A model generated the notes under the pieces. That model saw only the letters and a program-made list of their open reading frames with translations. It was not told the origin of the DNA and made no database searches. Position numbers and translations under genes: made by a program. Positions 1 through 64,000 of a stretch of 64,000 nucleotides of DNA are shown here, piece by piece. The stretch is from positions 1,984,001-2,048,000 of the forward strand of contig NZ_JAVDYJ010000001.1 of the NCBI RefSeq assembly GCF_031458395.1, read 5' to 3'. How positions within the stretch are numbered: position 1 is the first letter of the stretch; each line of letters starts with the position of its first letter. The DNA is from Enteractinococcus fodinae (lineage in GTDB: Bacteria > Actinomycetota > Actinomycetes > Actinomycetales > Micrococcaceae).

Positions 1-219
1 TTCGGTTAGTGAGGCCATGTGCACATAAGCGCCGCGGACTTTGAAGGATCCGGCGCGTTGTAAGTTCTCACATTTCAGGTGCACCGTGGAACCGGTAATT
101 CGGCCCAGCGCGCGCGAGTGATCCATCGAGGTCTCGCTAATGACGCCTTTGAGCGTTTCGCGGGCGGTTTCGATATCTTCATATCGAACGAGTGGTGAAC
201 CGGTTTCAGTGGTTTGCAA
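1..219 (-). CDS. ilvA: Threonine ammonia-lyase (threonine dehydratase), N-terminal part, cut by the window edge
   Basis: Seventy-three codons of the amino end are visible. The protein contains KCENLQRAGSFKVRGAY, the PLP-binding segment of threonine/serine dehydratases in which the Lys of SFKVRGA forms the Schiff base. The enzyme deaminates threonine to 2-oxobutanoate, the first step towards isoleucine; whether this is the biosynthetic or catabolic type cannot be told without the C-terminus. The start is a TTG preceded at 6 bases by AGGAG (226-230). That ribosome site overlaps the TAA stop of the upstream permease gene, so the two are probably co-transcribed and translationally coupled. Confidence in the family is high because the active-site motif is complete. 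Confidence 0.88.
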   Translation of the reverse strand, partial: MQTTETGSPLVRYEDIETARETLKGVISETSMDHSRALGRITGSTVHLKCENLQRAGSFKVRGAYVHMASLTE

Positions 220-222
220 CGA

Positions 223-1464
223 TTACTCCTGCGCATCTGAGGTGTTAGGTAGGTTTGCGGCGGGCTGGTCTGGCAGTGTTTCGGGCTCAAGTTCGGGCGG
301 TTCTTGTTCGGGCGCGGGGTCCGGATCATCCAACCAGGGCTTCTCGGAAAGATACTTGATGGATTCGTTGAGGAAGGCCATCACCGGTACGGCAAAGACC
401 GCACCGACTAAACCAAGGGTCGCGATACCGGCCGACACTGCAAGGAAGACTGCCAGCGGGTGCAGGTTGACTGCCGCACCCATCACCAAGGGTTGTAAAA
501 CGTTGGATTCGATCTGTTGGACGGCCAGCACGATGCCCAGCATGATCAGGGCGTTGACCCAGCCGTTGGCCACCAGTGCGAGCAGCACGGCTACAGCGCC
601 GGTCGCTACGGCTCCGACAATGGGGACAAATGATCCAAGAAATACGAGCACACCCAGGGGCATGGCCAATGGAACACCCAGAATCCAGGCGCCCACTCCG
701 ATGCCGACCGCATCCACGAAGGCCACGAAGATCTGCACGCGAACATAGGCACCCAGCGAGCCCCACCCGGCATACCCTGCCCCGTCAACGGCACGGCGAT
801 GCTTTGCCGGCACGAAGTTCAGTAAGAAGCTCCAAATTTTGGGGCCGTCTTTGAGGAAGAAAATCAGCGCGAACAGCGCCATAACGATCCCGGCCCCGAT
901 GTTCGTGGCGGTGGAGCCGAACCCGAGTGCACCAGACAGCAGCGCCCCGGAGTTGGCTTGTAATGTCTCGCCGAGGTCATTGAGCAGTTCTTGGTAGTCG
1001 AGCCGTTCGAGCGAAAGGCCCCAGGACTCGATCAGTGCGATGAAGTCTCGCACGCCGGCAGATACCGAAGCTTGCATGGTCGCAAAGCCCGCAGCGAGTT
1101 GTTGGCCGGCCAGGGTGAACAGCGCTACCACCACCAGTACCAACAGCACCGTAAGCGTCAGCGAGGAGAGCACCGGCGGGAATCTGAGTTTCAACAAGAG
1201 CCGGTGGGCCGGTTGCAGCAGGGTGGCCAGCAGCGCTGCAATGAGTAGCGGAATGATGAGCAGTGAGACGTGGGAGAGCAACCAGACAGCCACCGCTGTC
1301 ATTACGATAATCAGCAGCACCCGCCACGACCAGGCAGCGGCGACGACGATACCGTAGGGAATATCTGCCGCGAGCTTTTCCTGCATGCGCGTAGGCAACG
1401 AAGCCTGCGGCGCAGTGCCGTCTGGCCCGTGTTTTCCGGCCGACGACGGTGGTGGGGTCGTCAC
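223..1464 (-). CDS. AI-2E family transporter (PerM/UPF0118 permease)
   Basis: This is a 413-residue multi-spanning membrane protein. After a hydrophilic N-terminus of about 45 residues come two close hydrophobic helices, a central amphipathic region (about 120-180), and then further helices including the segment around ALIFFLKDGPKIW, typical of the PerM/AI-2E family. Members export autoinducer-2 or act in Na+/H+ antiport in a few species; the substrate here is unknown. The C-terminus is Pro/Glu-rich (repeated PEQEPPELEPE) and should be cytoplasmic. The start is GTG with GGAG five bases upstream; an ATG two bases upstream is out of frame and immediately followed by a stop. It sits directly upstream of ilvA. 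Confidence 0.85.
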   Translation of the reverse strand: MTTPPPSSAGKHGPDGTAPQASLPTRMQEKLAADIPYGIVVAAAWSWRVLLIIVMTAVAVWLLSHVSLLIIPLLIAALLATLLQPAHRLLLKLRFPPVLSSLTLTVLLVLVVVALFTLAGQQLAAGFATMQASVSAGVRDFIALIESWGLSLERLDYQELLNDLGETLQANSGALLSGALGFGSTATNIGAGIVMALFALIFFLKDGPKIWSFLLNFVPAKHRRAVDGAGYAGWGSLGAYVRVQIFVAFVDAVGIGVGAWILGVPLAMPLGVLVFLGSFVPIVGAVATGAVAVLLALVANGWVNALIMLGIVLAVQQIESNVLQPLVMGAAVNLHPLAVFLAVSAGIATLGLVGAVFAVPVMAFLNESIKYLSEKPWLDDPDPAPEQEPPELEPETLPDQPAANLPNTSDAQE

Positions 1465-1539
1465 ATAGTCTCCTTCACTACAGCTGCTGTCTAGCGTAGT
1501 CTCTCGCTGCGCCGGCGTGCGTTATATTCCTTCAGAATA

Positions 1540-1575
1540 CAACGATGGCCGGACCATTTGGTCCGGCCATCGTTG
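1540..1575 (-). terminator. Strong hairpin terminator after the BI-1 gene
   Basis: A perfect 16-bp inverted repeat (arms 1540-1555 and 1560-1575, loop of 4) starts with CAACGATGGCCGGACC. It lies 27 bases beyond the stop of the leftward BI-1 gene and upstream of the AI-2E gene, so it should separate those two transcription units. No long T-run follows, as is common in high-GC Gram-positives. Confidence 0.8.
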
Positions 1576-1602
1576 GGAGGGTCTAGGCGAGCAAGCCGCC
1601 GA

Positions 1603-2478
1603 TTAATCTTGTTGGAAGATAGCCAAGATACGCAGGATCTCGACGTACAACCAGATCATGGTTGTTGCCAGACCAAATGCTGCGGTCCAGGAGTAGCGCT
1701 CTGGTGCACCTGCACGAACGCCTTCTTCAATAGCGGTGAAGTCCATAACCAGCGAGTAGGACGCCAGCAGTACTGCGAGCACACCGATGGCAATGCCGAG
1801 CCAGCCGGAACGCAGACCGAAGGCACCATCAACCACACCGGTGATCATCAGCACGAAGTTCAGCAGGCTGAAGACTAGGTAGCCGACCATTGCGATCAGC
1901 ACGATGCGGGTCATCTTCGGAGTGGCACGGACCTTACCGGAACGGTAGAGCGCCAGCACCACGGCGAAGACGGACAGAGTGGCCAACACGGCCTGGAAGA
2001 CGATGCCTGGCCAGCGCAGCTCGAACATGGCAGACAGGCCACCCAGGAAGACACCCTGGGAAACCGAGTACACCGAGATCAACAGCGGGGATGGTTCCCG
2101 TTTGAATGCGTTGATCAGACCGGTAACCAAGCCAACGAGTGCGGCAAGGAAGTACAAGCCCATGTTGTGGACCGGGTTGGCAAAGGTCCAGCCGAAGACC
2201 GCACCGGCGACGATCATCAAGAACACCATGCTGGTGCGGTTGATGACCGAGCTGTAGGTCATGCGACCGGTATCAGCCGGGGTGGCCGATGGCTGCTGGT
2301 ACATGTTGGCCAGCTGATCCGGGCTCAGGTTCGGCTGTGCACCGTATGGGGTACCTGCCTGGCCTGCGGAACCGTATGGCTGCTGACCTGGTGCCTGCTG
2401 GAAACCGGCAGGCTGTTCCTGCTTGGCGCGCTGCACCGGCGCCTGAAAAGCTTTCGAACGAAATACGGGGTTGGTCAT
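1603..2478 (-). CDS. Bax inhibitor-1/YccA family membrane protein
   Basis: The 291-residue protein has a Gln/Pro/Gly-rich cytoplasmic N-terminus (about 80 residues) followed by about seven hydrophobic helices, the arrangement seen in actinobacterial Bax inhibitor-1 (TMBIM/YccA) proteins. The family behaves as pH-gated calcium leak channels or interacts with membrane proteases; the role in this group is not established. The start is ATG with AGAAAGGATTGGT-like ribosome site. It is transcribed alone, with the 16-bp hairpin at its end and a divergent GroES-like gene 170 bases away. Confidence 0.88.
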   Translation of the reverse strand: MTNPVFRSKAFQAPVQRAKQEQPAGFQQAPGQQPYGSAGQAGTPYGAQPNLSPDQLANMYQQPSATPADTGRMTYSSVINRTSMVFLMIVAGAVFGWTFANPVHNMGLYFLAALVGLVTGLINAFKREPSPLLISVYSVSQGVFLGGLSAMFELRWPGIVFQAVLATLSVFAVVLALYRSGKVRATPKMTRIVLIAMVGYLVFSLLNFVLMITGVVDGAFGLRSGWLGIAIGVLAVLLASYSLVMDFTAIEEGVRAGAPERYSWTAAFGLATTMIWLYVEILRILAIFQQD

Positions 2479-2649
2479 ACCAATCCTTTCTGGACATGCC
2501 TATCGACTAGCGTCATTCGATAGGTGTTTCGTATCGGTTTCTAGCCTAATGGGACAACCTGTGTATTGCACGCCAGAAACTACGTTTTACGAGGAATTCA
2601 TATTGCGTCTGGCTGCATGCCAATCCACGGAACCCCGTAAGCTGGTGGC

Positions 2650-2991
2650 GTGACTACTCAGAACCCAACTCCACAGACTCAGCTACCCGTTCGCATGCTG
2701 CACGACCGCATCCTGGTTGAACCTGATGAGGGTGCCACCGAACGTCGCTCAGCCTCCGGCATTGTCATACCGGCTACGGCTGCCATGGGCAAGCGATTGG
2801 CGTGGGCTAAGGTTGTCGCGGTGGGTCCGTCAGTGCGTCAGGTCAAACTCGATGACACGATTCTCTATGATCCGGAGGATCGCCACGAGGTAGAGATCGA
2901 TGCCAAAACCTACGTGTTAGTTCGTGAACGTGATTTGCATGCCGTTGCAGATCCGCACGGCAGCCAGCAATCCCAGGGCATGTACCTCTAA
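2650..2991 (+). CDS. GroES-like co-chaperonin (Cpn10 fold), atypical
   Basis: A 113-residue protein with the Cpn10 layout: RMLHDRILVEPD near residue 16-27 matches the N-terminal strand of GroES (PLxDRVLV), followed by ASGIVIPATA in place of the mobile loop, and GPSVRQVKLDDTILY in place of the conserved GD-V-Y region. It lacks the usual mobile-loop hydrophobic tripeptide context and ends with an unusual GSQQSQGMYL tail, so it may be a GroES paralogue rather than the groEL partner; no groEL lies nearby. The start is GTG at 2650 with no clear ribosome site, which would suit a leaderless or weakly initiated message. Confidence 0.72.
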   Translation: MTTQNPTPQTQLPVRMLHDRILVEPDEGATERRSASGIVIPATAAMGKRLAWAKVVAVGPSVRQVKLDDTILYDPEDRHEVEIDAKTYVLVRERDLHAVADPHGSQQSQGMYL

Positions 2992-3027
2992 CACCGCACG
3001 CTAGTAAACGAGTCGAAAGGGACCATC

Positions 3028-3570
3028 TTGTCCAGCCAGTACGATCAGCCGCAGCAGTCTTCCAAATGGCGCCAATATATTGGCCCCGTTATTATCTTGG
3101 TGCTGGCCGTCGGTCTTGCGATATATGGTCTGGTCTGGGCCTCCAACGAGGAAAACGCCCTGCCGACTGAAGAGACAACCACCGAGGATGCTGGCGATCA
3201 ACGGCAGCCCGATGCGGGCTCGCACTTAGAACAGGTTCAGCAGGATTATCCTGATGCCTCCCCTGAAGAACAAGAGGCTCTAGCTGCCGCACAGGCCGAA
3301 GCTGATACGTATATCGTCTCAGAGCACCTGCTCCAAGAACTGCTGACCAACCCCGAATACGACTACGGGTTCAGCCAGGAAGCAGCGGAATTCGCTGTTG
3401 AAAATATTGAGGTCGACTGGAATGAACAGGCCGCCCATTTCGCGGCGCTGGCGCGTGAAGAATACCCGGATGCCACCGATGAGGAAATCGAAAACCTCTT
3501 GCGAGATGAACCGGGCGGACCGCAGTTCACGGCCGAACAAACCGAATACGCCATGTCACAGCTCAACTAG
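3028..3570 (+). CDS. Membrane-anchored protein with Ltp-type (host cell surface-exposed lipoprotein) repeats
   Basis: The 180-residue product has one transmembrane helix (about residues 17-38), an acidic linker, and a C-terminal half with the Ltp signature: the segment with FSQEAAEFAVENIEVDWNEQ (about 115-134) followed by a second, poorer copy ending FTAEQTEYAMSQ. Known Ltp domains are two- or three-helix repeats found on surface proteins of Gram-positives, and in a streptococcal phage the domain blocks superinfection by binding the tape-measure protein. Here the cysteine lipobox is replaced by a plain helix anchor. The start is TTG behind GAAAGG. It lies 36 bases after the GroES-like gene and 20 bases before a second small membrane protein, so the three may form an operon. 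Confidence 0.7.
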   Translation: MSSQYDQPQQSSKWRQYIGPVIILVLAVGLAIYGLVWASNEENALPTEETTTEDAGDQRQPDAGSHLEQVQQDYPDASPEEQEALAAAQAEADTYIVSEHLLQELLTNPEYDYGFSQEAAEFAVENIEVDWNEQAAHFAALAREEYPDATDEEIENLLRDEPGGPQFTAEQTEYAMSQLN

Positions 3571-3590
3571 GACCATGCACCGAGGTTGTC

Positions 3591-3920
3591 ATGTCGAACT
3601 ATCCCACACCTGAACAATTACGAGCTTTCAATCCCCCACCTCCGCCGCCCGCAGACTGGTCTGCTCACGAGCAGGACGTCGGACTGGCCACCGAGATGGT
3701 ATTTTCTGGGCAGCAGCGTCAACAACTCCGCGAAGCCGCAGCATACGAGAGACTCTCCACTGACGAGGTCCAGTACCAGCGATACACTCCCCAAGACCAC
3801 CAGACAGACCAATCGGATGAGCGGTTCGCGATGACTACATTGCTGCTCTATTCACTGATCGGTGTTGGAGTTTTCGCGATCCTCGCCATCTTGATCTCCC
3901 AAGTCTTTCTCGGCGGTTAA
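3591..3920 (+). CDS. Small membrane protein of unknown function
   Basis: A 109-residue protein: a soluble N-terminal part with a Pro-run (residues 14-20), Gln-rich middle, and a single C-terminal transmembrane helix of about 23 residues (LLLYSLIGVGVFAILAILIS). This is a tail-anchored topology. It starts with ATG 20 bases after the Ltp-domain gene and is probably co-transcribed. I do not recognise a family. Confidence 0.65.
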   Translation: MSNYPTPEQLRAFNPPPPPPADWSAHEQDVGLATEMVFSGQQRQQLREAAAYERLSTDEVQYQRYTPQDHQTDQSDERFAMTTLLLYSLIGVGVFAILAILISQVFLGG

Positions 3921-3978
3921 CGAAACGGGCCCGCCACGGCAATCAGATGCGTGACGGACCCAGAGTCAAATAACTGGC

Positions 3979-4842
3979 TTACTTACTGTAGTTGTAAAAC
4001 CCTTTCCCGGTTTTTCGACCGAGGTTGCCTTCCTCGACAAGTTTCTCGAGTGTGGGGCTGACTTCTTCGACCAGGTCGTCGTTCGATTCTTCGGCTGCTA
4101 ATGTCTGGATGCCCAAGTTGATATCTAGACCGACGAGGTCCATGAGAGTGAACGGGCCCATCGGGTGGCTCAAACCCTCTTTGATCGCGATGTCGATATC
4201 TTCGATCGAGGCGTAACCCTCTTCGTGCAGGTGTAGAGCCTCGCCAACGATGGCCATCAGGATTCGGTTCACGATGAATCCGAAGATTTCTTTCTCGACC
4301 ACCACTGGCGTCTTGCCGAGGGCCTTCGCAAGTTCTAACGAGCGATCCAGAGTTTTCTGGTCAGTGTGGTCGCCGCCGACAACCTCCACCAGCGTCATCT
4401 GCAACGCCGGATTGAAGAAGTGGACGTTGCACACGCGCTCGGGGTGCTTCAGTCCTTCTGCGAGTTTTGACGAGACGATAGATGAGGAGTTCGAAGCCAA
4501 AATCGTATCTGAGTCGGCAATTTCATCAAGCTCAGCGAATACCTGACGTTTGATCTCCAGATCTTCGACGATTGCCTCAATGACGAAAGAAGACTCTTTG
4601 ACTGCTGCGTCACGATCAACGGTGAAGGTGAGGTTATTAAAGCCCGTCTCCACAGCTTCTTCACTCATGCGCTGACGCTCGACCTGACGCTTCGTAGAAT
4701 TCTGGAGCTGTTCGCGAGCGTTATCGAGAAAGCGTTGTTCCATATCCACCAGATAGGTTTGGAAACCGCTCATTGCGGCGACGAAAGCAATTTCGCGCCC
4801 CATCGTTCCGCCACCGATAACTGTAATTGCGGATTCTTTCAT
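3979..4842 (-). CDS. 3-hydroxyacyl-CoA (3-hydroxybutyryl-CoA) dehydrogenase
   Basis: The 287-residue enzyme oxidises L-3-hydroxyacyl-CoA to 3-ketoacyl-CoA with NAD+. Visible features are the Rossmann motif GGGTMGREIAF (9-19), the catalytic region VHFFNPALQMTLVEVV (about 140-155, His and Asn of the family), and KEIFGFIVNRILMAI in the hinge to the C-terminal dimerisation domain. The length is that of the short, stand-alone (Hbd/FadB2-type) form rather than the fused FadB. Start ATG with AAGGAAGAG seven to eight bases upstream. It stands alone, convergent with the small membrane genes. It could serve fatty acid breakdown, butanoate metabolism or an aromatic ring degradation route; no partner genes are next to it. 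Confidence 0.9.
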   Translation of the reverse strand: MKESAITVIGGGTMGREIAFVAAMSGFQTYLVDMEQRFLDNAREQLQNSTKRQVERQRMSEEAVETGFNNLTFTVDRDAAVKESSFVIEAIVEDLEIKRQVFAELDEIADSDTILASNSSSIVSSKLAEGLKHPERVCNVHFFNPALQMTLVEVVGGDHTDQKTLDRSLELAKALGKTPVVVEKEIFGFIVNRILMAIVGEALHLHEEGYASIEDIDIAIKEGLSHPMGPFTLMDLVGLDINLGIQTLAAEESNDDLVEEVSPTLEKLVEEGNLGRKTGKGFYNYSK

Positions 4843-4914
4843 AAAATCTCTTCCTTAGTCCTATATTCAATACCTCGAAAGATCATTCTAGGAATCAAGT
4901 CCGAAGACAACACT

Positions 4915-5079
4915 TCAGGAGCTGACGGCTAGCTGAACGAGGGCTTTCGCAATTGCTGAAGAGTTGCCCAAGCGGTATGCCGCACGAACATGCCCACTGA
5001 GAGAACGCACCTCCACGAGCGGGAACTGCTGCTGAGCCGATGCGACACTTTGGATCCAGTAGATGCTGTCGGCCGTACC
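4915..5079 (-). pseudogene. C-terminal remnant of an unidentified gene
   Basis: On the minus strand an open frame without a start codon runs from just after a TAG to a TGA at 4915-4917 (54 residues). Its composition looks like real protein, for example SAQQQFPLVEVRSLSGHV and GNSSAIAKALVQLAV, unlike its neighbours in the other frames. No start or ribosome site is present and the sequence upstream is AT-richer. I read it as the end of a truncated gene, perhaps a LysR-type regulator tail, but the family is not identifiable. Confidence 0.3.
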
Positions 5080-5266
5080 CTATACTTTGTCCAAACACCT
5101 TTAAGGCCCTTATAGGCAAAGTGTCAAAACAAACAATTTCAGCTTGCTTTTACAACGAAGTCATTGTATCTGGGAACTACATTTGGCGCCTTCTCGCAGC
5201 TTCAATTGACGGTGTGAGAACTAATTGTGCTGACGGATTTTCTCCACCTGTAATCTTCCGGATACC

Positions 5267-5292
5267 GTAAAGGTGGGCATACCCCCCTTTAC
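5267..5292. promoter_or_regulatory. Possible CsoR operator upstream of the copper-binding protein gene
   Basis: Two 11-base arms (GTAAAGGTGGG and CCCCCCTTTAC, one mismatch) surround CATA. The centre reads GGGCATACCCCCC, like the G/C-tract inverted repeats bound by CsoR. It is followed at 5297 by CTATCG, the same hexamer that follows the two clearer CsoR sites at 6802 and 10010. It lies about 215 bases before the start of the Cys-rich copper protein. Confidence 0.45.
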
Positions 5293-5507
5293 ATATCTAT
5301 CGGGGCCCCTTGGCTGCCAGAACCCGAGATTCAAAATCACAAGAGCGTGGACTCGGTCCTCTCCTCAGGGCACTGCCGGCCTGAGGATGATTTATGGTGC
5401 TGGTCGGCCTCTAGAGCGAACCGTAGGCAAGGGCGTAGCATCGCACCTACCGGGGCATTTCCCGGGAAGCAAGAATGAAACCGCTGTGTTATAGGAGGAC
5501 GAGCCCC

Positions 5508-5915
5508 ATGAGCCATATCACCTCGATGATTGAAACTCACCCCAATACCACCAGTGATCTTGACGTCGCCAAGCTGGCGAACTGCATTGCGGCATGTTTC
5601 GAATGCTCCCAGACCTGCACCGCCTGTGCTGATGCCTGTCTGGGCGAGGAGATGGTCACCGAGCTGCGCAACTGCATTCGCCTCAACCTAGATTGCGCCG
5701 ATGTGTGCACCGCGACTGGTCACCTACTCAGTCGACGCACCGGCAGTAACCTGGCCACCGTGAAGGCAGTGTTGGAAGCGTGTCGCATCGCGTGTGCCGA
5801 ATGTGCCGCCGAGTGCGAACAACACGCCGACATGCACGACCATTGCCGCGTGTGTGCTGAGGCCTGCCGCCGCTGTGAACAGGCCTGCGCAGACCTGTTG
5901 GCCACCATCAGCTAA
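5508..5915 (+). CDS. Four-helix-bundle copper-binding protein (Csp-like, cysteine-rich)
   Basis: A 135-residue protein with about 19 cysteines spaced three or four apart along helices, for example CIAACFECSQTCTACADAC, CRIACAECAAECEQH and CRVCAEACRRCEQAC. This is the pattern of bacterial cytosolic copper storage proteins (Csp3) and the DUF326 family, in which Cys-lined four-helix bundles store many Cu(I) ions. There is no signal peptide, so it acts in the cytoplasm. The start is set at the ATG with AGGAGG (5493-5498) nine bases upstream; a longer frame from 5475 has no ribosome site. A hairpin follows the gene. Position beside the ydhK, copZ, copB and csoR genes and the operator-like repeat upstream support a copper role. 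Confidence 0.88.
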   Translation: MSHITSMIETHPNTTSDLDVAKLANCIAACFECSQTCTACADACLGEEMVTELRNCIRLNLDCADVCTATGHLLSRRTGSNLATVKAVLEACRIACAECAAECEQHADMHDHCRVCAEACRRCEQACADLLATIS

Positions 5916-5933
5916 ACCACCATATCTAACAGT

Positions 5934-5974
5934 CCAACGGACCAGCCGAAACATCCCTTCGACTGGTCCGTTGG
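5934..5974 (+). terminator. Hairpin terminator after the copper-binding protein gene
   Basis: Twelve-base perfect arms (CCAACGGACCAG and its complement) with a 17-base loop, 18 bases past the stop codon. It may also serve the convergent ydhK gene from the other side. Confidence 0.75.
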
Positions 5975-6063
5975 CATTCGGGCTACTCCCCCACGACCAT
6001 CGGCCCTCGCTGTGTCGTGGCGGTGGGTGCAGTACTCTGCTGGCCTGGTGGGCTGGTTGGGTC

Positions 6064-6660
6064 TTAGTTGCCGGGTTGGATTTCGCTTTCCACGACCCAT
6101 TTGTGATTCGTCATCTCCATGCCGTCGACCTCGAAGTCGACCATGTAGACGGTTTCGTCGGTGGAGCGATCAATGGCGGCCTCGGCCCCGGCCATCCCGG
6201 GCATGTGCTCGGCATCTAAAACGACCTCGCTGCCGGGGGCAAGCGGCGCCTCGCCAGGGTCTTCGAGTTCTTCATGCACCACCCATTTATGGTCGGTCTC
6301 CGGGTCGCCGCCATCGGTGGGCGTGTAGCTGACCGAATAGGTCGTGGTATCAAATGCACCGGAGATCGTGGCCTCGGCGCCGTCCATGCCGGGCATGTGA
6401 TCGGCATTCAACACGACGGTTTCGCCGACTTCATATCTGGGATCGGTGGCTTCCTGGATCCCTTCGGGTGGCGGACCACCGTCAGGGTCGTGATCATGGG
6501 CGCCTGCGTGATGATCTGAGGCATCGGAGGCTGTCTCGTCTTGGGTGGGGGCGGATTCTGGGGCTGTCTCGTCGTCACCTGCTCCGGCACAGCTGGTCAG
6601 GGCCAAGGTCCCCACTGCGGCACCAAAGACGAGTCGGGTCATCAGGGTCAGTTTGTTCAT
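6064..6660 (-). CDS. YdhK family lipoprotein with two DUF1541 domains
   Basis: A 198-residue secreted lipoprotein. It has a signal peptide ending in the lipobox LTSC (Cys about residue 24), an acidic and His-containing linker (DHHAGAHDHD), and two tandem DUF1541 repeats (about 75-130 and 140-195), each with GxxVxLxADHMPGMxGAEATI and HKWVVxxE. Similar proteins in Firmicutes and Actinobacteria sit in copper or heavy-metal gene clusters; the Met and His residues of DHMPGM are plausible metal ligands, though this is inference. Start ATG with AGGAGC four bases upstream. It is divergent from copZ, with a CsoR operator in the shared intergenic region. Confidence 0.87.
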   Translation of the reverse strand: MNKLTLMTRLVFGAAVGTLALTSCAGAGDDETAPESAPTQDETASDASDHHAGAHDHDPDGGPPPEGIQEATDPRYEVGETVVLNADHMPGMDGAEATISGAFDTTTYSVSYTPTDGGDPETDHKWVVHEELEDPGEAPLAPGSEVVLDAEHMPGMAGAEAAIDRSTDETVYMVDFEVDGMEMTNHKWVVESEIQPGN

Positions 6661-6801
6661 CAGTGCTCCTGTCGCGTGAACGCATCTCTGGACGGTTCTG
6701 GTCGGGCAAGGACCTCATGGCGCAACGATCATCTCACGCTGTGAGCCCTTAGCTTTTGGCATTGTGGGAGGGTCGGGTCCTGTGGTGACCATCCATTGAA
6801 G

Positions 6802-6820
6802 TATACCCTATAGGGGTATA
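6802..6820. promoter_or_regulatory. CsoR operator upstream of copZ-copB-csoR
   Basis: The site TATACCCTATAGGGGTATA is a near-perfect inverted repeat of the CsoR type (TACCC...GGGGTA). It lies 38 bases before the copZ start and is followed by GGCTATCGT, where TATCGT (6824-6829) could be the -10 box, so bound repressor would cover the promoter core. Copper binding to CsoR should release it. Confidence 0.82.
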
Positions 6821-6857
6821 GGCTATCGTCGCAAGGAGGCCTGAAAGGAGCACAGGA

Positions 6858-7067
6858 ATGCATACCAGCGAGTTTTTGGTCCAGGGAATGAGTTGCGGTG
6901 GGTGCGAGGCCTCGGTTCGTAAGGCGGTCTCCCAGCTCCCTGCGGTGACCGACGTCCAAGTGAGCGCCCAATCCGGTCGCTTGGTCCTCAGCGCTGAGGA
7001 ACCGATTGATGATGCGGCGGTGCTGGCTGCGATCGATGCGGCAGGATACCGCGCGTCGTCTATCTAG
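6858..7067 (+). CDS. copZ: CopZ-like copper chaperone (heavy-metal-associated domain)
   Basis: A 69-residue single HMA domain. The Cu(I)-binding loop GMSCGGC (about residues 10-16) gives the CxxC pair. The fold is the usual ferredoxin-like unit that carries Cu(I) in the cytoplasm to a P1B ATPase. Start ATG with AAGGAGCACAGG upstream. It is the first gene after the CsoR operator, 134 bases before the ATPase, and probably co-transcribed with it and csoR. Confidence 0.92.
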   Translation: MHTSEFLVQGMSCGGCEASVRKAVSQLPAVTDVQVSAQSGRLVLSAEEPIDDAAVLAAIDAAGYRASSI

Positions 7068-7201
7068 CGCGCGACCACCGACCAACCCAACGCCGCGATG
7101 AGCCCACAGGCCTTCACGAAGCGCTACACCCTCGATTGATATCGCCTGGATCTTCGGCCACGGGACCATTTCATAATCACTACCACGGAAAGGAACCCGG
7201 C

Positions 7202-9424
7202 ATGGTTGCACGCGACCACCACGGACACCACCCCAACGGCCATACGGCTCACGACCAGCCCCGGTCTGCTGAGGCCACCGGCACCGACCCGGATCATCAC
7301 GCAGCCCACGACGGCGCCATGGGTCACGATGCTCATGAACACCATGAACATGCCTCGGGCGGGCACGGCCAGGAAGGCCAGCACCATGCCGGCCACGAAG
7401 CCCACGGCGGGCATGCCGGTCACGGGGATCATGTCGGGCAGTTCCGGCGATTGTTTTGGATCATGCTGGTCCTGGGCATCCCAGTTGTGGCGTTCAATCC
7501 GATGTTCGCCCACCTGCTGGGCTATGAGCTCCCCGATGCCGCCTGGGTGTGGTGGGTGTCGCCAATTCTGGGCACGATCATCTATGTCTGGGGCGGGCAA
7601 CCGTTTTTGACCGGGGCTGTCTCCGAGCTCCGGACCCGACAACCGGGCATGATGCTGCTCATCGGGTTAGCCATTACGGTGGCCTTTCTTGCCTCCTGGG
7701 GCGCGACCTTAGGCATCTTGGATCACGAGCTGAACTTCTGGTGGGAACTGGCCCTGTTGGTGGTCATTATGTTGTTAGGCCACTGGATTGAGATGCGATC
7801 CCTGGCCCAGACCACCTCCGCTCTGGACTCCCTGGCGGCCTTGCTGCCGGATGAAGCCGAGAAGATCGACGGCGACGAGGTCGTCACCGTCGATCCGGCT
7901 GAGCTGGTCGTGGGGGATGTGGTCATTGTGCGGCCTGGGGCTGCGGTCCCGGCTGATGGCCAGATCGTGGATGGTAGCGCCTCCATGGATGAATCCATGG
8001 TCACCGGGGAATCCAAAACCGTCCGACGCGGGCTGGGCGATCCCGTGGTGGCCGGCACCGTGGCCACCGATTCCGGGCTGCGGGTCGAAGTCACCGCTAT
8101 CGGCGATGACACCGCCCTGGCGGGGATCCAGAAACTCGTCGCCGATGCCCAAGCCTCCTCGTCCAAAGCTCAGCGGATTGCTGATACCGCGGCGGGTTGG
8201 TTGTTCTGGTTCGCCTTGGGCGCGGCACTGATCACTGCCATCATCTGGGGGCTGCTTGGGATACCTGAGATGGCGGTGGTGCGCACGATCACCGTGCTAG
8301 TCATCGCCTGCCCCCACGCACTAGGTTTAGCGATTCCTTTGGTGGTGTCGATTGCCACCGAACGCGCCGCCCGTGGCGGGGTGTTGATCAAAGACCGCCT
8401 GGCGCTAGAGTCCATGCGCACCGTGGATGCGGTGCTGTTCGATAAAACCGGCACCCTGACCAAAGGTGAGCCCACCGTCACCGGGATCCACCCGGTCGGG
8501 GACCACACCGAAGATGACATCTTGGCGTTGGCGGCGGCGGCCGAAACCGACAGCGAGCACCCCTTAGCTCATGCCATTGTCGGCGCTGCTCGCACCCGCG
8601 AACTCAACGTTCCCAGGGCCACCGACTTCTCTTCTTCGCCGGCCGTTGGGGTCAAAGCCACCGTCAAGGACACCGTCATCGAAGTCGGCGGCCCCTACCT
8701 GTTAGACCGGCATGGCCAAGCAGAATTACCCATCGCCCGGCAATGGCGCGACGAAGGCGCCATCATTCTCCATGTGCTAGCTGATCGACAGGTCATCGGC
8801 GCGCTGCGCTTAGCCGATGAAATCCGGCCCGAATCCCGTGACACCGTGGATGCCTTGCATGCCCACGGGGTCCAGGTGGTGATGATCACCGGAGATGCCC
8901 AGGCCGTGGCCGAGACCGTGGCCCACGAGTTAGGCATTGATCGGGTCTTTGCCGGGGTCCGGCCCGAAGATAAGGCCGCCAAGGTTGCTGAACTGCAAGC
9001 CGAGGGCCGCAAAGTGGCCATGGTGGGTGATGGCGTCAACGACGCCCCGGCCCTAGCCCAGGCCGATGTTGGGATCGCCATTGGTGCTGGCACCGATGTG
9101 GCCATCGGCTCAGCCGGGGTGATCCTGGCCTCCTCGGATCCACGCTCGGTACTGTCGGTCTTTGAGCTGTCGCACGCCAGCTACCGGAAAATGAAACAGA
9201 ACCTCTGGTGGGCTGCCGGATACAATATCGCGGCCGTCCCCCTGGCCGCCGGGGTGCTGGCCCCCATCGGGTTTGTGCTCCCCATGAGCGTGGGGGCGAT
9301 CCTGATGTCGGCCTCCACCGTGGTGGTAGCACTCAATGCCCAGCTGCTGCGCCGCTTGGACCTCACCCCCAAAGCAAGCACCACCAAAGCTCTGGCCCGG
9401 GCACCCGAAACCGTGGACGCCTAA
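7202..9424 (+). CDS. copB: Copper-translocating P1B-type ATPase, CPH (CopB-like) subgroup
   Basis: A 740-residue heavy-metal P-type ATPase. The first 80 residues are His/Gly-rich (HHGHH, HDAHEHHEH, HGGHAGHGDH) and replace the usual CxxC HMA domain. Later come the actuator loop MVTGES, the membrane metal site CPH (370-372) in place of CPC, the phosphorylated Asp of DKTGTLTKGEP (D414), the SEHP motif of P1B pumps, and GDGVNDAPALAQADVGIAIG in the hinge. CPH plus a His-rich tail defines the P1B-3 (CopB) group, reported for Cu(II)/Cu(I) efflux. The start is the ATG at 7202 behind AAAGGA; an in-frame extension to 7136 has no ribosome site. It lies between copZ and csoR, so copper control is near certain. 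Confidence 0.93.
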   Translation: MVARDHHGHHPNGHTAHDQPRSAEATGTDPDHHAAHDGAMGHDAHEHHEHASGGHGQEGQHHAGHEAHGGHAGHGDHVGQFRRLFWIMLVLGIPVVAFNPMFAHLLGYELPDAAWVWWVSPILGTIIYVWGGQPFLTGAVSELRTRQPGMMLLIGLAITVAFLASWGATLGILDHELNFWWELALLVVIMLLGHWIEMRSLAQTTSALDSLAALLPDEAEKIDGDEVVTVDPAELVVGDVVIVRPGAAVPADGQIVDGSASMDESMVTGESKTVRRGLGDPVVAGTVATDSGLRVEVTAIGDDTALAGIQKLVADAQASSSKAQRIADTAAGWLFWFALGAALITAIIWGLLGIPEMAVVRTITVLVIACPHALGLAIPLVVSIATERAARGGVLIKDRLALESMRTVDAVLFDKTGTLTKGEPTVTGIHPVGDHTEDDILALAAAAETDSEHPLAHAIVGAARTRELNVPRATDFSSSPAVGVKATVKDTVIEVGGPYLLDRHGQAELPIARQWRDEGAIILHVLADRQVIGALRLADEIRPESRDTVDALHAHGVQVVMITGDAQAVAETVAHELGIDRVFAGVRPEDKAAKVAELQAEGRKVAMVGDGVNDAPALAQADVGIAIGAGTDVAIGSAGVILASSDPRSVLSVFELSHASYRKMKQNLWWAAGYNIAAVPLAAGVLAPIGFVLPMSVGAILMSASTVVVALNAQLLRRLDLTPKASTTKALARAPETVDA

Positions 9425-9471
9425 GATCAGACACTGTTATGACAACACCGGTGCACGAAGAAAGTAGATCT

Positions 9472-9783
9472 ATGACCAACACCCCGCATGCCGAATCCGC
9501 TGACCACGGCTATATCAGTGACAAAGACCGCTACCTGGCGCGCTTGAAACGCATTGAAGGCCAAGCCCGCGGCATCCACCGGATGATCGATGACGAGACC
9601 TATTGCATTGATATCCTCACCCAAATCAGTTCTATCACCTCGGCGCTGAACAACGTCGCGCTGAGTTTACTCGATGACCATGTGCGCCACTGCGTCGTCC
9701 GTGCCGCTCAAACCGATGGGCCAGCAGCCGAAGAAAAACTCACCGAAGCCGCCGATGCCATCGCCCGGCTCGTTCGCTCCTAA
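9472..9783 (+). CDS. csoR: CsoR-family copper-sensing repressor
   Basis: A 103-residue all-helical repressor. It shows RLKRIEGQARGIHRM (about 21-35), the Cys of YCIDILTQ, and the His and Cys of DDHVRHC, which together form the Cys-His-Cys Cu(I) site of CsoR. Apo-CsoR holds the cop promoter off; Cu(I) releases it. The ATG at 9472 has AAGAAAG upstream and gives a typical length; an ATG at 9439 is in frame and possible. It is 47 bases after copB and ends the operon at a hairpin. Three operator-like repeats in the cluster are its probable targets. Confidence 0.92.
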   Translation: MTNTPHAESADHGYISDKDRYLARLKRIEGQARGIHRMIDDETYCIDILTQISSITSALNNVALSLLDDHVRHCVVRAAQTDGPAAEEKLTEAADAIARLVRS

Positions 9784-9849
9784 AAACGACCAGGGATCGT
9801 GGGGAACTTTCCTGCCTCCGCTGCCTGGGTGGATCCCAGTCATGGGTAA

Positions 9850-9878
9850 GAGCAGGTCAGCGGCTTGCTGACCTGCTC
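9850..9878 (+). terminator. Hairpin terminator after csoR
   Basis: Perfect 12-base arms (GAGCAGGTCAGC) around a 5-base loop, 67 bases after the csoR stop. Confidence 0.78.
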
Positions 9879-10009
9879 CCAACCTGAGCTGGCCTTGGCA
9901 CCGATCCTCTGGGCGCTGGGTGCACGAAGGTGCGTTCAAAAAAGAAGATCGTGGTCGGCTGGGGAGAAGACATCTGGAGCAAAACAGACACACGCTCATC
10001 ACCCCGATT

Positions 10010-10026
10010 GTACCCTTAGGGGGTAT
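10010..10026. promoter_or_regulatory. CsoR-like operator upstream of the DUF305 gene
   Basis: GTACCCTTAGGGGGTAT is an inverted repeat (TACCC/GGGTA) very like the site at 6802. As there, it is followed after two bases by CCTATCGT, whose TATCGT (10030-10035) could be the -10 box. It lies 85 bases before the DUF305 start. Confidence 0.68.
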
Positions 10027-10110
10027 GCCTATCGTGGACGCGGGAGCCTGCCCAGTCAGCTGCTCATGACCCACAGCGTCCGACACTTCAGGCATGGGAA
10101 GGTGACATTT

Positions 10111-10743
10111 ATGACAAGGACACCATTGCAGCGCCGCATGCTGAATCTCATGGCGGTTGCCGCCCTGGGGGCCGGTGTGGTCTCATGCGCTGACCAGCCG
10201 CAAGATACCGCGATGACCGATATAGATGGGGTCGCCGTGACCGCCGGGGCGAATCAACCAGAAGAAGTCAACGGCGTGGATCTGCATTTTGTGGCGATGA
10301 TGACCCCACACCATCAACAAGCCGTGGACATGAGTGAGATCATCCTGGCTGCCGACGGCACCAGCAGCGCCACCGATGACCTGGCACAGCGGATTAAAGT
10401 CGGCCAGCAAGAAGAAATCGACCTCATGGTCGGCTGGGCTGATGACTGGGACCAACACGAGCTGATGGCCCATCATGCCCCACACATTGCCAATGGCATG
10501 ATCGCCCCCGAGCAGATGGACCAACTAAAAACCCTGCAAGGTGATCAGGCCGACACCCGGTTTCTGCAATTGATGCATTTCCACCACGAAGGGGCCATTG
10601 CCATGACCCAGGACCAGATCGATAACGGCGGCTACCAGCCCCTAGTCGACCTAGCCCAACAGATGATTGAGATCCAAACTGCTGAGATGCGCGAAATGGA
10701 AGACCTCCTGGAGGCCAAAGGTGAGGGCCTGCTGGCCGATTAA
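10111..10743 (+). CDS. DUF305 family lipoprotein, probable periplasmic copper-binding protein
   Basis: A 210-residue lipoprotein with lipobox VVSC (Cys about 26). The mature part is a DUF305 ferritin-like helical domain with MMTPHHQQAVDMSE, HHAPHIANGM and MHFHHEGAIAMTQ, the duplicated HH-containing motifs of the family (PcoE/CopM-like copper binders and related). Start ATG with GAAGGTGA upstream; a longer frame from 9865 runs through the csoR terminator and is not credible. Its own CsoR-like operator and its neighbours point to extracellular copper sequestration. Confidence 0.88.
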   Translation: MTRTPLQRRMLNLMAVAALGAGVVSCADQPQDTAMTDIDGVAVTAGANQPEEVNGVDLHFVAMMTPHHQQAVDMSEIILAADGTSSATDDLAQRIKVGQQEEIDLMVGWADDWDQHELMAHHAPHIANGMIAPEQMDQLKTLQGDQADTRFLQLMHFHHEGAIAMTQDQIDNGGYQPLVDLAQQMIEIQTAEMREMEDLLEAKGEGLLAD

Positions 10744-10843
10744 CGCCCCGCCCCCACCGTGACGCGCAGCCTTGCAACCCTGGCTACTGCTGAAGTCTTT
10801 AATATCCCCTGGTTGGATGCCCACCGCATAAGGAGTCTCCGGC

Positions 10844-11629
10844 GTGACCACACTGGCCACCGCTATCGTCATGACGAATAATAATGTTTTTGCAGAAATC
10901 GCCCTGGACGGCTCCATGCTGCTGGCGGTGCCGGTGGCCATCCTGGCAGGCCTCGTCTCATTTTTCTCCCCCTGTGTCCTGCCCCTGGTACCAGGGTATC
11001 TGGGCTATGTCACCGGCATGTCAGGGGTGAACCTCGAAAACCAACAACGCGGCCGGATGTTTATTGGCATGAGCCTCTTCGTCCTGGGGTTCACCATCGT
11101 CTTTGTGCTGCTGGGCCTGATGTTTTCCTCAGCCTTCATCTGGCTCCAAGGCGACGGCCAGTGGCTCACCCAAGTACTGGGCCTCGTCGTCATCCTCATG
11201 GGCGTGGTATTCATGGGCGGACTCTCCAAACTCCAACGCGACCATCGCATCACCTACCGACCCCAAGCCGGATTACTGGGCGCCCCCATGCTCGGGGTCA
11301 TCTTCGGCCTGGGCTGGGCTCCCTGTATCGGCCCCACCATCTCAGCAGTGCTGTTATTATCCTCCGCCGGCTCCCCCAGCCCCACCCGCGGCGGCCTCTT
11401 AGCATTTGTCTACTGCCTAGGCCTCGGCCTCCCATTTCTGCTCATCGCCCTCGGATTCAACCGATTTATGGGCACCATGGCCTTCTTCCGTCGACACCAA
11501 CGCCTCATCATGCGTCTCGGGGGCGGCCTACTGATCCTCGTCGGCGTGCTAATGGTCTCAGGCATTTGGAACCTCTGGGTCACAGAACTCCAAACCTGGT
11601 TCGCCAACGAAGTCCGACTCCCCATCTAA
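10844..11629 (+). CDS. ccdA: CcdA/DsbD-type thiol-disulfide transmembrane protein
   Basis: A 261-residue membrane protein with six predicted helices. It has the two conserved redox cysteines, in SFFSPCVLPLVPGYLGYV (about 40-57) and GLGWAPCIGPTISAVL (about 155-170). CcdA passes electrons from cytoplasmic thioredoxin to extracytoplasmic thiol proteins, needed for cytochrome c maturation and sometimes for copper proteins. Start GTG with AGGAG (10831-10835) eight bases upstream. It follows the DUF305 gene by 100 bases and may be read from the same copper-controlled promoter. There are no ResB/ResC genes beside it, which favours a copper-linked role, but this is inference. Confidence 0.88.
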   Translation: MTTLATAIVMTNNNVFAEIALDGSMLLAVPVAILAGLVSFFSPCVLPLVPGYLGYVTGMSGVNLENQQRGRMFIGMSLFVLGFTIVFVLLGLMFSSAFIWLQGDGQWLTQVLGLVVILMGVVFMGGLSKLQRDHRITYRPQAGLLGAPMLGVIFGLGWAPCIGPTISAVLLLSSAGSPSPTRGGLLAFVYCLGLGLPFLLIALGFNRFMGTMAFFRRHQRLIMRLGGGLLILVGVLMVSGIWNLWVTELQTWFANEVRLPI

Positions 11630-11674
11630 ACCTCAACACAACTGCACCTAAACAACATAATGTAGCGGCCCCAC

Positions 11675-11692
11675 GGGTATACCCGCTTTTAC
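11675..11692. repeat. 18-base direct repeat, copy 1
   Basis: GGGTATACCCGCTTTTAC is repeated with one change at 12716-12733. The two copies flank the unrecognised gene at 11766-12551. Each contains the palindrome GGGTATACCC or a near-form of it. Confidence 0.5.
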
Positions 11693-11765
11693 ACCACATC
11701 CTTTAGAGTGCAAGTTAAGACGCAGCGAGAAAAGGCACACCAATGACGCACGAGGCAGGGCACGC

Positions 11766-12551
11766 ATGAATTCAACCGAGGAAGCATACTTTGATCACAT
11801 AATGTCCCGCGAGCCAGATTTAGAGGGGTGGCGTCTCCGGGCACAGAAGCCGGAGCCGCCACAGACCGACAGCGAACTTGCTGACGATGATGCGGTCTTT
11901 CCTTACAGCCCGATTAGCGAGGCAGTACGCATCTCTCTTACTTCAGCAGGAGAGCATCTTCGTCTTGCCATGACCGCCCTAAAAGCGGGGCAGCTCTACC
12001 CTGTGGCGCACTTCACGACCCTGCGCACAGCGTTGCTTGCGGCTTCCCAGGGGGTCTACATTTTAGGACCCAACGAGCCACGTGAACGTCGCTCTCGGGG
12101 TCTGGCGGTCGTCGTAGAGACCTATAAACGGCTCCAACAATATCATCAGGATATGCTGAGCGCCCCAGACGTAACCGAATCTGAAAAGCAGCAGCTTAGC
12201 GACCAGATTGCTTGGGTCGGGCAACGCCTGGGAGCCGCACGTGCGACCGGGGCAGATAAAAATGTGTCGGCAACTGATGTTGTTTCATCTGCTGCAAAAA
12301 TAGTTTATGGAGCGGAACCTGACAAAGAGCATGCAGTAAATCTTTTCTGGCGACACTTGAGTGGTGACGCACACGCACTGTTATGGTCGGTAGGGCTTAG
12401 ATCTACAGTTGCTGCCGCCGAAAAAGGACAGCTACTCGGTTCAGCAACGGCAGGCGGATCGTTCCAAGCTATTGCTCAACCATTCGAGGCTTCATTCCAA
12501 ATCTTGAAGCGGGGCTGGTCACTTTACGATCAACGCAGCGAGACTCCGTAA
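11766..12551 (+). CDS. Protein of unknown function (261 residues)
   Basis: I do not recognise a family. The protein is soluble, without signal or membrane segments, and mainly helical. Notable parts are HFTTLRTALLAASQGVYILG (about 80-99), an Arg-rich stretch PRERRSRG, and FWRHLSGDAHALLWSVGLR near 197-215 with conserved-looking His, Trp and Asp. The start ATG overlaps the TGA of a nine-codon open frame (11743-11769, itself behind AAAGG), so a short leader peptide may couple translation. The gene is flanked by an 18-base direct repeat at 11675 and 12716 and precedes the restriction-modification region, which suggests it is accessory DNA. Confidence 0.65.
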   Translation: MNSTEEAYFDHIMSREPDLEGWRLRAQKPEPPQTDSELADDDAVFPYSPISEAVRISLTSAGEHLRLAMTALKAGQLYPVAHFTTLRTALLAASQGVYILGPNEPRERRSRGLAVVVETYKRLQQYHQDMLSAPDVTESEKQQLSDQIAWVGQRLGAARATGADKNVSATDVVSSAAKIVYGAEPDKEHAVNLFWRHLSGDAHALLWSVGLRSTVAAAEKGQLLGSATAGGSFQAIAQPFEASFQILKRGWSLYDQRSETP

Positions 12552-12864
12552 AAATAGTACAGGTGGATCGATTTACTTATGACGATATGAGTGTCTTTTA
12601 TTGATCTCGGCGTCATCACTCAACTGCGAGGTTGTGCCCAAGGCGTTTACGGGCTGGGAGCTTTTAAATGCTCTCCGGCGTCTCATAGTGTCAGTGTATT
12701 TGGAACTGTACGCAGGGGTGTACCCGCTTTTACGCACGCATCTATCCGCCTTGGTCAGCTCCGGGACTCTAGGTGGTGCATTTGGGTAGCAACAATTAGG
12801 TGACAGGCAGGCCGCCACATGAAGCTGCGAAACACCGCCAAACGAAGTTAACAGTCACACCTCA
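12552..12864. other. Gene-free stretch with the second direct-repeat copy
   Basis: About 310 bases between convergent genes. It holds the second copy of the 18-base repeat (12716-12733). A 62-codon plus-strand frame (12601-12789) reads plausibly in part (GWELLNALRRLIVSVYLEL) but has no ribosome site. I see no recognisable gene or clear terminator. Confidence 0.4.
12716..12733. repeat. 18-base direct repeat, copy 2
   Basis: GGGTGTACCCGCTTTTAC, 17 of 18 bases the same as 11675-11692 and in the same orientation. Similarity fades beyond the next few bases. It could be a trace of an insertion junction or a shared regulatory site. Confidence 0.5.
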
Positions 12865-13641
12865 TCATCCGCCAAGAATGAAGTCATATTCTTGCGGGAA
12901 GTTTTTCGAGGTGACTTTTTGTTCGAACCAGAGCGTATCTTTTAAACGCCCTTCTCCCAATCCGGCTGATATTAATAGCTGGGCATCTTCACTGTTTTTT
13001 GGTCGGGGCACTAGTTGCTCCGTGGGGCCTGGTTCAGCTGTGATAGATGATTCTCGGGAAGTGGCCGTTAGATACATTCCTGCATCGTTCTGAAGTGACC
13101 CAATTTTTGGGGACAAGAAATTAGCTTGTTTACGCGGCATCCAGAACACATCAGCCATCCACAGGGGTTTGCCGTAGGACACCACCAGATCCACATCCCA
13201 CGCATGATTCTTTTTTAGGGGCACTTCCATGATCCCCCCTAGCCTAGAATCATGAATTTCGGGTATTGGTTCGCGATTCAGGGCAACGGGCCGGTAGCGC
13301 GGACGTTGAAGATCCCAGGTCCAGCGCACACGAGCCACATGATAGGCGTTTTCTGCCAAGCGTCGTCCTGGAATTATGATGCCTTTTTTATGGAGTTGGG
13401 GGTTCATAACGTACCCCGCGTCTTGGGCTTGTTTTTCTTTGTGCCGGTCGATTTTGACATGGAATCGGTGGTCTTCAAACGGCCCATTGGGGCCGTGCAC
13501 TGATAAATGAAGGTTAACCTCGGTTGTGCCGATGAAATCAACATAGAAATGTCTGCCCTTTGCCGTGATCCGACACATCGTGCCTAACGGCGCGCCAGCT
13601 GTGTCAGCCAGCCCTAACAGGAGTTCATATCTGTCGCTCAT
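12865..13641 (-). CDS. Unrecognised protein next to the MmeI-like restriction-modification gene
   Basis: A 258-residue soluble protein that I cannot assign. It begins MSDRYELLLGLADTAGAPLG and is rich in His, Lys and Trp in the middle (FHVKIDRHKEKQAQD, HVARVRWTWDLQRPRYRP), with strand-like segments such as MEVPLKKNHAWDVDLVVSYG. No nuclease or helicase motif is evident. The start ATG lies 24 bases after the stop of the restriction-modification gene, so the pair is probably an operon. Its function may be tied to that system, for example as an accessory or immunity factor, or it may be an unrelated passenger. Confidence 0.65.
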   Translation of the reverse strand: MSDRYELLLGLADTAGAPLGTMCRITAKGRHFYVDFIGTTEVNLHLSVHGPNGPFEDHRFHVKIDRHKEKQAQDAGYVMNPQLHKKGIIIPGRRLAENAYHVARVRWTWDLQRPRYRPVALNREPIPEIHDSRLGGIMEVPLKKNHAWDVDLVVSYGKPLWMADVFWMPRKQANFLSPKIGSLQNDAGMYLTATSRESSITAEPGPTEQLVPRPKNSEDAQLLISAGLGEGRLKDTLWFEQKVTSKNFPQEYDFILGG

Positions 13642-13665
13642 GCCCCCATCGTAGGCGCTGAGAAG

Positions 13666-16450
13666 CTAGCGAAGACCGTTGATGGCCTTTGCGTAGAGCT
13701 GGAATAACCGCTCAACGATAACCTTCTCATCCTCGCCTGGTTCTATTTCGTAGGCTTGTTCTACTGCCGCATCGAGGGCCTGGTGTGCTGCGGTGAGTTC
13801 TGGGTAGAGCCACTCATGGTCGGGGTCGTACATCTGCGCAATCGTGGCATCCGAATACACCTCGCGTGCATCCAGCACCGCTTGAGCGCGCTCTGCGATT
13901 TCACATTCTTGGTCTCTGGTGACCTGTGGCCAGACGAAGTTGTTATAGACAATGCCAGCGGAATACCGGAATCGGCCCTCAAGTCTCCCTGCCACAGATT
14001 GCATCCACGCATTGTGGAGACGAGATTGCAAGACGCCAAAATGGAAATACGACGCATCTGGAACCAGGAACACCAGGTCACTACAAAAATCGTTGGGTCC
14101 CACCATTCCCACTGGTATGTATCGTCGCCGTTCAGATGACACTTTCGGCATCAGTAAAGAATTTCCTTTAGGTAGGTTCTCTACGTGAAACCTCGTGGGA
14201 GTGGTTGCGAGTTTCTGAGTGGGCGCACTCTTACTGGCAAGCCGCAGTTCTCTTACCTTGTGCACACGTTCTAGTGCATGCGGCATGGCTCGGAGTTCTG
14301 TTGGTGTTGCTTCGCCTAGCCATAGCACCCAGCGTTCGATGCCTTTGATGAATTCTTGGGAGCCGTGCCAGCGGTGAAAGAACTTTTCAGCCGCGGGTTC
14401 CAACGCTAGGAATTCCTCTTTTTCAGCGGGTGTGAACAGGTAATTTCCGCCGTCGATGGGCTTATTTCCAATCCCCATCTCGGGGACCGCGCTTAATGGT
14501 TTGTTGCGGTTCCAGACGAACACCTGGGGTGCGTCTTTGAGGTAGGCGTTGATGCGTTCGGGGTGGGAGACTTCGGGTTCCCCGTTGATGTCTGGGTAAT
14601 GATAGAGGGTCTTTTGTCCACCGAGTTTAGAGAATCCCACGATCACACAATATACAGCGGCGGGGTCGTTGCTTTCGTTGGCCCAGCGGAAGGTGTCGTG
14701 GGCGAAGTCGATGCGGATGCCGTGTTCGTAAATAGGATGCCAGATGTTAGCGACCTGTGCCCCCTGGCAGATTGAGTTCGTGGAGACAAACGCTGCCCGG
14801 ATTTTATGATCGCTCATGTAGGTGACGGCCTTGGCGTACCAGGCCGCAACATAGTCGATATTTCCGAGGTTGCGGGTAGCACCGATTGCTTCAAAAGCTG
14901 TTTTGATTTCTGCTTTTTGTGCTGCTGATTGGTTCCGCGCGCCAAGGAATGGCGGGTTGCCAATAATATAGTCACATTCCTCGGGTGGGAGGACTTCTGA
15001 CCACTCGGTTTGTAGGGCATTGCCTTGGATGATGCGACTGCCTTCACTCAGCGGCAGGGACTCAATCGTGCGAGTCACGATCATCTCAGTTTCTAGGTTG
15101 GCTTGCAGCTCGGCAATCCACAGCGCGGTGCCAGCAACTGAGACGGCAAAGTCATTAATCTCTAGCCCATAGAACTGATCCAGGGACACTTTGATCGGGC
15201 TAATATCTAGGTCATCGAACGCCACGGAGGTCTGACCGTGGGTGAGTTCGGAAATGACTTTGTTTTCCAACCGACGCAATGACAAATAGGTTTCGGTCAA
15301 AAAATCGCAGAGTGGCCAGCTTGTCTTGGTAGCGGCGCAGGTTGTTGCGGCGCTTGATTGCCCCGACGCCCGTTTCATTGATAATGTCTTCAAGTTCTTG
15401 GGTGAGGTCATCCAAAAATGCGGGGTCAATGACCCGGTGGATATTTTCGGGGCTGGTGTAGTGCATGCCCCCGGCATGGCGGGTTTCCGGGTTCAGGGTG
15501 GACTCAAACACACCACCAAAAATCGTGGGGGAAATCGTCGACCAGTCGGTGCTAGCGGAGACTTCATGCAGCAACAAGTCCACGATCTCATCGGTGAACT
15601 GTGGAATATCCACGGCATGGTCGGCAAAGAGTCCCCCGTTGACGTAGGGGAAGGATTTGAGGTGATCGCTAGCGTACGGGTCCCGGTCGGCTGGTGCAGT
15701 ATCCAGATACAAAAACAGTTCACGCAAGGCCACCCGGACCTGTCGGGCAGGTAAGCCACTAAGGTAGTCATAGAACGAGCGACGTTCAAACACGCCAGCA
15801 TCTTCGGCAAACAAACAGAACACCAAGCGCACACACAACACGTTGAGACTGTGCTGGGCTTCGGGTGATTCCGGGTCGAGATACTGCTCGCGCAGCATGT
15901 CATAGAGCTTGCCAATCAGATACCCAGCGTTGACCGAGACAGTTTTTTCGCGTTTACGGCGGTCGGCTTTGGGATCGACTAAGAAATCTAACAGGTGCAG
16001 TTGTTGGGGCAGCTCATCGAGCGTGAACGCCACGTAGTTATGCTCGGGGTACGGTTCCTCAGCAAGGTCGTGGATTCTGAACTCATAGAAATTCGACACA
16101 ATGATGGTGTCGGGGCGCTGCACATTGGGCTGGGCATCGGCGTACCGCTTGGCCTGTTGGAACGGCGTGACCGGTTCATTCTGGCGAATCTCTGGTTTAT
16201 CCAGATCAACGCCTAAGGACTTCTGTTCGATAAAGGTCTTCGCATCCACCACAATCGCATCAATATACCCACGTGAGACGGTGGACTGTTCGAACATCAC
16301 GTTAGTGGTGGCATCATCCATCCCCAGAACATTGGTCAGCATATCCAGCCAGAATTTATGCGTATCACCTTTTTCGTAGCCGAGACCCTTCCACCGCTGC
16401 ACAAACTCCCGGGCCGCAACCACACGCTGCGCCTGACTTACTTTAACCAT
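13666..16450 (-). pseudogene. MmeI-like (type IIL) restriction-modification protein, frameshifted at the SAM-binding motif
   Basis: Two overlapping frames make one gene. The 5' part (16450 to about 15300) has an N-terminal MmeI-type nuclease region with GYIDAIVVDAKTFIEQKSLG (D...ExK), the helical spacer, and ends LATLRFFD. The 3' part (about 15303 to 13666) resumes as FLTETYLSLRR and has motif IV as DYIIGNPPFLGAR, then target-recognition and C-terminal regions. The residues expected between them, PACGSGN of SAM-binding motif I, are missing. The join is a single TTTTTTGACC (minus strand, 15304-15295). Restoring a 29-base segment would give 2,814 bases, 937 residues, close to family size. Both cleavage and methylation should be lost because the methyltransferase core is split. 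A sequencing or assembly error cannot be excluded. Confidence 0.85.
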
Positions 16451-16834
16451 GCGCTTAGTATCCCATACAGCGATAGGCTCGCTGCCTGTGTACCTAAGAA
16501 TGTTTCTGTTATTTAAGCGCCTTTAACGGTCAAGAGCGCATCCCAGCGAATGGCATAGTAAAAGTAAGACCACCAACTGAAATTACGAAGTGCTGCCATA
16601 CAATTCACCGATACTCCCCCGGGCGGCGATCCCTATACTAAGGATAGCTAGCCTGCCGCCGGGCTGCGATAATTCTAGTGACTCGGAGTCTGGAACATCG
16701 GTTGCGCTCCAACGGGTCGCAGGCCGTGCCATTGGTGCCCCGCCAGACATACCGGGCACCCTGCTTCGTGTCGAAAACCGCTATTCGTGGCTTGGGCAGT
16801 AGCAAGAGAAGAGCCCCTCCACGTATCAACTAAT
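16451..16834. other. Gene-free stretch upstream of the restriction-modification gene
   Basis: About 380 bases with no frame I can support on either strand. It should hold the promoter of the leftward restriction-modification gene just before 16450; I cannot pick a clear -35/-10 pair. The rest looks like decayed DNA continuous with the thioesterase remnant that follows. Confidence 0.4.
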
Positions 16835-17046
16835 TTAGTCAGCTCGTGATAATCTTTCGAGGCCTCAACATACGATTCCAGAAATTCCCGCTCTCGACCT
16901 GGAGTACGTGCCGGCCGGCTATCAGCCCCACATAGAGATAATCCACGGGAGATTCGGCAGTCAGCTCCTCGTTTTGACGAGCTACCTCGTGAAAGACAAA
17001 CGAGTTATTACCGCTTCGTTCAGCAACTGTGAACACATCTCAGGCT
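16835..17046 (-). pseudogene. Truncated, frameshifted copy of the acyl-CoA thioesterase gene at 23500-23907
   Basis: The minus strand encodes NSFVFHEVARQNEELTAES, matching NSSFVLHEVARQNDEVAAES of the intact gene, and after a one-base loss near 16930 continues in another frame as ADSRPARTPGRE and ESYVEAS, matching ADNRPARIPDQQ and DSYVEAS. Similarity also holds at the DNA level over about 210 bases, including past the stop. Only the last half of the gene is present and there is no start. It is a decayed partial duplicate lying 6.5 kb from the intact copy and in the same orientation. Confidence 0.78.
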
Positions 17047-17467
17047 GAATCCTCGATGGAAGGTGGACGTGGCAGTGGATTCTCTAACTACCAGCGACAC
17101 GTCTAGACAACATCCGACAAATTGCAATAACGAGTTCATTCTCAGCATAGCGGCCCACTAACCGGGTGGGTGTCCTACAAAGAAGCAAGACCCCAATTTC
17201 TACGCTGGCCTGGGAGAAGAGACGTTTAGCCCATGATTTTGTCCAGTTCTGATCGTCCTTCGAGGGCATACGCTCAGCAAACGTTAAGGGGAAAAATCAC
17301 GACGGAATTGCTTTTTCATAACGAATCGATAAACTAGATCACGGTTCGGTAACGGTGCAAGGCGTACTTGTTCCGGCGACATTCCGAAAGAGCCACCGCA
17401 ATGTCGGTGCGCCTGACACATATACGCTTTATAAATTTTTGAACATTGTCACTCCGGAGGAAACAAA
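17047..17467. other. Gene-free stretch with the leader of the LysM/P60 gene
   Basis: About 420 bases with no credible frame. The last 190 bases should be the promoter and 5' leader of the cell-wall hydrolase. I looked for the c-di-AMP (ydaO) riboswitch often found before such genes in Actinobacteria; the GGGGAA (17290-17295) and CCGAAAGAGCCACCG (17384-17398) elements are suggestive at most and the full consensus is not present. Confidence 0.4.
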
Positions 17468-18703
17468 ATGATTTACGCAACTCGCCGCGAACGCATCGAA
17501 GCTGAGAAGGCCCAACGCCGCGGTCGCCACATGCGCTCCATGAAAGTCGGCATGGCCAGCTTCGCAACGTTTGCAGGTGTCACTGTTGCAGGTATTGCAC
17601 CGGCACATGCGGACCACACCGTAGAGCGCGGGGACACTCTGTCGAAGATCGCTTCGCAGTACGATAACGTAACGGTCTCAAGCCTCATGCAGGCAAACGG
17701 GCTGTCATCGCACCTGATCTACCCAGGTCAGAACCTGTCGTTCTCGAACAGCTCGAGCTCTTCGGACTCGACTTCATCGTCTTCATCCTCAACTTCTTCA
17801 AGCAGCGGAACGCACACCGTTGTGTCCGGGGATACCCTGTCCCGCATCGCCTCCCAGCACGGCACTACCGTGTCTGCACTCATGAGCGAGAACGGCCTCA
17901 CCTCGACCTGGATCTACCCAGGTGACCAGCTGACCATTCCTGGCGGCTCAAGCTCCTCCGGATCCAGCTCTTCAGCTAACTCATCATCGAACTCCTCCGG
18001 ATCCAGCTCTTCATCGAGCAGCTCGACTACCTCTTCCGGTGGTAGCCACACCGTGGTTTCCGGGGACACTCTGGGCCGCATCGCTTCCCAGCACGGCACC
18101 TCCGTCTCAGCACTGATGAGCGCAAACGGCCTGTCCTCGACGCTGATCTACCCAGGTACTCAGCTGACCATTCCTGGCGGCTCAAGCTCCTCCGGCTCTA
18201 GCTCGTCGAACTCCTCGGGTTCCAGCTCCTCCGGATCCAGCTCATCGTCGAGCAACTCGACTCCTTCCACCAGCTCCAACTCCTCCTCGAGTGGCGTCAC
18301 CACCGCTAGCAGCGGCGCAACCCAGACCTCGAGCACCTCAACTTCAGGTGCTTCATGGGCTGTCAGCACTGCAAACAGCTCGAGCTCAAGCTACCGTTTG
18401 GGTGCTAACGGAGAAGGTAACCAGTGGGATTGCTCCAGCTTCAGCCAGCGCGCATTGAGCCAAGACGGCAAGAGCATCCCGCGCACCTCAGCAGCACAGT
18501 ACGCCTCCGCTCAGAAGATCTCCAAAGGTCAGCTGCAGTCAGGTGACCTGGTCTTCTACGGCAACGGTCGTGTTACTCACGTAGCCGTCTACGTCGGCAA
18601 CGGCCAGATTGCTCACGCTCGTAACCCAAGCGCAGGGCTGTCCGTTGATAACCTCAACACCTACTCCCAGTACAACAACGTGATCGGATACGGCCGCTAC
18701 TAA
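17468..18703 (+). CDS. Secreted peptidoglycan hydrolase: three LysM domains and an NlpC/P60 endopeptidase domain
   Basis: A 411-residue exported protein. A long signal peptide with a basic N-region ends near APAHA (about 48). Three LysM peptidoglycan-binding domains (about 49-93, 115-158, 193-236), each with VxxGDTLxxIASQ and YPG, are joined by Ser-rich linkers, the last about 65 residues. The C-terminal NlpC/P60 domain (about 300-411) has the catalytic Cys322 in WDCSSFSQ and His371 in THVAVYVG. Such enzymes cut gamma-D-Glu-meso-DAP or equivalent bonds during cell separation. Start ATG with CGGAGGAAACAAA. A 19-bp hairpin follows. It resembles the core Rpf/P60 hydrolases of Micrococcales rather than the defence genes around it. 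Confidence 0.92.
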   Translation: MIYATRRERIEAEKAQRRGRHMRSMKVGMASFATFAGVTVAGIAPAHADHTVERGDTLSKIASQYDNVTVSSLMQANGLSSHLIYPGQNLSFSNSSSSSDSTSSSSSSTSSSSGTHTVVSGDTLSRIASQHGTTVSALMSENGLTSTWIYPGDQLTIPGGSSSSGSSSSANSSSNSSGSSSSSSSSTTSSGGSHTVVSGDTLGRIASQHGTSVSALMSANGLSSTLIYPGTQLTIPGGSSSSGSSSSNSSGSSSSGSSSSSSNSTPSTSSNSSSSGVTTASSGATQTSSTSTSGASWAVSTANSSSSSYRLGANGEGNQWDCSSFSQRALSQDGKSIPRTSAAQYASAQKISKGQLQSGDLVFYGNGRVTHVAVYVGNGQIAHARNPSAGLSVDNLNTYSQYNNVIGYGRY

Positions 18704-18732
18704 ACTGCATAGCGCTGTAGTCCTCCACATCT

Positions 18733-18772
18733 GAGTGATGCCCCGATGATCTTGATCATCGGGGCATCACTC
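18733..18772 (+). terminator. Hairpin terminator after the LysM/P60 gene
   Basis: Perfect 19-base arms (GAGTGATGCCCCGATGATC) around TT, followed by GTTTAAG; 29 bases past the stop codon. One of the strongest hairpins in the window. Confidence 0.85.
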
Positions 18773-18920
18773 GTTTAAGCACTGTCTATTGAACTTTAGG
18801 TTCGGAGCGCTACCCAGCGTACCTACTCGCCCAAGGTAACCCTCCAGACGCTCCCAATACTCACTAGCCACTGCATGGCTTCGACTACGATGGGTCTAGC
18901 TCCACGATGGAAGGGTATTT

Positions 18921-21900
18921 GTGACTCAAGTTTGGCTCATCCGGAACGATACACTCAGTCAGGAACTCGAAGAAGGCGGTTTCATCTCCATCGGGTGGGA
19001 TGGGACCGGGGACCTCGACCGAAGATCATTAGAAATTGAAGATCTCATCGCTGACCTAGGTCGGTTAAACCCCGAGAGCTCCTTGGGCACTCTACGGGCC
19101 TGGGCCTATACCTTGTTGCGGTTTCGCGACGGCATCGCTGAAGATGACATCGTCGTGGGACCGTATAGCGAAAGCAGATATCTACGGATCGGCTACGTGA
19201 CGGGTCCGTACTATTACGAAGCTGGGGCTCAAACTCATCGCCATCGCATCCCGGTGAAGTGGACTGTTAGCGACTTCCCAAAGGACGCATTACCATCTAA
19301 CGTCCAAAATGGGCTACGAAATATCTCCACTCTCTCACGCATACGACAAGAACCCGAGTTATTTCAAGAACTTGCCCACGACCAGGCTAAGCTCGATGAG
19401 CTCCAACAAGCCGGTCAAGAAAGCGCAGAGCAACATCGTGCTCGAAATATCTGGCTGGTCGGCTCAATGATAAATAATGAGGACAAAACTGCAGATTTCG
19501 TAAATAGCGGCTACTGGGCCCTTAGTGACGGAGTACCTGGCCGGGCGCAGGAAATGGTCCCCGGCGATCGAATCGCTATCAAAGCTACCACCACGAAGAA
19601 AAGGGATTTACCGTTCGAAAACTACGGCCTGCCGGTGTCGACAATGATCATCAAGGCACGGGGCATGGTGCAGGCGGTTGAATCAGACCGCATCATTGTG
19701 GATTGGGATCACGCTTTCCGAGAGCGTGTTTGGTACTTTTTCACCCATCGACATGCCATATGGCGACTGAACCAGGATCATCACTGGGCGCCGCACCTTG
19801 AGCGTTTCATCTTTGACGACGAGCCTCAAGATTATGAAGCCTTCCTCAATTCCGAGTTCTGGCGGCGCTACAGAGACGAGGGAGCGAAGCGTGCTCGCGA
19901 GGACAAGGTCCGCCACCCCTCTTATCGCAAAGCAAACCCCACCGCAGACCCGGTATACGACGCGGCACAGGCTTGGAAGAATGCTGTCATTGAAGGGCAG
20001 TCCCTATTTTCCGGCGAATCGTTGGACTATAAAGAAGCCACTACCGGCTTTATCGAGTATTTCGTTAACCGACCGGATGCCGGCGAGGGAACATTCCTGG
20101 GCAAACTCCAGACACAGTTAGCGCCAGCTCCTACCTCAACGGTTCAACTGGCGGCCGAGCTCATGTTTATCTACACGCTGCCGCTACAACCAGGCAGCAT
20201 GAAGCAAACAACCAAGATTTCCCACGTGAACACCATCCTTGGCTGGCGGGACGATAGCTCGCCGATGCCAGATGCCTTGGAAACGAGCCTGCGAGCGGGC
20301 ATCATTCGAGTCGGTACCGCCTTTCACACATTTCGTTGGGCGATATTCCAATACTTAGTACATCTCATGCATGAGCTCGCCTCCCAGTCATTTGACGAAC
20401 GCGACCATGCACTCAATGACTGGGAGGCCTTCCAGGAACTGCTCGACGGCATACATGTTCAGGGAGCCCAGTCGATGCGACTGATCCTGGAACATCTTTT
20501 CTTCCCGGATCGAGCTCTACTGAATGCCAGCACGGCTGATCGCCAGCGTATGAGTATTGCTTTTAGTGAGTTTCTTGAAAAAGACGGCGACGTCAATGAC
20601 CTCATCCAGTTCCTAGAGCCAAACATTCAGTACGGTGACAGGTACGAGGTCAATGTATATGCTGCGCCCTACCGATCCCAATGGCTCGGGATAGGAGACG
20701 GCCTTACTACATGGTCCGCTTGGGCGTCGCTCATCTTGGAGGAATCCGAGCTACTGACGGATGAGGAGCCAGCTACACAGGCTCAAGAACTTACCCCGGA
20801 TAATCTTCCAAGAATCACTGCGCCACTCGAGGAACTTCACAGCGACGCGTCGAAGGCACTGCTCGACTGGTTCCAAGCTGATCACAATCGGGGCCTCAAA
20901 GCACTGGCTGAATTACGTGACACAGAGACTAGCGCAGCGATAGATCACCTTCACCAGCAGACCGGTTTCGATGGACCGAGCTCAGAATTTCTCGAAGCAG
21001 CCACCGGACTCCTCAGCCAAATCGATGAGACGGTGCCGAAGTATTATCGGGCCTCCGTCCGTCCCCTCCTCATGGAGCTGTGTTCGCTCACCATCAGCCC
21101 AGAGGCTTCACCGGGTGAACTCTTCATGTCACTTCGGGAAGCCATGGAATCACTCCGGTCGGGATTGTTCTACCGCGACGGAATCGAATTGAATGTGCCG
21201 GTACTGGCCGCGCTCGCGCAACAGGTGATTTCTTTAGACCTGGGTGCTACCGATTGGGACCAAGCCACCCGAGCAGCATTTGCTGACTGGCGCGCTGGAT
21301 TGCCAAGTGTCTCTCCGGATGAACTCGCCACGGAGCCCCAGTCCCTAAACGATACTGAGCCGACTCCCCCACGAGAAGCTCGGACCAAGACGATCCCTGC
21401 CACTCTCGATGCGCTTGCTCAGCGGCTGACGTTTGTCACCGATGAGAGTAACGAATGGTTGCGTGTCACCCAGTCATTACTATGGCAAAAACGCCAGATC
21501 ATCTTCCAGGGACCTCCGGGAACCGGTAAAACATTTCTTGCACGCCAACTCGCCGAGTTCCTGACACAGGACCCTGCACGAGTCACACTGGTGCAGTTCC
21601 ATCCCGCGACCACCTACGAAGATTTCGTGCAAGGGCTCCGGCCCGAAACAGGAACATCTGGCGCATTCGCACTCCGCAACGGTCCGCTGCTTGAAGCCGC
21701 AAAACGAGCCGAGCAGGAGCCACATGCCACTCACGTGATGATCATTGATGAGATCAACCGCGCCAACCTTCCCGCGGTCTTTGGTGAGTTGTATTTCCTC
21801 CTGGAGTATAGAAACGAAGAGGTCACCCTGAATTACGGGGACAGATTCAAACTTCCCGAGAACTTACTGCTCATCGGTACGATGAATACAGCTGATCGGT

Positions 21901-22268
21901 CCATTGCAGCCATCGACTCCGCTCTTCGGCGCCGGTTTTTCATCCGGGATCTGCGCCCGGAAGAAGTGCCCATGAACGATGTGCTCGATCAACATCTGGA
22001 CCAATACGCTCCTGATCTCAAATGGATGGTCAAGCTCCTGGAGCGCGCCAACGAACTGATCGGCGATCAGGACCAAAGCATTGGGCCCAGCCATTTCCTG
22101 TTGGGCGACGATCTCACTGAAGAAACAGCACGTCAGGCATGGAAGTTCACCGTCATGCCGACTCTTCGTGAGCACTTCTACGGGCAATCAGGGCGATTAG
22201 ACGAGCTCACATTCGACCAGTTGAGAGCTTATGCACTCACCGGTGGTGTCGATGCTGCAGCTGACTGA
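18921..22268 (+). CDS. mcrB: McrB-type AAA+ GTPase/ATPase with two N-terminal PUA/EVE-like domains
   Basis: A 1,115-residue motor subunit of a McrBC-type restriction system. Residues 1-115 (VWLIRNDTLSQELEEGGFIS, GDLDRRS, GPYYYEAG, IPVKW) resemble the N-terminal domain of some Mrr-like restriction proteins. Residues 170-320 (GDRIAIKATTTKKRDLPF, GMVQAVESDRIIVDWDH, WYFFTHRHAIW) look like a second PUA/EVE-type modified-base reader. A long helical region follows (about 330-850). The AAA+ domain has Walker A GPPGTGKT (864-871), Walker B MIIDEINRAN (D943/E944) and NTADRSIAAIDSALRRRF (989 on), the McrB signature. Start GTG behind GGAAGGG. It overlaps mcrC by 17 bases. The readers should select modified DNA, for example hydroxymethylated or glucosylated phage bases; the target is unknown. 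Confidence 0.9.
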   Translation: MTQVWLIRNDTLSQELEEGGFISIGWDGTGDLDRRSLEIEDLIADLGRLNPESSLGTLRAWAYTLLRFRDGIAEDDIVVGPYSESRYLRIGYVTGPYYYEAGAQTHRHRIPVKWTVSDFPKDALPSNVQNGLRNISTLSRIRQEPELFQELAHDQAKLDELQQAGQESAEQHRARNIWLVGSMINNEDKTADFVNSGYWALSDGVPGRAQEMVPGDRIAIKATTTKKRDLPFENYGLPVSTMIIKARGMVQAVESDRIIVDWDHAFRERVWYFFTHRHAIWRLNQDHHWAPHLERFIFDDEPQDYEAFLNSEFWRRYRDEGAKRAREDKVRHPSYRKANPTADPVYDAAQAWKNAVIEGQSLFSGESLDYKEATTGFIEYFVNRPDAGEGTFLGKLQTQLAPAPTSTVQLAAELMFIYTLPLQPGSMKQTTKISHVNTILGWRDDSSPMPDALETSLRAGIIRVGTAFHTFRWAIFQYLVHLMHELASQSFDERDHALNDWEAFQELLDGIHVQGAQSMRLILEHLFFPDRALLNASTADRQRMSIAFSEFLEKDGDVNDLIQFLEPNIQYGDRYEVNVYAAPYRSQWLGIGDGLTTWSAWASLILEESELLTDEEPATQAQELTPDNLPRITAPLEELHSDASKALLDWFQADHNRGLKALAELRDTETSAAIDHLHQQTGFDGPSSEFLEAATGLLSQIDETVPKYYRASVRPLLMELCSLTISPEASPGELFMSLREAMESLRSGLFYRDGIELNVPVLAALAQQVISLDLGATDWDQATRAAFADWRAGLPSVSPDELATEPQSLNDTEPTPPREARTKTIPATLDALAQRLTFVTDESNEWLRVTQSLLWQKRQIIFQGPPGTGKTFLARQLAEFLTQDPARVTLVQFHPATTYEDFVQGLRPETGTSGAFALRNGPLLEAAKRAEQEPHATHVMIIDEINRANLPAVFGELYFLLEYRNEEVTLNYGDRFKLPENLLLIGTMNTADRSIAAIDSALRRRFFIRDLRPEEVPMNDVLDQHLDQYAPDLKWMVKLLERANELIGDQDQSIGPSHFLLGDDLTEETARQAWKFTVMPTLREHFYGQSGRLDELTFDQLRAYALTGGVDAAAD

Positions 22269-23430
22269 GCACAGCCGCAGCGAACCTGTAGCGCTCACTG
22301 TCGTCCAGCGAGAAAAGCTGCGTGAATGGTTTCAGGCAGCTTTCGTGCCGGCCGATAACGGTCTGCTTCATGTGATCCCCGGTTCGCGGGTAGGTGGCGC
22401 AGTAATCGACGGATTGAAGGTCTCTGTCGCGCCCAAACTCCCGATTCATCGCTTGCTCACGTTGATATCGGAAATAGCCGATCCCTACGGTTGGCTCGAA
22501 GCAGAGGCAGCCACTACGACAAGACAGGATTTGGACGACGCTGTTGTTGCGCTCTTCATTCAGTCTTGCCATCGCACCTTCGAACGCGGAATGCACCGTG
22601 CCTACCGGCGCGAACGGCAACGACTGAACGTGATCCGCGGAAAGCTCCTCGTCCCGCAAACGCTGAGACAGGTTGGGCCCGTCCCGGTAACGGTCGAAAC
22701 GGATGTGTTTGACGATGACACACCCGAAAACCAGGTGCTCGCAGCCGCTCTGCGACAAGTGCGAGCCACTCCCAGCCTGTCGGATCACACCCGACAACAA
22801 GCCCACCACGTCTTGCGGGATGTCCGGCACGTCGCGCCATTGCGCGACCCACTAGCCACCGCCAAGAATATTGTGTGGACCCGGCACAACCAGTGGTATC
22901 AGCAGGCCATTTCACTAGCAATGCTGCTGTTATCGTTTGGACGAGTAAGCGCCGAGCTCGGCGAGGAGACGCTCCCGGGATTCGTCATCGACATGCCAAA
23001 AGTGATCGAACAATGGGTCCGGGTAACGCTACGACGTGCCTGGGGTGTCGACGAAGCGGAGATGCAGGATAGCTGGAAAGGTGCCCTCTGGCTTGATGAG
23101 GCTCGCCGGGTGGAATTACAACCGGATCTGGCTATCCGGCGCAACGGAGCCTGGTCCTTCGTGGGAGACGTCAAGTACAAAATCCTTGGATCCAGTTCAA
23201 GACGAGGCTCTGGACCAGATCGCAACGACATCTACCAAATGCTCGCCTACCTCACTGCAACAGGGCTCTCAGAGGGGACTTTGATCTATGCGGGTGTGGA
23301 CGGTATAGATCAAAAGATCACAGTCCCCGAAGCAGACAAGACCGTTCACCTCGTGACTGTGAACCTCGGGGCATACGAGGCCCGAAACCTACTCATCGGA
23401 AAGCTCGGCGCTCAATCCCCAAATGGATAA
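22252..23430 (+). CDS. mcrC: McrC-type nuclease subunit of the McrBC system
   Basis: A 392-residue protein of the McrC family. The N-terminal region binds the McrB hexamer; the C-terminal PD-(D/E)xK nuclease core is visible as LQPDLAIRR (D292), then VGDVKYK (D306, K308) and NDIYQMLAYL. The catalytic set therefore looks intact. The ATG at 22252 has GGTGG upstream and places the usual LxLTEHxR opening at the N-terminus; ATG 22231 is in frame and would enlarge the overlap with mcrB. Together with McrB it should cleave DNA between recognised modified sites, driven by nucleotide hydrolysis. Confidence 0.9.
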   Translation: MLQLTEHSRSEPVALTVVQREKLREWFQAAFVPADNGLLHVIPGSRVGGAVIDGLKVSVAPKLPIHRLLTLISEIADPYGWLEAEAATTTRQDLDDAVVALFIQSCHRTFERGMHRAYRRERQRLNVIRGKLLVPQTLRQVGPVPVTVETDVFDDDTPENQVLAAALRQVRATPSLSDHTRQQAHHVLRDVRHVAPLRDPLATAKNIVWTRHNQWYQQAISLAMLLLSFGRVSAELGEETLPGFVIDMPKVIEQWVRVTLRRAWGVDEAEMQDSWKGALWLDEARRVELQPDLAIRRNGAWSFVGDVKYKILGSSSRRGSGPDRNDIYQMLAYLTATGLSEGTLIYAGVDGIDQKITVPEADKTVHLVTVNLGAYEARNLLIGKLGAQSPNG

Positions 23431-23499
23431 AAGTTCCTAGACTAAGTCTCTAACAGTTCGAGACAGTCGAGGAAGCACGTCTTACTATGACCGGCTAGT

Positions 23500-23907
23500 T
23501 CAGCTCATGACCTTTTGAGAAGCCTCAACATAAGAATCGAGTAGCGCTCGCTGCTGATCTGGGATACGCGCCGGCCGGTTATCGGCACCCACATAGATAT
23601 AGACCACGCGAGATTCGGCAGCCACCTCGTCGTTTTGACGGGCTACCTCATGAAGTACAAACGAGCTATTGCCAATCCGTTCTACGGAAACTGTGATCAC
23701 GACGTCAGGTTTGAGCAGCAATTCACGGTGAAAAGTAACCGTATATTCCTTGATCATCAACGGCACTGTGGTGCAGCTGGGCATAGTCCGAAATTCGTCA
23801 AGTAAAGGCTGACGTGCTTGTTGGAACCATGCCGGAAGCACGGTGTTGTGAACGTGGCCTGCGGGGCCCATATCGTCAATTCGTGGTTTGACCGTTGAAG
23901 TTAGCAT
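23500..23907 (-). CDS. Acyl-CoA thioesterase (hot-dog fold, 4HBT type)
   Basis: A 135-residue hot-dog protein. RIDDMGPAGHVHNTVLPAWF near the N-terminus corresponds to the D-x-xGHV-N-xxY/W region of 4-hydroxybenzoyl-CoA/acyl-CoA thioesterases, whose Asp is catalytic, and HEVARQNDEVAAES is the following beta-strand region. It should hydrolyse an acyl-CoA; chain preference is unknown. The length is usual for the family. A decayed partial copy of the same gene lies at 16835-17046 on the other side of the McrBC genes. It stands between mcrC (convergent) and a tRNA gene on the same strand. Confidence 0.85.
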   Translation of the reverse strand: MLTSTVKPRIDDMGPAGHVHNTVLPAWFQQARQPLLDEFRTMPSCTTVPLMIKEYTVTFHRELLLKPDVVITVSVERIGNSSFVLHEVARQNDEVAAESRVVYIYVGADNRPARIPDQQRALLDSYVEASQKVMS

Positions 23908-23979
23908 AATTCCTCGTTGAACTCTGCGGGCCTAACGGAGCCTGCAGAGGATGGTAGTCATAGGTCTCCGAACAAACGG

Positions 23980-24053
23980 TGCCTCCGATGGGACTCGAAC
24001 CCATAACACAGCGATTTTAAGTCGCTTGCCTCTACCTATTGGGCCACGGAGGC
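23980..24053 (-). tRNA. tRNA with UAA anticodon (nominally Leu), short variable loop
   Basis: Read on the minus strand the cloverleaf is complete: acceptor GCCTCCG/CGGAGGC, D arm with AATAGGTA loop, anticodon stem AGCGA/TCGCT with loop CTTAAAA, a five-base variable loop GTGTT, and T arm ATGGG-TTCGAGT-CCCAT. CCA is not encoded (A, then CC, then G). The seven-base loop puts UAA at 34-36, reading UUA (Leu). Ordinary bacterial tRNA-Leu has a long variable arm (type II), but this one is type I and its body, with GGCCCAA...GAGGC, looks more like an arginine tRNA. The gene itself is certain; the amino acid it carries is less so. Confidence 0.86.
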
Positions 24054-24120
24054 TGGAACATTTAGAGTTTAGCGCATTTAGTAGGCATGAGCATACTTTG
24101 CGAACTCTTGTTCCAGGAAG

Positions 24121-24157
24121 CGTCACGGTCCGCCAGTTCTCCTAGCGGACCGTGACG
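24121..24157 (-). terminator. Hairpin terminator after the NADH dehydrogenase gene
   Basis: Perfect 13-base arms (CGTCACGGTCCGC) around an 11-base loop, 16 bases beyond the stop of the leftward ndh gene and just upstream of the tRNA. Confidence 0.78.
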
Positions 24158-24172
24158 TTCTAAGAGCTGATC

Positions 24173-25579
24173 TTAGGCGTCTGCGGAGGCTTTTCTATCC
24201 ATGCGGTTTGGCAGTCGCTCTACGCCCGCTGCTTCACGGAATGCATTGTGTGGGGTTTCAAGTTCTTTCAGCTGGGTGGTGTCTTTACCCCAGATGAGTT
24301 CGTTTACCCAACCACCAAATACGCGTGCGCTGCGCTCCCAAGTTGGCATGGCGTAGTTGTGATAGGCACGGTGTGCGAACCATGCTGCGACACCCGACAG
24401 TTCGATACCCAATGGGTTACCGACACCTTTACCGACACCCATTCCGGCTACTGCACCCAGCGACTTGTGGTAGTACTCTTCGACTGCACCTTCACCGAAG
24501 CGCACTGCCATGAGGTTATCGGCTAGGCGTTCTGCCTGACGACCTGCGTGCTGAGCGTTTGGTACACAGAAGCCACCTGGACCGTCACCGGTCAGGTCTG
24601 GGACAGCTGCAACGTCGCCAGCGGCCCATGCGCCTTCAAGGACCCCACCCTCACCATCAGAAATCTGCAGGGTTGGGGTGACTTCGATGCGTCCGCGGTC
24701 TTCAACTGGGAAGTCCGTTGATTTGGCAACCTTGTTGGCGGCCACGCCTGCGGTCCACACGAGAGTGTCGGCGTAGAAGGAACCGGCATCGGACTGATCT
24801 GACATATTGACCAGTTTCAGGTGGTTATCGACCGCTGAGCCCAGTGAAGTATTCAGCAGAACTTCGATGCCGCGTGCACGGAATGCTTCGACAACCTCGA
24901 GGGCCTGTTCTTCGCTGACTTCTGGCATGATGCGACCCATGGCCTCAATCAGCACGATGCGAGCATCGGACTGTGCCAGTCGTGGGTTCTTGGAGATCGC
25001 GGTGCGAACCAGATCTTCGATTTCGCCGATGAGTTCTGCACCGGCGAAGCCACCACCAACTACTACGAAGGTCAGTGCGCGGCGACGTTCATCTGCATCG
25101 GTCATCAGGGCTGCCGATTCGATGCGCTCCAGGATCTGGTTGCGAATCGTGACCGCTTCTTCGATGCGCTTCAGACCGATAGCTGCTTCGCCGAGTCCGT
25201 CGATTGGGAAGGTACGGGAGTCTGCACCGGCGGTCATGACGATGTCTTGGTATGGCAGTTCGAAGGTATTGCCTTCTGGGCCTTCGACGGTTGCCGTCTT
25301 TTCGGCGTGGTTGACTTCAACGATCTTGCCTTGCACAACTTCTGACTGGCGCAGGTGTGTGCGCAGATCCACTAGTGCGTGGCGTGCTTCGATCGAGCCG
25401 CCGACTACTTCTGGCAGGAACGGCTGGTAGGTCAGATAGGAGTTTGGTTCGACAACGGTGACGATGCCGCCACGGTCGCGAATCTTTTTCTGTAGGCGCT
25501 TGGCCACTTTGAATCCGGCGTAGCCACCGCCCACGACAAGTACGCGTGGTTTTGGAGATAGATGAGGAGTAATAGCCAT
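24173..25579 (-). CDS. ndh: Type II NADH dehydrogenase (NDH-2), FAD-dependent
   Basis: A 468-residue flavoprotein that oxidises NADH and passes electrons to menaquinone without pumping protons. It has the FAD-binding RVLVVGGGYAGFKVAKRL near the N-terminus, TFVVVGGGFAGAELIGEI for NADH near 165, GAWAAGDVAAVPD before the C-terminal domain, and a C-terminal amphipathic region (GVAAWFAHRAYHNYAMP) that attaches to the membrane. The ATG at 25579 with AAGGTAGGG upstream starts just before the dinucleotide fold; an upstream in-frame start at 25633 would overlap the protease gene and add unmatched residues. It follows the subtilase gene on the same strand. Confidence 0.9.
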   Translation of the reverse strand: MAITPHLSPKPRVLVVGGGYAGFKVAKRLQKKIRDRGGIVTVVEPNSYLTYQPFLPEVVGGSIEARHALVDLRTHLRQSEVVQGKIVEVNHAEKTATVEGPEGNTFELPYQDIVMTAGADSRTFPIDGLGEAAIGLKRIEEAVTIRNQILERIESAALMTDADERRRALTFVVVGGGFAGAELIGEIEDLVRTAISKNPRLAQSDARIVLIEAMGRIMPEVSEEQALEVVEAFRARGIEVLLNTSLGSAVDNHLKLVNMSDQSDAGSFYADTLVWTAGVAANKVAKSTDFPVEDRGRIEVTPTLQISDGEGGVLEGAWAAGDVAAVPDLTGDGPGGFCVPNAQHAGRQAERLADNLMAVRFGEGAVEEYYHKSLGAVAGMGVGKGVGNPLGIELSGVAAWFAHRAYHNYAMPTWERSARVFGGWVNELIWGKDTTQLKELETPHNAFREAAGVERLPNRMDRKASADA

Positions 25580-25629
25580 GTGCCCTACCTTAGTTGCCTT
25601 GAGCCGACTTTGTGAAGTTTTTACCAAAG

Positions 25630-26988
25630 TCACGAGGATTGGCGAGTTTTCGCCTGTTTTCGGAGCAAAATCAGTGCCGTAATGACCGCTGCAAGGAGCA
25701 GTATCCCGGCGGTAATCACCACGATGGGCTGCAACACATCAGGTTGTTTTTCTAATTGCGCAGCCTGCGGTATCTCTGTTGGGTAGTCGATCGATCCGGC
25801 GACTTCGCGACCTTCATCATCGGTTTGGACTTCTTGAAGTTCGCCGCGACGATGCAAGGTAATCCAGTCGGCGATCGAGCCCATCGGGTTCGCACTGACC
25901 GGTGGAATATCGGCGGCGACCGCTGCAGCCGCATCCACGATGCCACGGCCGTACAGATGATCTTGGCCTGCCTCTCCGGAATTCTGTGCGGTTTCTAGAA
26001 TCTGATTGATCACCTGAGGGGCCGGCATGGAGGGGTCATCTGCTCGGATGAGTGCCGCGAGTCCAGAGACCAGCGGCGCTGCTCCAGAGGTGCCCGACCA
26101 GTGGGTGTAACTGTCATCCGGGGTCGCCCCGATGAGCGGGTTTGCCGGTGCGGCCACACCAATGGTGATGCCTTGGGTAGAGGCATCCCAGGAGGCGTTG
26201 CCGTCTTGATCCAGACCAGCCACGGTCAGCACACCCGGGATGGTTGCCGGTGCGCCGACAATCTCCGATCCGGAGGCACGGTTACCGGCAGCTACTACCA
26301 CAACCACGTCGTTTTGTTCGGCGTGCAGGAAGGCGTCATCCCAGGACTCGGGCCAGTCTTGTGCCGAGGAAGCTAGTGAGATGTTGATGACATCGGCGCC
26401 CTGGTTGACCAGCCAGTGGATGCCATCGGCGATTTGTTCATCGACCGAGGGGACCTCTGGTGCGGAATCATCCAGCAGCACCGATACTGACAGGATCTCT
26501 GCTTTGGGCGCGGTACCGAGGATGCCGTCGGTCCCGAACTCGTCGATCGGCTCGGGTTCGACTTCTTCCTCGGATTCCTCTTCCTCGTATTCAGACTCTT
26601 CATCATCCGAGTCCTCATCGGCGTCTTCGTCGTCCTCGTCTTCTTCTTGCTCGGGTGGGTCACCGTGGCCGTGCCCGGCGATTAGGGATGCGACCATGGT
26701 GCCGTGGTTCGGGTCGGGTCCCATGGGTGTGGTGCCATCTGCGTTGCCGGTGCCGGAAGCATCATAGCCGCCAGCAATCTGACCCTCGAGGTCTTGATGG
26801 GAGCCATCAACGCCGGTGTCGATGACACCGACGGTCACACCCTCCCCCATGCTGGTTTCCCAGGCTTCGGTGAAGCCATAGTCTTCCAGCCAGTACTGTT
26901 CATCGCGCCAGCTATCAGCGGCAGCGGGGGTGGCGAGCAGGATGGTGAGGGCAATGCCGGCGAATCCGGCCACTACCTTTTTGTACAT
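25630..26988 (-). CDS. Mycosin-like S8 serine protease with acidic insertion and C-terminal membrane anchor
   Basis: A 452-residue exported subtilase. Signal peptide 1-24, then the triad: Asp in GVIDTGVDGSHQDL (about 57), His in PNHGTMVASLIAGHG (about 98) and Ser in GTSGAAPLVSGLAALI (about 303). Between His and the next core strand is an insertion of about 40 residues, almost all Asp, Glu and Ser. The C-terminus has a transmembrane helix (IVVITAGILLLAAVITALIL) and a short basic tail, the layout of mycosins. No type VII secretion genes are next to it, so I do not assume an ESX role. Its start is two bases after the stop of the DUF501-Ppx gene, so they share an operon. Confidence 0.88.
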   Translation of the reverse strand: MYKKVVAGFAGIALTILLATPAAADSWRDEQYWLEDYGFTEAWETSMGEGVTVGVIDTGVDGSHQDLEGQIAGGYDASGTGNADGTTPMGPDPNHGTMVASLIAGHGHGDPPEQEEDEDDEDADEDSDDEESEYEEEESEEEVEPEPIDEFGTDGILGTAPKAEILSVSVLLDDSAPEVPSVDEQIADGIHWLVNQGADVINISLASSAQDWPESWDDAFLHAEQNDVVVVVAAGNRASGSEIVGAPATIPGVLTVAGLDQDGNASWDASTQGITIGVAAPANPLIGATPDDSYTHWSGTSGAAPLVSGLAALIRADDPSMPAPQVINQILETAQNSGEAGQDHLYGRGIVDAAAAVAADIPPVSANPMGSIADWITLHRRGELQEVQTDDEGREVAGSIDYPTEIPQAAQLEKQPDVLQPIVVITAGILLLAAVITALILLRKQAKTRQSS

Positions 26989-26990
26989 TG

Positions 26991-28577
26991 TTACCTCAGT
27001 AGGGACAGTGCGATGCCGTCCAAGATGTCTTTCTCACTGGTGATGGCAGTGCTGACCGCGCCATCGGTTGCGGTGCGAATGTGTTCAAGGATTTGGGCCC
27101 AAATGATCGCGCCAGCGCCGATGACATCGGCCCGGCCTTCGTGCATGTAACCCAGTTCGAGACGCTCGGCCTTAGTCTGGCCGATCAAGTTCGTGGCCGC
27201 AGTGAGGATGTCATCAACGCTCAACTCTGTGCCATGGATGGCTTCCGAATCGTAAGCGGGCAGGCCAAGTGCCGCCGCAGTAATGGTCGTGATCGTCCCG
27301 GCAACCCCGACCACCGCGTCGATGGAGTTGAAGTCGAATGCTTCTGGATCAAGCTCGTCGAGGTAGGTGGCCAGATCGTCTTGTGCCGCACGGATCTGAG
27401 TCTCGGTCGGAGGGTCGCTGAGCTGGTGGCGTTCTTGGAAGCGCACGCAGCCAACATCCATTGAGGTCTGAGCCTGGATGGTCGATTCGCCGGATTCGGG
27501 ATCGATCGTGCCGATGACAATTTCGGTCGATCCCCCACCAACATCGACAACAGCGACGCGCACCGGGCGGTCCCAGCGGGAGGTATCCAGCGCCGAAGCT
27601 GCACCGGCGAAGGTCAGTTCTGCTTCGACATCACCCGAGACAACCTCAGGGGTGACGTGGAGTCGCTGCCGGATGCCGGAGACAAACGCATCGCGGTTGG
27701 AGACATCACGGGAAGCCGAGGTGGCAATGAATCTGGTGGGGTGGGCCCCGTGGCGGGTGATTTCCCGGGCGTAGTCGTGTACGGCCGCAAAGGTCCGTTC
27801 CAGGGCTGCCGGTGCGAACTCCCCGGTTTTATCGACCCCTTCACCGAGGCGGACGATACGCATATCACGGTGGAGTTCTTCAACGCCGTTTTCGCCAAGT
27901 TGGGCAATGAGCAACCTGACCGAGTTGGTTCCGGCGTCAATGGCGGCCACCGGTCCGGCACCCGGGTCGGCGTACTGAATCGGATTGGTGCGGCCTTGAC
28001 GGCGCAGGCGGCGGGTGTGGCGTGACAGGTCTTTTTGTGGTGGATCCCCTGCGGTATCCCAGGCACCTTCACAACGGCACACGGTTGGGTCGAAGTCATG
28101 GCGCATCAGTTCTAGGGCTTCATCCCCCAGTGGGTTGGCGCCGGGGCCTTCAGCTAGGGAATGGCCGACCAGCACGTGGATGCATTTGACGCGCTCGGGC
28201 ATACCACCTGCGGTCACCCCGGAAATTTCTGGGACCGGGCCGACACCGGAGATCTCACCGATGCGAGCTCTGGCGCTGAGGTAATTCTCATGGGCTTGCC
28301 TGTAAGCTGCGGCGAGTGTTTCGTCGTCATTCAAACGCTGCGTCATGTCTTCCATGACCCCGGCGTTTTCTAACCGGGATGCGGCCGCGGTAGCGTGCGG
28401 GTGGGTGAGGTAAAACGTGGTGGGAAACGGGATCCCGTTGCTCAATCTGGGTGCGGTGGTGGCCACCAGGGGGCTACCGCAAACACAGCGGGCCCCGATT
28501 TCAACGACATCGCGCACGGGTCGTCCGAGTTGCCGCGAGAGTGTATCGAGGTCTTGAGCGGTTGGTTCTTTGGTCAC
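26991..28577 (-). CDS. Fusion of DUF501 with Ppx/GppA exopolyphosphatase
   Basis: A 528-residue protein. Residues 1-200 are a DUF501 domain (RQLGRPVRDVVEIGARCVCG, then a Cys-containing CIHVLVGHSLAEG). A basic linker (HTRRLRRQGR) leads to a Ppx/GppA phosphatase domain (about 225-528): AAIDAGTNSVRLLI (phosphate-1), SASRDVSNRDAF, VVDVGGGSTEIVIG, and VGVAGTITTITAAALG. The latter hydrolyses polyphosphate or pppGpp. In many relatives the two are separate neighbouring genes; here they are one frame. The GTG start at 28577 has AGGAAG four bases upstream and lies eight bases after ftsB; an ATG at 28652 would overlap ftsB. It is part of the eno-ftsB-DUF501-ppx block. Confidence 0.87.
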   Translation of the reverse strand: MTKEPTAQDLDTLSRQLGRPVRDVVEIGARCVCGSPLVATTAPRLSNGIPFPTTFYLTHPHATAAASRLENAGVMEDMTQRLNDDETLAAAYRQAHENYLSARARIGEISGVGPVPEISGVTAGGMPERVKCIHVLVGHSLAEGPGANPLGDEALELMRHDFDPTVCRCEGAWDTAGDPPQKDLSRHTRRLRRQGRTNPIQYADPGAGPVAAIDAGTNSVRLLIAQLGENGVEELHRDMRIVRLGEGVDKTGEFAPAALERTFAAVHDYAREITRHGAHPTRFIATSASRDVSNRDAFVSGIRQRLHVTPEVVSGDVEAELTFAGAASALDTSRWDRPVRVAVVDVGGGSTEIVIGTIDPESGESTIQAQTSMDVGCVRFQERHQLSDPPTETQIRAAQDDLATYLDELDPEAFDFNSIDAVVGVAGTITTITAAALGLPAYDSEAIHGTELSVDDILTAATNLIGQTKAERLELGYMHEGRADVIGAGAIIWAQILEHIRTATDGAVSTAITSEKDILDGIALSLLR

Positions 28578-28584
28578 GTGCTTC

Positions 28585-29307
28585 CTATTCCTGACCGGAG
28601 TGTAGTACTGAGCCCCACAGGCGATCTGCCCAGCCCATTTCGATGTCTTCATCGACGGTGGCGACGTTAGGTTCTGGTTCGGTGGGTGCTTCTTCGTCGC
28701 CGATCACCAGGTATTTTCGTTCACCGGGCATCACCATGTTAAACCGTTCCCGAGCCTGCTGCTGCACAAAGGCCGGATCTTCCCAGCGTTCCAACTGCGT
28801 TTGCAGTTCTTGTTCGCGCTGTTGTTCTTGCGCTAGCTGCTGGCGGGCCTGGGTGATATCGGCTTGTTGCTCAAGTAGTAACTGCAGTGGTTGTGCCATG
28901 ATCAGCGCTGCGATAAATAACACCGCTAGCAGCGCGACGGTGCGACCAGAAAATTGGCGGGCCGGTTGCGGGTCGTTTTCAAAGCTGGTGGCGCGTTCGG
29001 CGCGCTCCCAGATATCCCGATCGATCCGCTTAGATTTCGGCTCTTTTGGGTTCTTTTGTGCTTTCTTCGCGGTCTCGAGGAGTCGCTCTCGCATTTTTGA
29101 GCGCGGCGCTGGTGCAACGTCTTCTTCTGCCGGGTCGGGCTCTTCGGCCTGATGCTTGGCAGCTTGGGATTTTCGGGTGCTTTGACGCGAGATTTTGGTG
29201 ACGGGTGCCGGGTCATCGAGGATGATCGCGTCGTCGTCCTCGTGTTCCGCTTCAACGGGGGCAGTATCGGGCTGAACGCTTTTGGGCATACGGGGTTTCT
29301 TCGGCAC
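28585..29307 (-). CDS. ftsB: FtsB/DivIC septum formation initiator family protein
   Basis: A 240-residue bitopic protein. The first 115 residues are charged and disordered (acidic and Lys/Arg clusters), then one transmembrane helix (TVALLAVLFIAALIMAQPLQ, about 123-142), a coiled coil (about 145-180, rich in Gln), and the DivIC motif WEDPAFVQQQARERFNMVMPGE. It joins FtsL and FtsQ in the divisome. The long cytoplasmic tail is typical of Actinobacteria. The GTG start at 29307 has GGGAGGTGA upstream; longer frames to 29451 have no such site. It lies between eno and DUF501-Ppx. Confidence 0.9.
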   Translation of the reverse strand: MPKKPRMPKSVQPDTAPVEAEHEDDDAIILDDPAPVTKISRQSTRKSQAAKHQAEEPDPAEEDVAPAPRSKMRERLLETAKKAQKNPKEPKSKRIDRDIWERAERATSFENDPQPARQFSGRTVALLAVLFIAALIMAQPLQLLLEQQADITQARQQLAQEQQREQELQTQLERWEDPAFVQQQARERFNMVMPGERKYLVIGDEEAPTEPEPNVATVDEDIEMGWADRLWGSVLHSGQE

Positions 29308-29446
29308 CGTGGTGTCACCTCCCGGGTGGCTAGCTCTTGGTCTGTCTAGTGTACTGGCCGGACAGCTGTCATGGGCCATCGCCAACACGGTAGAGCTGCG
29401 AATTGTCAGATAATCCCCAGGTTTACACGTTTTCTCTTGACACGTA

Positions 29447-29476
29447 AACACCGCGGCCGAACTCGGCCGCGGTGTT
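29447..29476 (-). terminator. Hairpin terminator after enolase
   Basis: Perfect 14-base arms (AACACCGCGGCCGA) around AC, 13 bases beyond the enolase stop. It should make ftsB largely dependent on its own promoter in the 140 bases that follow. Confidence 0.8.
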
Positions 29477-29489
29477 AGTTCGCGTGGCC

Positions 29490-30827
<1,338 letters not shown>

Positions 30828-30851
30828 TCACGCCCTAGTCTAACGACCAGC

Positions 30852-30888
30852 GGGTGCCATCGAGACAAATCCTTCTATGATGGCACCC
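30852..30888 (-). terminator. Hairpin terminator after the CitMHS transporter
   Basis: Ten-base arms (GGGTGCCATC and its complement) with a 17-base loop, 22 bases beyond the transporter stop and upstream of eno. Confidence 0.68.
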
Positions 30889-30909
30889 ACGCTTCAAGGT
30901 GGGGTTGGG

Positions 30910-32280
30910 TTACACTTCCACGATGCCGAACAGGATCGCGACCAACAACAGCGCGATACTAAAGCCCCACATAATGAGGAACGAATACCGGATGTGTTTA
31001 CCAATGTCGGCTTCTGCCAGCCCCAGGGCCAACCAGAGGGCGGGTGCAAATGGGCTGACGAAGGTACCGATGACGTTTCCGATCACCAGTGCGTAGGCCG
31101 TGGAAGTGGCCGCCACTCCGAACTGGCTCGCGGTTGCTTCAACCAGTGGCAGCACGGAGAAGTAGTAGGCGTCGGTGGAGGTGAGCATGTCCAACGGAAC
31201 ACCGAGCACGCCGACGATCACGTGCAAGTACTGGCCCACGCCTTCCGGGATGACTTGCAGCAGAGACAACGCAATACTTTCGAGCATGCCCGACTGGTTG
31301 AGCACACCCAAGAACACCGCAGCAGCGATAATGACGGCGGCCATCATCAAGGCGTTGGGAGCGTGGGCTTTCATGCGGTCAATTTGTAGCTTGGCAGAGT
31401 TAAAGTTCAGTGGCAGCAGGACGGCCACGCCTAAGACGAAGCTCAGCGCTGGGTTCAGCCAACCGGCGAGCATGGTGGCCAGCACGGCGATCACGACCAC
31501 GACGGTGAGCCAGTAAATAATGCGGTGGGAATTAATTTTACCTTCGAGGTCTTTGCGTTCTTCGGCCTGGCGTGCGGTGAAGTCATCGGCGATCTTTCGC
31601 ACATCGACGTTGCCACCTGATGGTGCGAGCCCGGTACCGACCGCCGCGTTGATGCGGCGAACTTCTCGCACGCCTAGCAGTGCAGCCAGCGCGACGAGCA
31701 TGACCAGGGCAGCGCCCTGCAGCGGGATCAGCGGCTGATACATGTCACCGGGGTCTTCACCAATGACGGTAGCCGCACGAATCAGTGGGCCACCCCAGGG
31801 CACCATGTTCATGATCGAAGCCGAGAGGCTCACCAGTAGTAGCAGTAAGTAACGGCTCATATTCAGCGCAAGGTAAAGCGGCAGCAGCGCTGGAATGGTG
31901 AGCAGGAAGGTTGTGGCACCGGCACCGTCGAGGTGTGCCAGGGCAGCAATCAACACCGTACCGATCGACACCAGGATGACCCTGCCGCGGGTCATGAGGA
32001 TCAACCTACGGATCACCGGGTCGAACAGCCCGGCGTCGGATAGGATGCCAAAGAATATGATGGCGAAAATGAACATGACGACGATGTTCATCACGGAATC
32101 CAGGCCCGAACTGAAAAACTCTTGAATGTCTTCAAGTCCAAAGCCAAGCGCAAGTGCGCCGACCACCGGCACGACCGTCATGGCGACAACAGGTGAGACC
32201 TTGCCCCAGATCAGCAGGCCAACAGTAACGACGATAATGCTCAGACCCGCAATGGTCAGGAGCGTATCCGGTTCAGTCAT
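30910..32280 (-). CDS. CitMHS-family citrate/divalent metal transporter
   Basis: A 456-residue membrane protein with about eleven helices. It shows the CitMHS features FFGILSDAGLFDPVIRRLI (about 75-93), ALAHLDGAGATTFLLTIPALLP (in two parts around 110-130), and TSTDAYYFSVLPLV near 370. The family (Bacillus CitM/CitH) imports citrate complexed with Mg2+ or Ca2+ with protons. A cytoplasmic loop of about 60 charged residues (190-260) divides two six-helix halves. Start ATG; a hairpin follows. No citrate regulator lies beside it. Confidence 0.87.
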   Translation of the reverse strand: MTEPDTLLTIAGLSIIVVTVGLLIWGKVSPVVAMTVVPVVGALALGFGLEDIQEFFSSGLDSVMNIVVMFIFAIIFFGILSDAGLFDPVIRRLILMTRGRVILVSIGTVLIAALAHLDGAGATTFLLTIPALLPLYLALNMSRYLLLLLVSLSASIMNMVPWGGPLIRAATVIGEDPGDMYQPLIPLQGAALVMLVALAALLGVREVRRINAAVGTGLAPSGGNVDVRKIADDFTARQAEERKDLEGKINSHRIIYWLTVVVVIAVLATMLAGWLNPALSFVLGVAVLLPLNFNSAKLQIDRMKAHAPNALMMAAVIIAAAVFLGVLNQSGMLESIALSLLQVIPEGVGQYLHVIVGVLGVPLDMLTSTDAYYFSVLPLVEATASQFGVAATSTAYALVIGNVIGTFVSPFAPALWLALGLAEADIGKHIRYSFLIMWGFSIALLLVAILFGIVEV

Positions 32281-32796
32281 AGAGACTTACCTCGAGAAGT
32301 GAAGTGACAAATTACTCGGATACCCTATTGGCCGGTCATGACGACACGAGCTGTATTACTAATAGGCGACTACGCTCTGGAATGGCTCGTCAGGCATCTC
32401 AGTTGCGAACTTCACCCGACCCTAATTTCGTGGCAAAACTGCTGAACCCATGTGCAGCTTGGGGGAATCTCACTTTCCTGCGGGTAGGGCATTCAAGAAA
32501 GCCTGGAGCAATGTGGTCCAGGTCTCTTGTCGGTACGGCAGAACGAAATTGAATTGTCCCCTAACAGCCGAACAGTCACGCAAAAGTTGAACCCGTCTTC
32601 CCGAAGGATCAAGTCGTTCTCTCCCGACGCTTTCCGTCCTGAAAATATTCATGCGTAGATAAAACTGGACGAATATGCAGCTTAACGTTCAACAAAGCGC
32701 AGGAACACCTATATCACATTCAGATGACGCTCGAAGGCCCTATTCACACTTACCGATACTCAATGTATCCACGAGGACCGCTATTTAGTCCAACTT
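32281..32796. other. Gene-poor stretch upstream of the citrate transporter
   Basis: About 515 bases. The first part must hold the transporter promoter. The rest is AT-richer than its surroundings and has no frame with a ribosome site. I see no mobile-element ends or RNA gene. Confidence 0.4.
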
Positions 32797-33313
32797 TCAA
32801 GACATCCCAGTGATGCCAATGCCGACTTTCGAGAAGTATTCCGGGAGATCTCCTCGCACGAGCACCCAGTCAGAGATAGCTTTCGACTCAATGTAGGAAC
32901 TCTGCGACGGGAAGAGCGTCGGCGCGAGCTGAGCACTAAAGCTTCCCTGGGGCTCCCTGCAGCGCACAAGCCCTCTGCGCTCACCACCCTTGAGTGTCCG
33001 GGTTTTAAATGCATACATTGCAGTCAGCGGCTGAGTTCAGTGCTATCGCTATCTCAAGGTGTGCTTTCAACAGCGTCACGCGCCTTCTTCCAGATCTCAG
33101 CAACAGGCCAGACTCGGTACCGCGGGCAACAGTGCCCTCCCCATGGGCTTCACTGGTATTGCCAACAGTCTCGGTCAGGAGCTGCGGAGCATACCAAACC
33201 TCTCCGACTCGACTCTGCTCGAACAGCTTCTGCGCTTCCCGTGACAGGTACATAACGGCGTACGTATACACATCCTGAGCACGTCGAATTCGCAAGACAT
33301 CAACTTGTGACAT
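32797..33313 (-). pseudogene. Possible frameshifted gene of unknown family
   Basis: Two minus-strand frames overlap by 14 bases and read as coding: one from 33313 (102 residues, with DVYTYAVMYLSREAQKLFEQ and GEVWYAPQLLTETVGN) and one from 33018 (73 residues, with GDLPEYFSKVGIGI near the end). A one-base shift near 33010 would join them into a product of about 170 residues. Neither has a strong ribosome site. It may be a decayed gene, two small genes or chance; I cannot name a family. Confidence 0.32.
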
Positions 33314-33407
33314 TCATCTTGAGTCACCTTGAAGCCCTGATTCGTTCTGTATTAGATCTTAGACACCTTTCTACGAGGTAACTCATCCCCTTGAAAAGGC
33401 GAAGACC

Positions 33408-33743
33408 ATGACTACAAATATAGAACCTGTTGGAACTCCTCCAGAACCTGACCACGATCCTTTGGCAGAAGCAGAAGTAACGGCGGACCCAGGATCACAA
33501 GCACCAAGTGCTGCCACAGACAAACCCACAATGTTTGAGCGCGCGGATAAAGTCGCCGACGGCGTGGAGACCGCGATGGATTTTCTCTCCATTGCAATGG
33601 TCTACGTACTAGGCCTTCTCGCGATAGTGTTCGCAATCCTCGGGCTCATATACGTCCCAAGTATGTGGTGGGTCGCACTCTTACTTGGAGGCTATGGCAT
33701 ATACCTGCTGATCCCTGGCGGCGATAAGTGGGTGATCTACTAG
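33408..33743 (+). CDS. Small membrane protein of unknown function
   Basis: A 111-residue protein. The first 45 residues are Pro/Ala/Glu-rich and disordered; two transmembrane helices follow (about 57-80 and 85-105), ending with GGDKWVIY. Start ATG with AAAAGGCGAAG upstream. It is followed without a gap by a 40-residue membrane protein and a methyltransferase, so it probably begins a small operon. No known family recognised. Confidence 0.62.
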   Translation: MTTNIEPVGTPPEPDHDPLAEAEVTADPGSQAPSAATDKPTMFERADKVADGVETAMDFLSIAMVYVLGLLAIVFAILGLIYVPSMWWVALLLGGYGIYLLIPGGDKWVIY

Positions 33744-33744
33744 C

Positions 33745-33867
33745 ATGGATCTCCTCATCATCGTCCTGCTGGTCGCGTTCATTACCTTCCCATTTTGGCG
33801 AACCTTCATAACGAAACGAGCAGAACGCGACCGTCAGCGCAGACTGGGCCATGATGGCTCTGCGTAA
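33745..33867 (+). CDS. Very small membrane protein (40 residues)
   Basis: The frame starts ATG one base after the stop of the previous gene and ends inside the start of the methyltransferase gene (overlap 17 bases). The product has one N-terminal helix (LLIIVLLVAFITFPFW) and a strongly basic tail (TKRAERDRQRRLG), a typical layout for small membrane regulators. The tight packing between two likely genes is the main support. Confidence 0.5.
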   Translation: MDLLIIVLLVAFITFPFWRTFITKRAERDRQRRLGHDGSA

Positions 33868-34528
33868 AGTGCAGGGCACGTTCTGGTCGTTCTATGCCCA
33901 GCTCTACGATTTCATCTGGGACTCACCCGTCACACGGCACGTCTCGGCACACATAGCCAAGGTTGTCGGCACCCCGGAGAACGTCGTGGATCTCGTCTGC
34001 GGGACGGGGTTGTTTTCTCGTCCCTTCACTCGTTCAGGAGCACACACCCTGGGTGTTGATACTTCCTCCACCATGCTGCACCGAGCGGTACGGACAGGAC
34101 GTATTTCCGAACCGCAGAAGGCCAATGCCGCAGCGACCGGATTACCCACCGGGAAATATGAGCTCGTACTCTGCGCGAACGTACTGCATCGGCACCCTGA
34201 GCCGGAAGCGGTCATAGCTGAAACTCGACGCCTCGTGAAACCCGGCGGCCACGTGGTGTGGGTCGTACCCTCGCCCGGAATGACGCGGCGCCAGGTCTTA
34301 GTCACAGACCTGAACACTGGACGACCGTGGGCTAGTTCCCTCACTGCACATCTGGCACGAACTGCCGTGACCTTGCTTGCCGCGCTCAGCAGAGTTCAGC
34401 GGACAAGCTCCTCCGCTGTCCTGAACGGGCTGCATGCTACTGCAGCGAAACAGCGGCTTCCTATCGAAACCGCCCCGGGCATGAGCCAAACACAATCCGT
34501 GATGATCTCTCGTGCCCCTGACAAATAG
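33851..34528 (+). CDS. Class I SAM-dependent methyltransferase
   Basis: A 225-residue methyltransferase. Motif I reads VVDLVCGTGLFS (about 46-57); the usual DxGCGTG has Val in place of the first Gly, which is unusual but may be tolerated. TLGVDTSSTML is motif II with the ribose-binding Asp, and RLVKPGGHVVWVVP is motif post-I/III. The substrate is not evident; the opening FYAQLYDFIW resembles UbiE/Methyltransf_11 enzymes acting on small molecules or quinones. It overlaps the small membrane protein gene and is followed 51 bases later by a lipoprotein. Confidence 0.8.
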   Translation: MMALRKVQGTFWSFYAQLYDFIWDSPVTRHVSAHIAKVVGTPENVVDLVCGTGLFSRPFTRSGAHTLGVDTSSTMLHRAVRTGRISEPQKANAAATGLPTGKYELVLCANVLHRHPEPEAVIAETRRLVKPGGHVVWVVPSPGMTRRQVLVTDLNTGRPWASSLTAHLARTAVTLLAALSRVQRTSSSAVLNGLHATAAKQRLPIETAPGMSQTQSVMISRAPDK

Positions 34529-34579
34529 GCCTGACGAACCGGAGCGCAGGCAACACTAAGACAGTTGAAAGGCACTACC

Positions 34580-34900
34580 ATGTCACGCTTCTCACTCACA
34601 TTGCGACGTTTTGTCCCAGCAGCTGCCGTCCTGGCAGTCAGCGCATTTCTAGGCGGCTGCGCAGCTGGTGCAGCAGTACCTACGTGTGCCGAATTTGCCG
34701 ATATGAATCCCGATACAGGAATCTTTGCTCGGCTCAGCGACGAACAGCATGAAGCCATCCGGCATACTTTGACGGAGGGCGGTTTTGATGATGGCGCATG
34801 GAACGAAACGCTTGGCCGGACCGCCGTGATAGCTTTCTGCAATATCGATAGCGGAAGCGCCAACCAGAACCAAGATCGTCTCATCTCAGAAGCATTCTAA
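34580..34900 (+). CDS. Small lipoprotein of unknown function
   Basis: A 106-residue lipoprotein. The signal peptide (RFSLTLRRFVPAAAVLAVSA) ends in the lipobox LGGC (Cys about 25). The mature part of about 80 residues has two more cysteines (PTCAEFADM, FCNIDSGS) that may form a disulfide. Start ATG with GAAAGG upstream; an in-frame TTG at 34565 would include that ribosome site and is not used. No family recognised. Confidence 0.7.
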   Translation: MSRFSLTLRRFVPAAAVLAVSAFLGGCAAGAAVPTCAEFADMNPDTGIFARLSDEQHEAIRHTLTEGGFDDGAWNETLGRTAVIAFCNIDSGSANQNQDRLISEAF

Positions 34901-35083
34901 GCGGCCTACTTTCCCTACCCAGCCCTGGCGACAGCCTTCATGATAGATCCTGGTCACCCACTGGAGGTCTCTAAAGTCGGCCAAACACTCGACCCCGATG
35001 ACGTTGTCGAAGCTACAAAACTCCACCAAGGGAAATCAACAATTACAGACAAAGCTGACCTCAAGCTGCTGCATTGAGATATT

Positions 35084-35482
35084 TTATGAGTTGCCAAACA
35101 AGGGTAGAAGTGAGGCCAGGAAACCGGCCAGACCGATAATGACAAGCGTCTTTCCCAACGTCAAACAGATCGATGTGATTTGTCGTTGGGGCTCTAAACG
35201 CATAATTGCGGGGTGCCGTGGTTTCACGAACCCTACGCGATAGTCTCGGTCCCTAAGGTAGTCATGTTCATCTGGACGCACGGGCCGTTCGTAGATGTCG
35301 CCGGCGGCATACCAGCGCAACTTCGTTGAGGACTCATCGTAGACAGTGACAACCTCGGTGGGGACCATTTTCTTGTCCGCGGAGTACAGCAAAGCGCCTA
35401 TGAGATACACCGGGAGGCCTAGACCTAGCCCAACCAGGGATAGGAGATCCCCAATCACGCCTATTATTTCTATGAAACTCAC
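35084..35482 (-). CDS. Membrane protein of unknown function
   Basis: A 132-residue protein with an N-terminal helix (about 5-33, Gly/Leu-rich), a charged middle domain with RWYAAGDIYERPVRPDEHDY, and a C-terminal helix (about 106-128). Both ends are membrane-embedded, so the middle lies on one face. The start is GTG with only a weak ribosome site. It stands alone. No family recognised. Confidence 0.6.
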   Translation of the reverse strand: MSFIEIIGVIGDLLSLVGLGLGLPVYLIGALLYSADKKMVPTEVVTVYDESSTKLRWYAAGDIYERPVRPDEHDYLRDRDYRVGFVKPRHPAIMRLEPQRQITSICLTLGKTLVIIGLAGFLASLLPLFGNS

Positions 35483-35869
35483 GGATTCAGGCCCACGGTG
35501 TTCACGACAGACGAGGTGGGAGTGTTCGGAGAAGAACTAGAGGGCTTGTTCATGATTGCTGTCGTCTGTTCATTCCGCAATTTTAGCAAGATCAGACGAA
35601 TGCAAGCACCCCGTACTGCCTAGCAGAGACCAACGAACACCAATTCTCCTCCAGGCGCGGTCGCCCACCGTCGCTCAGTTTCACCGCGCAGATTGCCGAG
35701 GGCTGCCATAACCAATGGCCACTCCGTTTCCTCTTGGACTATCTGTCTGATACGGCGGCTGGATCTTCTCGCCATGTTGGCTCATGAAACCTGCCATATC
35801 TGAGGCGATGCGCAGAGCATCAATCACGAGGTCTAGGCTGACAGCGGCGTGAGTCAGTAAGGTGCAATT
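35483..35869. other. Gene-poor stretch before the phospholipase D-like gene
   Basis: About 390 bases. It contains one minus-strand frame with protein-like composition (listed separately at 35620) and the promoter of the plus-strand synthase. No RNA gene or clear terminator seen. Confidence 0.35.
35620..35775 (-). CDS. Possible small protein or remnant (51 residues)
   Basis: The frame begins MARRSSRRIRQIVQEETEWP and continues PLVMAALGNLRGETERRW before a TAG. The composition is protein-like, but there is no ribosome site before the ATG, so this could equally be the end of a lost gene. Confidence 0.25.
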   Translation of the reverse strand: MARRSSRRIRQIVQEETEWPLVMAALGNLRGETERRWATAPGGELVFVGLC

Positions 35870-37132
35870 ATGATCTCGCTGCGCCGCACTTCCCGTGAAC
35901 TCACTGCACGTCATGTCTTGAAGGTTGCCGGCATTACTGCGGCAGCCGCGGCTGCGGTCCCAGTCTTGGCCGCAGCGGGTCTGGCGGGTGCCGACTGGTT
36001 TATGTATAACGACCGGGAGAAACGACAGGCTCCAGACCCGGGCACTTTCCACACCACGCTCGATGAGTCAGAGCTCACGATCTACACGTCCGGGGAGCAG
36101 CTGTACGAGGATATGCTTGACGCAATCCACGGTGCAGAACACTCCATTTTGATGGAGACCTACATCTGGAAAGCAGACGAGATCGGTCAGCGATTCATCG
36201 ATGCTCTGAATCAGGCAGCTGAGCGTGGCGTCCAGGTGTATGTGCTGTTTGACGGGTTCGCAAACTTAGTCGTGCCCCGTTCGTTCTATCGCCAGTTCTC
36301 CGATCGGGTGCGTGTCATACGGCTGCCAGTGATTGGTCTGCGCTTCTGGAAGGGTCCCATACGCCATACCGGTCTCAACCACTCGAAAATTCTGGCCGTG
36401 GACAATGAGATCGGATTCGTTGGCGGCTATAACATCGGCTCACACTACGCGAAGTACTGGCGAGATACCCACCTGCGGGAAATCGGCCCCGGCGTGTGGG
36501 ATATGCAGCATTCCGTAGCGCAGCTCTGGAACGAGATGACGAAGCCACCCAACCAAATCCCCTGGGAGCCTCCCCGCACCTGGCAACCCGAGGTTGAAGT
36601 CAATGCCAACCTGCCGGTCCAATTGGTGTATCCCATCCGGCAGATGTACTTACATGCCATCGATCGCGCGAGTGAGCACATTTGGGTCACTACACCGTAT
36701 TTCATCCCAGATCAGCAGATCGTGGAGGGACTGATTGCCGCAGCGGATCGCGGCGTGGACGTTCGGGTGATGGTCCCCAAGAACTCGAATCACATCGTGG
36801 CCGACTGGGCCTCGCGCGGGTTTTACGGCCAACTGCTCGACGCGGGCATAACGCTGCTGCTGTATAAAAGCTCCATGATTCACGCCAAGACGGCCACTAT
36901 CGACGGCGAATGGTCCACCGTGGGTACCGCCAATATCGATCGCCTGTCACTGTCCTATAACTACGAGACCAATGTTGAGATCATTGATCCACGATTTGCC
37001 GCAGAGTTAGAGAAAGTGTTCCTGGCCGATGCTGAGCACTGCGAAGTCATAGATTCCGCGCAGTGGCGGGAACGGCACCCAATGGCACGCGTAGTAGAGC
37101 ATGCGCTCAAGCCCCTACGGCCGCTGCTGTGA
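35870..37132 (+). CDS. Phospholipase D-like protein, probable cardiolipin synthase
   Basis: A 420-residue PLD-superfamily enzyme with one N-terminal transmembrane helix (about 20-45). The two HKD motifs are intact: LNHSKILAVDNEIGFVGG (about 170-187) and MIHAKTATIDGEWSTVGTAN (about 338-357). Such enzymes join two phosphatidylglycerol molecules to cardiolipin (ClsA type) at the membrane; some relatives are nucleases or lipases. Length and single-helix anchor fit a short cardiolipin synthase. Start ATG with AAGGTG upstream. It is convergent with the ccdA-dsbA pair. Confidence 0.86.
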   Translation: MISLRRTSRELTARHVLKVAGITAAAAAAVPVLAAAGLAGADWFMYNDREKRQAPDPGTFHTTLDESELTIYTSGEQLYEDMLDAIHGAEHSILMETYIWKADEIGQRFIDALNQAAERGVQVYVLFDGFANLVVPRSFYRQFSDRVRVIRLPVIGLRFWKGPIRHTGLNHSKILAVDNEIGFVGGYNIGSHYAKYWRDTHLREIGPGVWDMQHSVAQLWNEMTKPPNQIPWEPPRTWQPEVEVNANLPVQLVYPIRQMYLHAIDRASEHIWVTTPYFIPDQQIVEGLIAAADRGVDVRVMVPKNSNHIVADWASRGFYGQLLDAGITLLLYKSSMIHAKTATIDGEWSTVGTANIDRLSLSYNYETNVEIIDPRFAAELEKVFLADAEHCEVIDSAQWRERHPMARVVEHALKPLRPLL

Positions 37133-37178
37133 GCCTATAAGTCGCCGGTATGGGTGCCCCTTTCACACAACAGATTTG

Positions 37179-38048
37179 CTACATTGTGTCCGAGGCTTCT
37201 GCGGCTTGTTCGGCCAGTGCGTTGGCTTTACGGTAGCGTGCACGGATCCATATCGCCAAGATGATGCCCACCACGAGCGCTAACAAGATCGCATCCGCCA
37301 GCGGGTTACTTAAGACGCTCAAGTTTCCTTGCAACCATGCCGAAGCTCCTGCAGGCAAGAGCTCGGGCATCGTCACCAACCCATTGGTCATCCAAAACAA
37401 GATACCGACCGCGATAATAATAAGGCCCGTGATGAATGAGGTCGTATGGAGCTCCCGGCCAAAAACGGTGAAGGTCTTACCACGCAGTCTGGCCTTGCCA
37501 GCCGGGCTGAGTTTCTTCCATACACTCGCGATGATCAAAAGCGGGACGACCATCCCCAGGCCATAAACTGCCAGCAGCGAGCCCGCGGCCCAGACATCAT
37601 TTTTGGCGGCCGCTAAGGTCAGCACTGCACCAAGGATGGGGCCTGCGCATAGACCAGCCACACCGCTTACGGCACCGAGCAAGAGGGTTTTAAACCATCC
37701 GGTACGCTGATTGGCTTGTTTTTGCAGTTGCTGCGCGCCCGGCACGAACCGGGACGGATCGAAGCCAAACCCGAGCATTTGAATGAGTCCAAGAAGAATC
37801 ATCAAGGCGGATGCACCGATAACTATCGCTTCGCGGTGCGCTGCAAACAGCGTCCCCAGCATTCCAGCGCCTAACCCGAGCGGCACCAGGACCACGAGCA
37901 GCCCAACCGAAAACACTGCGCCGTGCGCCCAGAGCCTCGGCCCGGATCCCGCTGTTGAAGCGAAAAATGCCGGCAGCAATAAGGCACCGCATGGGCTCAA
38001 TAGCGCCAGGGCACCGCCAATCAAGGCGGTCAACACACCTATATCCAT
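37179..38048 (-). CDS. CcdA/DsbD-like membrane electron carrier (cytochrome c biogenesis type)
   Basis: A 289-residue membrane protein with about seven helices and a C-terminal basic tail. Conserved cysteines are in ALLSPCGALLLPAFFAS (about 15-31) and GVAGLCAGPILGAVL (about 130-144), both beside Pro or Gly as in CcdA. It should move reducing power from cytoplasmic thioredoxin to an extracytoplasmic partner. The partner is probably the DsbA-like protein encoded three bases upstream on the same strand. This is the second CcdA-type gene of the window; it is only distantly like the one in the copper cluster. Confidence 0.86.
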   Translation of the reverse strand: MDIGVLTALIGGALALLSPCGALLLPAFFASTAGSGPRLWAHGAVFSVGLLVVLVPLGLGAGMLGTLFAAHREAIVIGASALMILLGLIQMLGFGFDPSRFVPGAQQLQKQANQRTGWFKTLLLGAVSGVAGLCAGPILGAVLTLAAAKNDVWAAGSLLAVYGLGMVVPLLIIASVWKKLSPAGKARLRGKTFTVFGRELHTTSFITGLIIIAVGILFWMTNGLVTMPELLPAGASAWLQGNLSVLSNPLADAILLALVVGIILAIWIRARYRKANALAEQAAEASDTM

Positions 38049-38051
38049 GCG

Positions 38052-38786
38052 TTACTCCTGAGTGTTCGCCAGTGCTTCTTCAACGGCATCAATAAACACG
38101 TCAGCTGGTTGAGCTCCAACCACCGGGGTGTCGTTTATGATGAACGACGGGGTCGAGGTCGCCCCGAGCTCCTGGCCGAGTTGTTCATTCGTTTGCACTA
38201 TTTCGGCAGTCTTTTCAGAATCCATATCAGCCTGGAACTGGTCAGTGTCCATGCCCATCTCGGCGGCGATATCGGTCAGAGCCTCAGCGGAGAAACCATC
38301 GAGGGTCTCTCCCCCATCAAATAGCCGAGCGTGATAGTCGGTGAATTCGCCTTGTTCGGCCGCAGCAACAGAGGCGCTGGCTGCCCGACGTGAATCCTCG
38401 CCGTACATATTCACATCGCGAAACTCGATACGTAGTTCGCCCGCATCCACGAACTGTTGCATCTCTGGCAGCGTCTCTGCGGTCCAGCGACCACAGAATG
38501 GACACTGGTAATCAGAAAACATGACCATCACGACTGGAGCATCGGTTTGGCCCACGGCCAACGGGTCTTCTGCATCGCGGCGAATGACCTGCTCAACGAT
38601 TTCGGGAGGAACCGTTTCCGCCTCTTCAGTCTCTTGCTGCGCTGCTGGAGGTTGAGAGTCCGCTTCTGTCGTTGCAGTGGACCTCCCCCAGAAGAAAACT
38701 GCCACCAGTGCAATGACCGCACCGAGGACAATCAGGGTGGGCATCACCCATAAGCGGGTCGAAGTCGTCTTGTGGGATGTGGACAC
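38052..38786 (-). CDS. Membrane-anchored DsbA-family thioredoxin-like protein
   Basis: A 244-residue protein with one N-terminal helix (about 12-33), an acidic linker, and a DsbA-type thioredoxin domain from about 75. The active site is YQCPFCGRW (Cys-Pro-Phe-Cys); the cis-Pro is in TSTPSFIINDTPVVG. It resembles mycobacterial and corynebacterial DsbA/MdbA oxidoreductases that make or shuffle disulfides in exported proteins. Start is GTG at 38786. The CcdA-like gene starts three bases after its stop, so the two form a redox pair. Confidence 0.88.
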   Translation of the reverse strand: MSTSHKTTSTRLWVMPTLIVLGAVIALVAVFFWGRSTATTEADSQPPAAQQETEEAETVPPEIVEQVIRRDAEDPLAVGQTDAPVVMVMFSDYQCPFCGRWTAETLPEMQQFVDAGELRIEFRDVNMYGEDSRRAASASVAAAEQGEFTDYHARLFDGGETLDGFSAEALTDIAAEMGMDTDQFQADMDSEKTAEIVQTNEQLGQELGATSTPSFIINDTPVVGAQPADVFIDAVEEALANTQE

Positions 38787-38859
38787 AGAAGTCTCTTTCT
38801 CAAACGATGGGCGTTTCAGCCTGCGCCAATGGACGCGATCTCGACCATGCTAGCTGATC

Positions 38860-38876
38860 TACTATGGATCATAGTA
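38860..38876. promoter_or_regulatory. Operator-like inverted repeat upstream of the dsbA-ccdA pair
   Basis: TACTATGGATCATAGTA has perfect 7-base arms around GAT. It lies 74 bases upstream of the dsbA start. A related degenerate sequence (TAGTAACTATGTAGCGTAGTAG) follows. This suggests a dimeric repressor site, but no regulator gene is nearby. Confidence 0.4.
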
Positions 38877-39238
38877 ACTATGTAGCGTAGTAGATGATGA
38901 GAGTCGTGCAAAAACGAGACGCGGCGGCGGATGCTCTTAGGCATCGTCTGGAACGCGGGACTCATGGCTGGTACCACTCGTATGGTGCACGGAACACAGC
39001 CTGAAGCTCGGGCCGGGACCCAAGGGAGCATCGATGTCTGATATCAGCGCTTTGGCGCCAGAGCAGGCATCCTTTCCGGGAGACTCATGCCCGGAACCAG
39101 ATTCGGCACCCTCACGACTCCCGGCGGCATCCTTGCCCGGATCATTCCCGCCATAGCCTAGGAACGAGCCGACCGTGTCAGTCCAGTCGCCTGCAACCGG
39201 TTCGGAAATCAACCATGACGCTCAGGCTTGGACCATGC
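38877..39238. other. Gene-poor stretch between mazG and dsbA
   Basis: About 360 bases. A minus-strand frame with a TTG start (39212 to 38937, 91 residues) is Gly/Asp/Ser-rich and has no ribosome site; I do not call it. No RNA gene seen. It may hold a decayed gene. Confidence 0.35.
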
Positions 39239-39943
39239 TCAGCGGAGCTGGTTAATGTACTGTCGCAGTTCGGACTCTAAATCCACATCGTGGGCACGGG
39301 CCAAACGCACCAGTTCGAACAGCTCGGCTCCGATATTGTCGGCTGTGACCGTGATCGTCGCCGAGGTTGCTGTTGGTTTTTCACCGAACGGGTCGACGGT
39401 TTGACGACCGGCCCGGTCCACGATTTTTGCAGCTGCAGCTAGGGCCGGCAGCCCCGGGGGCAGGTCATAGATCGAGGACCGTGTAGCTTCGCTCGTCGCA
39501 GCCTCATCGGCATTTTCGGCCTGCTTGATTTGTTCCCAGTTTTTCTCGACGTCATCCACCGTGACGTCGCCCAGCTGCTCCTCGGAAAGTAGCTGACCGT
39601 GTGCGTCAAAAACATGTGGATTGCGTCGAATCATTTTCTGGCTGATTGCATCGGCCACGTCGTCGACGGAAAAAGCGTCGGCTTCTTCAGCGATCGCTGA
39701 GTGTAGGGTCACCTGGAACAACACGTCGCCGAGTTCTTTGCGGAACTCGTCATACGTACCGTTGTCTGCTGCCACATCGTCCCACTGTCCTGCGGGGACG
39801 GATTCGATGACCTCCACGGCCTCATAGGCCTCTTCGATGAGGTACTCGGTCAACTGGTGATGGGTCAGTTCTTGAGTCCAGGGACAGTATTTGCGCAGTT
39901 GGGCGGTGATCCACACCAAGCGCTCGAGTCCTGCATCAGCCAT
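39239..39943 (-). CDS. mazG: MazG nucleoside triphosphate pyrophosphohydrolase
   Basis: A 234-residue MazG-type enzyme that hydrolyses NTPs to NMP and PPi, cleaning the pool or lowering (p)ppGpp. The metal-binding helices are visible as LIEEAYEAVEVIES (ExxE, about 35-48) and RKELGDVLFQVTLHSAIAEE (ExxD, about 64-83). The C-terminal domain is less conserved. The ATG at 39943 is nine bases after the add stop; longer frames run back into add and give an Arg-rich non-family extension. In many Micrococcales mazG lies just upstream of eno; here it is the last gene of the salvage operon. Confidence 0.9.
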   Translation of the reverse strand: MADAGLERLVWITAQLRKYCPWTQELTHHQLTEYLIEEAYEAVEVIESVPAGQWDDVAADNGTYDEFRKELGDVLFQVTLHSAIAEEADAFSVDDVADAISQKMIRRNPHVFDAHGQLLSEEQLGDVTVDDVEKNWEQIKQAENADEAATSEATRSSIYDLPPGLPALAAAAKIVDRAGRQTVDPFGEKPTATSATITVTADNIGAELFELVRLARAHDVDLESELRQYINQLR

Positions 39944-39951
39944 GAGCGCAG

Positions 39952-41184
39952 TTAGTCTTTCTGCTCGTCGTCTTCGAACTCGACGAAAAACACGGGTGCT
40001 TCGGGATCGTCCTCGTCGTGGACACCGGCGATGACATCCATCCACGAGAATTCGATGAATTCGCTCAACTGGTCGCGGGCGTATTCGGTTTGGAAGGCCC
40101 CTTTGACCGCATTGAGCTGGAATTCCAACAGATCCACCATCGTGTACCCGTAGACGGCCGCGAGCGTGTAGAGCTCATCGGTCAAAGAGACACCTGAGAT
40201 CAAACGATTGTCAGGGTTGACCGTGACCGCGAATCCGGAACGGTACAGCACATCAAATGGGTGGTTTTTCAGCGGGTTATCTTCTGGCCCGGTTTCGACG
40301 GCTGCGGTCTGAATATTGGAGGTCGGGCACAGCTCGAGCACGGTGTTGTTGTACAGGGTGCGGTTGGCGACGTCTCCCCAGACCATGATTTCTTGGTCGT
40401 CGTCGAGTTCCACATTGGACAGGTCATCGATGATATGGACGCCGTGGCCGATGCGCAGGGCACGGCCTGCGGTCAGTGCACCAGCGATCGAGTCGATTCC
40501 GTCGGCTTCTCCGGCGTGAATGGTGATGGGTACGAATCGTTCATCAAGCCACGCAAAAACGTCAGCGAAGCGGGTGGCAGGGAAGCCTTCTTCGGGACCG
40601 GCGATATCGAAAGCGACCACGGAACCGGCTGGGCGGTGTCGGTGGGTCAGTTCGGCGATTTCTTGGGCATTTTCCACCGAGTTCTGGCGCATGGCGCACA
40701 GGATTTGGTGGACTTGGAGTCGACCGTCGAGTTCGGTCATTGCGCGTTCTAGTCCTGCGGTGACGGCTTCGACTGCTTCATCGAGGCTGAGTCCGCCGCG
40801 GGTGTGTTGTTCTGGGGCCCACCGGACTTCACCGTAGACGACGCCGTCTTCGACCAGGTCCATCGCGAATTCGTAGGCGATGCGCTGCAGTGCGGGTGCG
40901 GTCTGCATCACGGCGGTGGTGTGATCGAACATTTCTAAGTATTTGGGTAGCGAACCGGCATTGGCGGCTTCGGCAAACCAGGTGGCCAGCTCTTCTTCTG
41001 ACTCGGCTGGCAGCTCGTGCCCGATGTCTTGGGACAGTTCCCAGACGGTGCCTACGCGCAGCCCACCGTCGAGGTGGTCGTGCAGGGAGACTTTCGGCAG
41101 GCTGGCCAGGTCGAGGGCAAACGGGTCCAGGTGCAGTTCGTCTTCTGGACCCGGAGCTTCGATATCAGTGGATTCGTGTTTCAT
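39952..41184 (-). CDS. add: Adenosine deaminase
   Basis: A 410-residue zinc enzyme that turns adenosine into inosine. Zinc and substrate residues are seen in SLHDHLDGGLRV (His-x-His), FDIAGPEEGFP, ITIHAGEADG (His and catalytic Glu region), GHGVHIIDD and VTVNPDNRLISG (Asp pair replaced by PDN as in actinobacterial enzymes). It is about 60 residues longer than E. coli Add because of N- and C-terminal additions, including an acidic tail. The ATG at 41184 overlaps the dedA stop as TGATG; a GTG one codon earlier is also possible. It is the sixth gene of a salvage operon with cdd and deoA. Confidence 0.93.
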   Translation of the reverse strand: MKHESTDIEAPGPEDELHLDPFALDLASLPKVSLHDHLDGGLRVGTVWELSQDIGHELPAESEEELATWFAEAANAGSLPKYLEMFDHTTAVMQTAPALQRIAYEFAMDLVEDGVVYGEVRWAPEQHTRGGLSLDEAVEAVTAGLERAMTELDGRLQVHQILCAMRQNSVENAQEIAELTHRHRPAGSVVAFDIAGPEEGFPATRFADVFAWLDERFVPITIHAGEADGIDSIAGALTAGRALRIGHGVHIIDDLSNVELDDDQEIMVWGDVANRTLYNNTVLELCPTSNIQTAAVETGPEDNPLKNHPFDVLYRSGFAVTVNPDNRLISGVSLTDELYTLAAVYGYTMVDLLEFQLNAVKGAFQTEYARDQLSEFIEFSWMDVIAGVHDEDDPEAPVFFVEFEDDEQKD

Positions 41185-41840
41185 CACGAGTCCGAGTCTA
41201 GGCCAGTTTCCTGGTTGGGAGCATCTTGGTGAGCTTGTTTGTCCAACCGCGAGCGCATGAAGCGTTTGATTCCTCGATCAATGAGCCATCCCAGGATGGC
41301 TGCCACGATGAGCGCCAGACCGATTTGGAGCACGGTGTTGTCCAACCAGCCCGCGGTGAAATAGCCGATCGCCAGGGAATAGGCCGCCCAGATGGCGGCC
41401 GAGATGAAGTCAAGGCTCATGAACTTGATCAGCTTCATCCGGGTGGCACCGGCGATGAAGTTCACAGCGACTCGGCCGCCGGGGATGTGGCGGGCGGTGA
41501 TAATAACCATTGCCCCGGAATACTGCAGTGTCTGACGCACTCCCCCGATGGCACGGACCACGCTTCGGGTGCGCATCCAGCGGAATCGGGTGACCCCGAT
41601 GGTGCGCCCTAACCAGTAGGCGACTTGGTCTCCGATAAAGGCGCCGAACCAGCCGAGGAAAAACAGTTGAACCAGGTTAATATTTTCGCGCTGATCGTAG
41701 ATCGAAGCCAGTGCTACGAGGACGGATTCCGATGGGACAACCGGAAAGAACCCGTCGATGAGACTCAGTAAAAAGACTGCAAGCGGCATCCACCAGGCTT
41801 CGGCGGCATCGAGAATGATGTCTTCAAGAAAGTCCAACAC
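41184..41840 (-). CDS. DedA family membrane protein (VTT domain)
   Basis: A 218-residue membrane protein with four to five helices. The DedA signature is present: FFPVVPSESVLVALAS (about 30-45), GDQVAYWLGRTIGVTRFRW (about 70-88) and RHIPGGRVAVNFIAG (about 113-127, the R-x-IPxxR motif). The family flips or scrambles phospholipids and undecaprenyl phosphate. Start GTG. It lies inside the nucleoside operon with a one-base overlap to add, which may be only positional. Confidence 0.9.
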   Translation of the reverse strand: MLDFLEDIILDAAEAWWMPLAVFLLSLIDGFFPVVPSESVLVALASIYDQRENINLVQLFFLGWFGAFIGDQVAYWLGRTIGVTRFRWMRTRSVVRAIGGVRQTLQYSGAMVIITARHIPGGRVAVNFIAGATRMKLIKFMSLDFISAAIWAAYSLAIGYFTAGWLDNTVLQIGLALIVAAILGWLIDRGIKRFMRSRLDKQAHQDAPNQETGLDSDS

Positions 41841-41858
41841 GTAGCGGCCTACAAGGTT

Positions 41859-43127
41859 TTAGCGTATGACATCGACGATCACTTCTGGCGCGGTGTAGGT
41901 CTCGGCCACTTCGACGGCGGTCTCGACTAGCCGGGTCGCGGCCTCGAACTGTTCCGGGGTCTCGGTGTACAGCGTGAACAGGCGCTCGCCTTCGGTGACG
42001 CTGTCACCGGGTTTGGCGTGCAACCGGATGCCGGCGGTGGCTTGGACGGGTTGGCCCTGATATTGGCGTCCAGCACCCAGGCGCCAGGCGGCTTCTCCGA
42101 TGGCACGGGCATCCATCCGGGACAGTACACCGGAGGTCGGGGCCGTGACATAGTGTTCGTGGGTCGCGGTGGGTAGTGGAGCGTCTGGGTCGCCGTGTTG
42201 GGCGGTGACCATCGCGCGCCAAGCGTCCATGGCTTTGCCGTTGGCCAGGTTTTCCGCTGGGTCAGCTTCGATACCCGCACCCGCCAGCATGTGCTTGGCT
42301 AACGTGAGGGTCAGTTCCACCACGTCGTCGGGCCCCTGTCCGTTGAGCACATCAAGGCTCTCTTCGATTTCAATCGCGTTGCCCACGGTGTAACCCAACG
42401 GCGTGTCCATGCGGGTGAGCACGGCGGTGGTGGCCACTCCGTGGGCTTTGCCCAACCAGACCATCTTCTCGGCCAAACGCCGGGCGTCGGCCTCGTCCTG
42501 CATGAACGCACCGGTCCCGGTTTTGACGTCTAACACCAGCGTGTCGGTGCCTTCGGCCAGTTTTTTGGACATGATCGATGAGGCGATCAGCGGCATCGAG
42601 TCCACAGTGGCGGTGACATCTCGTAGGGCATAGATCTTTTTATCGGCCGGGGCCAGTTCAGCTGTGGCAGCGCAGATGACTCCACCGGGGTCGAGCAGCT
42701 GGTTCCGGATGTGTTCTTCACTCAGGTGCACTTGGAAGCCGGGGATGGATTCCAGCTTGTCCAGGGTGCCACCGGTGTGGCCGAGGCCGCGGCCGGACAG
42801 CTGTGGCACGGCAACCCCGTAAGAAGCGACCAGCGGGGTCAGCGGCAAAGTGATCTTATCGCCCACTCCCCCGGTCGAGTGTTTATCTGCCGTGGGTTTG
42901 CCCAGCGTGGAGAAATCCAATCTGGTGCCAGAGTTCAGCATCGCGGTGGTCAGAGCAAACAGCTCAGCATCGGTGAGGCCTTGGAAGTAAATCGCCATCG
43001 CCAAGGCGGCGAACTGCTCATCGGAGACATCACCTGCCGTATACGCGTTGACGATCCAGGTGATCTGGTCCTCGGTCAACGGTGTTCCGTTGCGCTTGGC
43101 GGTGATGACGTCTACGGCGGTGTGCAT
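41859..43127 (-). CDS. deoA: Thymidine phosphorylase
   Basis: A 422-residue pyrimidine-nucleoside phosphorylase. It contains KHSTGGVGDKITLPL (phosphate loop) and the family signature SGRGLGHTGGTLDKLES, plus ITWIVNAYTAGDVSDEQ in the helical domain. It splits thymidine or deoxyuridine to base and deoxyribose 1-phosphate. The ATG at 43127 has AGGAC upstream and begins MHTAVDVI; an upstream in-frame start would overlap cdd. It directly follows cdd (four-base gap), so cytidine is deaminated and then phosphorolysed by neighbouring gene products. Confidence 0.95.
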   Translation of the reverse strand: MHTAVDVITAKRNGTPLTEDQITWIVNAYTAGDVSDEQFAALAMAIYFQGLTDAELFALTTAMLNSGTRLDFSTLGKPTADKHSTGGVGDKITLPLTPLVASYGVAVPQLSGRGLGHTGGTLDKLESIPGFQVHLSEEHIRNQLLDPGGVICAATAELAPADKKIYALRDVTATVDSMPLIASSIMSKKLAEGTDTLVLDVKTGTGAFMQDEADARRLAEKMVWLGKAHGVATTAVLTRMDTPLGYTVGNAIEIEESLDVLNGQGPDDVVELTLTLAKHMLAGAGIEADPAENLANGKAMDAWRAMVTAQHGDPDAPLPTATHEHYVTAPTSGVLSRMDARAIGEAAWRLGAGRQYQGQPVQATAGIRLHAKPGDSVTEGERLFTLYTETPEQFEAATRLVETAVEVAETYTAPEVIVDVIR

Positions 43128-43131
43128 ATGG

Positions 43132-43518
43132 CTAGTCCTGCAGGTTGTGGGGTCCAAAAGCTGCCGGGAGGAGCACGGCGAGGGTCACCGGACCGTTGGC
43201 AGTAGCAATCGACAAGGTTGGGGCTGCGTGTTCATATAACACCTGACGGCATCTGCCGCACGGGGTGATGTAGTCTCCACCCTGGTTCAGGCACACCAGG
43301 TGGGTCAATGGTTCTCCCGCGGCCAGGCGCCAGGCAGCGATCATCGAGCCCTCGGCGCACTGGGTCAGCCCGAAGGAGGCGTTTTCGATGTTAATCCCGG
43401 TGTGGATGGTGCCGGCGGCATCAAGCGCGGCGGCTGCCACGGGGTGGTTGGAATATGGTGCGTAGGCTCGAGACAGGATCTTGGATGCTGCGGCGTGCAG
43501 TTGCTCAAATGCCTGCAT
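43132..43518 (-). CDS. cdd: Cytidine deaminase
   Basis: A 128-residue tetrameric-type cytidine deaminase. Zinc ligands are in LTQCAEGSMIA (Cys-Ala-Glu) and TPCGRCRQVLYE (PCxxC); NIENASFG binds the nucleoside. It converts cytidine and deoxycytidine to uridine forms. Its ATG overlaps the TAA of the amidohydrolase gene by one base (TAATG). Length is normal. Confidence 0.94.
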   Translation of the reverse strand: MQAFEQLHAAASKILSRAYAPYSNHPVAAAALDAAGTIHTGINIENASFGLTQCAEGSMIAAWRLAAGEPLTHLVCLNQGGDYITPCGRCRQVLYEHAAPTLSIATANGPVTLAVLLPAAFGPHNLQD

Positions 43519-44777
43519 TACGGCGCTCCGACCAGAGCTCGCAGGGCGGCCTGGGTGAAGATTTGGATACCGACCCCGATGGCGCGTTCATCCGGGTTGT
43601 AATCGCCCTGGTGCAGGTCGAAGGTTGGTCCGCCCGGGGTCCGGGTGCCGAGACGGAACATCGCGCCCGGGACTTCTTTGGTCATCCACGCGAAATCTTC
43701 GCCGCCCATGGATTGGGGTGCCAATTCGATATTGCGGGAGCCGAGTTCGAATCGGGTCGCGTCTTCAATGAGATCTGTTTCGGCTTCGCGATTGACCACC
43801 GGAGGCACGCCCCGGACATGTTCTAAGGCGACTTTTACACCGTAGGGTGCGGCAACCTGACCGATGACTTCATCGAGCAGCTGGGCACCGGTCTCCCATG
43901 CGTCGGCATCCAAGGTGCGGAAGGTACCGGCGAGATGTCCGGTCGTCGGGATCGCATTGGGGGCGTGACCGGATTGAATATGGCCCCAGGTCAGTTGCAC
44001 ACCCGAGCGCACGTCAATGCGCCGAGACAAGATCGCTGGCACCTGGGCTGCGATTTGTGCCAGCGCGTAGACCACATCCTGGGTCTGTTGCGGTCGGGAG
44101 GTATGTCCGCCGCGGCCGGTCAGCGTGACCCGGACCGTGTCGGTGGCCGAGGTGATCGCCCCGATGCGGGTTCCGATCGTGCCGACATCAAAGCTGGGAT
44201 CAGCGTGCAGGGCGATAATGCGCGGTACCCCGTCTAACACACCTTGCTTGATGACTTCCAAGGATCCGCCGGGGATTTTTTCTTCTGCCGGCTGGAAGAT
44301 CACGCGGATCCGTCCCCCCAGCGCCAGATGGTCTACATCAACGTTAGCGGTCCTGGCCCAGAGCCGATGCAGCGTAATCGCAGTGCCCAGGCAGACAGCG
44401 GTGTGGATGTCATGGCCGCACGCGTGCGCGATCCCGTCGTGGATGGAAGCATAGGGCAACCCGGTAGCCTCTTTGACGGGCAGAGCATCAATATCAGCAC
44501 GAATACCCAGCACGATCGGACCGGTCCCGATATCGACATACGCTCCGGTGGACTCTAGTCGCTGCGGCTTGAGGCCGAAGCGCTGCAGGGTGGCAATAAT
44601 TTGATCGGTCGTGCGGTGTTCGCGAAACGACAGTTCCGGGTGCTGGTGAATATCCCGACGAAAGGCCACCGTGTCTTGCAGGATCTCACGAACCGCCGGC
44701 GTAATCCTGGGCAGTCCCGGGTCATCACGAACCGGCTGGCTATCCGATAGCGCTAGGTTTTGTGGTTTCTCGCTCAC
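43518..44777 (-). CDS. M20-family amidohydrolase (aminoacylase/IAA-amino acid hydrolase type)
   Basis: A 419-residue zinc hydrolase of peptidase family M20D. The metal site has ACGHDIHTAVCLG (about 118-130), VIFQPAEEKIPGG (about 160-172), and a final His/Asp region SMGGEDFAWMTKEVPGAMF. Typical substrates are N-acyl amino acids or hippurate-like amides; the true substrate is unknown. GTG start overlaps the manC stop as GTGA, showing translational coupling within the operon. Confidence 0.9.
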   Translation of the reverse strand: MSEKPQNLALSDSQPVRDDPGLPRITPAVREILQDTVAFRRDIHQHPELSFREHRTTDQIIATLQRFGLKPQRLESTGAYVDIGTGPIVLGIRADIDALPVKEATGLPYASIHDGIAHACGHDIHTAVCLGTAITLHRLWARTANVDVDHLALGGRIRVIFQPAEEKIPGGSLEVIKQGVLDGVPRIIALHADPSFDVGTIGTRIGAITSATDTVRVTLTGRGGHTSRPQQTQDVVYALAQIAAQVPAILSRRIDVRSGVQLTWGHIQSGHAPNAIPTTGHLAGTFRTLDADAWETGAQLLDEVIGQVAAPYGVKVALEHVRGVPPVVNREAETDLIEDATRFELGSRNIELAPQSMGGEDFAWMTKEVPGAMFRLGTRTPGGPTFDLHQGDYNPDERAIGVGIQIFTQAALRALVGAP

Positions 44778-45910
44778 AACACATCATCGTCCCCGTGTGC
44801 CTTGATAGATTCCACGGCCTGTTTGACCGATTGCGCGTGTTCGGTGGTGGTAACCAACAACGCGTCAGGAGTGTCTACCACCACAATATCGTTTACTCCA
44901 ATTAATGCGATGACTCGCGAGGTGTCGGTGACGACCACGCCGTTGGCTTCATCGGCGTAGACGCGGGGGGTTTCACCGATTACGGTCACCCCGGATTCAT
45001 TCACTGCAGGATTCAGCCGCGCAATCGCGGCAAAGTCTCCGACGTCATCCCAAATGAAGTCTCCGGGAATCACGGCCACGTCGCCGGCCTCCGCTGCGGG
45101 TTCAGCGACCGCATAATCAATCGCCGTTTTGGGCAGGGTCGGCCAGATTTCTGCCATGACATCGGCTGCATCGCCAGCCACGATCGCTTCGGCGATGGCC
45201 ATCACGCCGTCATGCAATTCCGGCTCGTTGGCTTTCAAGTGCTCCAGCAGTAATTTGACCGGGGCAACAAACATCCCGGCGTTCCAGAAGTAATTGCCGG
45301 CCGCGATGTAGCGTTCGGCGACCTCTGCTTCGGGTTTTTCAACAAACTCGGCCACTTGGTATGCCGAGGGCGCGCCCTCGACAGCTAGCGGTTCCCCCTG
45401 GCGGATATAGCCGAAGCCAGTTGAGGGGTAGGTCGGCTTAATCCCAATGGTCACAATTTTGCAGGTCGCAGCGGTGGCGATTGCTTCAACCACGGCCTCG
45501 CGGAAGTCCTCATCAGGGCCAATGACCTGGTCAGCGGCAAATGATCCCATGATGGCTTCTGGGTCGCGCTGGTAGAGCACCGCAGCGGCCAGACCGATTG
45601 CTGCCGCAGAATCCTTGGGCTCGGGCTCAAAGAGGAAATTCTCCTCCGCCACATCAGCCAGTTGGGCACACACCGCTTCCCGGTGCGCTTCGCCCGTCAC
45701 CACGATCACCTTGTCGTCGGCCAGCGGTTGCAGTCGATCATATGTGGCACGGATCAAAGTCTGGCCTGATCCGGTCAAATCATGAAGAAACTTTGGAGCG
45801 GCAGCGCGTGATAATGGCCACAACCGCGTGCCCACGCCGCCCGCAGGGATCACGGCCCAAAAACGGTCCAGCCCCGGAATATGAGATGATGATAACTGCT
45901 GATGGTTCAC
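44774..45910 (-). CDS. manC: Mannose-1-phosphate guanylyltransferase
   Basis: A 378-residue nucleotidyltransferase that makes GDP-mannose for glycan or lipomannan synthesis. It has the signature VIPAGGVGTRLWPLSR (about 20-35), FGYIRQGE and VAEFVEKPE, and NYFWNAGMFVAP. It lacks the fused isomerase domain of long ManC proteins. The start is uncertain: GTG 45910 is used; a TTG at 45940 in the same frame adds ten residues. It is the first gene of the seven-gene leftward operon and is divergent from sdhC, which lies 190 bases away. Confidence 0.88.
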   Translation of the reverse strand: MNHQQLSSSHIPGLDRFWAVIPAGGVGTRLWPLSRAAAPKFLHDLTGSGQTLIRATYDRLQPLADDKVIVVTGEAHREAVCAQLADVAEENFLFEPEPKDSAAAIGLAAAVLYQRDPEAIMGSFAADQVIGPDEDFREAVVEAIATAATCKIVTIGIKPTYPSTGFGYIRQGEPLAVEGAPSAYQVAEFVEKPEAEVAERYIAAGNYFWNAGMFVAPVKLLLEHLKANEPELHDGVMAIAEAIVAGDAADVMAEIWPTLPKTAIDYAVAEPAAEAGDVAVIPGDFIWDDVGDFAAIARLNPAVNESGVTVIGETPRVYADEANGVVVTDTSRVIALIGVNDIVVVDTPDALLVTTTEHAQSVKQAVESIKAHGDDDVL

Positions 45911-46008
45911 CCGAACTACTGTATTGCAGTTCTCTGGCAAGTCGCTGAAGTTACCACCCGGCTGGTCGAAAATGTCGCATTAACGTTTCGCCGCCCGGTT
46001 AGTATTAG

Positions 46009-46022
46009 CCTATAGCTATAGG
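46009..46022. promoter_or_regulatory. Perfect palindrome between manC and sdhC
   Basis: CCTATAGCTATAGG is a 14-base perfect palindrome 80 bases before the sdhC start in a divergent intergenic region. It may be an operator or overlap -10 boxes for either direction (TATAGC, TAGCTAT). Confidence 0.4.
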
Positions 46023-46102
46023 ACGCAACTCGCACCGGCGCTGAACGCGAGACTAAATCAGGTCTAGGCGCCAAAATCCTGCGTGCTTTTGGAGGTTTCA
46101 TA

Positions 46103-46519
46103 GTGTCTACTGCGACAACCGCGCAGCAGTCGCCTCCTGCCGAAAAGAAATCCGGCAGAGGAACGCTGTATCGCGGAAAAGAAGGTATGTGGTCCTGGGT
46201 TGGCCACCGAATCACCGGTGTGGTGATTTTCTTATTCTTATTAGTCCACGTGCTCGATACCGCGCTGGTCCGGGTTTCACCCGAAGCCTACGACGCTGTC
46301 ATCGGTACCTACAAGAACTGGTACATGGCAATCGGCGAAGCCGGTCTCGTCGCGGCGATCGTGTATCACGCATTTAACGGCATCCGCGTCATTCTGGTTG
46401 ATTTCTGGGACAAGGGCACCAAGTACCAGCGCCATATGCTGTGGACTGTCATGATCCTGTGGGTCGTCGTTTTCGGTGCATTCTGCGTGCGCCACTTCAT
46501 GCTGGTGCTGGGAGGTTAA
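46103..46519 (+). CDS. sdhC: Succinate dehydrogenase cytochrome b556 subunit
   Basis: A 138-residue membrane anchor with three helices. GMWSWVGHRITGVVIFLFLLV (as GMWSWVGHRITG then VVIFLFLL) matches the SdhC motif with the quinone-site Ser/Arg; the His in LVHVLDTALV and the YHAFNGIRVIL segment are probable haem ligand regions. With SdhD it anchors SdhAB and passes electrons to menaquinone. GTG start with GGAGG seven bases upstream. First gene of sdhCDAB. Confidence 0.92.
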   Translation: MSTATTAQQSPPAEKKSGRGTLYRGKEGMWSWVGHRITGVVIFLFLLVHVLDTALVRVSPEAYDAVIGTYKNWYMAIGEAGLVAAIVYHAFNGIRVILVDFWDKGTKYQRHMLWTVMILWVVVFGAFCVRHFMLVLGG

Positions 46520-46523
46520 GCGC

Positions 46524-47012
46524 ATGACGGTTCAACAGCAAAGAAACATCGCCGCGCCACGAAGCGGCGAGATCGATCCGAAATATCTCCGCTCATCCGC
46601 ATCATCGAGCTCGAACTGGGAAATGTTCAAGTGGCTCTTCATGCGGATCTCAGGACCAATCTTGTTGGTCCTGATCTTTACGCACCTGTTTTCCAACCTC
46701 ATGGTTGGTGACGGTGTACAAGGTCTGAACTTTGGTTTTGTCGCTGGCAAATGGGCGTCCCCACTCTGGCAAATCTGGGACTTGGTCATGCTGTGGCTGG
46801 CAATGATTCACGGCACCATTGGTGTCGCCACGATCATTGACGACTACACCTCCAAAGACCGGACCCGTGTGGCATTCAAAACTGCCCTGTACCTTGCAAG
46901 CATTGCCATCATCGTGCTCGGCACCCTGGTGATCTTCACCTTCGAACCATGCATGACCGATGCTGCAGGCAACTTGCTCGATAACTCGCCAAGCTTCTGC
47001 TACAACCTGTAA
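46524..47012 (+). CDS. sdhD: Succinate dehydrogenase hydrophobic anchor subunit
   Basis: A 162-residue three-helix protein. After a soluble N-terminus come helices near 47-66 (ISGPILLVLIFTHLFSNLMV, with a likely haem His), 85-110 (LWLAMIHGTIGVATIIDDY) and 122-142. Start ATG with GGGAGG upstream, four bases after the sdhC stop; a longer frame from 46476 lies inside sdhC. Length is usual. Confidence 0.9.
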   Translation: MTVQQQRNIAAPRSGEIDPKYLRSSASSSSNWEMFKWLFMRISGPILLVLIFTHLFSNLMVGDGVQGLNFGFVAGKWASPLWQIWDLVMLWLAMIHGTIGVATIIDDYTSKDRTRVAFKTALYLASIAIIVLGTLVIFTFEPCMTDAAGNLLDNSPSFCYNL

Positions 47013-47052
47013 GCCCGGAAGCCGCCAAGACTAAGAAAGAAGACTTCACCTG

Positions 47053-48840
47053 ATGCAAGTACATAAGTACGATGTCGTAATTGTCGGCGCCGGTGGCGCT
47101 GGCATGCGCGCAGCCGTCGAAGCCGGTCAACGTGCACGGACTGCGGTACTGACCAAGCTGTACCCCACCCGTTCACACACTGGCGCAGCCCAGGGTGGTA
47201 TGTGCGCCGCGCTGGCAAACGTTGAAGAAGACAACTGGGAATGGCACACATTCGACACCGTCAAAGGTGGCGACTACATCGTGGACCAGGACGCCGCCGA
47301 AGTCATGGCAAAAGAAGCCATTGACGCGGTGCTGGACCTAGAAAAAATGGGCCTGCCGTTCAACCGTACGCCCGAAGGCAAGATCGACCAGCGTCGTTTC
47401 GGTGGTCACACCCGGGACCACGGGAAAGCCCCGGTCCGTCGTGCCTGCTATGCGGCTGACCGTACCGGTCACATGATTCTGCAGACCCTCTACCAAAACT
47501 GTGTCAAGCACAACGTGGAGTTCTACAACGAGTTCTACGTGCTGGACCTGCTGATGGTCGAAGAAGATGCCACTCGTGAAGACGGCACCCCGTACAAACA
47601 AAAACGCGTCGCCGGTGTGGTCTCCTATGAGTTGGCCACCGGGGAACTGCACATCTTCCAAGCCAAGTCCGTGGTCTTTGCCACCGGTGGTGCGGGCAAG
47701 GTCTTCAAGACCACCTCCAACGCGCACACCCTGACCGGTGACGGCATGGCCATCGCCTACCGTCACGGCATCCCACTGGAAGATATGGAATTCATCCAGT
47801 TCCACCCAACCGGCCTGGCCGGACTGGGCATTCTGGTGTCCGAAGCAGCCCGTGGTGAAGGTGGAATTCTCCGTAACGCCGACGGTGAGCGATTTATGGA
47901 ACGCTACGCGCCGACCATTAAGGACCTCGCCCCGCGTGACATCGTAGCCCGTTCGATGGCCAACGAAGTCCGTGAAGGCCGAGGAGCTGGACCCAATAAG
48001 GACTACGTCCTGTTGGACCTGACCCACCTGGAGCCAGAACACATCGACGCCAAGCTCCCAGATATTACCGAGTTCGCTCGGACGTATTTGGGCGTGGAAC
48101 CACACACCGAACCCGTACCAGTGTTCCCAACCTGTCACTACGTCATGGGTGGTATCCCAACCGACGTCGAAGCAAATGTACTGCAGGATAACGAAACCCG
48201 TATCCCAGGCCTCTTTGCCGCCGGTGAAGTTGCCTGTGTTTCGGTCCACGGCGCCAACCGCCTGGGTACCAACTCGCTGCTGGATATCAACGTGTTTGGC
48301 CGTCGTGCTGGACTGTACGCCGCCGAATACGCCAAAGACGCTGACTTCGTCGAGCTGCCAGACAATGGCGAAGCTTTCATCGTCAATGAGATCGAATCGC
48401 TGCGCTCTGCTGAGGGCACCGAAAAGGTCGGCGCACTGCGTGCTGAACTCCAAGAAGTCATGGACGCCGACATGCAGGTCTTCCGCACCGAAGAGTCCAT
48501 CCGCCGTGCGATGGACAAAATCGCTGAACTGCGCGAACGCTACAAGAACGTAGCAGTTCAAGATAAGGGCAAGCGCTACAACCTGGACCTCCTTGAAGGT
48601 CTGGAACTGGGCTACCTGCTGGACATTGCCGAATCCATGTCCGTGGCAGCGCTGCACCGCCCTGAGTCTCGTGGTGGTCACTACCGCGAAGACTTCCCAG
48701 ATCGTGATGACGAAAACTGGATGGTCCACTCGATGCTGTACCGCGACGAGGACGCCGAAACCGAGGGCGTCAAGGGCATCCGTTTCGATACCAAAGATGT
48801 CGTCATGACCCGCTACGAACCGATGGAGCGTAAGTACTAA
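47053..48840 (+). CDS. sdhA: Succinate dehydrogenase flavoprotein subunit
   Basis: A 595-residue flavoprotein. It binds FAD at VVIVGAGGAGMRAAVEAG and has TRSHTGAAQGGMCAAL with the His that carries covalent FAD, GGHTRDHGKAPVRRACY in the active site, and FPTCHYVMGGIPTD near 360. It oxidises succinate to fumarate in the TCA cycle. ATG start; sdhB follows with a one-base overlap. Confidence 0.97.
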   Translation: MQVHKYDVVIVGAGGAGMRAAVEAGQRARTAVLTKLYPTRSHTGAAQGGMCAALANVEEDNWEWHTFDTVKGGDYIVDQDAAEVMAKEAIDAVLDLEKMGLPFNRTPEGKIDQRRFGGHTRDHGKAPVRRACYAADRTGHMILQTLYQNCVKHNVEFYNEFYVLDLLMVEEDATREDGTPYKQKRVAGVVSYELATGELHIFQAKSVVFATGGAGKVFKTTSNAHTLTGDGMAIAYRHGIPLEDMEFIQFHPTGLAGLGILVSEAARGEGGILRNADGERFMERYAPTIKDLAPRDIVARSMANEVREGRGAGPNKDYVLLDLTHLEPEHIDAKLPDITEFARTYLGVEPHTEPVPVFPTCHYVMGGIPTDVEANVLQDNETRIPGLFAAGEVACVSVHGANRLGTNSLLDINVFGRRAGLYAAEYAKDADFVELPDNGEAFIVNEIESLRSAEGTEKVGALRAELQEVMDADMQVFRTEESIRRAMDKIAELRERYKNVAVQDKGKRYNLDLLEGLELGYLLDIAESMSVAALHRPESRGGHYREDFPDRDDENWMVHSMLYRDEDAETEGVKGIRFDTKDVVMTRYEPMERKY

Positions 48841-49601
48841 TGACTGCAACAATCGAAGAAACCAACTCCGGCGAAGTCGGCGCAATCGAGTCCTTCACCG
48901 TGACCATGCAGGTCCGCCGCTACCAGCCAGAATTCAACGAAGATGCTTACTGGGATACCTGGACCGTGGAAATGTACGGCACCGACCGTGTCCTGGACGC
49001 CCTGCACAAGATCAAGTGGGAAATTGACGGCACCCTGACCTTCCGCCGCTCCTGTGCCCACGGGATTTGCGGCTCCGATGCCATGCGCATCAACGGCGTC
49101 AACCGACTGGCTTGCAAGGTCCTGCTCAAGGACCTGGACCTGTCCAAACCGGTCGTCGTAGAACCCATCAAGGGTCTGCCGGTCGAAAAAGACATGATCG
49201 TCGATATGGAACCGTTCTTCCAGTCCTACCGCGAAATCATGCCGTTCTTGATCGCCGACGAATCACGCGAACCAACCCGTGAACGTCTCCAGTCCCAAGA
49301 AGCCCGCGAACGCTTCGATGACACCACCAAGTGCATCCTGTGTGCCGCGTGCACCTCATCCTGCCCGGTCTTCTGGACCGACGGCCAGTACTTCGGCCCG
49401 GCAGCGATCGTCAACGCACACCGCTTCATCTTTGACGACCGTGACGAAGGTGGCGACATGCGTCTTGAGGTACTCAATGACAAAGAAGGCGTATGGCGCT
49501 GCCGTACCACCTTCAACTGTACCGAAGCGTGCCCACGTGGCATTCAGGTCACCAAGGCGATCGCAGAGGTCAAGCAAGCCATCCTGGCTCGCAACATCTA
49601 A
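48840..49601 (+). CDS. sdhB: Succinate dehydrogenase iron-sulfur subunit
   Basis: A 253-residue protein with three clusters: the [2Fe-2S] ligands in RRSCAHGICGSDAMRING and ACK, then CILCAACTSSCPVFW and CTEACPRGIQVTKAI for [4Fe-4S] and [3Fe-4S]. It carries electrons from SdhA to the membrane quinone site. TAATG overlap with sdhA. A strong hairpin follows. Confidence 0.97.
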   Translation: MTATIEETNSGEVGAIESFTVTMQVRRYQPEFNEDAYWDTWTVEMYGTDRVLDALHKIKWEIDGTLTFRRSCAHGICGSDAMRINGVNRLACKVLLKDLDLSKPVVVEPIKGLPVEKDMIVDMEPFFQSYREIMPFLIADESREPTRERLQSQEARERFDDTTKCILCAACTSSCPVFWTDGQYFGPAAIVNAHRFIFDDRDEGGDMRLEVLNDKEGVWRCRTTFNCTEACPRGIQVTKAIAEVKQAILARNI

Positions 49602-49618
49602 CTGATACCAGCCTGACC

Positions 49619-49658
49619 CTGCGGGGGCGAGAAGCTTTACTGCTTCTCGCCCCCGCAG
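49619..49658 (+). terminator. Hairpin terminator of the sdhCDAB operon
   Basis: Perfect 17-base arms (CTGCGGGGGCGAGAAGC) with a 6-base loop, followed by GCGTTTAA, 17 bases past sdhB. Confidence 0.85.
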
Positions 49659-49781
49659 GCGTTTAACCCCTCCGGCCAAACAAGCAACATTCAAATCTTC
49701 CAGTACCTGCCAATGCGCGGCAGAATCGAGGGGAATACCTACGCCAGCATGGGAAAAGACCTTGTTCAAGGAGCAGCTAGC

Positions 49782-51611
49782 ATGTTGAACCGCCTCCACG
49801 ATCTGTTACGGCTTCGCACCTCACCCGCCATATTTTTCGGTGCCGCCGCGATCATCGCACTGTTCGTTATCGCAACCATCACGTTCACCGAAGCCATGGA
49901 CACGGTCTTCTCGGCAGCCTCAGACTGGTTATATACCAACCTCGGGTGGTTCTACATCTTCGGTGTGACCTTATTCCTGGTCTTTCTGCTCTACCTTGTC
50001 GCCAGCCGATACGGGCGGGTCAAACTTGGACCAGACGATGAGCCACCCGAACATAGCGGGATGGCCTGGTTCGCCATGCTGTTTGCCGCCGGGATCGGCA
50101 GTATTCTCATGTTCTGGGGTGTAGCAGAGCCCGTCAGCCACTTCGGCGATCCCCCACGGGGAACTTCCCTCGGTATCGAACCCGGCACACCAGAAGCCGC
50201 AGCCGATGCGATGAACTTTACCCTCTACCACTTCACCCTCCACCATTGGGCGATCTTCACCCTGCCGGCACTGTGCTTCGCGTACTTCATTCACAAACGG
50301 AACCTGCCACCCAGGATCAGCTCCATCTTCCAACCCATCATGGGTGAAAAGATCCACGGTCCGATAGGCAAACTCATCGACATCGTCGCAATCATCGGGA
50401 CGGTTTTCGGCCTCGCTGTCTCGGTAGGGCTCGGAGCACTCCAGATCAATGCTGGCATCAACCGGCTCTTCGGGATCCCCGAAAGTGCCATGTGGCAGCT
50501 GATTATTATCGGCGTGGTCGGCGGTGTGGCGATGATCTCCGTGGGTCTGGGATTGGACCGCGGCATTAAGCGACTCTCGAATCTCAACATCTTGCTGGCA
50601 GTCGGCCTGCTGATCTTCGTGCTCGTGTCAGGCTCTACCCTGTTTGTGGTCCAGGGTGTCTTCGAATCGACCGGCCGCTACTTAATGAACCTGCCCGAGC
50701 TCGCGTTTTGGAACGACACCTACGCTGATACCGGTTGGCAGAACTCCTGGACCGTGTTCTACTGGGCCTGGACGATCAGCTGGGCACCTTATGTCGGACT
50801 GTTCTTCGCCCGTATTTCGCGAGGACGTACCATCCGCCAGTTCATCGGCGGCGTCATGGCTGGGCCAGCAGTGTTTACCCTCCTGTGGTTTAGCATCTTT
50901 GGGCTGTCCGCATTCAACATCGAATTCCTAGGTGACAGCGGCATCGTGGAAACCGTCGTCGAAGAAGAAGACATCCCCGGTGCGCTCTTTGCGTTCCTCG
51001 AACACTTCCCAGCGACCATGCTGGTCTCAATCATCGCCCTGGTTTTGGTGACAATCTTTTTCATCACCTCGGTGGATTCGGCTGCCCTGGTCGTCGACAC
51101 CATGGCGAACGGTCACGAGGACTACAACCCGCTGGGCCAACGTCTCTTTTGGGCCCTGTCAATTGCGGCGGTTACTGCTACGCTGCTGGTGTTCTCCGGT
51201 GAAGGCGGCATCGGAGCGCTTGAACAAGTTGTGGTGCTCATCGGGCTCCCCTTCTTCGTGTTCGGCTTCTTTCAGGTCTATGCCCTCCATCGCGCCCTGC
51301 GCGAGGACACCAGCGATATGCCACTTGAACGCACTCGACGCTGGAAGAAAGTCCTCCCACCCGAAGAGATCGCACGACGAGAAACGGACGACGATGACGA
51401 CTACGATTACGAGGATGAAGAGGCCGTAGTCGAGCCCGAAGCCGAGGAAGAGGCACCTGTCATGCGCGATCCGTACGCAGCGCAGCGTGTCATCGGGCCC
51501 AAAGGCACGCTTGCTGCTCGGACGGGCACGCCACACCGACGTCGACCAGGACTCATCCAACCCACTCGCCAGCTCAACCATAAACAACGGCGCCGCAACG
51601 GAGATGAATAG
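49782..51611 (+). CDS. BCCT-family transporter (betaine/choline/carnitine type), copy 1
   Basis: A 609-residue secondary transporter with twelve helices. It has the glycine-rich helix AAGIGSILMFWGVAEPVSHF, the signature WTVFYWAWTISWAPYVG, and FFITSVDSAALVVDTMANG. Such proteins import glycine betaine, choline or similar osmolytes with Na+ or H+. The C-terminus of about 100 residues is acidic then basic (DDDDDYDYEDEEAVVEPE, later RRRPG and KQRRR), suited to osmosensing, though that is inference. ATG with AAGGAG eight to nine bases upstream; a longer frame from 49713 covers the leader. It is followed by a close paralogue. Confidence 0.92.
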   Translation: MLNRLHDLLRLRTSPAIFFGAAAIIALFVIATITFTEAMDTVFSAASDWLYTNLGWFYIFGVTLFLVFLLYLVASRYGRVKLGPDDEPPEHSGMAWFAMLFAAGIGSILMFWGVAEPVSHFGDPPRGTSLGIEPGTPEAAADAMNFTLYHFTLHHWAIFTLPALCFAYFIHKRNLPPRISSIFQPIMGEKIHGPIGKLIDIVAIIGTVFGLAVSVGLGALQINAGINRLFGIPESAMWQLIIIGVVGGVAMISVGLGLDRGIKRLSNLNILLAVGLLIFVLVSGSTLFVVQGVFESTGRYLMNLPELAFWNDTYADTGWQNSWTVFYWAWTISWAPYVGLFFARISRGRTIRQFIGGVMAGPAVFTLLWFSIFGLSAFNIEFLGDSGIVETVVEEEDIPGALFAFLEHFPATMLVSIIALVLVTIFFITSVDSAALVVDTMANGHEDYNPLGQRLFWALSIAAVTATLLVFSGEGGIGALEQVVVLIGLPFFVFGFFQVYALHRALREDTSDMPLERTRRWKKVLPPEEIARRETDDDDDYDYEDEEAVVEPEAEEEAPVMRDPYAAQRVIGPKGTLAARTGTPHRRRPGLIQPTRQLNHKQRRRNGDE

Positions 51612-51780
51612 CCGGGTCATTGTGACCAGGTAAATTGATTAGATGACCAGCGGTGTCCAGCAGCTGAATCGTCGGGAATCTAACAGCAGGTAAATCCTTC
51701 CAGTACGGGAAAATCCTGGCACAATTTAGATAGCCGGCCACCGCCGACAAGCAATGTTCTTTGGACAAGGAGTTGTCACC

Positions 51781-53610
51781 ATGTTGAAACGCCTCCACGA
51801 CGTCCTGCGACTTCGTACCTCGCCCGCGATCTTCTTTGGGTCTGCAGCGGTAATCATCCTGTTCGTGTTCCTGACGGTCACTTTCACCGAGTGGATGGAT
51901 TCAATCGTTTCTGCAGCGTCCGATTGGCTCTACACGAACCTGGGCTGGTTCTATATCCTCGGGGTCACGGTCTTCCTGCTGTTTTTGATCTTCATCGCGC
52001 TCAGCCGCTTTGGTCGGGTCAAACTCGGGGCTGACGATGAACCGCCAGAACACTCGGGACCGGCATGGTTCTCCATGCTCTTTGCCGCAGGCATCGGCAG
52101 TATCTTGATGTTCTGGGGGGTGGCAGAACCCGTCAGTCACTTCGGTGACCCCCCGCGTGGGCCTGACCTAGGTATCGAAGCCGGGACCGCTGAAGCAGCC
52201 AAAGATGCCATGAACTTCACGTTTTATCACTTCACCTTGCACACCTGGACAATCTTCGCCCTCCCAGCGCTGTGCTTTGCCTACTTTATTCACAAACGCA
52301 ACCTGCCGCCAAGAGTTAGTTCGATCTTCCAGCCCATTCTTGGCGAGCGGATTCACGGTCCGATTGGTAAGTTCATCGACATCGTGGCAATTATTGGGAC
52401 CGTGTTCGGTGTTGCGGTATCACTGGGTCTGGGCACACTACAAATCAACAGCGGTATCAACCGACTATTCGGGATTCCCGAGTCAGCCGTGTGGCAGCTC
52501 GTCATTATCGGTGTGGTCGGCGGAGTGTCGATGATTTCGGTCGCGCTGGGTCTTGACCGCGGCATCAAGCGGCTGTCGAATTTCAACATTGCCCTGGCCG
52601 TGGCCCTGCTCGTTTTCATCTTGGTAACCGGCTCGACGCTGATGGTCATTAGCGGCACGCTGGAATCGCTGGGCCGCTACGTTGTGAGTCTCCCCGAACT
52701 AGCCCTGTGGAATGACACCTTTGCCGACTCCGGCTGGCAGTCCTCCTGGACGGTCTTCTATTGGGCTTGGACTATTAGCTGGTCGCCCTTCGTGGGAATC
52801 TTTATCGCTCGAATTTCCAAGGGCCGCACCGTACGCCAGTTCGTCACAGGCGTTCTCGCGGTACCAGCTGGCTTCTCGGTGTTGTGGTTCGGCATTTTCG
52901 GGTACTCAGCGTTTGATATCGAGCTCAATGGTGAAGGCGGCCTGGTTGAAACGGTCGTAGAACAAGAAGACGTTCCCGGGGCGCTGTTTGCTTTCCTGGA
53001 ACATTTCCCGGCCACCATGGTGATCTCGATCATCGCGATCATCTTGGTCACCATCTTTTTCATTACCTCGGTCGACTCTGCAGCCCTGGTCACCGATACC
53101 ATGGCCAACGGACACGAGGACTACAATCCCCTGGGCCAACGGATCTTCTGGGCGGTATCTATCGGGCTGATTACCGCAACCCTGCTGGTCTTTTCCGGTG
53201 AGGGTGGTATCTCCGCTCTTGAACAGTTCGTGGTCCTGGTGGGCCTCCCGTTCTTCATCATGGCCTACTTCCAGATGTATGCGATCTATCGTGCACTGCG
53301 AGAAGACGCAAGCGAACTGCCACCCATGCGGACCCGGCGGTGGAAGAAAGTTCTCCCACCAGAAGAGATCGCGCGGCGAGAAGCAGACGGTGACGACTAC
53401 GATTACGGCGATGAAGAAGCTGTGGTAGAGCCCGAGGCAGCCGAAGCCGCACCGGTCATGCGGGATCCATATGAAGAGGATCGGGTGATCGGCCGAGCCG
53501 GCACACTGTCTGCACGAACCGGTTCAGCACCCATCCGTCGACCCAGCCTAACTCAGCCCACTCGCCCGCTCAACGACAAGCGCCGACGGCGCGATGAGGA
53601 CCAGACGTAG
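51781..53610 (+). CDS. BCCT-family transporter, copy 2
   Basis: A 609-residue paralogue of the preceding gene, with the same length and nearly the same motifs (AAGIGSILMFWGVAEPVSHF, WTVFYWAWTISWSPFVG, FFITSVDSAALVTDTMANG) and a similar charged tail. Differences are scattered, so the duplication is not recent, but the leader also keeps traces of common descent (CTTCCAGTAC in both). ATG with AAGGAG upstream. It may differ in substrate or osmotic set-point. Confidence 0.92.
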   Translation: MLKRLHDVLRLRTSPAIFFGSAAVIILFVFLTVTFTEWMDSIVSAASDWLYTNLGWFYILGVTVFLLFLIFIALSRFGRVKLGADDEPPEHSGPAWFSMLFAAGIGSILMFWGVAEPVSHFGDPPRGPDLGIEAGTAEAAKDAMNFTFYHFTLHTWTIFALPALCFAYFIHKRNLPPRVSSIFQPILGERIHGPIGKFIDIVAIIGTVFGVAVSLGLGTLQINSGINRLFGIPESAVWQLVIIGVVGGVSMISVALGLDRGIKRLSNFNIALAVALLVFILVTGSTLMVISGTLESLGRYVVSLPELALWNDTFADSGWQSSWTVFYWAWTISWSPFVGIFIARISKGRTVRQFVTGVLAVPAGFSVLWFGIFGYSAFDIELNGEGGLVETVVEQEDVPGALFAFLEHFPATMVISIIAIILVTIFFITSVDSAALVTDTMANGHEDYNPLGQRIFWAVSIGLITATLLVFSGEGGISALEQFVVLVGLPFFIMAYFQMYAIYRALREDASELPPMRTRRWKKVLPPEEIARREADGDDYDYGDEEAVVEPEAAEAAPVMRDPYEEDRVIGRAGTLSARTGSAPIRRPSLTQPTRPLNDKRRRRDEDQT

Positions 53611-53616
53611 GTCGAC

Positions 53617-54168
53617 TTAGCGGTCGTCGAGGGAGGGCAGTCGGCGGGCCAGGACCACATCTTTGGCGTTAGTCCCGCCGACATTGAACTCCCGGGTACC
53701 GATCTGTTGGAAGCCGAGGCGCTCGTAGAAGCTGATCGCACGCTGATTTGCTTGGTTGGTGCCCAGCCAGAGCCACTCGTGCTCGGTGGTGATGTAGTGC
53801 TCCAGCAGGTGCGACATGAGTTTCTGCGACACTCCGGCACCATGAAAGTCGGGGTCCACGTAGAACTTCGACAGCATCACGGAAGTAGCTGGCGGCAAAT
53901 CCTGGTGCAGCTGCGCGTTGGTGGGAATTTCCCCGTGGATACACACGCTGTAGCCCACCAGCATGGCCCCGTCGGTAGCAACGAGCACGTAGGTGTCCTC
54001 GTCGGCGATCCACCGACGAAAAACTTCGTCATTGAGCTCGTCTCGGATGAATTGCTGAATGGCTGCCTGGTCCATTTCTGGTGGGCAGGCCAGCGGGAAC
54101 GTGCGTGCCGCTAAGGGCACGAGTTCATGGCTATCGGTGGCTTTGGCTACACGGATTGAGAGGCTCAT
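53617..54168 (-). CDS. GNAT-family N-acetyltransferase
   Basis: A 183-residue acetyltransferase. The acetyl-CoA binding region is seen as VDPDFHGAGVSQKLMSHLLE (motif A, with G-x-G variant HGAGVSQKL) and LWLGTNQANQRAISFYERLG (motif B). The N-terminal region and substrate are unlike the well-known N-terminal or ribosomal acetyltransferases. It ends six bases from the convergent BCCT gene, with no hairpin between. Confidence 0.87.
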   Translation of the reverse strand: MSLSIRVAKATDSHELVPLAARTFPLACPPEMDQAAIQQFIRDELNDEVFRRWIADEDTYVLVATDGAMLVGYSVCIHGEIPTNAQLHQDLPPATSVMLSKFYVDPDFHGAGVSQKLMSHLLEHYITTEHEWLWLGTNQANQRAISFYERLGFQQIGTREFNVGGTNAKDVVLARRLPSLDDR

Positions 54169-54240
54169 AAATGCCTATTCTAAGCTGCGTTGCCGTACGC
54201 GTGGAAAATCAGCAATAGCGCAAGTTTAAGATGCGGGTGG

Positions 54241-54708
54241 TTACACCCCTCGGCCGGTAAACCAAGCGTGTAGGTCCTGCCGGAAGGCAAGAGCTAACAC
54301 CCATCCGGCGGCAATGACTTGTGCGAGACTCAGGGCTAACCCGACGGTATCGGTGGCTCCGGTGGCAAACACCCCGATGAGCCCTTGCACAGCGCCGAGT
54401 GCGGCGAGCACGGCCAGCACTATGGCAACCCAGCGCGCCCAGTTTTTGGATCTGCGGACCCAGAACCACGTGGCGCCGTAGACCAGGAGCACAATGATCA
54501 GCAGGGTCAGATAAGTGTTCTGCAATGCTGCCACCGTGGTGGTCGTACCATCACCCAGATCGATAATTGCATCTTGAGCGGCAGGCAAGAGCGTGACAAT
54601 AAAATTGATCGCCTGGGCGGCAACCATCAGCAATGCCAGGATGAGAAAAGCAGTCGTGAAGTTCTTGACGTTCGGCGGCTTTGCTTCCGGCGTGCGGGGT
54701 GTCGACAT
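54241..54708 (-). CDS. Integral membrane protein of unknown function
   Basis: A 155-residue protein with four helices (about 19-40, 63-83, 88-110, 120-140) and short loops, ending AFRQDLHAWFTGRG. The next gene upstream encodes a protein of the same layout, so they are likely paralogues or partners. The ATG at 54708 starts MSTPRTPEAKPPN; longer frames have no match. No family recognised. Confidence 0.7.
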   Translation of the reverse strand: MSTPRTPEAKPPNVKNFTTAFLILALLMVAAQAINFIVTLLPAAQDAIIDLGDGTTTTVAALQNTYLTLLIIVLLVYGATWFWVRRSKNWARWVAIVLAVLAALGAVQGLIGVFATGATDTVGLALSLAQVIAAGWVLALAFRQDLHAWFTGRGV

Positions 54709-54796
54709 GCAGGCTCTGGCTTTCTCTTGGTGCAGGGGACGGCGTATGAGACGTTCTTCCAGCCTAACGAAGACTCCGCCGGCCGGTATCTCGTGC

Positions 54797-55330
54797 TTAG
54801 CCTTGGAGCTCGCGATGCATGGCGAACCAACGCGCGGTATCTTTATCAAGAGCCTGGACGACCCACCACACGGTAATCAACACGATCACCCAGCTGATGA
54901 TCGTCTCGACAAAGACCAGGCCGGACAACTCGCCATAGGAAGTGGCAAATAGCAGCGTGTACGCCGCCGAGATCAGAAAGAGCACTGCCAGCACGAGGCC
55001 CAAGAACCGGGCCCAGCTGCGGTTCGCTCGCAGGCCCAGGCCGACCACCAAGAACAAGGCCGCGTTGATGGCGGCGAATATGATGAACGATACGGTTGCC
55101 GCAGTGAACATCGTGCCCAACATGTCTGGGGTCAGCGCTTCGAATTCGCCCGGTGGGAGGTAGTTCCGAAAGTACTCAGTAGCCCCCTGGGAGCGCATGG
55201 CTATGATGCTGATCACCGCTGACAGGGCGTGTAGGCCTAGTAGCGGCCAGACCAGTGACTTCGTCAGTTGCACCGAGCGGGGCGCGACGTCCAACGACGA
55301 TGGATCGTTCGGTGGGGTGGCTTGCGTCAT
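54797..55330 (-). CDS. Integral membrane protein of unknown function
   Basis: A 177-residue protein with four helices (about 26-45, 75-98, 104-128, 135-158) and a cytoplasmic Pro/Ser N-terminus. Like the product of the next gene it has a third-helix motif ANRSWARFLGLVLAVLFL against RSKNWARWVAIVLAVLAAL, so the two share ancestry. Start ATG. It lies downstream of trpS but after a hairpin. Confidence 0.72.
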   Translation of the reverse strand: MTQATPPNDPSSLDVAPRSVQLTKSLVWPLLGLHALSAVISIIAMRSQGATEYFRNYLPPGEFEALTPDMLGTMFTAATVSFIIFAAINAALFLVVGLGLRANRSWARFLGLVLAVLFLISAAYTLLFATSYGELSGLVFVETIISWVIVLITVWWVVQALDKDTARWFAMHRELQG

Positions 55331-55379
55331 GGCTTCCTCATCTGCGCGATCTTTGCCGTTGCGCTCGGGGTTAAAGACA

Positions 55380-55408
55380 GCCGCCTGGCTGTGGGGCAGC
55401 CAGGCGGC
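55380..55408 (-). terminator. Hairpin terminator after trpS
   Basis: Twelve-base arms (GCCGCCTGGCTG) around TGGGG, 12 bases beyond the trpS stop. Confidence 0.78.
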
Positions 55409-55420
55409 GAAGAGAAGGTG

Positions 55421-56503
55421 TCAGTGGGCCAACGGGAGGAAACCGGACTTTCGGTAGACCTCTTCCAACACGGGGGCTGCGACACTTCGAGCTTTGGCTG
55501 CACCCACCGCGAGAATCCTGTCGAGCTCCGCTGGATCATCGAGGAGTTCCAGTGCCCGAGTACGGATCGGCGCCAGGCGTTCGGTTACGGCCTCGGCCAG
55601 ATCGACTTTCAGGTGCCCGTACATTTTACCTTCATAGGCTGCCACGAGATCATCCACCGTCTGGTCGGTGACCGAGGCGTAGATGTCCAGCAGATTCGAT
55701 ACACCGGGTTTGTTCTGGCGGTCATACGCGATCTCGGTGCCAGTATCAGTGACTGCTGATTTAATGCGTTTTGCGGTGACCTTGGGTTCATCCAAGATAT
55801 TGATCAGCCCGTTGGGTGAACTCGCCGATTTCGACATTTTGGCCGTGGGGTCTTGCAGATCGTAGATTCGAGCACCGGTTTCCGGGTAGAACCCGACGGG
55901 TACGACGAAGGTTTCCCCGAAGCGGTGGTTGAACCGCTGGGCCAACGTGCGGGTCAGTTCGATGTGCTGGCGCTGGTCGTCGCCCACCGGGACGCCGTGG
56001 GGCTGGTAGAGCAGAATATCGGCGGCCATGAGCATCGGGTAGGTAAACAGGCCAACCCCTGCTGCGTCAACGCCTTCTCGCGCTGATTTGTCTTTGAACT
56101 GCGTCATTCGGGACGCTTCGCCCATCCCGGTCAAACACGTCAGAATCCAGGTCAGCTGGGTGTGTTCCGGAATGTGTGACTGCACAAAGAGCGTGGAGCG
56201 TTCCGGATCGATACCAGCGGCGATGTACTGGGCGGCAGCCACCCGGGTCCGTTTGGTCAGATCCTCGGGATCCTGTGGCACGGTAATCGCATGCAAATCC
56301 GGGATGAAGTAGAACGCTTCGAAGTCTTCTTGTACCTTCACCCAGTTCACCAACGCACCCAGGTAGTTACCTAAGTGCAGAGAGTCCGCGGATGGTTGCA
56401 TACCGGACAGCACGCGCGGATGTGCCGCAGCTGAGGTCAGGTGTGCGGTTTTGGTCAGATCCGTGGCGAGGATATCGGCCGGTGTTGGTTGGCTGGTAGA
56501 CAC
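55421..56503 (-). CDS. trpS: Tryptophanyl-tRNA synthetase
   Basis: A 360-residue class I synthetase. The HIGH-like motif is [15 protein letters not shown] (about 40-54), KMSKS is present as [12 protein letters not shown], and [17 protein letters not shown] carries the Trp/adenylate pocket. It charges tRNA-Trp. GTG start with AAAGG seven bases upstream. It follows the exonuclease gene by 12 bases. Confidence 0.96.
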
Positions 56504-56515
56504 GAACGAGCCTTT

Positions 56516-57370
56516 CTAGAACTGGTAGTCGACCACAAGCGGTGAGTGGTCTGAGAAACGTTTGTCATACGACGGTGCGCGGTCCACCACGGCTTTGGTG
56601 ACTTTATGTGCCAGTGGTGGGGTCGCGGCTTGATAGTCGATGCGCCAACCGGCATCGTTATCAAATGCTTTGCCGCGGTATGACCACCAGGTGTAGGGGC
56701 CTGGAACGTTACCTGCTACGCAACGGCCAACATCGACCCAGTTGAGCTCATCTGGTGAAAAGAATTTATCGAAATAGGCACGTTCTTCGGGCAGGAAACC
56801 CGCATTTTTGACGTTGCCTTTCCAGTTTTTGATATCTAACTCGGTGTGCCCGACGTTGAGGTCACCGGTGATGACCGACTGGTTATTGCGGGCTTTCATG
56901 GCGGGAAGATAGTCCACCATGGCATCAAGGAACTCATATTTGTCATCTTGGCGAGGTGTATCGACCTCCCCGGAGTGCACGTACACGCTGGCCACGGAGA
57001 GCTGCGAGCCATCCGGGGTGTTGAAATCAGCTTCGACCCACCGGCCCGAGTCGTTAATACCGTCAGCTAACCCAGTGCGAGTCTCCAGGGGTTTCAACCG
57101 AGAGGCAATTGCCACCCCGGCACGGCCCTTGGCTTCTGCTTCGTCAGCGTGAATGTAGACCGATTCCCATTCATCCCCAACGATCTCGGTCAGTAGCTTG
57201 GTCAGAATATCTTCTGGTGCGCGAACTTCTTGCAGCGTGATGATGTCAATATTCCGACCGGCAAACCATGATGCCATGTCGCGCTTATGGGCGGCGCGGA
57301 TGCCGTTGACGTTCACTGTTGCTACACGAAGAGTATTGTCAGCCTTTGGATCAGCAGCGTTAGAGTGCAT
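56516..57370 (-). CDS. xth: Exodeoxyribonuclease III / AP endonuclease
   Basis: A 284-residue EEP-fold nuclease. Motifs: VATVNVNGIRAAHKRD (Asn), IITLQEVRAPED (metal Glu), VYVHSGE, VITGDLNVGHTELDIKNWKG (catalytic Asp-Asn), and KRFSDHSPLVVDYQF (Asp-His). It cuts at abasic sites and trims 3' ends in base-excision repair. Start ATG eight bases after the stop of the gene upstream. Confidence 0.94.
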   Translation of the reverse strand: MHSNAADPKADNTLRVATVNVNGIRAAHKRDMASWFAGRNIDIITLQEVRAPEDILTKLLTEIVGDEWESVYIHADEAEAKGRAGVAIASRLKPLETRTGLADGINDSGRWVEADFNTPDGSQLSVASVYVHSGEVDTPRQDDKYEFLDAMVDYLPAMKARNNQSVITGDLNVGHTELDIKNWKGNVKNAGFLPEERAYFDKFFSPDELNWVDVGRCVAGNVPGPYTWWSYRGKAFDNDAGWRIDYQAATPPLAHKVTKAVVDRAPSYDKRFSDHSPLVVDYQF

Positions 57371-57378
57371 AGTTCTTT

Positions 57379-57909
57379 CTAGTTAATGATGTCGCCAGTG
57401 ATGGTGTTATTCCCGTTGTCAGTATCCGGTTTGGCTTTTTTCTTATGCCGGTCCGGGTTGATCATGTCACGGGCGTTATGTGCGGTCATCTCGATCGTAT
57501 CCAAGGCCCGGTCGATCATTTCAAAGTCGGCCTGGTCCACACCTTTAGCCAGTTCCTCGGTAATGACGCGTTTTTGAACTTCGACGATTTTCAACGAGTG
57601 ATCGACTTTGGTGTCACGCATTGGATCGGTGGCATCAACCACGGTACCGCTGGCAGAGGATGCAGCGAGATTTGATCGAAAGTCTTGTGCGGTTTTGTGC
57701 ACGGCGCGGGCACCGCGGCTGACCATGATGAGAGAGATGGTCGATAAGATGAGCCAACCACCGGCGATGACGACGACCATCCAGCCGATGATGTCATTCT
57801 GGTTGGCCGCAAAGATGACTGCCACGATAAAGGCGATGATGACAACCAGCAGCACGACATTGGTCAGTCGTAGGCCGCGGCGGTGTGATGAGGATTCGAT
57901 GGACTGCAT
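57379..57909 (-). CDS. Membrane protein with cytoplasmic C-terminal domain, unknown function
   Basis: A 176-residue protein with two helices near the N-terminus (about 15-35 and 40-63) and a soluble domain that begins SRGARAVHKTAQDFRSNLA and ends with a Lys/Asp-rich tail (RHKKKAKPDTDNG). Helical, possibly coiled-coil character between 100 and 150. It starts the xth-trpS operon. No family recognised. Confidence 0.7.
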   Translation of the reverse strand: MQSIESSSHRRGLRLTNVVLLVVIIAFIVAVIFAANQNDIIGWMVVVIAGGWLILSTISLIMVSRGARAVHKTAQDFRSNLAASSASGTVVDATDPMRDTKVDHSLKIVEVQKRVITEELAKGVDQADFEMIDRALDTIEMTAHNARDMINPDRHKKKAKPDTDNGNNTITGDIIN

Positions 57910-57980
57910 AGCTTCTAGTATCTCGTATTTCTGGAGGTGGTTCCCAATTGGTCACCGACATTATCCCGTGCGCTAACACG

Positions 57981-58020
57981 CCCATCCCCTGACCAGTGGG
58001 TGTACCGATCAGGGGATGGG
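57981..58020 (-). terminator. Hairpin terminator after folD
   Basis: Twelve-base arms (CCCATCCCCTGA) with a 16-base loop, 23 bases beyond the folD stop. Confidence 0.75.
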
Positions 58021-58043
58021 CGGCATCGCGTAGGTTTTGGCCG

Positions 58044-58931
58044 TTAGGAGGCCTTGGCGGCCTGTTGCTCTGCGATTTCTACCACATTGGCCACGAGTTC
58101 TACTCGAGTCATCGGACCAACACCACCGGGGTTCGGTGACATCGCCGAGGCCACATCGGCAACATCCGGGGCGACATCTCCCACAATACGGGTCTTGCCG
58201 TCTTCTTTGGTTTCACGGCTGACGCCCACATCGAGGATGACCACGCCGTCTTTGACCATGTCTTTGGTGACCATGCCGGGGTTGCCTGCGGCAGCGATGA
58301 TGATATCTGCCTGACCGATGAGTTCTTCCATGTTGGTGGTACCCGTGTGGGCTGCAATGACGGTGGCGTTGACGTCACGCCGGGTGAACAGCAGCGTCGC
58401 TGGTCGCCCGATGGTGATCCCGCGGCCGATGACCAGCACGGTCTTGCCTTTGGTGTCGATATCGTAGGTCCGCAGCAGGGTCAGGCAGCCCTTTGGTGTG
58501 CACGGCAGCGGCCAGGTGACTTCCCCGCCGGCGGAGGCCACGAGGCGACCGAGGTTCAGTGGATGCAGACCGTCGGCGTCTTTGGCCGGATCAATTGCTT
58601 CTAGCACCGTGTCGGTGTCGATGTGTTTGGGCAGCGGCAACTGGACGATGTACCCGGTGCATTCTGGGTTGTTATTGAGTTCTTCGATGACTTCTAAGAC
58701 TTCATCTTGGCTCGCGGTTTCGGGCAGTTCGCGATGCAGCGAGGTAATGCCAACCTCTTCCATATCGCGGATCTTGGCGCCGACATAGGACTGGGATCCT
58801 GCATCAGTTCCGACCAGCACGGTACCCAGACCCGGTGTAATGCCCTGCTCTTTGAGTTTGGCCACTCGTTCGGCGAGGTCTTCTTTCATCTGGGCCGCGG
58901 TAGCACGGCCATCTAATTTCAGTGCAGTCAT
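58044..58931 (-). CDS. folD: Bifunctional methylene-THF dehydrogenase / methenyl-THF cyclohydrolase
   Basis: A 295-residue one-carbon enzyme. It has [14 protein letters not shown] with the catalytic Lys, [13 protein letters not shown] (about 88-100), [16 protein letters not shown] (NADP site; usually GRSxxVGxP) and [11 protein letters not shown] near the C-terminus. It links 5,10-methylene-THF and 10-formyl-THF. Start ATG. glyA, which supplies its substrate, lies upstream but behind a hairpin. Confidence 0.95.
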
Positions 58932-58978
58932 GTGGTGGCGACGTCCTTGTCTGATAACTTCAATTGCTCATTAACCCA

Positions 58979-59019
58979 CGTCCGGGCCCACCAACTTAGT
59001 GTAGTAGTGGGCCCGGACG
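58979..59019 (-). terminator. Hairpin terminator after glyA
   Basis: Thirteen-base arms (CGTCCGGGCCCAC) with a 15-base loop, 30 bases beyond the glyA stop. Confidence 0.78.
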
Positions 59020-59048
59020 GTGTCATTAGTCAGTCGGCAACCGGTTGT

Positions 59049-60329
59049 TTACCAGTTTTCGTATCCCTCGTAAAGCGGGAAGTCGTCAGCAAGTTTTTCG
59101 GTGCGAGCTCGCAGCGCCTCAACGTTTGGGTTTGGTTTCAAGGCTTGGGCGATCACGTCGGCGACTTCGGTGAACTCTTCGGCACCGAAGCCACGGGTGG
59201 CCAGCGCTGGAGTACCGATCCGCAAACCGGAGGTCGTCATCGGTGGGCGCGGATCCCACGGGACCGAGTTGCGGTTGACCGTAATGCCGACTTCGTCCAG
59301 GATGTTTTCGCCCTGTTTGCCGTCGAGTTCCGAGTTGCGCAGATCAACTAGCACCAGGTGCACGTCGGTGCCACCGGTGAGCACCGAAACGCCGTGGTCG
59401 GCAACGTCTTTTGCGGTCAGTCGTTCGGCCAGAATCTTGGCGCCTTCCAGCGTGCGCTGTTGGCGCTGTTTGAACTCTTCCGAAGCAGCAAGTTTGAATG
59501 CGACGGCTTTTCCTGCGATCGCGTGCATCAGCGGTCCACCCTGTTGGCCTGGGAAAACGCGCGAGTTAATTTTCTTGCCGTATTGTTCCTTGGCCAGGAT
59601 GAAGCCGGAGCGTGGACCGGCCAGAGTTTTGTGCACCGTGGAGGAGACGACATCGGCGTGTGGGACCGGGTTCGGGTGCAGGCCTGCGGCAACCAGCCCG
59701 GCGAAGTGTGCCATATCAACCCAGAGTTTGGCACCGGCTTCTTCGGCGATGGAAGCAAAGGCTTCGAAGTCCAGTTGCCGCGGGTATGCGGACCAGCCGG
59801 CCACAATGACCTCTGGGCGTTCGGCCAGGGCTTGTTCGCGGACTTTGTCCATATCGATCCGGAAGGTTTCCCGGTCGACTTCATAGGCGACAATGTTGTG
59901 GCGCCGACCCGAGAAGTTCAGTGGCATCCCGTGGGTCAGGTGCCCGCCGTGATCCAAAGACAGTCCCATCAGGGTGTCACCGGGTTCCATGAGCGCTTCC
60001 ATGACCGCCACGTTGGCCTGGGCGCCGGCGTGTGGCTGCACGTTGGCGTATTCGCCCCCAAAGAGTGCTTTGGCACGTTCGATCGCCAGATTTTCGGCGA
60101 CATCAACGTGCTCGCATCCACCGTAGTATCGACGACCCGGGTACCCTTCGGCGTATTTATTAGTCAACACCGACCCTTGGGTTTCAAGAATTGCCCGGGG
60201 AACAAAGTTCTCCGAGGCAATCATTTCCAAGCTGTTGCGCTGGCGGCCTAGTTCAAGCCCCAGCACTTCGGCAATTTCCGGGTCAACTTCTGCCAACGGG
60301 GCATTGTTGACGTTTGCTATTTCAGACAT
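59049..60329 (-). CDS. glyA: Serine hydroxymethyltransferase
   Basis: A 426-residue PLP enzyme that splits serine to glycine and gives 5,10-methylene-THF. The PLP lysine is in [28 protein letters not shown] near residue 36 and [15 protein letters not shown] are also typical. The ATG at 60329 has CAGGAG upstream; an in-frame ATG at 60371 has none. The upstream region has a small inverted repeat (60402-60419). Confidence 0.97.
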
Positions 60330-60401
60330 CGCACTCCTGGTGAAAAAATTCTCTACGACTTCATACATCATAGTGCGTCACTACGCCGACGACGTGCAGT
60401 T

Positions 60402-60419
60402 GTTGCAAAGCACTGCAAC
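60402..60419. promoter_or_regulatory. Small inverted repeat upstream of glyA
   Basis: GTTGCA-AAGCAC-TGCAAC has perfect 6-base arms, 73 bases before the glyA start. It looks like an operator; the regulator is unknown. I found no glycine, THF or ZTP riboswitch core in the 200-base leader. Confidence 0.35.
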
Positions 60420-60557
60420 GAGTATGCGACGAACGGTTGCTGGCCCGTTCACAGAGACGCGTGGCGAAAGACCAAGTCACCCTGCGTGCGCAAGACTTTG
60501 ATGCCCGCCAATCACGCTGGGGGCTTGGGCCACAGACTTCAACCGCGGTTGCGGATA

Positions 60558-61052
60558 TCAGTTGTGGATTCCCGACACCGCCGGGGTATTGCGTGCCGGG
60601 ATAAAGCGCAGGATAGCCACGACCAACAGCAATGCGGTCATTCCGATCGTGGCAGAACTCAGGGCCCCGGCTTCGAGCGCCTGCCACCAGCCACCCTCTT
60701 GAGTCGGATCATTGAGCTCGACGGGCATGACGACCTCGGGGGTCACCGTAACCATCTGCCACCCTATGACCGCAAGAAGAGCCACTCCACCCACCAATGG
60801 CGGGATCCCCGAAGCGCCGGATACGCTGCGACGTTGTGCTAGGAAGAGCCACGCCACAAGACCAAACACAATAAACAACGCGAGAAGCTCACCATAGGCG
60901 GTCTCTGGAGTCGTCACACTGAGCGGCTCCAAATCCCAAGTCAGGTTGAGCCCCAGTGCCAACATTGCGGCACGAAACTCAAGGTATCCGACAATAAATA
61001 CGAACAATAGAACAAGACTGAGTGCAACAATGCTTCGCCATATCAAAGACAT
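60558..61052 (-). CDS. Integral membrane protein of unknown function
   Basis: A 164-residue protein with four helices (about 5-27, 50-70, 80-100 and 133-153) and an extracytoplasmic loop EVVMPVELNDPTQEGGWWQA. The ATG at 61052 has GAGGGGG upstream; longer frames have no such site. No family recognised. It is transcribed towards glyA. Confidence 0.7.
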   Translation of the reverse strand: MSLIWRSIVALSLVLLFVFIVGYLEFRAAMLALGLNLTWDLEPLSVTTPETAYGELLALFIVFGLVAWLFLAQRRSVSGASGIPPLVGGVALLAVIGWQMVTVTPEVVMPVELNDPTQEGGWWQALEAGALSSATIGMTALLLVVAILRFIPARNTPAVSGIHN

Positions 61053-61546
61053 ACAAATTCCCCCTCGAGACCTTTGCTCCAGGGTAGAGGCCCTCAACCG
61101 GGGTATCAAGTCCCTGTAAGGTTGTTGTTCGTAACGTTATATGTGGTGACTGTCGGTTCGCCGACACGAGATTACCTGCCAGCGCGCTTGCAAACCCGGA
61201 TGAAGATCCGGAGAACCAAGACCACGGTCAGTATCAAGCACAGGTTCCCTGACTGAGTTCTAGCAAGTACCCCGACGACGTCAGTGACGCTCCCAGCGCC
61301 TGAAGTCCAATAGACACGAAACTCAATAACATTTTTAGGTGCCAAGCCCCACCGGTGGGCAGACGATAATACGGCCAATCCAACACGAACCCCCGCTGCA
61401 GTAACTCTCTAGGCAATGCACGCCGCTGCACAATGGGCAGGTCAAAGACGACCTAGCGGAAGCTGCGCTTCTTATCAGACCGCTAGCCGTCCAACTTGGA
61501 GAGCAGGGTCTTATAGTAAAGGCATCGATTCAACTATCCTGCCTTT
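61053..61546. other. Gene-free stretch between divergent genes
   Basis: About 490 bases with promoters of the leftward membrane protein and rightward monooxygenase. Minus-strand frames near 61172-61430 contain a hydrophobic run (LCLILTVVLVLRIF) and could be a frameshifted small membrane gene, but there is no ribosome site. Nothing else seen. Confidence 0.35.
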
Positions 61547-62773
61547 ATGAGCTCCACTACCGCCTCCCCGACTGTTAGTGCTCCAGCCCATTGCCAAATC
61601 GCAATCATCGGTGCCGGTCAAGCCGGATTATCTGCGGCCGGCACCCTGCATCGGCGCGGCTTGCTCCCCGGACAAGACTTTGTCGTTCTCGACGGGAATG
61701 CAGGCCCCGGCGGAGCGTGGCGACACCGTTGGGATGCGCTCACTTTGGGACGGGCCCACGGCGTGCACGACCTCCCGGGCTTCCCGCTGGAACATCCCGA
61801 TACCTGGCGCCCGGCTTCCGAGGTGGTCGCAGAATACTACGGCGCCTACGAAGACCATCTGGGACTGGACGTGATCCGTCCGGCCAAGGTGCGGGCCGTG
61901 ACGCAATACAAGGATGGCCTGTTTCATATCTTTACCGAGGCCGGCGACTTCACCGCAGCTGCGGTTATTAACGCCACAGGCACCTGGGAGACCCCTAATA
62001 TCCCGCATTATCCCGGACTGGAGCACTTTAAGGGTGAACAGTGGCACACCAAAACCTTTCGCGATGTCGAAGATTTCCGGGATCACCGGGTCTTGGTCGT
62101 GGGCGGGGGCGCATCCGCGACCCAATTTCTGATGATGTTAGAAGACGTCACCGACCACTCAGTGTGGGTTTCACGGTCGCTACCGCGCTGGAATGCCGCA
62201 CCGTTTAACCCAGGTTGGGGCCGGGCCGTGGAACAACGTGTCACAACCCAGGTCACCGCCGGGTACGCCCCACGGTCGGTGGTCTCCAACACCGGCCTGC
62301 CGCTGGATCGTCAGACGCTGGCCCATATTGACCGCGGCACGCTGGTGTTTCGCGGTTTCATCGATTCCTTTGGTGAACACGAGGTCACGATCAGTGGCCC
62401 GGGTCCCGATGGCGCCACGGTGAACTCCCAGGGCCAAGCGGTCGATGACCTCCTGCGCGCAGGTGACCCTGCGGTAGCGAATCTGCACGACAATGCCGAA
62501 GTTTTGCCCGGGCACGGGACCGACATTGAGCACCAATGGGTGACCCCGATCGACTCAATCCTGTGGGGCACCGGTTTTCAACACAGCCTGGAGCATCTTG
62601 ACCCGTTAGATATCCGCACTGCCCACGGCGGGGTGAAAGTCGAACGCGACGGTGTCACCGTCCCGGCTCAACCAGGTCTGTTCTTAGTGGGGTACGGTGC
62701 TTCTGCCTCGACGATCGGGGCCACGCGAGCGGGCCGGAAAGCAGCCGTTGCAGCGATCGGCTACAGTTCTTGA
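61547..62773 (+). CDS. FAD-dependent monooxygenase (flavin-containing monooxygenase-like)
   Basis: A 408-residue flavoprotein. The FAD fold is AIIGAGQAGLSAAGTLHRRG near the N-terminus, followed by GGAWRHRWDALTLG, and the NADPH fold is VLVVGGGASATQFLMML near 184-200. The overall order (FAD GxGxxG, PGGAW, NADPH GGGxSA) is that of flavin-containing and Baeyer-Villiger-like monooxygenases, also of relatives that hydroxylate siderophore or small amine substrates. The substrate is not evident. ATG start. It lies 100 bases before the Fur-family gene on the same strand. Confidence 0.85.
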   Translation: MSSTTASPTVSAPAHCQIAIIGAGQAGLSAAGTLHRRGLLPGQDFVVLDGNAGPGGAWRHRWDALTLGRAHGVHDLPGFPLEHPDTWRPASEVVAEYYGAYEDHLGLDVIRPAKVRAVTQYKDGLFHIFTEAGDFTAAAVINATGTWETPNIPHYPGLEHFKGEQWHTKTFRDVEDFRDHRVLVVGGGASATQFLMMLEDVTDHSVWVSRSLPRWNAAPFNPGWGRAVEQRVTTQVTAGYAPRSVVSNTGLPLDRQTLAHIDRGTLVFRGFIDSFGEHEVTISGPGPDGATVNSQGQAVDDLLRAGDPAVANLHDNAEVLPGHGTDIEHQWVTPIDSILWGTGFQHSLEHLDPLDIRTAHGGVKVERDGVTVPAQPGLFLVGYGASASTIGATRAGRKAAVAAIGYSS

Positions 62774-62873
62774 GCTAAGACTGAGGCCCTGCAGCGAAGA
62801 TCACATCCCTCGATTTTTATGAATCATTCAAAAGTGTCATAATGGGGGCATTGATCAATTTGAGGAGGGTCAG

Positions 62874-63341
62874 GTGACCGCACAGCCGCACGAGTGGCCC
62901 ACGCGTATCCGGGCAACCGGTTTACGTTCCACCCGGCAGCGCGTTGCGACGTTGGAATCTCTGGAACAGATGCCACACGCTACCGCTGAGGAACTGTTAC
63001 AGCAGGTCCGCCTGAGCCTTCCAAAGATCACGATCCAATCGATCTACACCGTTGTGCAGTCGTTGGTAGATGTCGGCTTGATTCGCAAACTGGAGTTCGG
63101 CCCAACCGCCGCCCGGTTCGAGATTCAGCACGCCGACAATCACCACCACGTGCACTGTCGACATTGCGGACGCATCGAAGATGTCCCCTGCCAACATGGC
63201 AGTGCACCGTGTATGACACCGGCAACCACGCACGGCATGGTCATTGATACGGCAGACGTCGTCTACCACGGAGCCTGCACGCAATGTCTGGAGGACATTG
63301 CTGCCACAACGGCTCCTGGCACGCATCCAGTATCCGCCTAG
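62874..63341 (+). CDS. Fur-family metalloregulator (FurA/PerR-like) upstream of catalase
   Basis: A 155-residue regulator. The N-terminal winged helix includes LRSTRQRVATLESLEQMPHATAEE (as RSTRQRVATLE then MPHATAEELLQQV), and the dimer domain has HHHVHCRHCGRIEDVPC and YHGACTQCLEDI, giving two CxxC pairs for structural zinc. Fur proteins next to katA or katG usually sense peroxide through iron (PerR, FurA). GTG start with GAGGAGG six bases upstream. A promoter-like CATAAT lies at 62838-62843. It is 54 bases before the catalase and probably shares its transcript. Confidence 0.9.
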   Translation: MTAQPHEWPTRIRATGLRSTRQRVATLESLEQMPHATAEELLQQVRLSLPKITIQSIYTVVQSLVDVGLIRKLEFGPTAARFEIQHADNHHHVHCRHCGRIEDVPCQHGSAPCMTPATTHGMVIDTADVVYHGACTQCLEDIAATTAPGTHPVSA

Positions 63342-63395
63342 CGGCGAGATCGATTTACGAGTTCACCTCATCTGTCTTTAAAGGAGACTGAGTAC

Positions 63396-64000
63396 ATGGC
63401 CGAAAAGCAAACCCCGCACGCCACCGGGTCCACTACCCAGGCTGGCATCCCAGCAGTCAGCGACCGGAACTCGCTGTCCGTTGGTTCAGACGGGCCAATT
63501 GTGTTGCACGACCATCACCTGGTCGAAACGCTGCAGCACTTCAACCGCATGAACATCCCAGAACGCCGCCCGCACGCGAAAGGCTCCGGCGCGTTTGGTA
63601 CCTTCACTGTGACCGAAGATGTGTCACAGTACACCAAAGCTGCCATGTTCCAGCCCGGTGCTGAAACCGAGATGCTGGCACGGTTCTCTACCGTTGCCGG
63701 TGAGCTGGGTTCTCCAGATACCTGGCGCGACGTTCGCGGTTTCGCACTGAAGTTCTACACTTCCGAAGGCAACTTCGACCTGGTCGGCAACAACACCCCG
63801 ATCTTCTTTGTGCGCGACCCAATGAAATTCCCACACTTCATTCGCTCGCAGAAGCGTCTGCCAGATTCCGGTCTGCGTGACGCCACCATGCAGTGGGACT
63901 TCTGGAGCCAGAACCCAGAATCAGCCCACCAGGTCACATACCTGATGGGTCCCCGCGGTCTACCAAAGACCTGGCGCAACATGAACGGCTACGGTTCCCA
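63396..64000 (+). CDS. katA: Catalase, N-terminal part, cut by the window edge
   Basis: About 201 codons of a clade 3-type monofunctional haem catalase are visible. The catalytic His is in [16 protein letters not shown] (about 65-80; most relatives have RVVHAKG), Asn in [15 protein letters not shown] (about 128-142), and [16 protein letters not shown] (here [16 protein letters not shown]) is the usual haem-pocket region. It breaks down hydrogen peroxide. ATG start with AAAGGAGA seven to eight bases upstream. The Fur-family regulator just upstream is its likely controller. Confidence 0.95.

Follow-up and report, generated by a model that had tools for sequence, protein, structure and literature searches.

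An MmeI-like restriction-modification gene of Enteractinococcus fodinae, very probably killed in the recent past by a 29-base deletion at SAM motif I

The window analysed here is a stretch of 64,000 nucleotides from Enteractinococcus fodinae. On its minus strand, at 16450..13666, two overlapping frames together encode one MmeI-like (Type IIL) restriction-modification enzyme (Table 1). The upstream ORF (15212..16450) has 412 residues, 385 of them in frame with an orthologue from the same genus, G001. A first-pass annotation, made from the letters of the stretch, had ended this frame at LATLRFFD; actually it continues for 27 residues out of frame. The downstream frame does restart at FLTETYLSLRR, as that annotation had it, and extends to 13666. 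The break between ...LATLRFFD and FLTETYLSLRR falls at the position of SAM motif I.

Table 1. Features of the broken gene (window positions) and of the mobile element found in relatives (contig positions)
Feature	Location	Strand	Length	Remarks
Gene, 5' part	15296..16450	(-)	385 codons	MmeI_N nuclease, MmeI_hel spacer, methyltransferase domain start to ...LATLRFFD
Out-of-frame tail of upstream ORF	15212..15295	(-)	27 codons + stop	closes the 412-aa ORF
Deletion junction	15295..15304	(-)		lone TTTTTTGACC; the orthologue's 29 bases are missing here
Gene, 3' part	13666..15303	(-)	545 codons + stop	methyltransferase domain without motif I, TRD, C-terminal domain
Putative nuclease catalytic residues D64...E75-x-K77 (YIDAIVVDAKTFIEQK)	16220..16261	(-)		retained; from translation
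Motif IV NPPF	14947..14958	(-)		retained; from sequence
Element copy, G579	L213:2284-10136		about 7.9 kb	GA both sides
Element copy, G579	L246:1355-11654		about 10.3 kb	GA both sides
Element copy, G746	L244:3420-15372		about 12 kb	GA both sides; two recombinase frames inside
Element copy, G639	L214:1474-7728		about 6.3 kb	left flank not recognised as methyltransferase
Single element end, G746	L190:3391
Single element end, G019	L148:4654
Single element end	L037:2976

The domain content is that of a complete enzyme distributed over two frames. Pfam finds the nuclease domain MmeI_N (E=8e-31) and the helical spacer MmeI_hel (E=5e-20) in the upstream frame, both above cut-off; the downstream frame holds MmeI_Mtase (E=3e-75, profile 32-258 of 259), MmeI_TRD (E=2e-70) and MmeI_C (E=3e-14). 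PADLOC calls both parts Type IIG REase-MTase, and NCBIfam has a name for neither. Residues D64, E75 and K77 of the upstream frame presumably play the PD-(D/E)xK role. The gamma-class adenine methyltransferase is represented by its domain and by NPPF, with motif I missing; the TRD and C-terminal domain are both encoded, in a frame that differs from that of the nuclease. Judged from its sequence, the locus is the remnant of an MmeI-like Type IIL single-chain enzyme rather than a working one.

A second restriction-type system lies a few genes away; its components are a McrB-like AAA protein (18921-22268, plus strand; 1,115 aa) and a McrC-like protein (22231-23430, plus strand). Just upstream of the broken gene, at 16505-16532 on the minus strand, homology to G001 begins; in G001 this is where a UmuC-like polymerase gene ends (by eye), and the window seems to retain just the last codons of that gene.

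The nature of the lesion emerges from the intact orthologue. The downstream part has matches in five of nine genus genomes, the window genome included; that of G001 (locus L005) is the closest at 83% identity, and a homologue in Kocuria salsicia (L038) stands at about 63%. Both have an intact motif I, unlike the window gene. Two neighbours, a copper ATPase and another gene paired by eye, occur in both the window and G001, and the place of the gene is therefore orthologous; the intervening genes differ. At the DNA level the two are 81% identical across 2,878 alignment columns, and the 5' part can be aligned codon by codon. Of the 41 gap columns, 29 form a single gap in the window gene at motif I; the rest make up eight gaps of 1-2 bases, four per side, at 14263-13972, where the window frame is open. 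With 29 bases added, the 2,785-base window gene reaches 2,814 bases and 937 aa, as the first-pass annotation had calculated, close to the MmeI-like length; the G001 protein has 935 aa and the same start. In the plasmid collection, searched at nucleotide level, there were partial matches alone, in nine records, none covering 80%.

The gap and the Pfam domain order bear out the earlier diagnosis of an MmeI-like gene inactivated at motif I; its account of flanking repeats survives in part. On the minus strand the junction reads ...CTGCGATTTTTTGACCGAAACC..., with the single TTTTTTGACC that the annotation had noted. This 10-mer lies at 15304..15295, and the 2.93-Mb genome has three exact copies in all (reversed control pattern: six). 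The proposal was that the ancestor carried two full copies. Short homology at the deletion ends is indeed found; the second full copy does not appear in the intact relative, where TTTTTTGACC stands upstream and the downstream place matches the surviving junction in TGACC only. Those five bases of homology would suffice to yield the observed junction.

Very probably, then, the locus holds an MmeI-like Type IIL gene that died recently, through a 29-base deletion between short homologies. The ancestor would have had short homologous stretches across motif I (five bases, TGACC, if it was like G001); replication slippage or end joining between them could have lost the 29 bases, removing the SAM motif I codons and shifting the frame. 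The upstream fragment, which ends soon after the spacer, would not methylate, and the downstream fragment, or even a read-through product, would do no better, as it has no SAM-binding loop. A one-off loss, offered earlier as the alternative to a switch, fits such a deletion. By a rough estimate, a random 29-base deletion in a gene of this length would touch motif I, which spans 11 codons, in about 2% of cases; the position alone is therefore suggestive only.

Several measures bear on the age of the loss. Between the window and G001, omega is 0.055 in the N part, 0.059 in the methyltransferase part and 0.139 in the TRD plus C-terminus, and 0.112 in the neighbouring copper ATPase, taken as control. 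With four usable outgroups, of five intended, to assign changes to lineages, residues changed only in the window or only in G001 number 9 vs 6 in the upstream part and 25 vs 32 in the downstream part; a further 43 differences (9 and 34, respectively) are undecided. By these figures selection was strong until recently, with no clear excess of changes on the window branch. As there is no sign of decay besides the deletion, the loss is probably recent. A long-standing pseudogene was considered and finds no support in omega or the lineage counts.

Without motif I, methylation should be impossible, and the enzyme is almost certainly dead. MmeI-type cleavage relies on the same SAM-dependent chain as methylation; restriction would therefore have been lost along with modification, and a loss of both together would be harmless to the cell. 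The gene thus stands as one more recently lost restriction-modification gene and a clean natural motif-I knock-out, useful in that its genus also provides an intact orthologue. Slippage of +1 in the T6 run was also considered as a way to restore the gene; by reasoning, the product would still have no motif I.

One might instead suppose that the strain's gene is intact and that the gap is a sequencing or assembly error. The sequence comes from a single assembly, and the coding sequence is otherwise open and strongly constrained. Against this, homopolymer errors do not typically take out 29 bases cleanly between homologous ends, and the genome was assembled as a single contig; we regard an error as improbable.

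Another perspective looks beyond the window, to the frequency with which relatives are broken at the same point. The full-length G001 protein, in which motif I occupies query residues 382-392 of 934, was searched against 395 family genomes and 396 order genomes (overlapping sets), with matches in 101 and 73, respectively; at most two candidates were scored per genome. Breaks at motif I occur in the window; in G019, G048 and G093, which belong to one genus and count as one; in G289, G604, G674 and G746; and at a second locus of G579. These seven loci (six without the window), together with an additional MmeI-like copy broken at motif I in Zimmermannella bifida (L037), compare with about 16 interrupted copies broken elsewhere, a figure tallied by eye in which not every item is confirmed as a true break. 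By chance, well under one break would be expected within 11 of 934 residues. The list was made by hand and compiled after the effect had been noticed; the tally of breaks elsewhere omits contig-edge pieces, short fragments and alignments that divergence had trimmed. Two further arrangements are of note. In G040, G249 and G342, all of one genus, MmeI-like genes are divided close to query residue 555-560, which may represent a natural two-gene arrangement; and in G604 a McrBC pair (L184:6264-9825) directly follows the motif-I break.

Motif I is in this sense a recurrent breakpoint of the MmeI-like family, and several of the relatives' breaks come from one mobile element. L037 and G746 have in common a stretch of about 195 bases that directly precedes motif I, despite the divergence of their MmeI-like parts (65% and about 35% identity, respectively, to that of the window). 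The right end was found at seven places, five with the junction end and two partial, in four of 47 genomes of G746's family. As a 25-base pattern with up to three mismatches, it occurs at 10 places in six of the 396 order genomes (reversed control: 0). Coding sequence after the right end begins DPACGCG (twice), DPTCGTGG, DPTVGTGG, DPGAGSG or EPFLGTG; three other right ends adjoin another copy's left end, and one adjoins unrelated DNA. Five right ends adjoin methyltransferases confirmed by Pfam (MmeI_Mtase two, N6_Mtase two, Eco57I one); the EPFLGTG piece resembles motif I in sequence and has no Pfam match. In the split HsdM of G579, the upstream piece covers N6_Mtase 3-52 and the downstream piece 52-310; the gene is therefore split at one profile position. 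The left end follows N-terminal gene parts in G019, G048 and G093. A different left end is shared at motif I by MmeI-like genes of G289 (L151 contig end) and G674 (L185:7559); it too falls within the codons of the motif, six bases further along than the first type. Copies followed from end to end measure about 6 to 12 kb and are flanked by GA on both sides, and the two ends of the element contain an imperfect inverted copy around GGATACAA. The element end was unmatched in plasmids, phages and viral contigs (the last by exact pattern).

The probable agent of integration is best seen in G746, where the 12-kb copy includes tandem serine recombinases, one of them a 527-aa protein with Resolvase, Recombinase and zinc-ribbon domains. 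PF07508 matches occur in five of 10 genomes examined. In G019 a tandem recombinase pair is located some 8 kb away from the left end, in a stretch where the right end was not found. The two G579 copies and the G639 copy contain no recombinase match, and no PF07508 match at all occurs in G093, G604 and G674. For one element family, then, we infer integration by a serine recombinase; for the other motif-I breaks it is unproven. The genes whose motif I adjoins the element ends are MmeI-like, HsdM-like and Eco57I-like. If such targeting holds, it predicts which of the host's defence genes are silenced by elements of this kind.

Could the window deletion be the scar of such an element, which entered motif I and was then lost imprecisely? 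The recurrent insertion point in relatives invites the idea, which is nevertheless very unlikely for this gene. Neither the window genome nor G001 has a PF07508 recombinase; the right end is missing from the window genome at up to three mismatches; and no foreign bases stand at the window junction. A 15-base end core gave only two-mismatch sites in the window genome, 16 vs 5 for the control, none better, and these are read as background although above control. The search covered the first element end type rather than the left end of G289 and G674. With neither recombinase nor right end in the window genome, the relatives' element does not explain the deletion; the junction has no element ends, and the genome no PF07508 gene, such as a motif-I-targeting serine-recombinase element would bring. 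A broader form of the idea would make the SAM motif I codons of DNA adenine methyltransferases an integration site used widely by recombinase elements, which would split and silence restriction-modification genes of several classes in this order, with the window deletion one more product of breakage there, such as an element's scar; taken as a whole, this too is very unlikely. That the window break shares its place with the relatives' breaks is probably coincidence plus local homology, although the break falls where relatives are often interrupted, so that pure chance is not certain.

Finally, the direct repeats might make a reversible or high-frequency on/off switch around motif I, as the first-pass annotation suggested. 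Short homology does lie at both deletion ends, and phase variation is known in other Type IIG enzymes, including one of Campylobacter jejuni (PMC4889913). The second full TTTTTTGACC is, however, missing from the intact G001 orthologue. Nor do relatives keep such repeats. The survey took 122 distinct intact homologues whose ORFs measure 850-1150 aa and whose motif I is recognisable; in these, the longest exact direct repeat able to delete motif I, at offsets 18-39, was of 3 bases in 16 genes, 4 in 51, 5 in 33, 6 in 16 and 7 in six, so that none has a repeat of at least 8 bases. Intact relatives without the flanking repeats were what the earlier proposal had itself named as counting against it, and the survey comes close to that outcome. 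The mean at motif I (4.55) slightly exceeds that at 40 random places per gene (4.09), where repeats reach 11 bases; at offset 29 the means are 2.81 and 1.82. The peptide FFD..NFLT makes short repeats slightly commoner than background, which is far from a conserved switch, and neither a repeat tract nor long direct repeats are kept in relatives. Moreover, the deleted bases are unique; slippage would therefore be unable to undo the loss, and a donor copy would be needed to restore them. No second MmeI-like copy was found in the window's own genome with either the downstream part or the full-length G001 protein as query. A switch is thus extremely doubtful, and the inactivation looks like an ordinary, recent, one-off event.

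Some known systems invite comparison. The Campylobacter jejuni Type IIG gene reportedly switches off by a frame change through slippage in a repeat tract; it and the window gene are each a Type IIG enzyme stopped by a frame change, but the window gene has lost unique bases, and its break is not bordered by any long repeat. For the relatives' elements, the closest parallel is with streptococcal Tn1806-like ICEs, which carry serine-integrase triplets and integrate inside methyltransferase genes (hsdM, snf2-type and Eco57I-type; PMC4701971, PMC12942858). Several serine integrases and integration into methyltransferase genes are common to both; according to the same papers, the ICEs are of 49-72 kb, belong to streptococci and have 4-bp repeats, whereas the elements described here, which occur in relatives and not in the window, are of ~6 to 12 kb with GA on both sides. 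A limited literature search found no actinomycete reports of such methyltransferase targeting, which is weak evidence of absence. The window gene itself is most like MmeI and the Type IIL enzymes: it shares their five Pfam domains and the order of these, the NPPF motif IV whose role in MmeI is described in PMC4833311, and a similar length once 29 bases are added. It differs where MmeI has a motif I of the FDPACGxGxFL type, its AdoMet-binding site according to PMC4833311; in the window gene that motif is deleted and the frame is broken.
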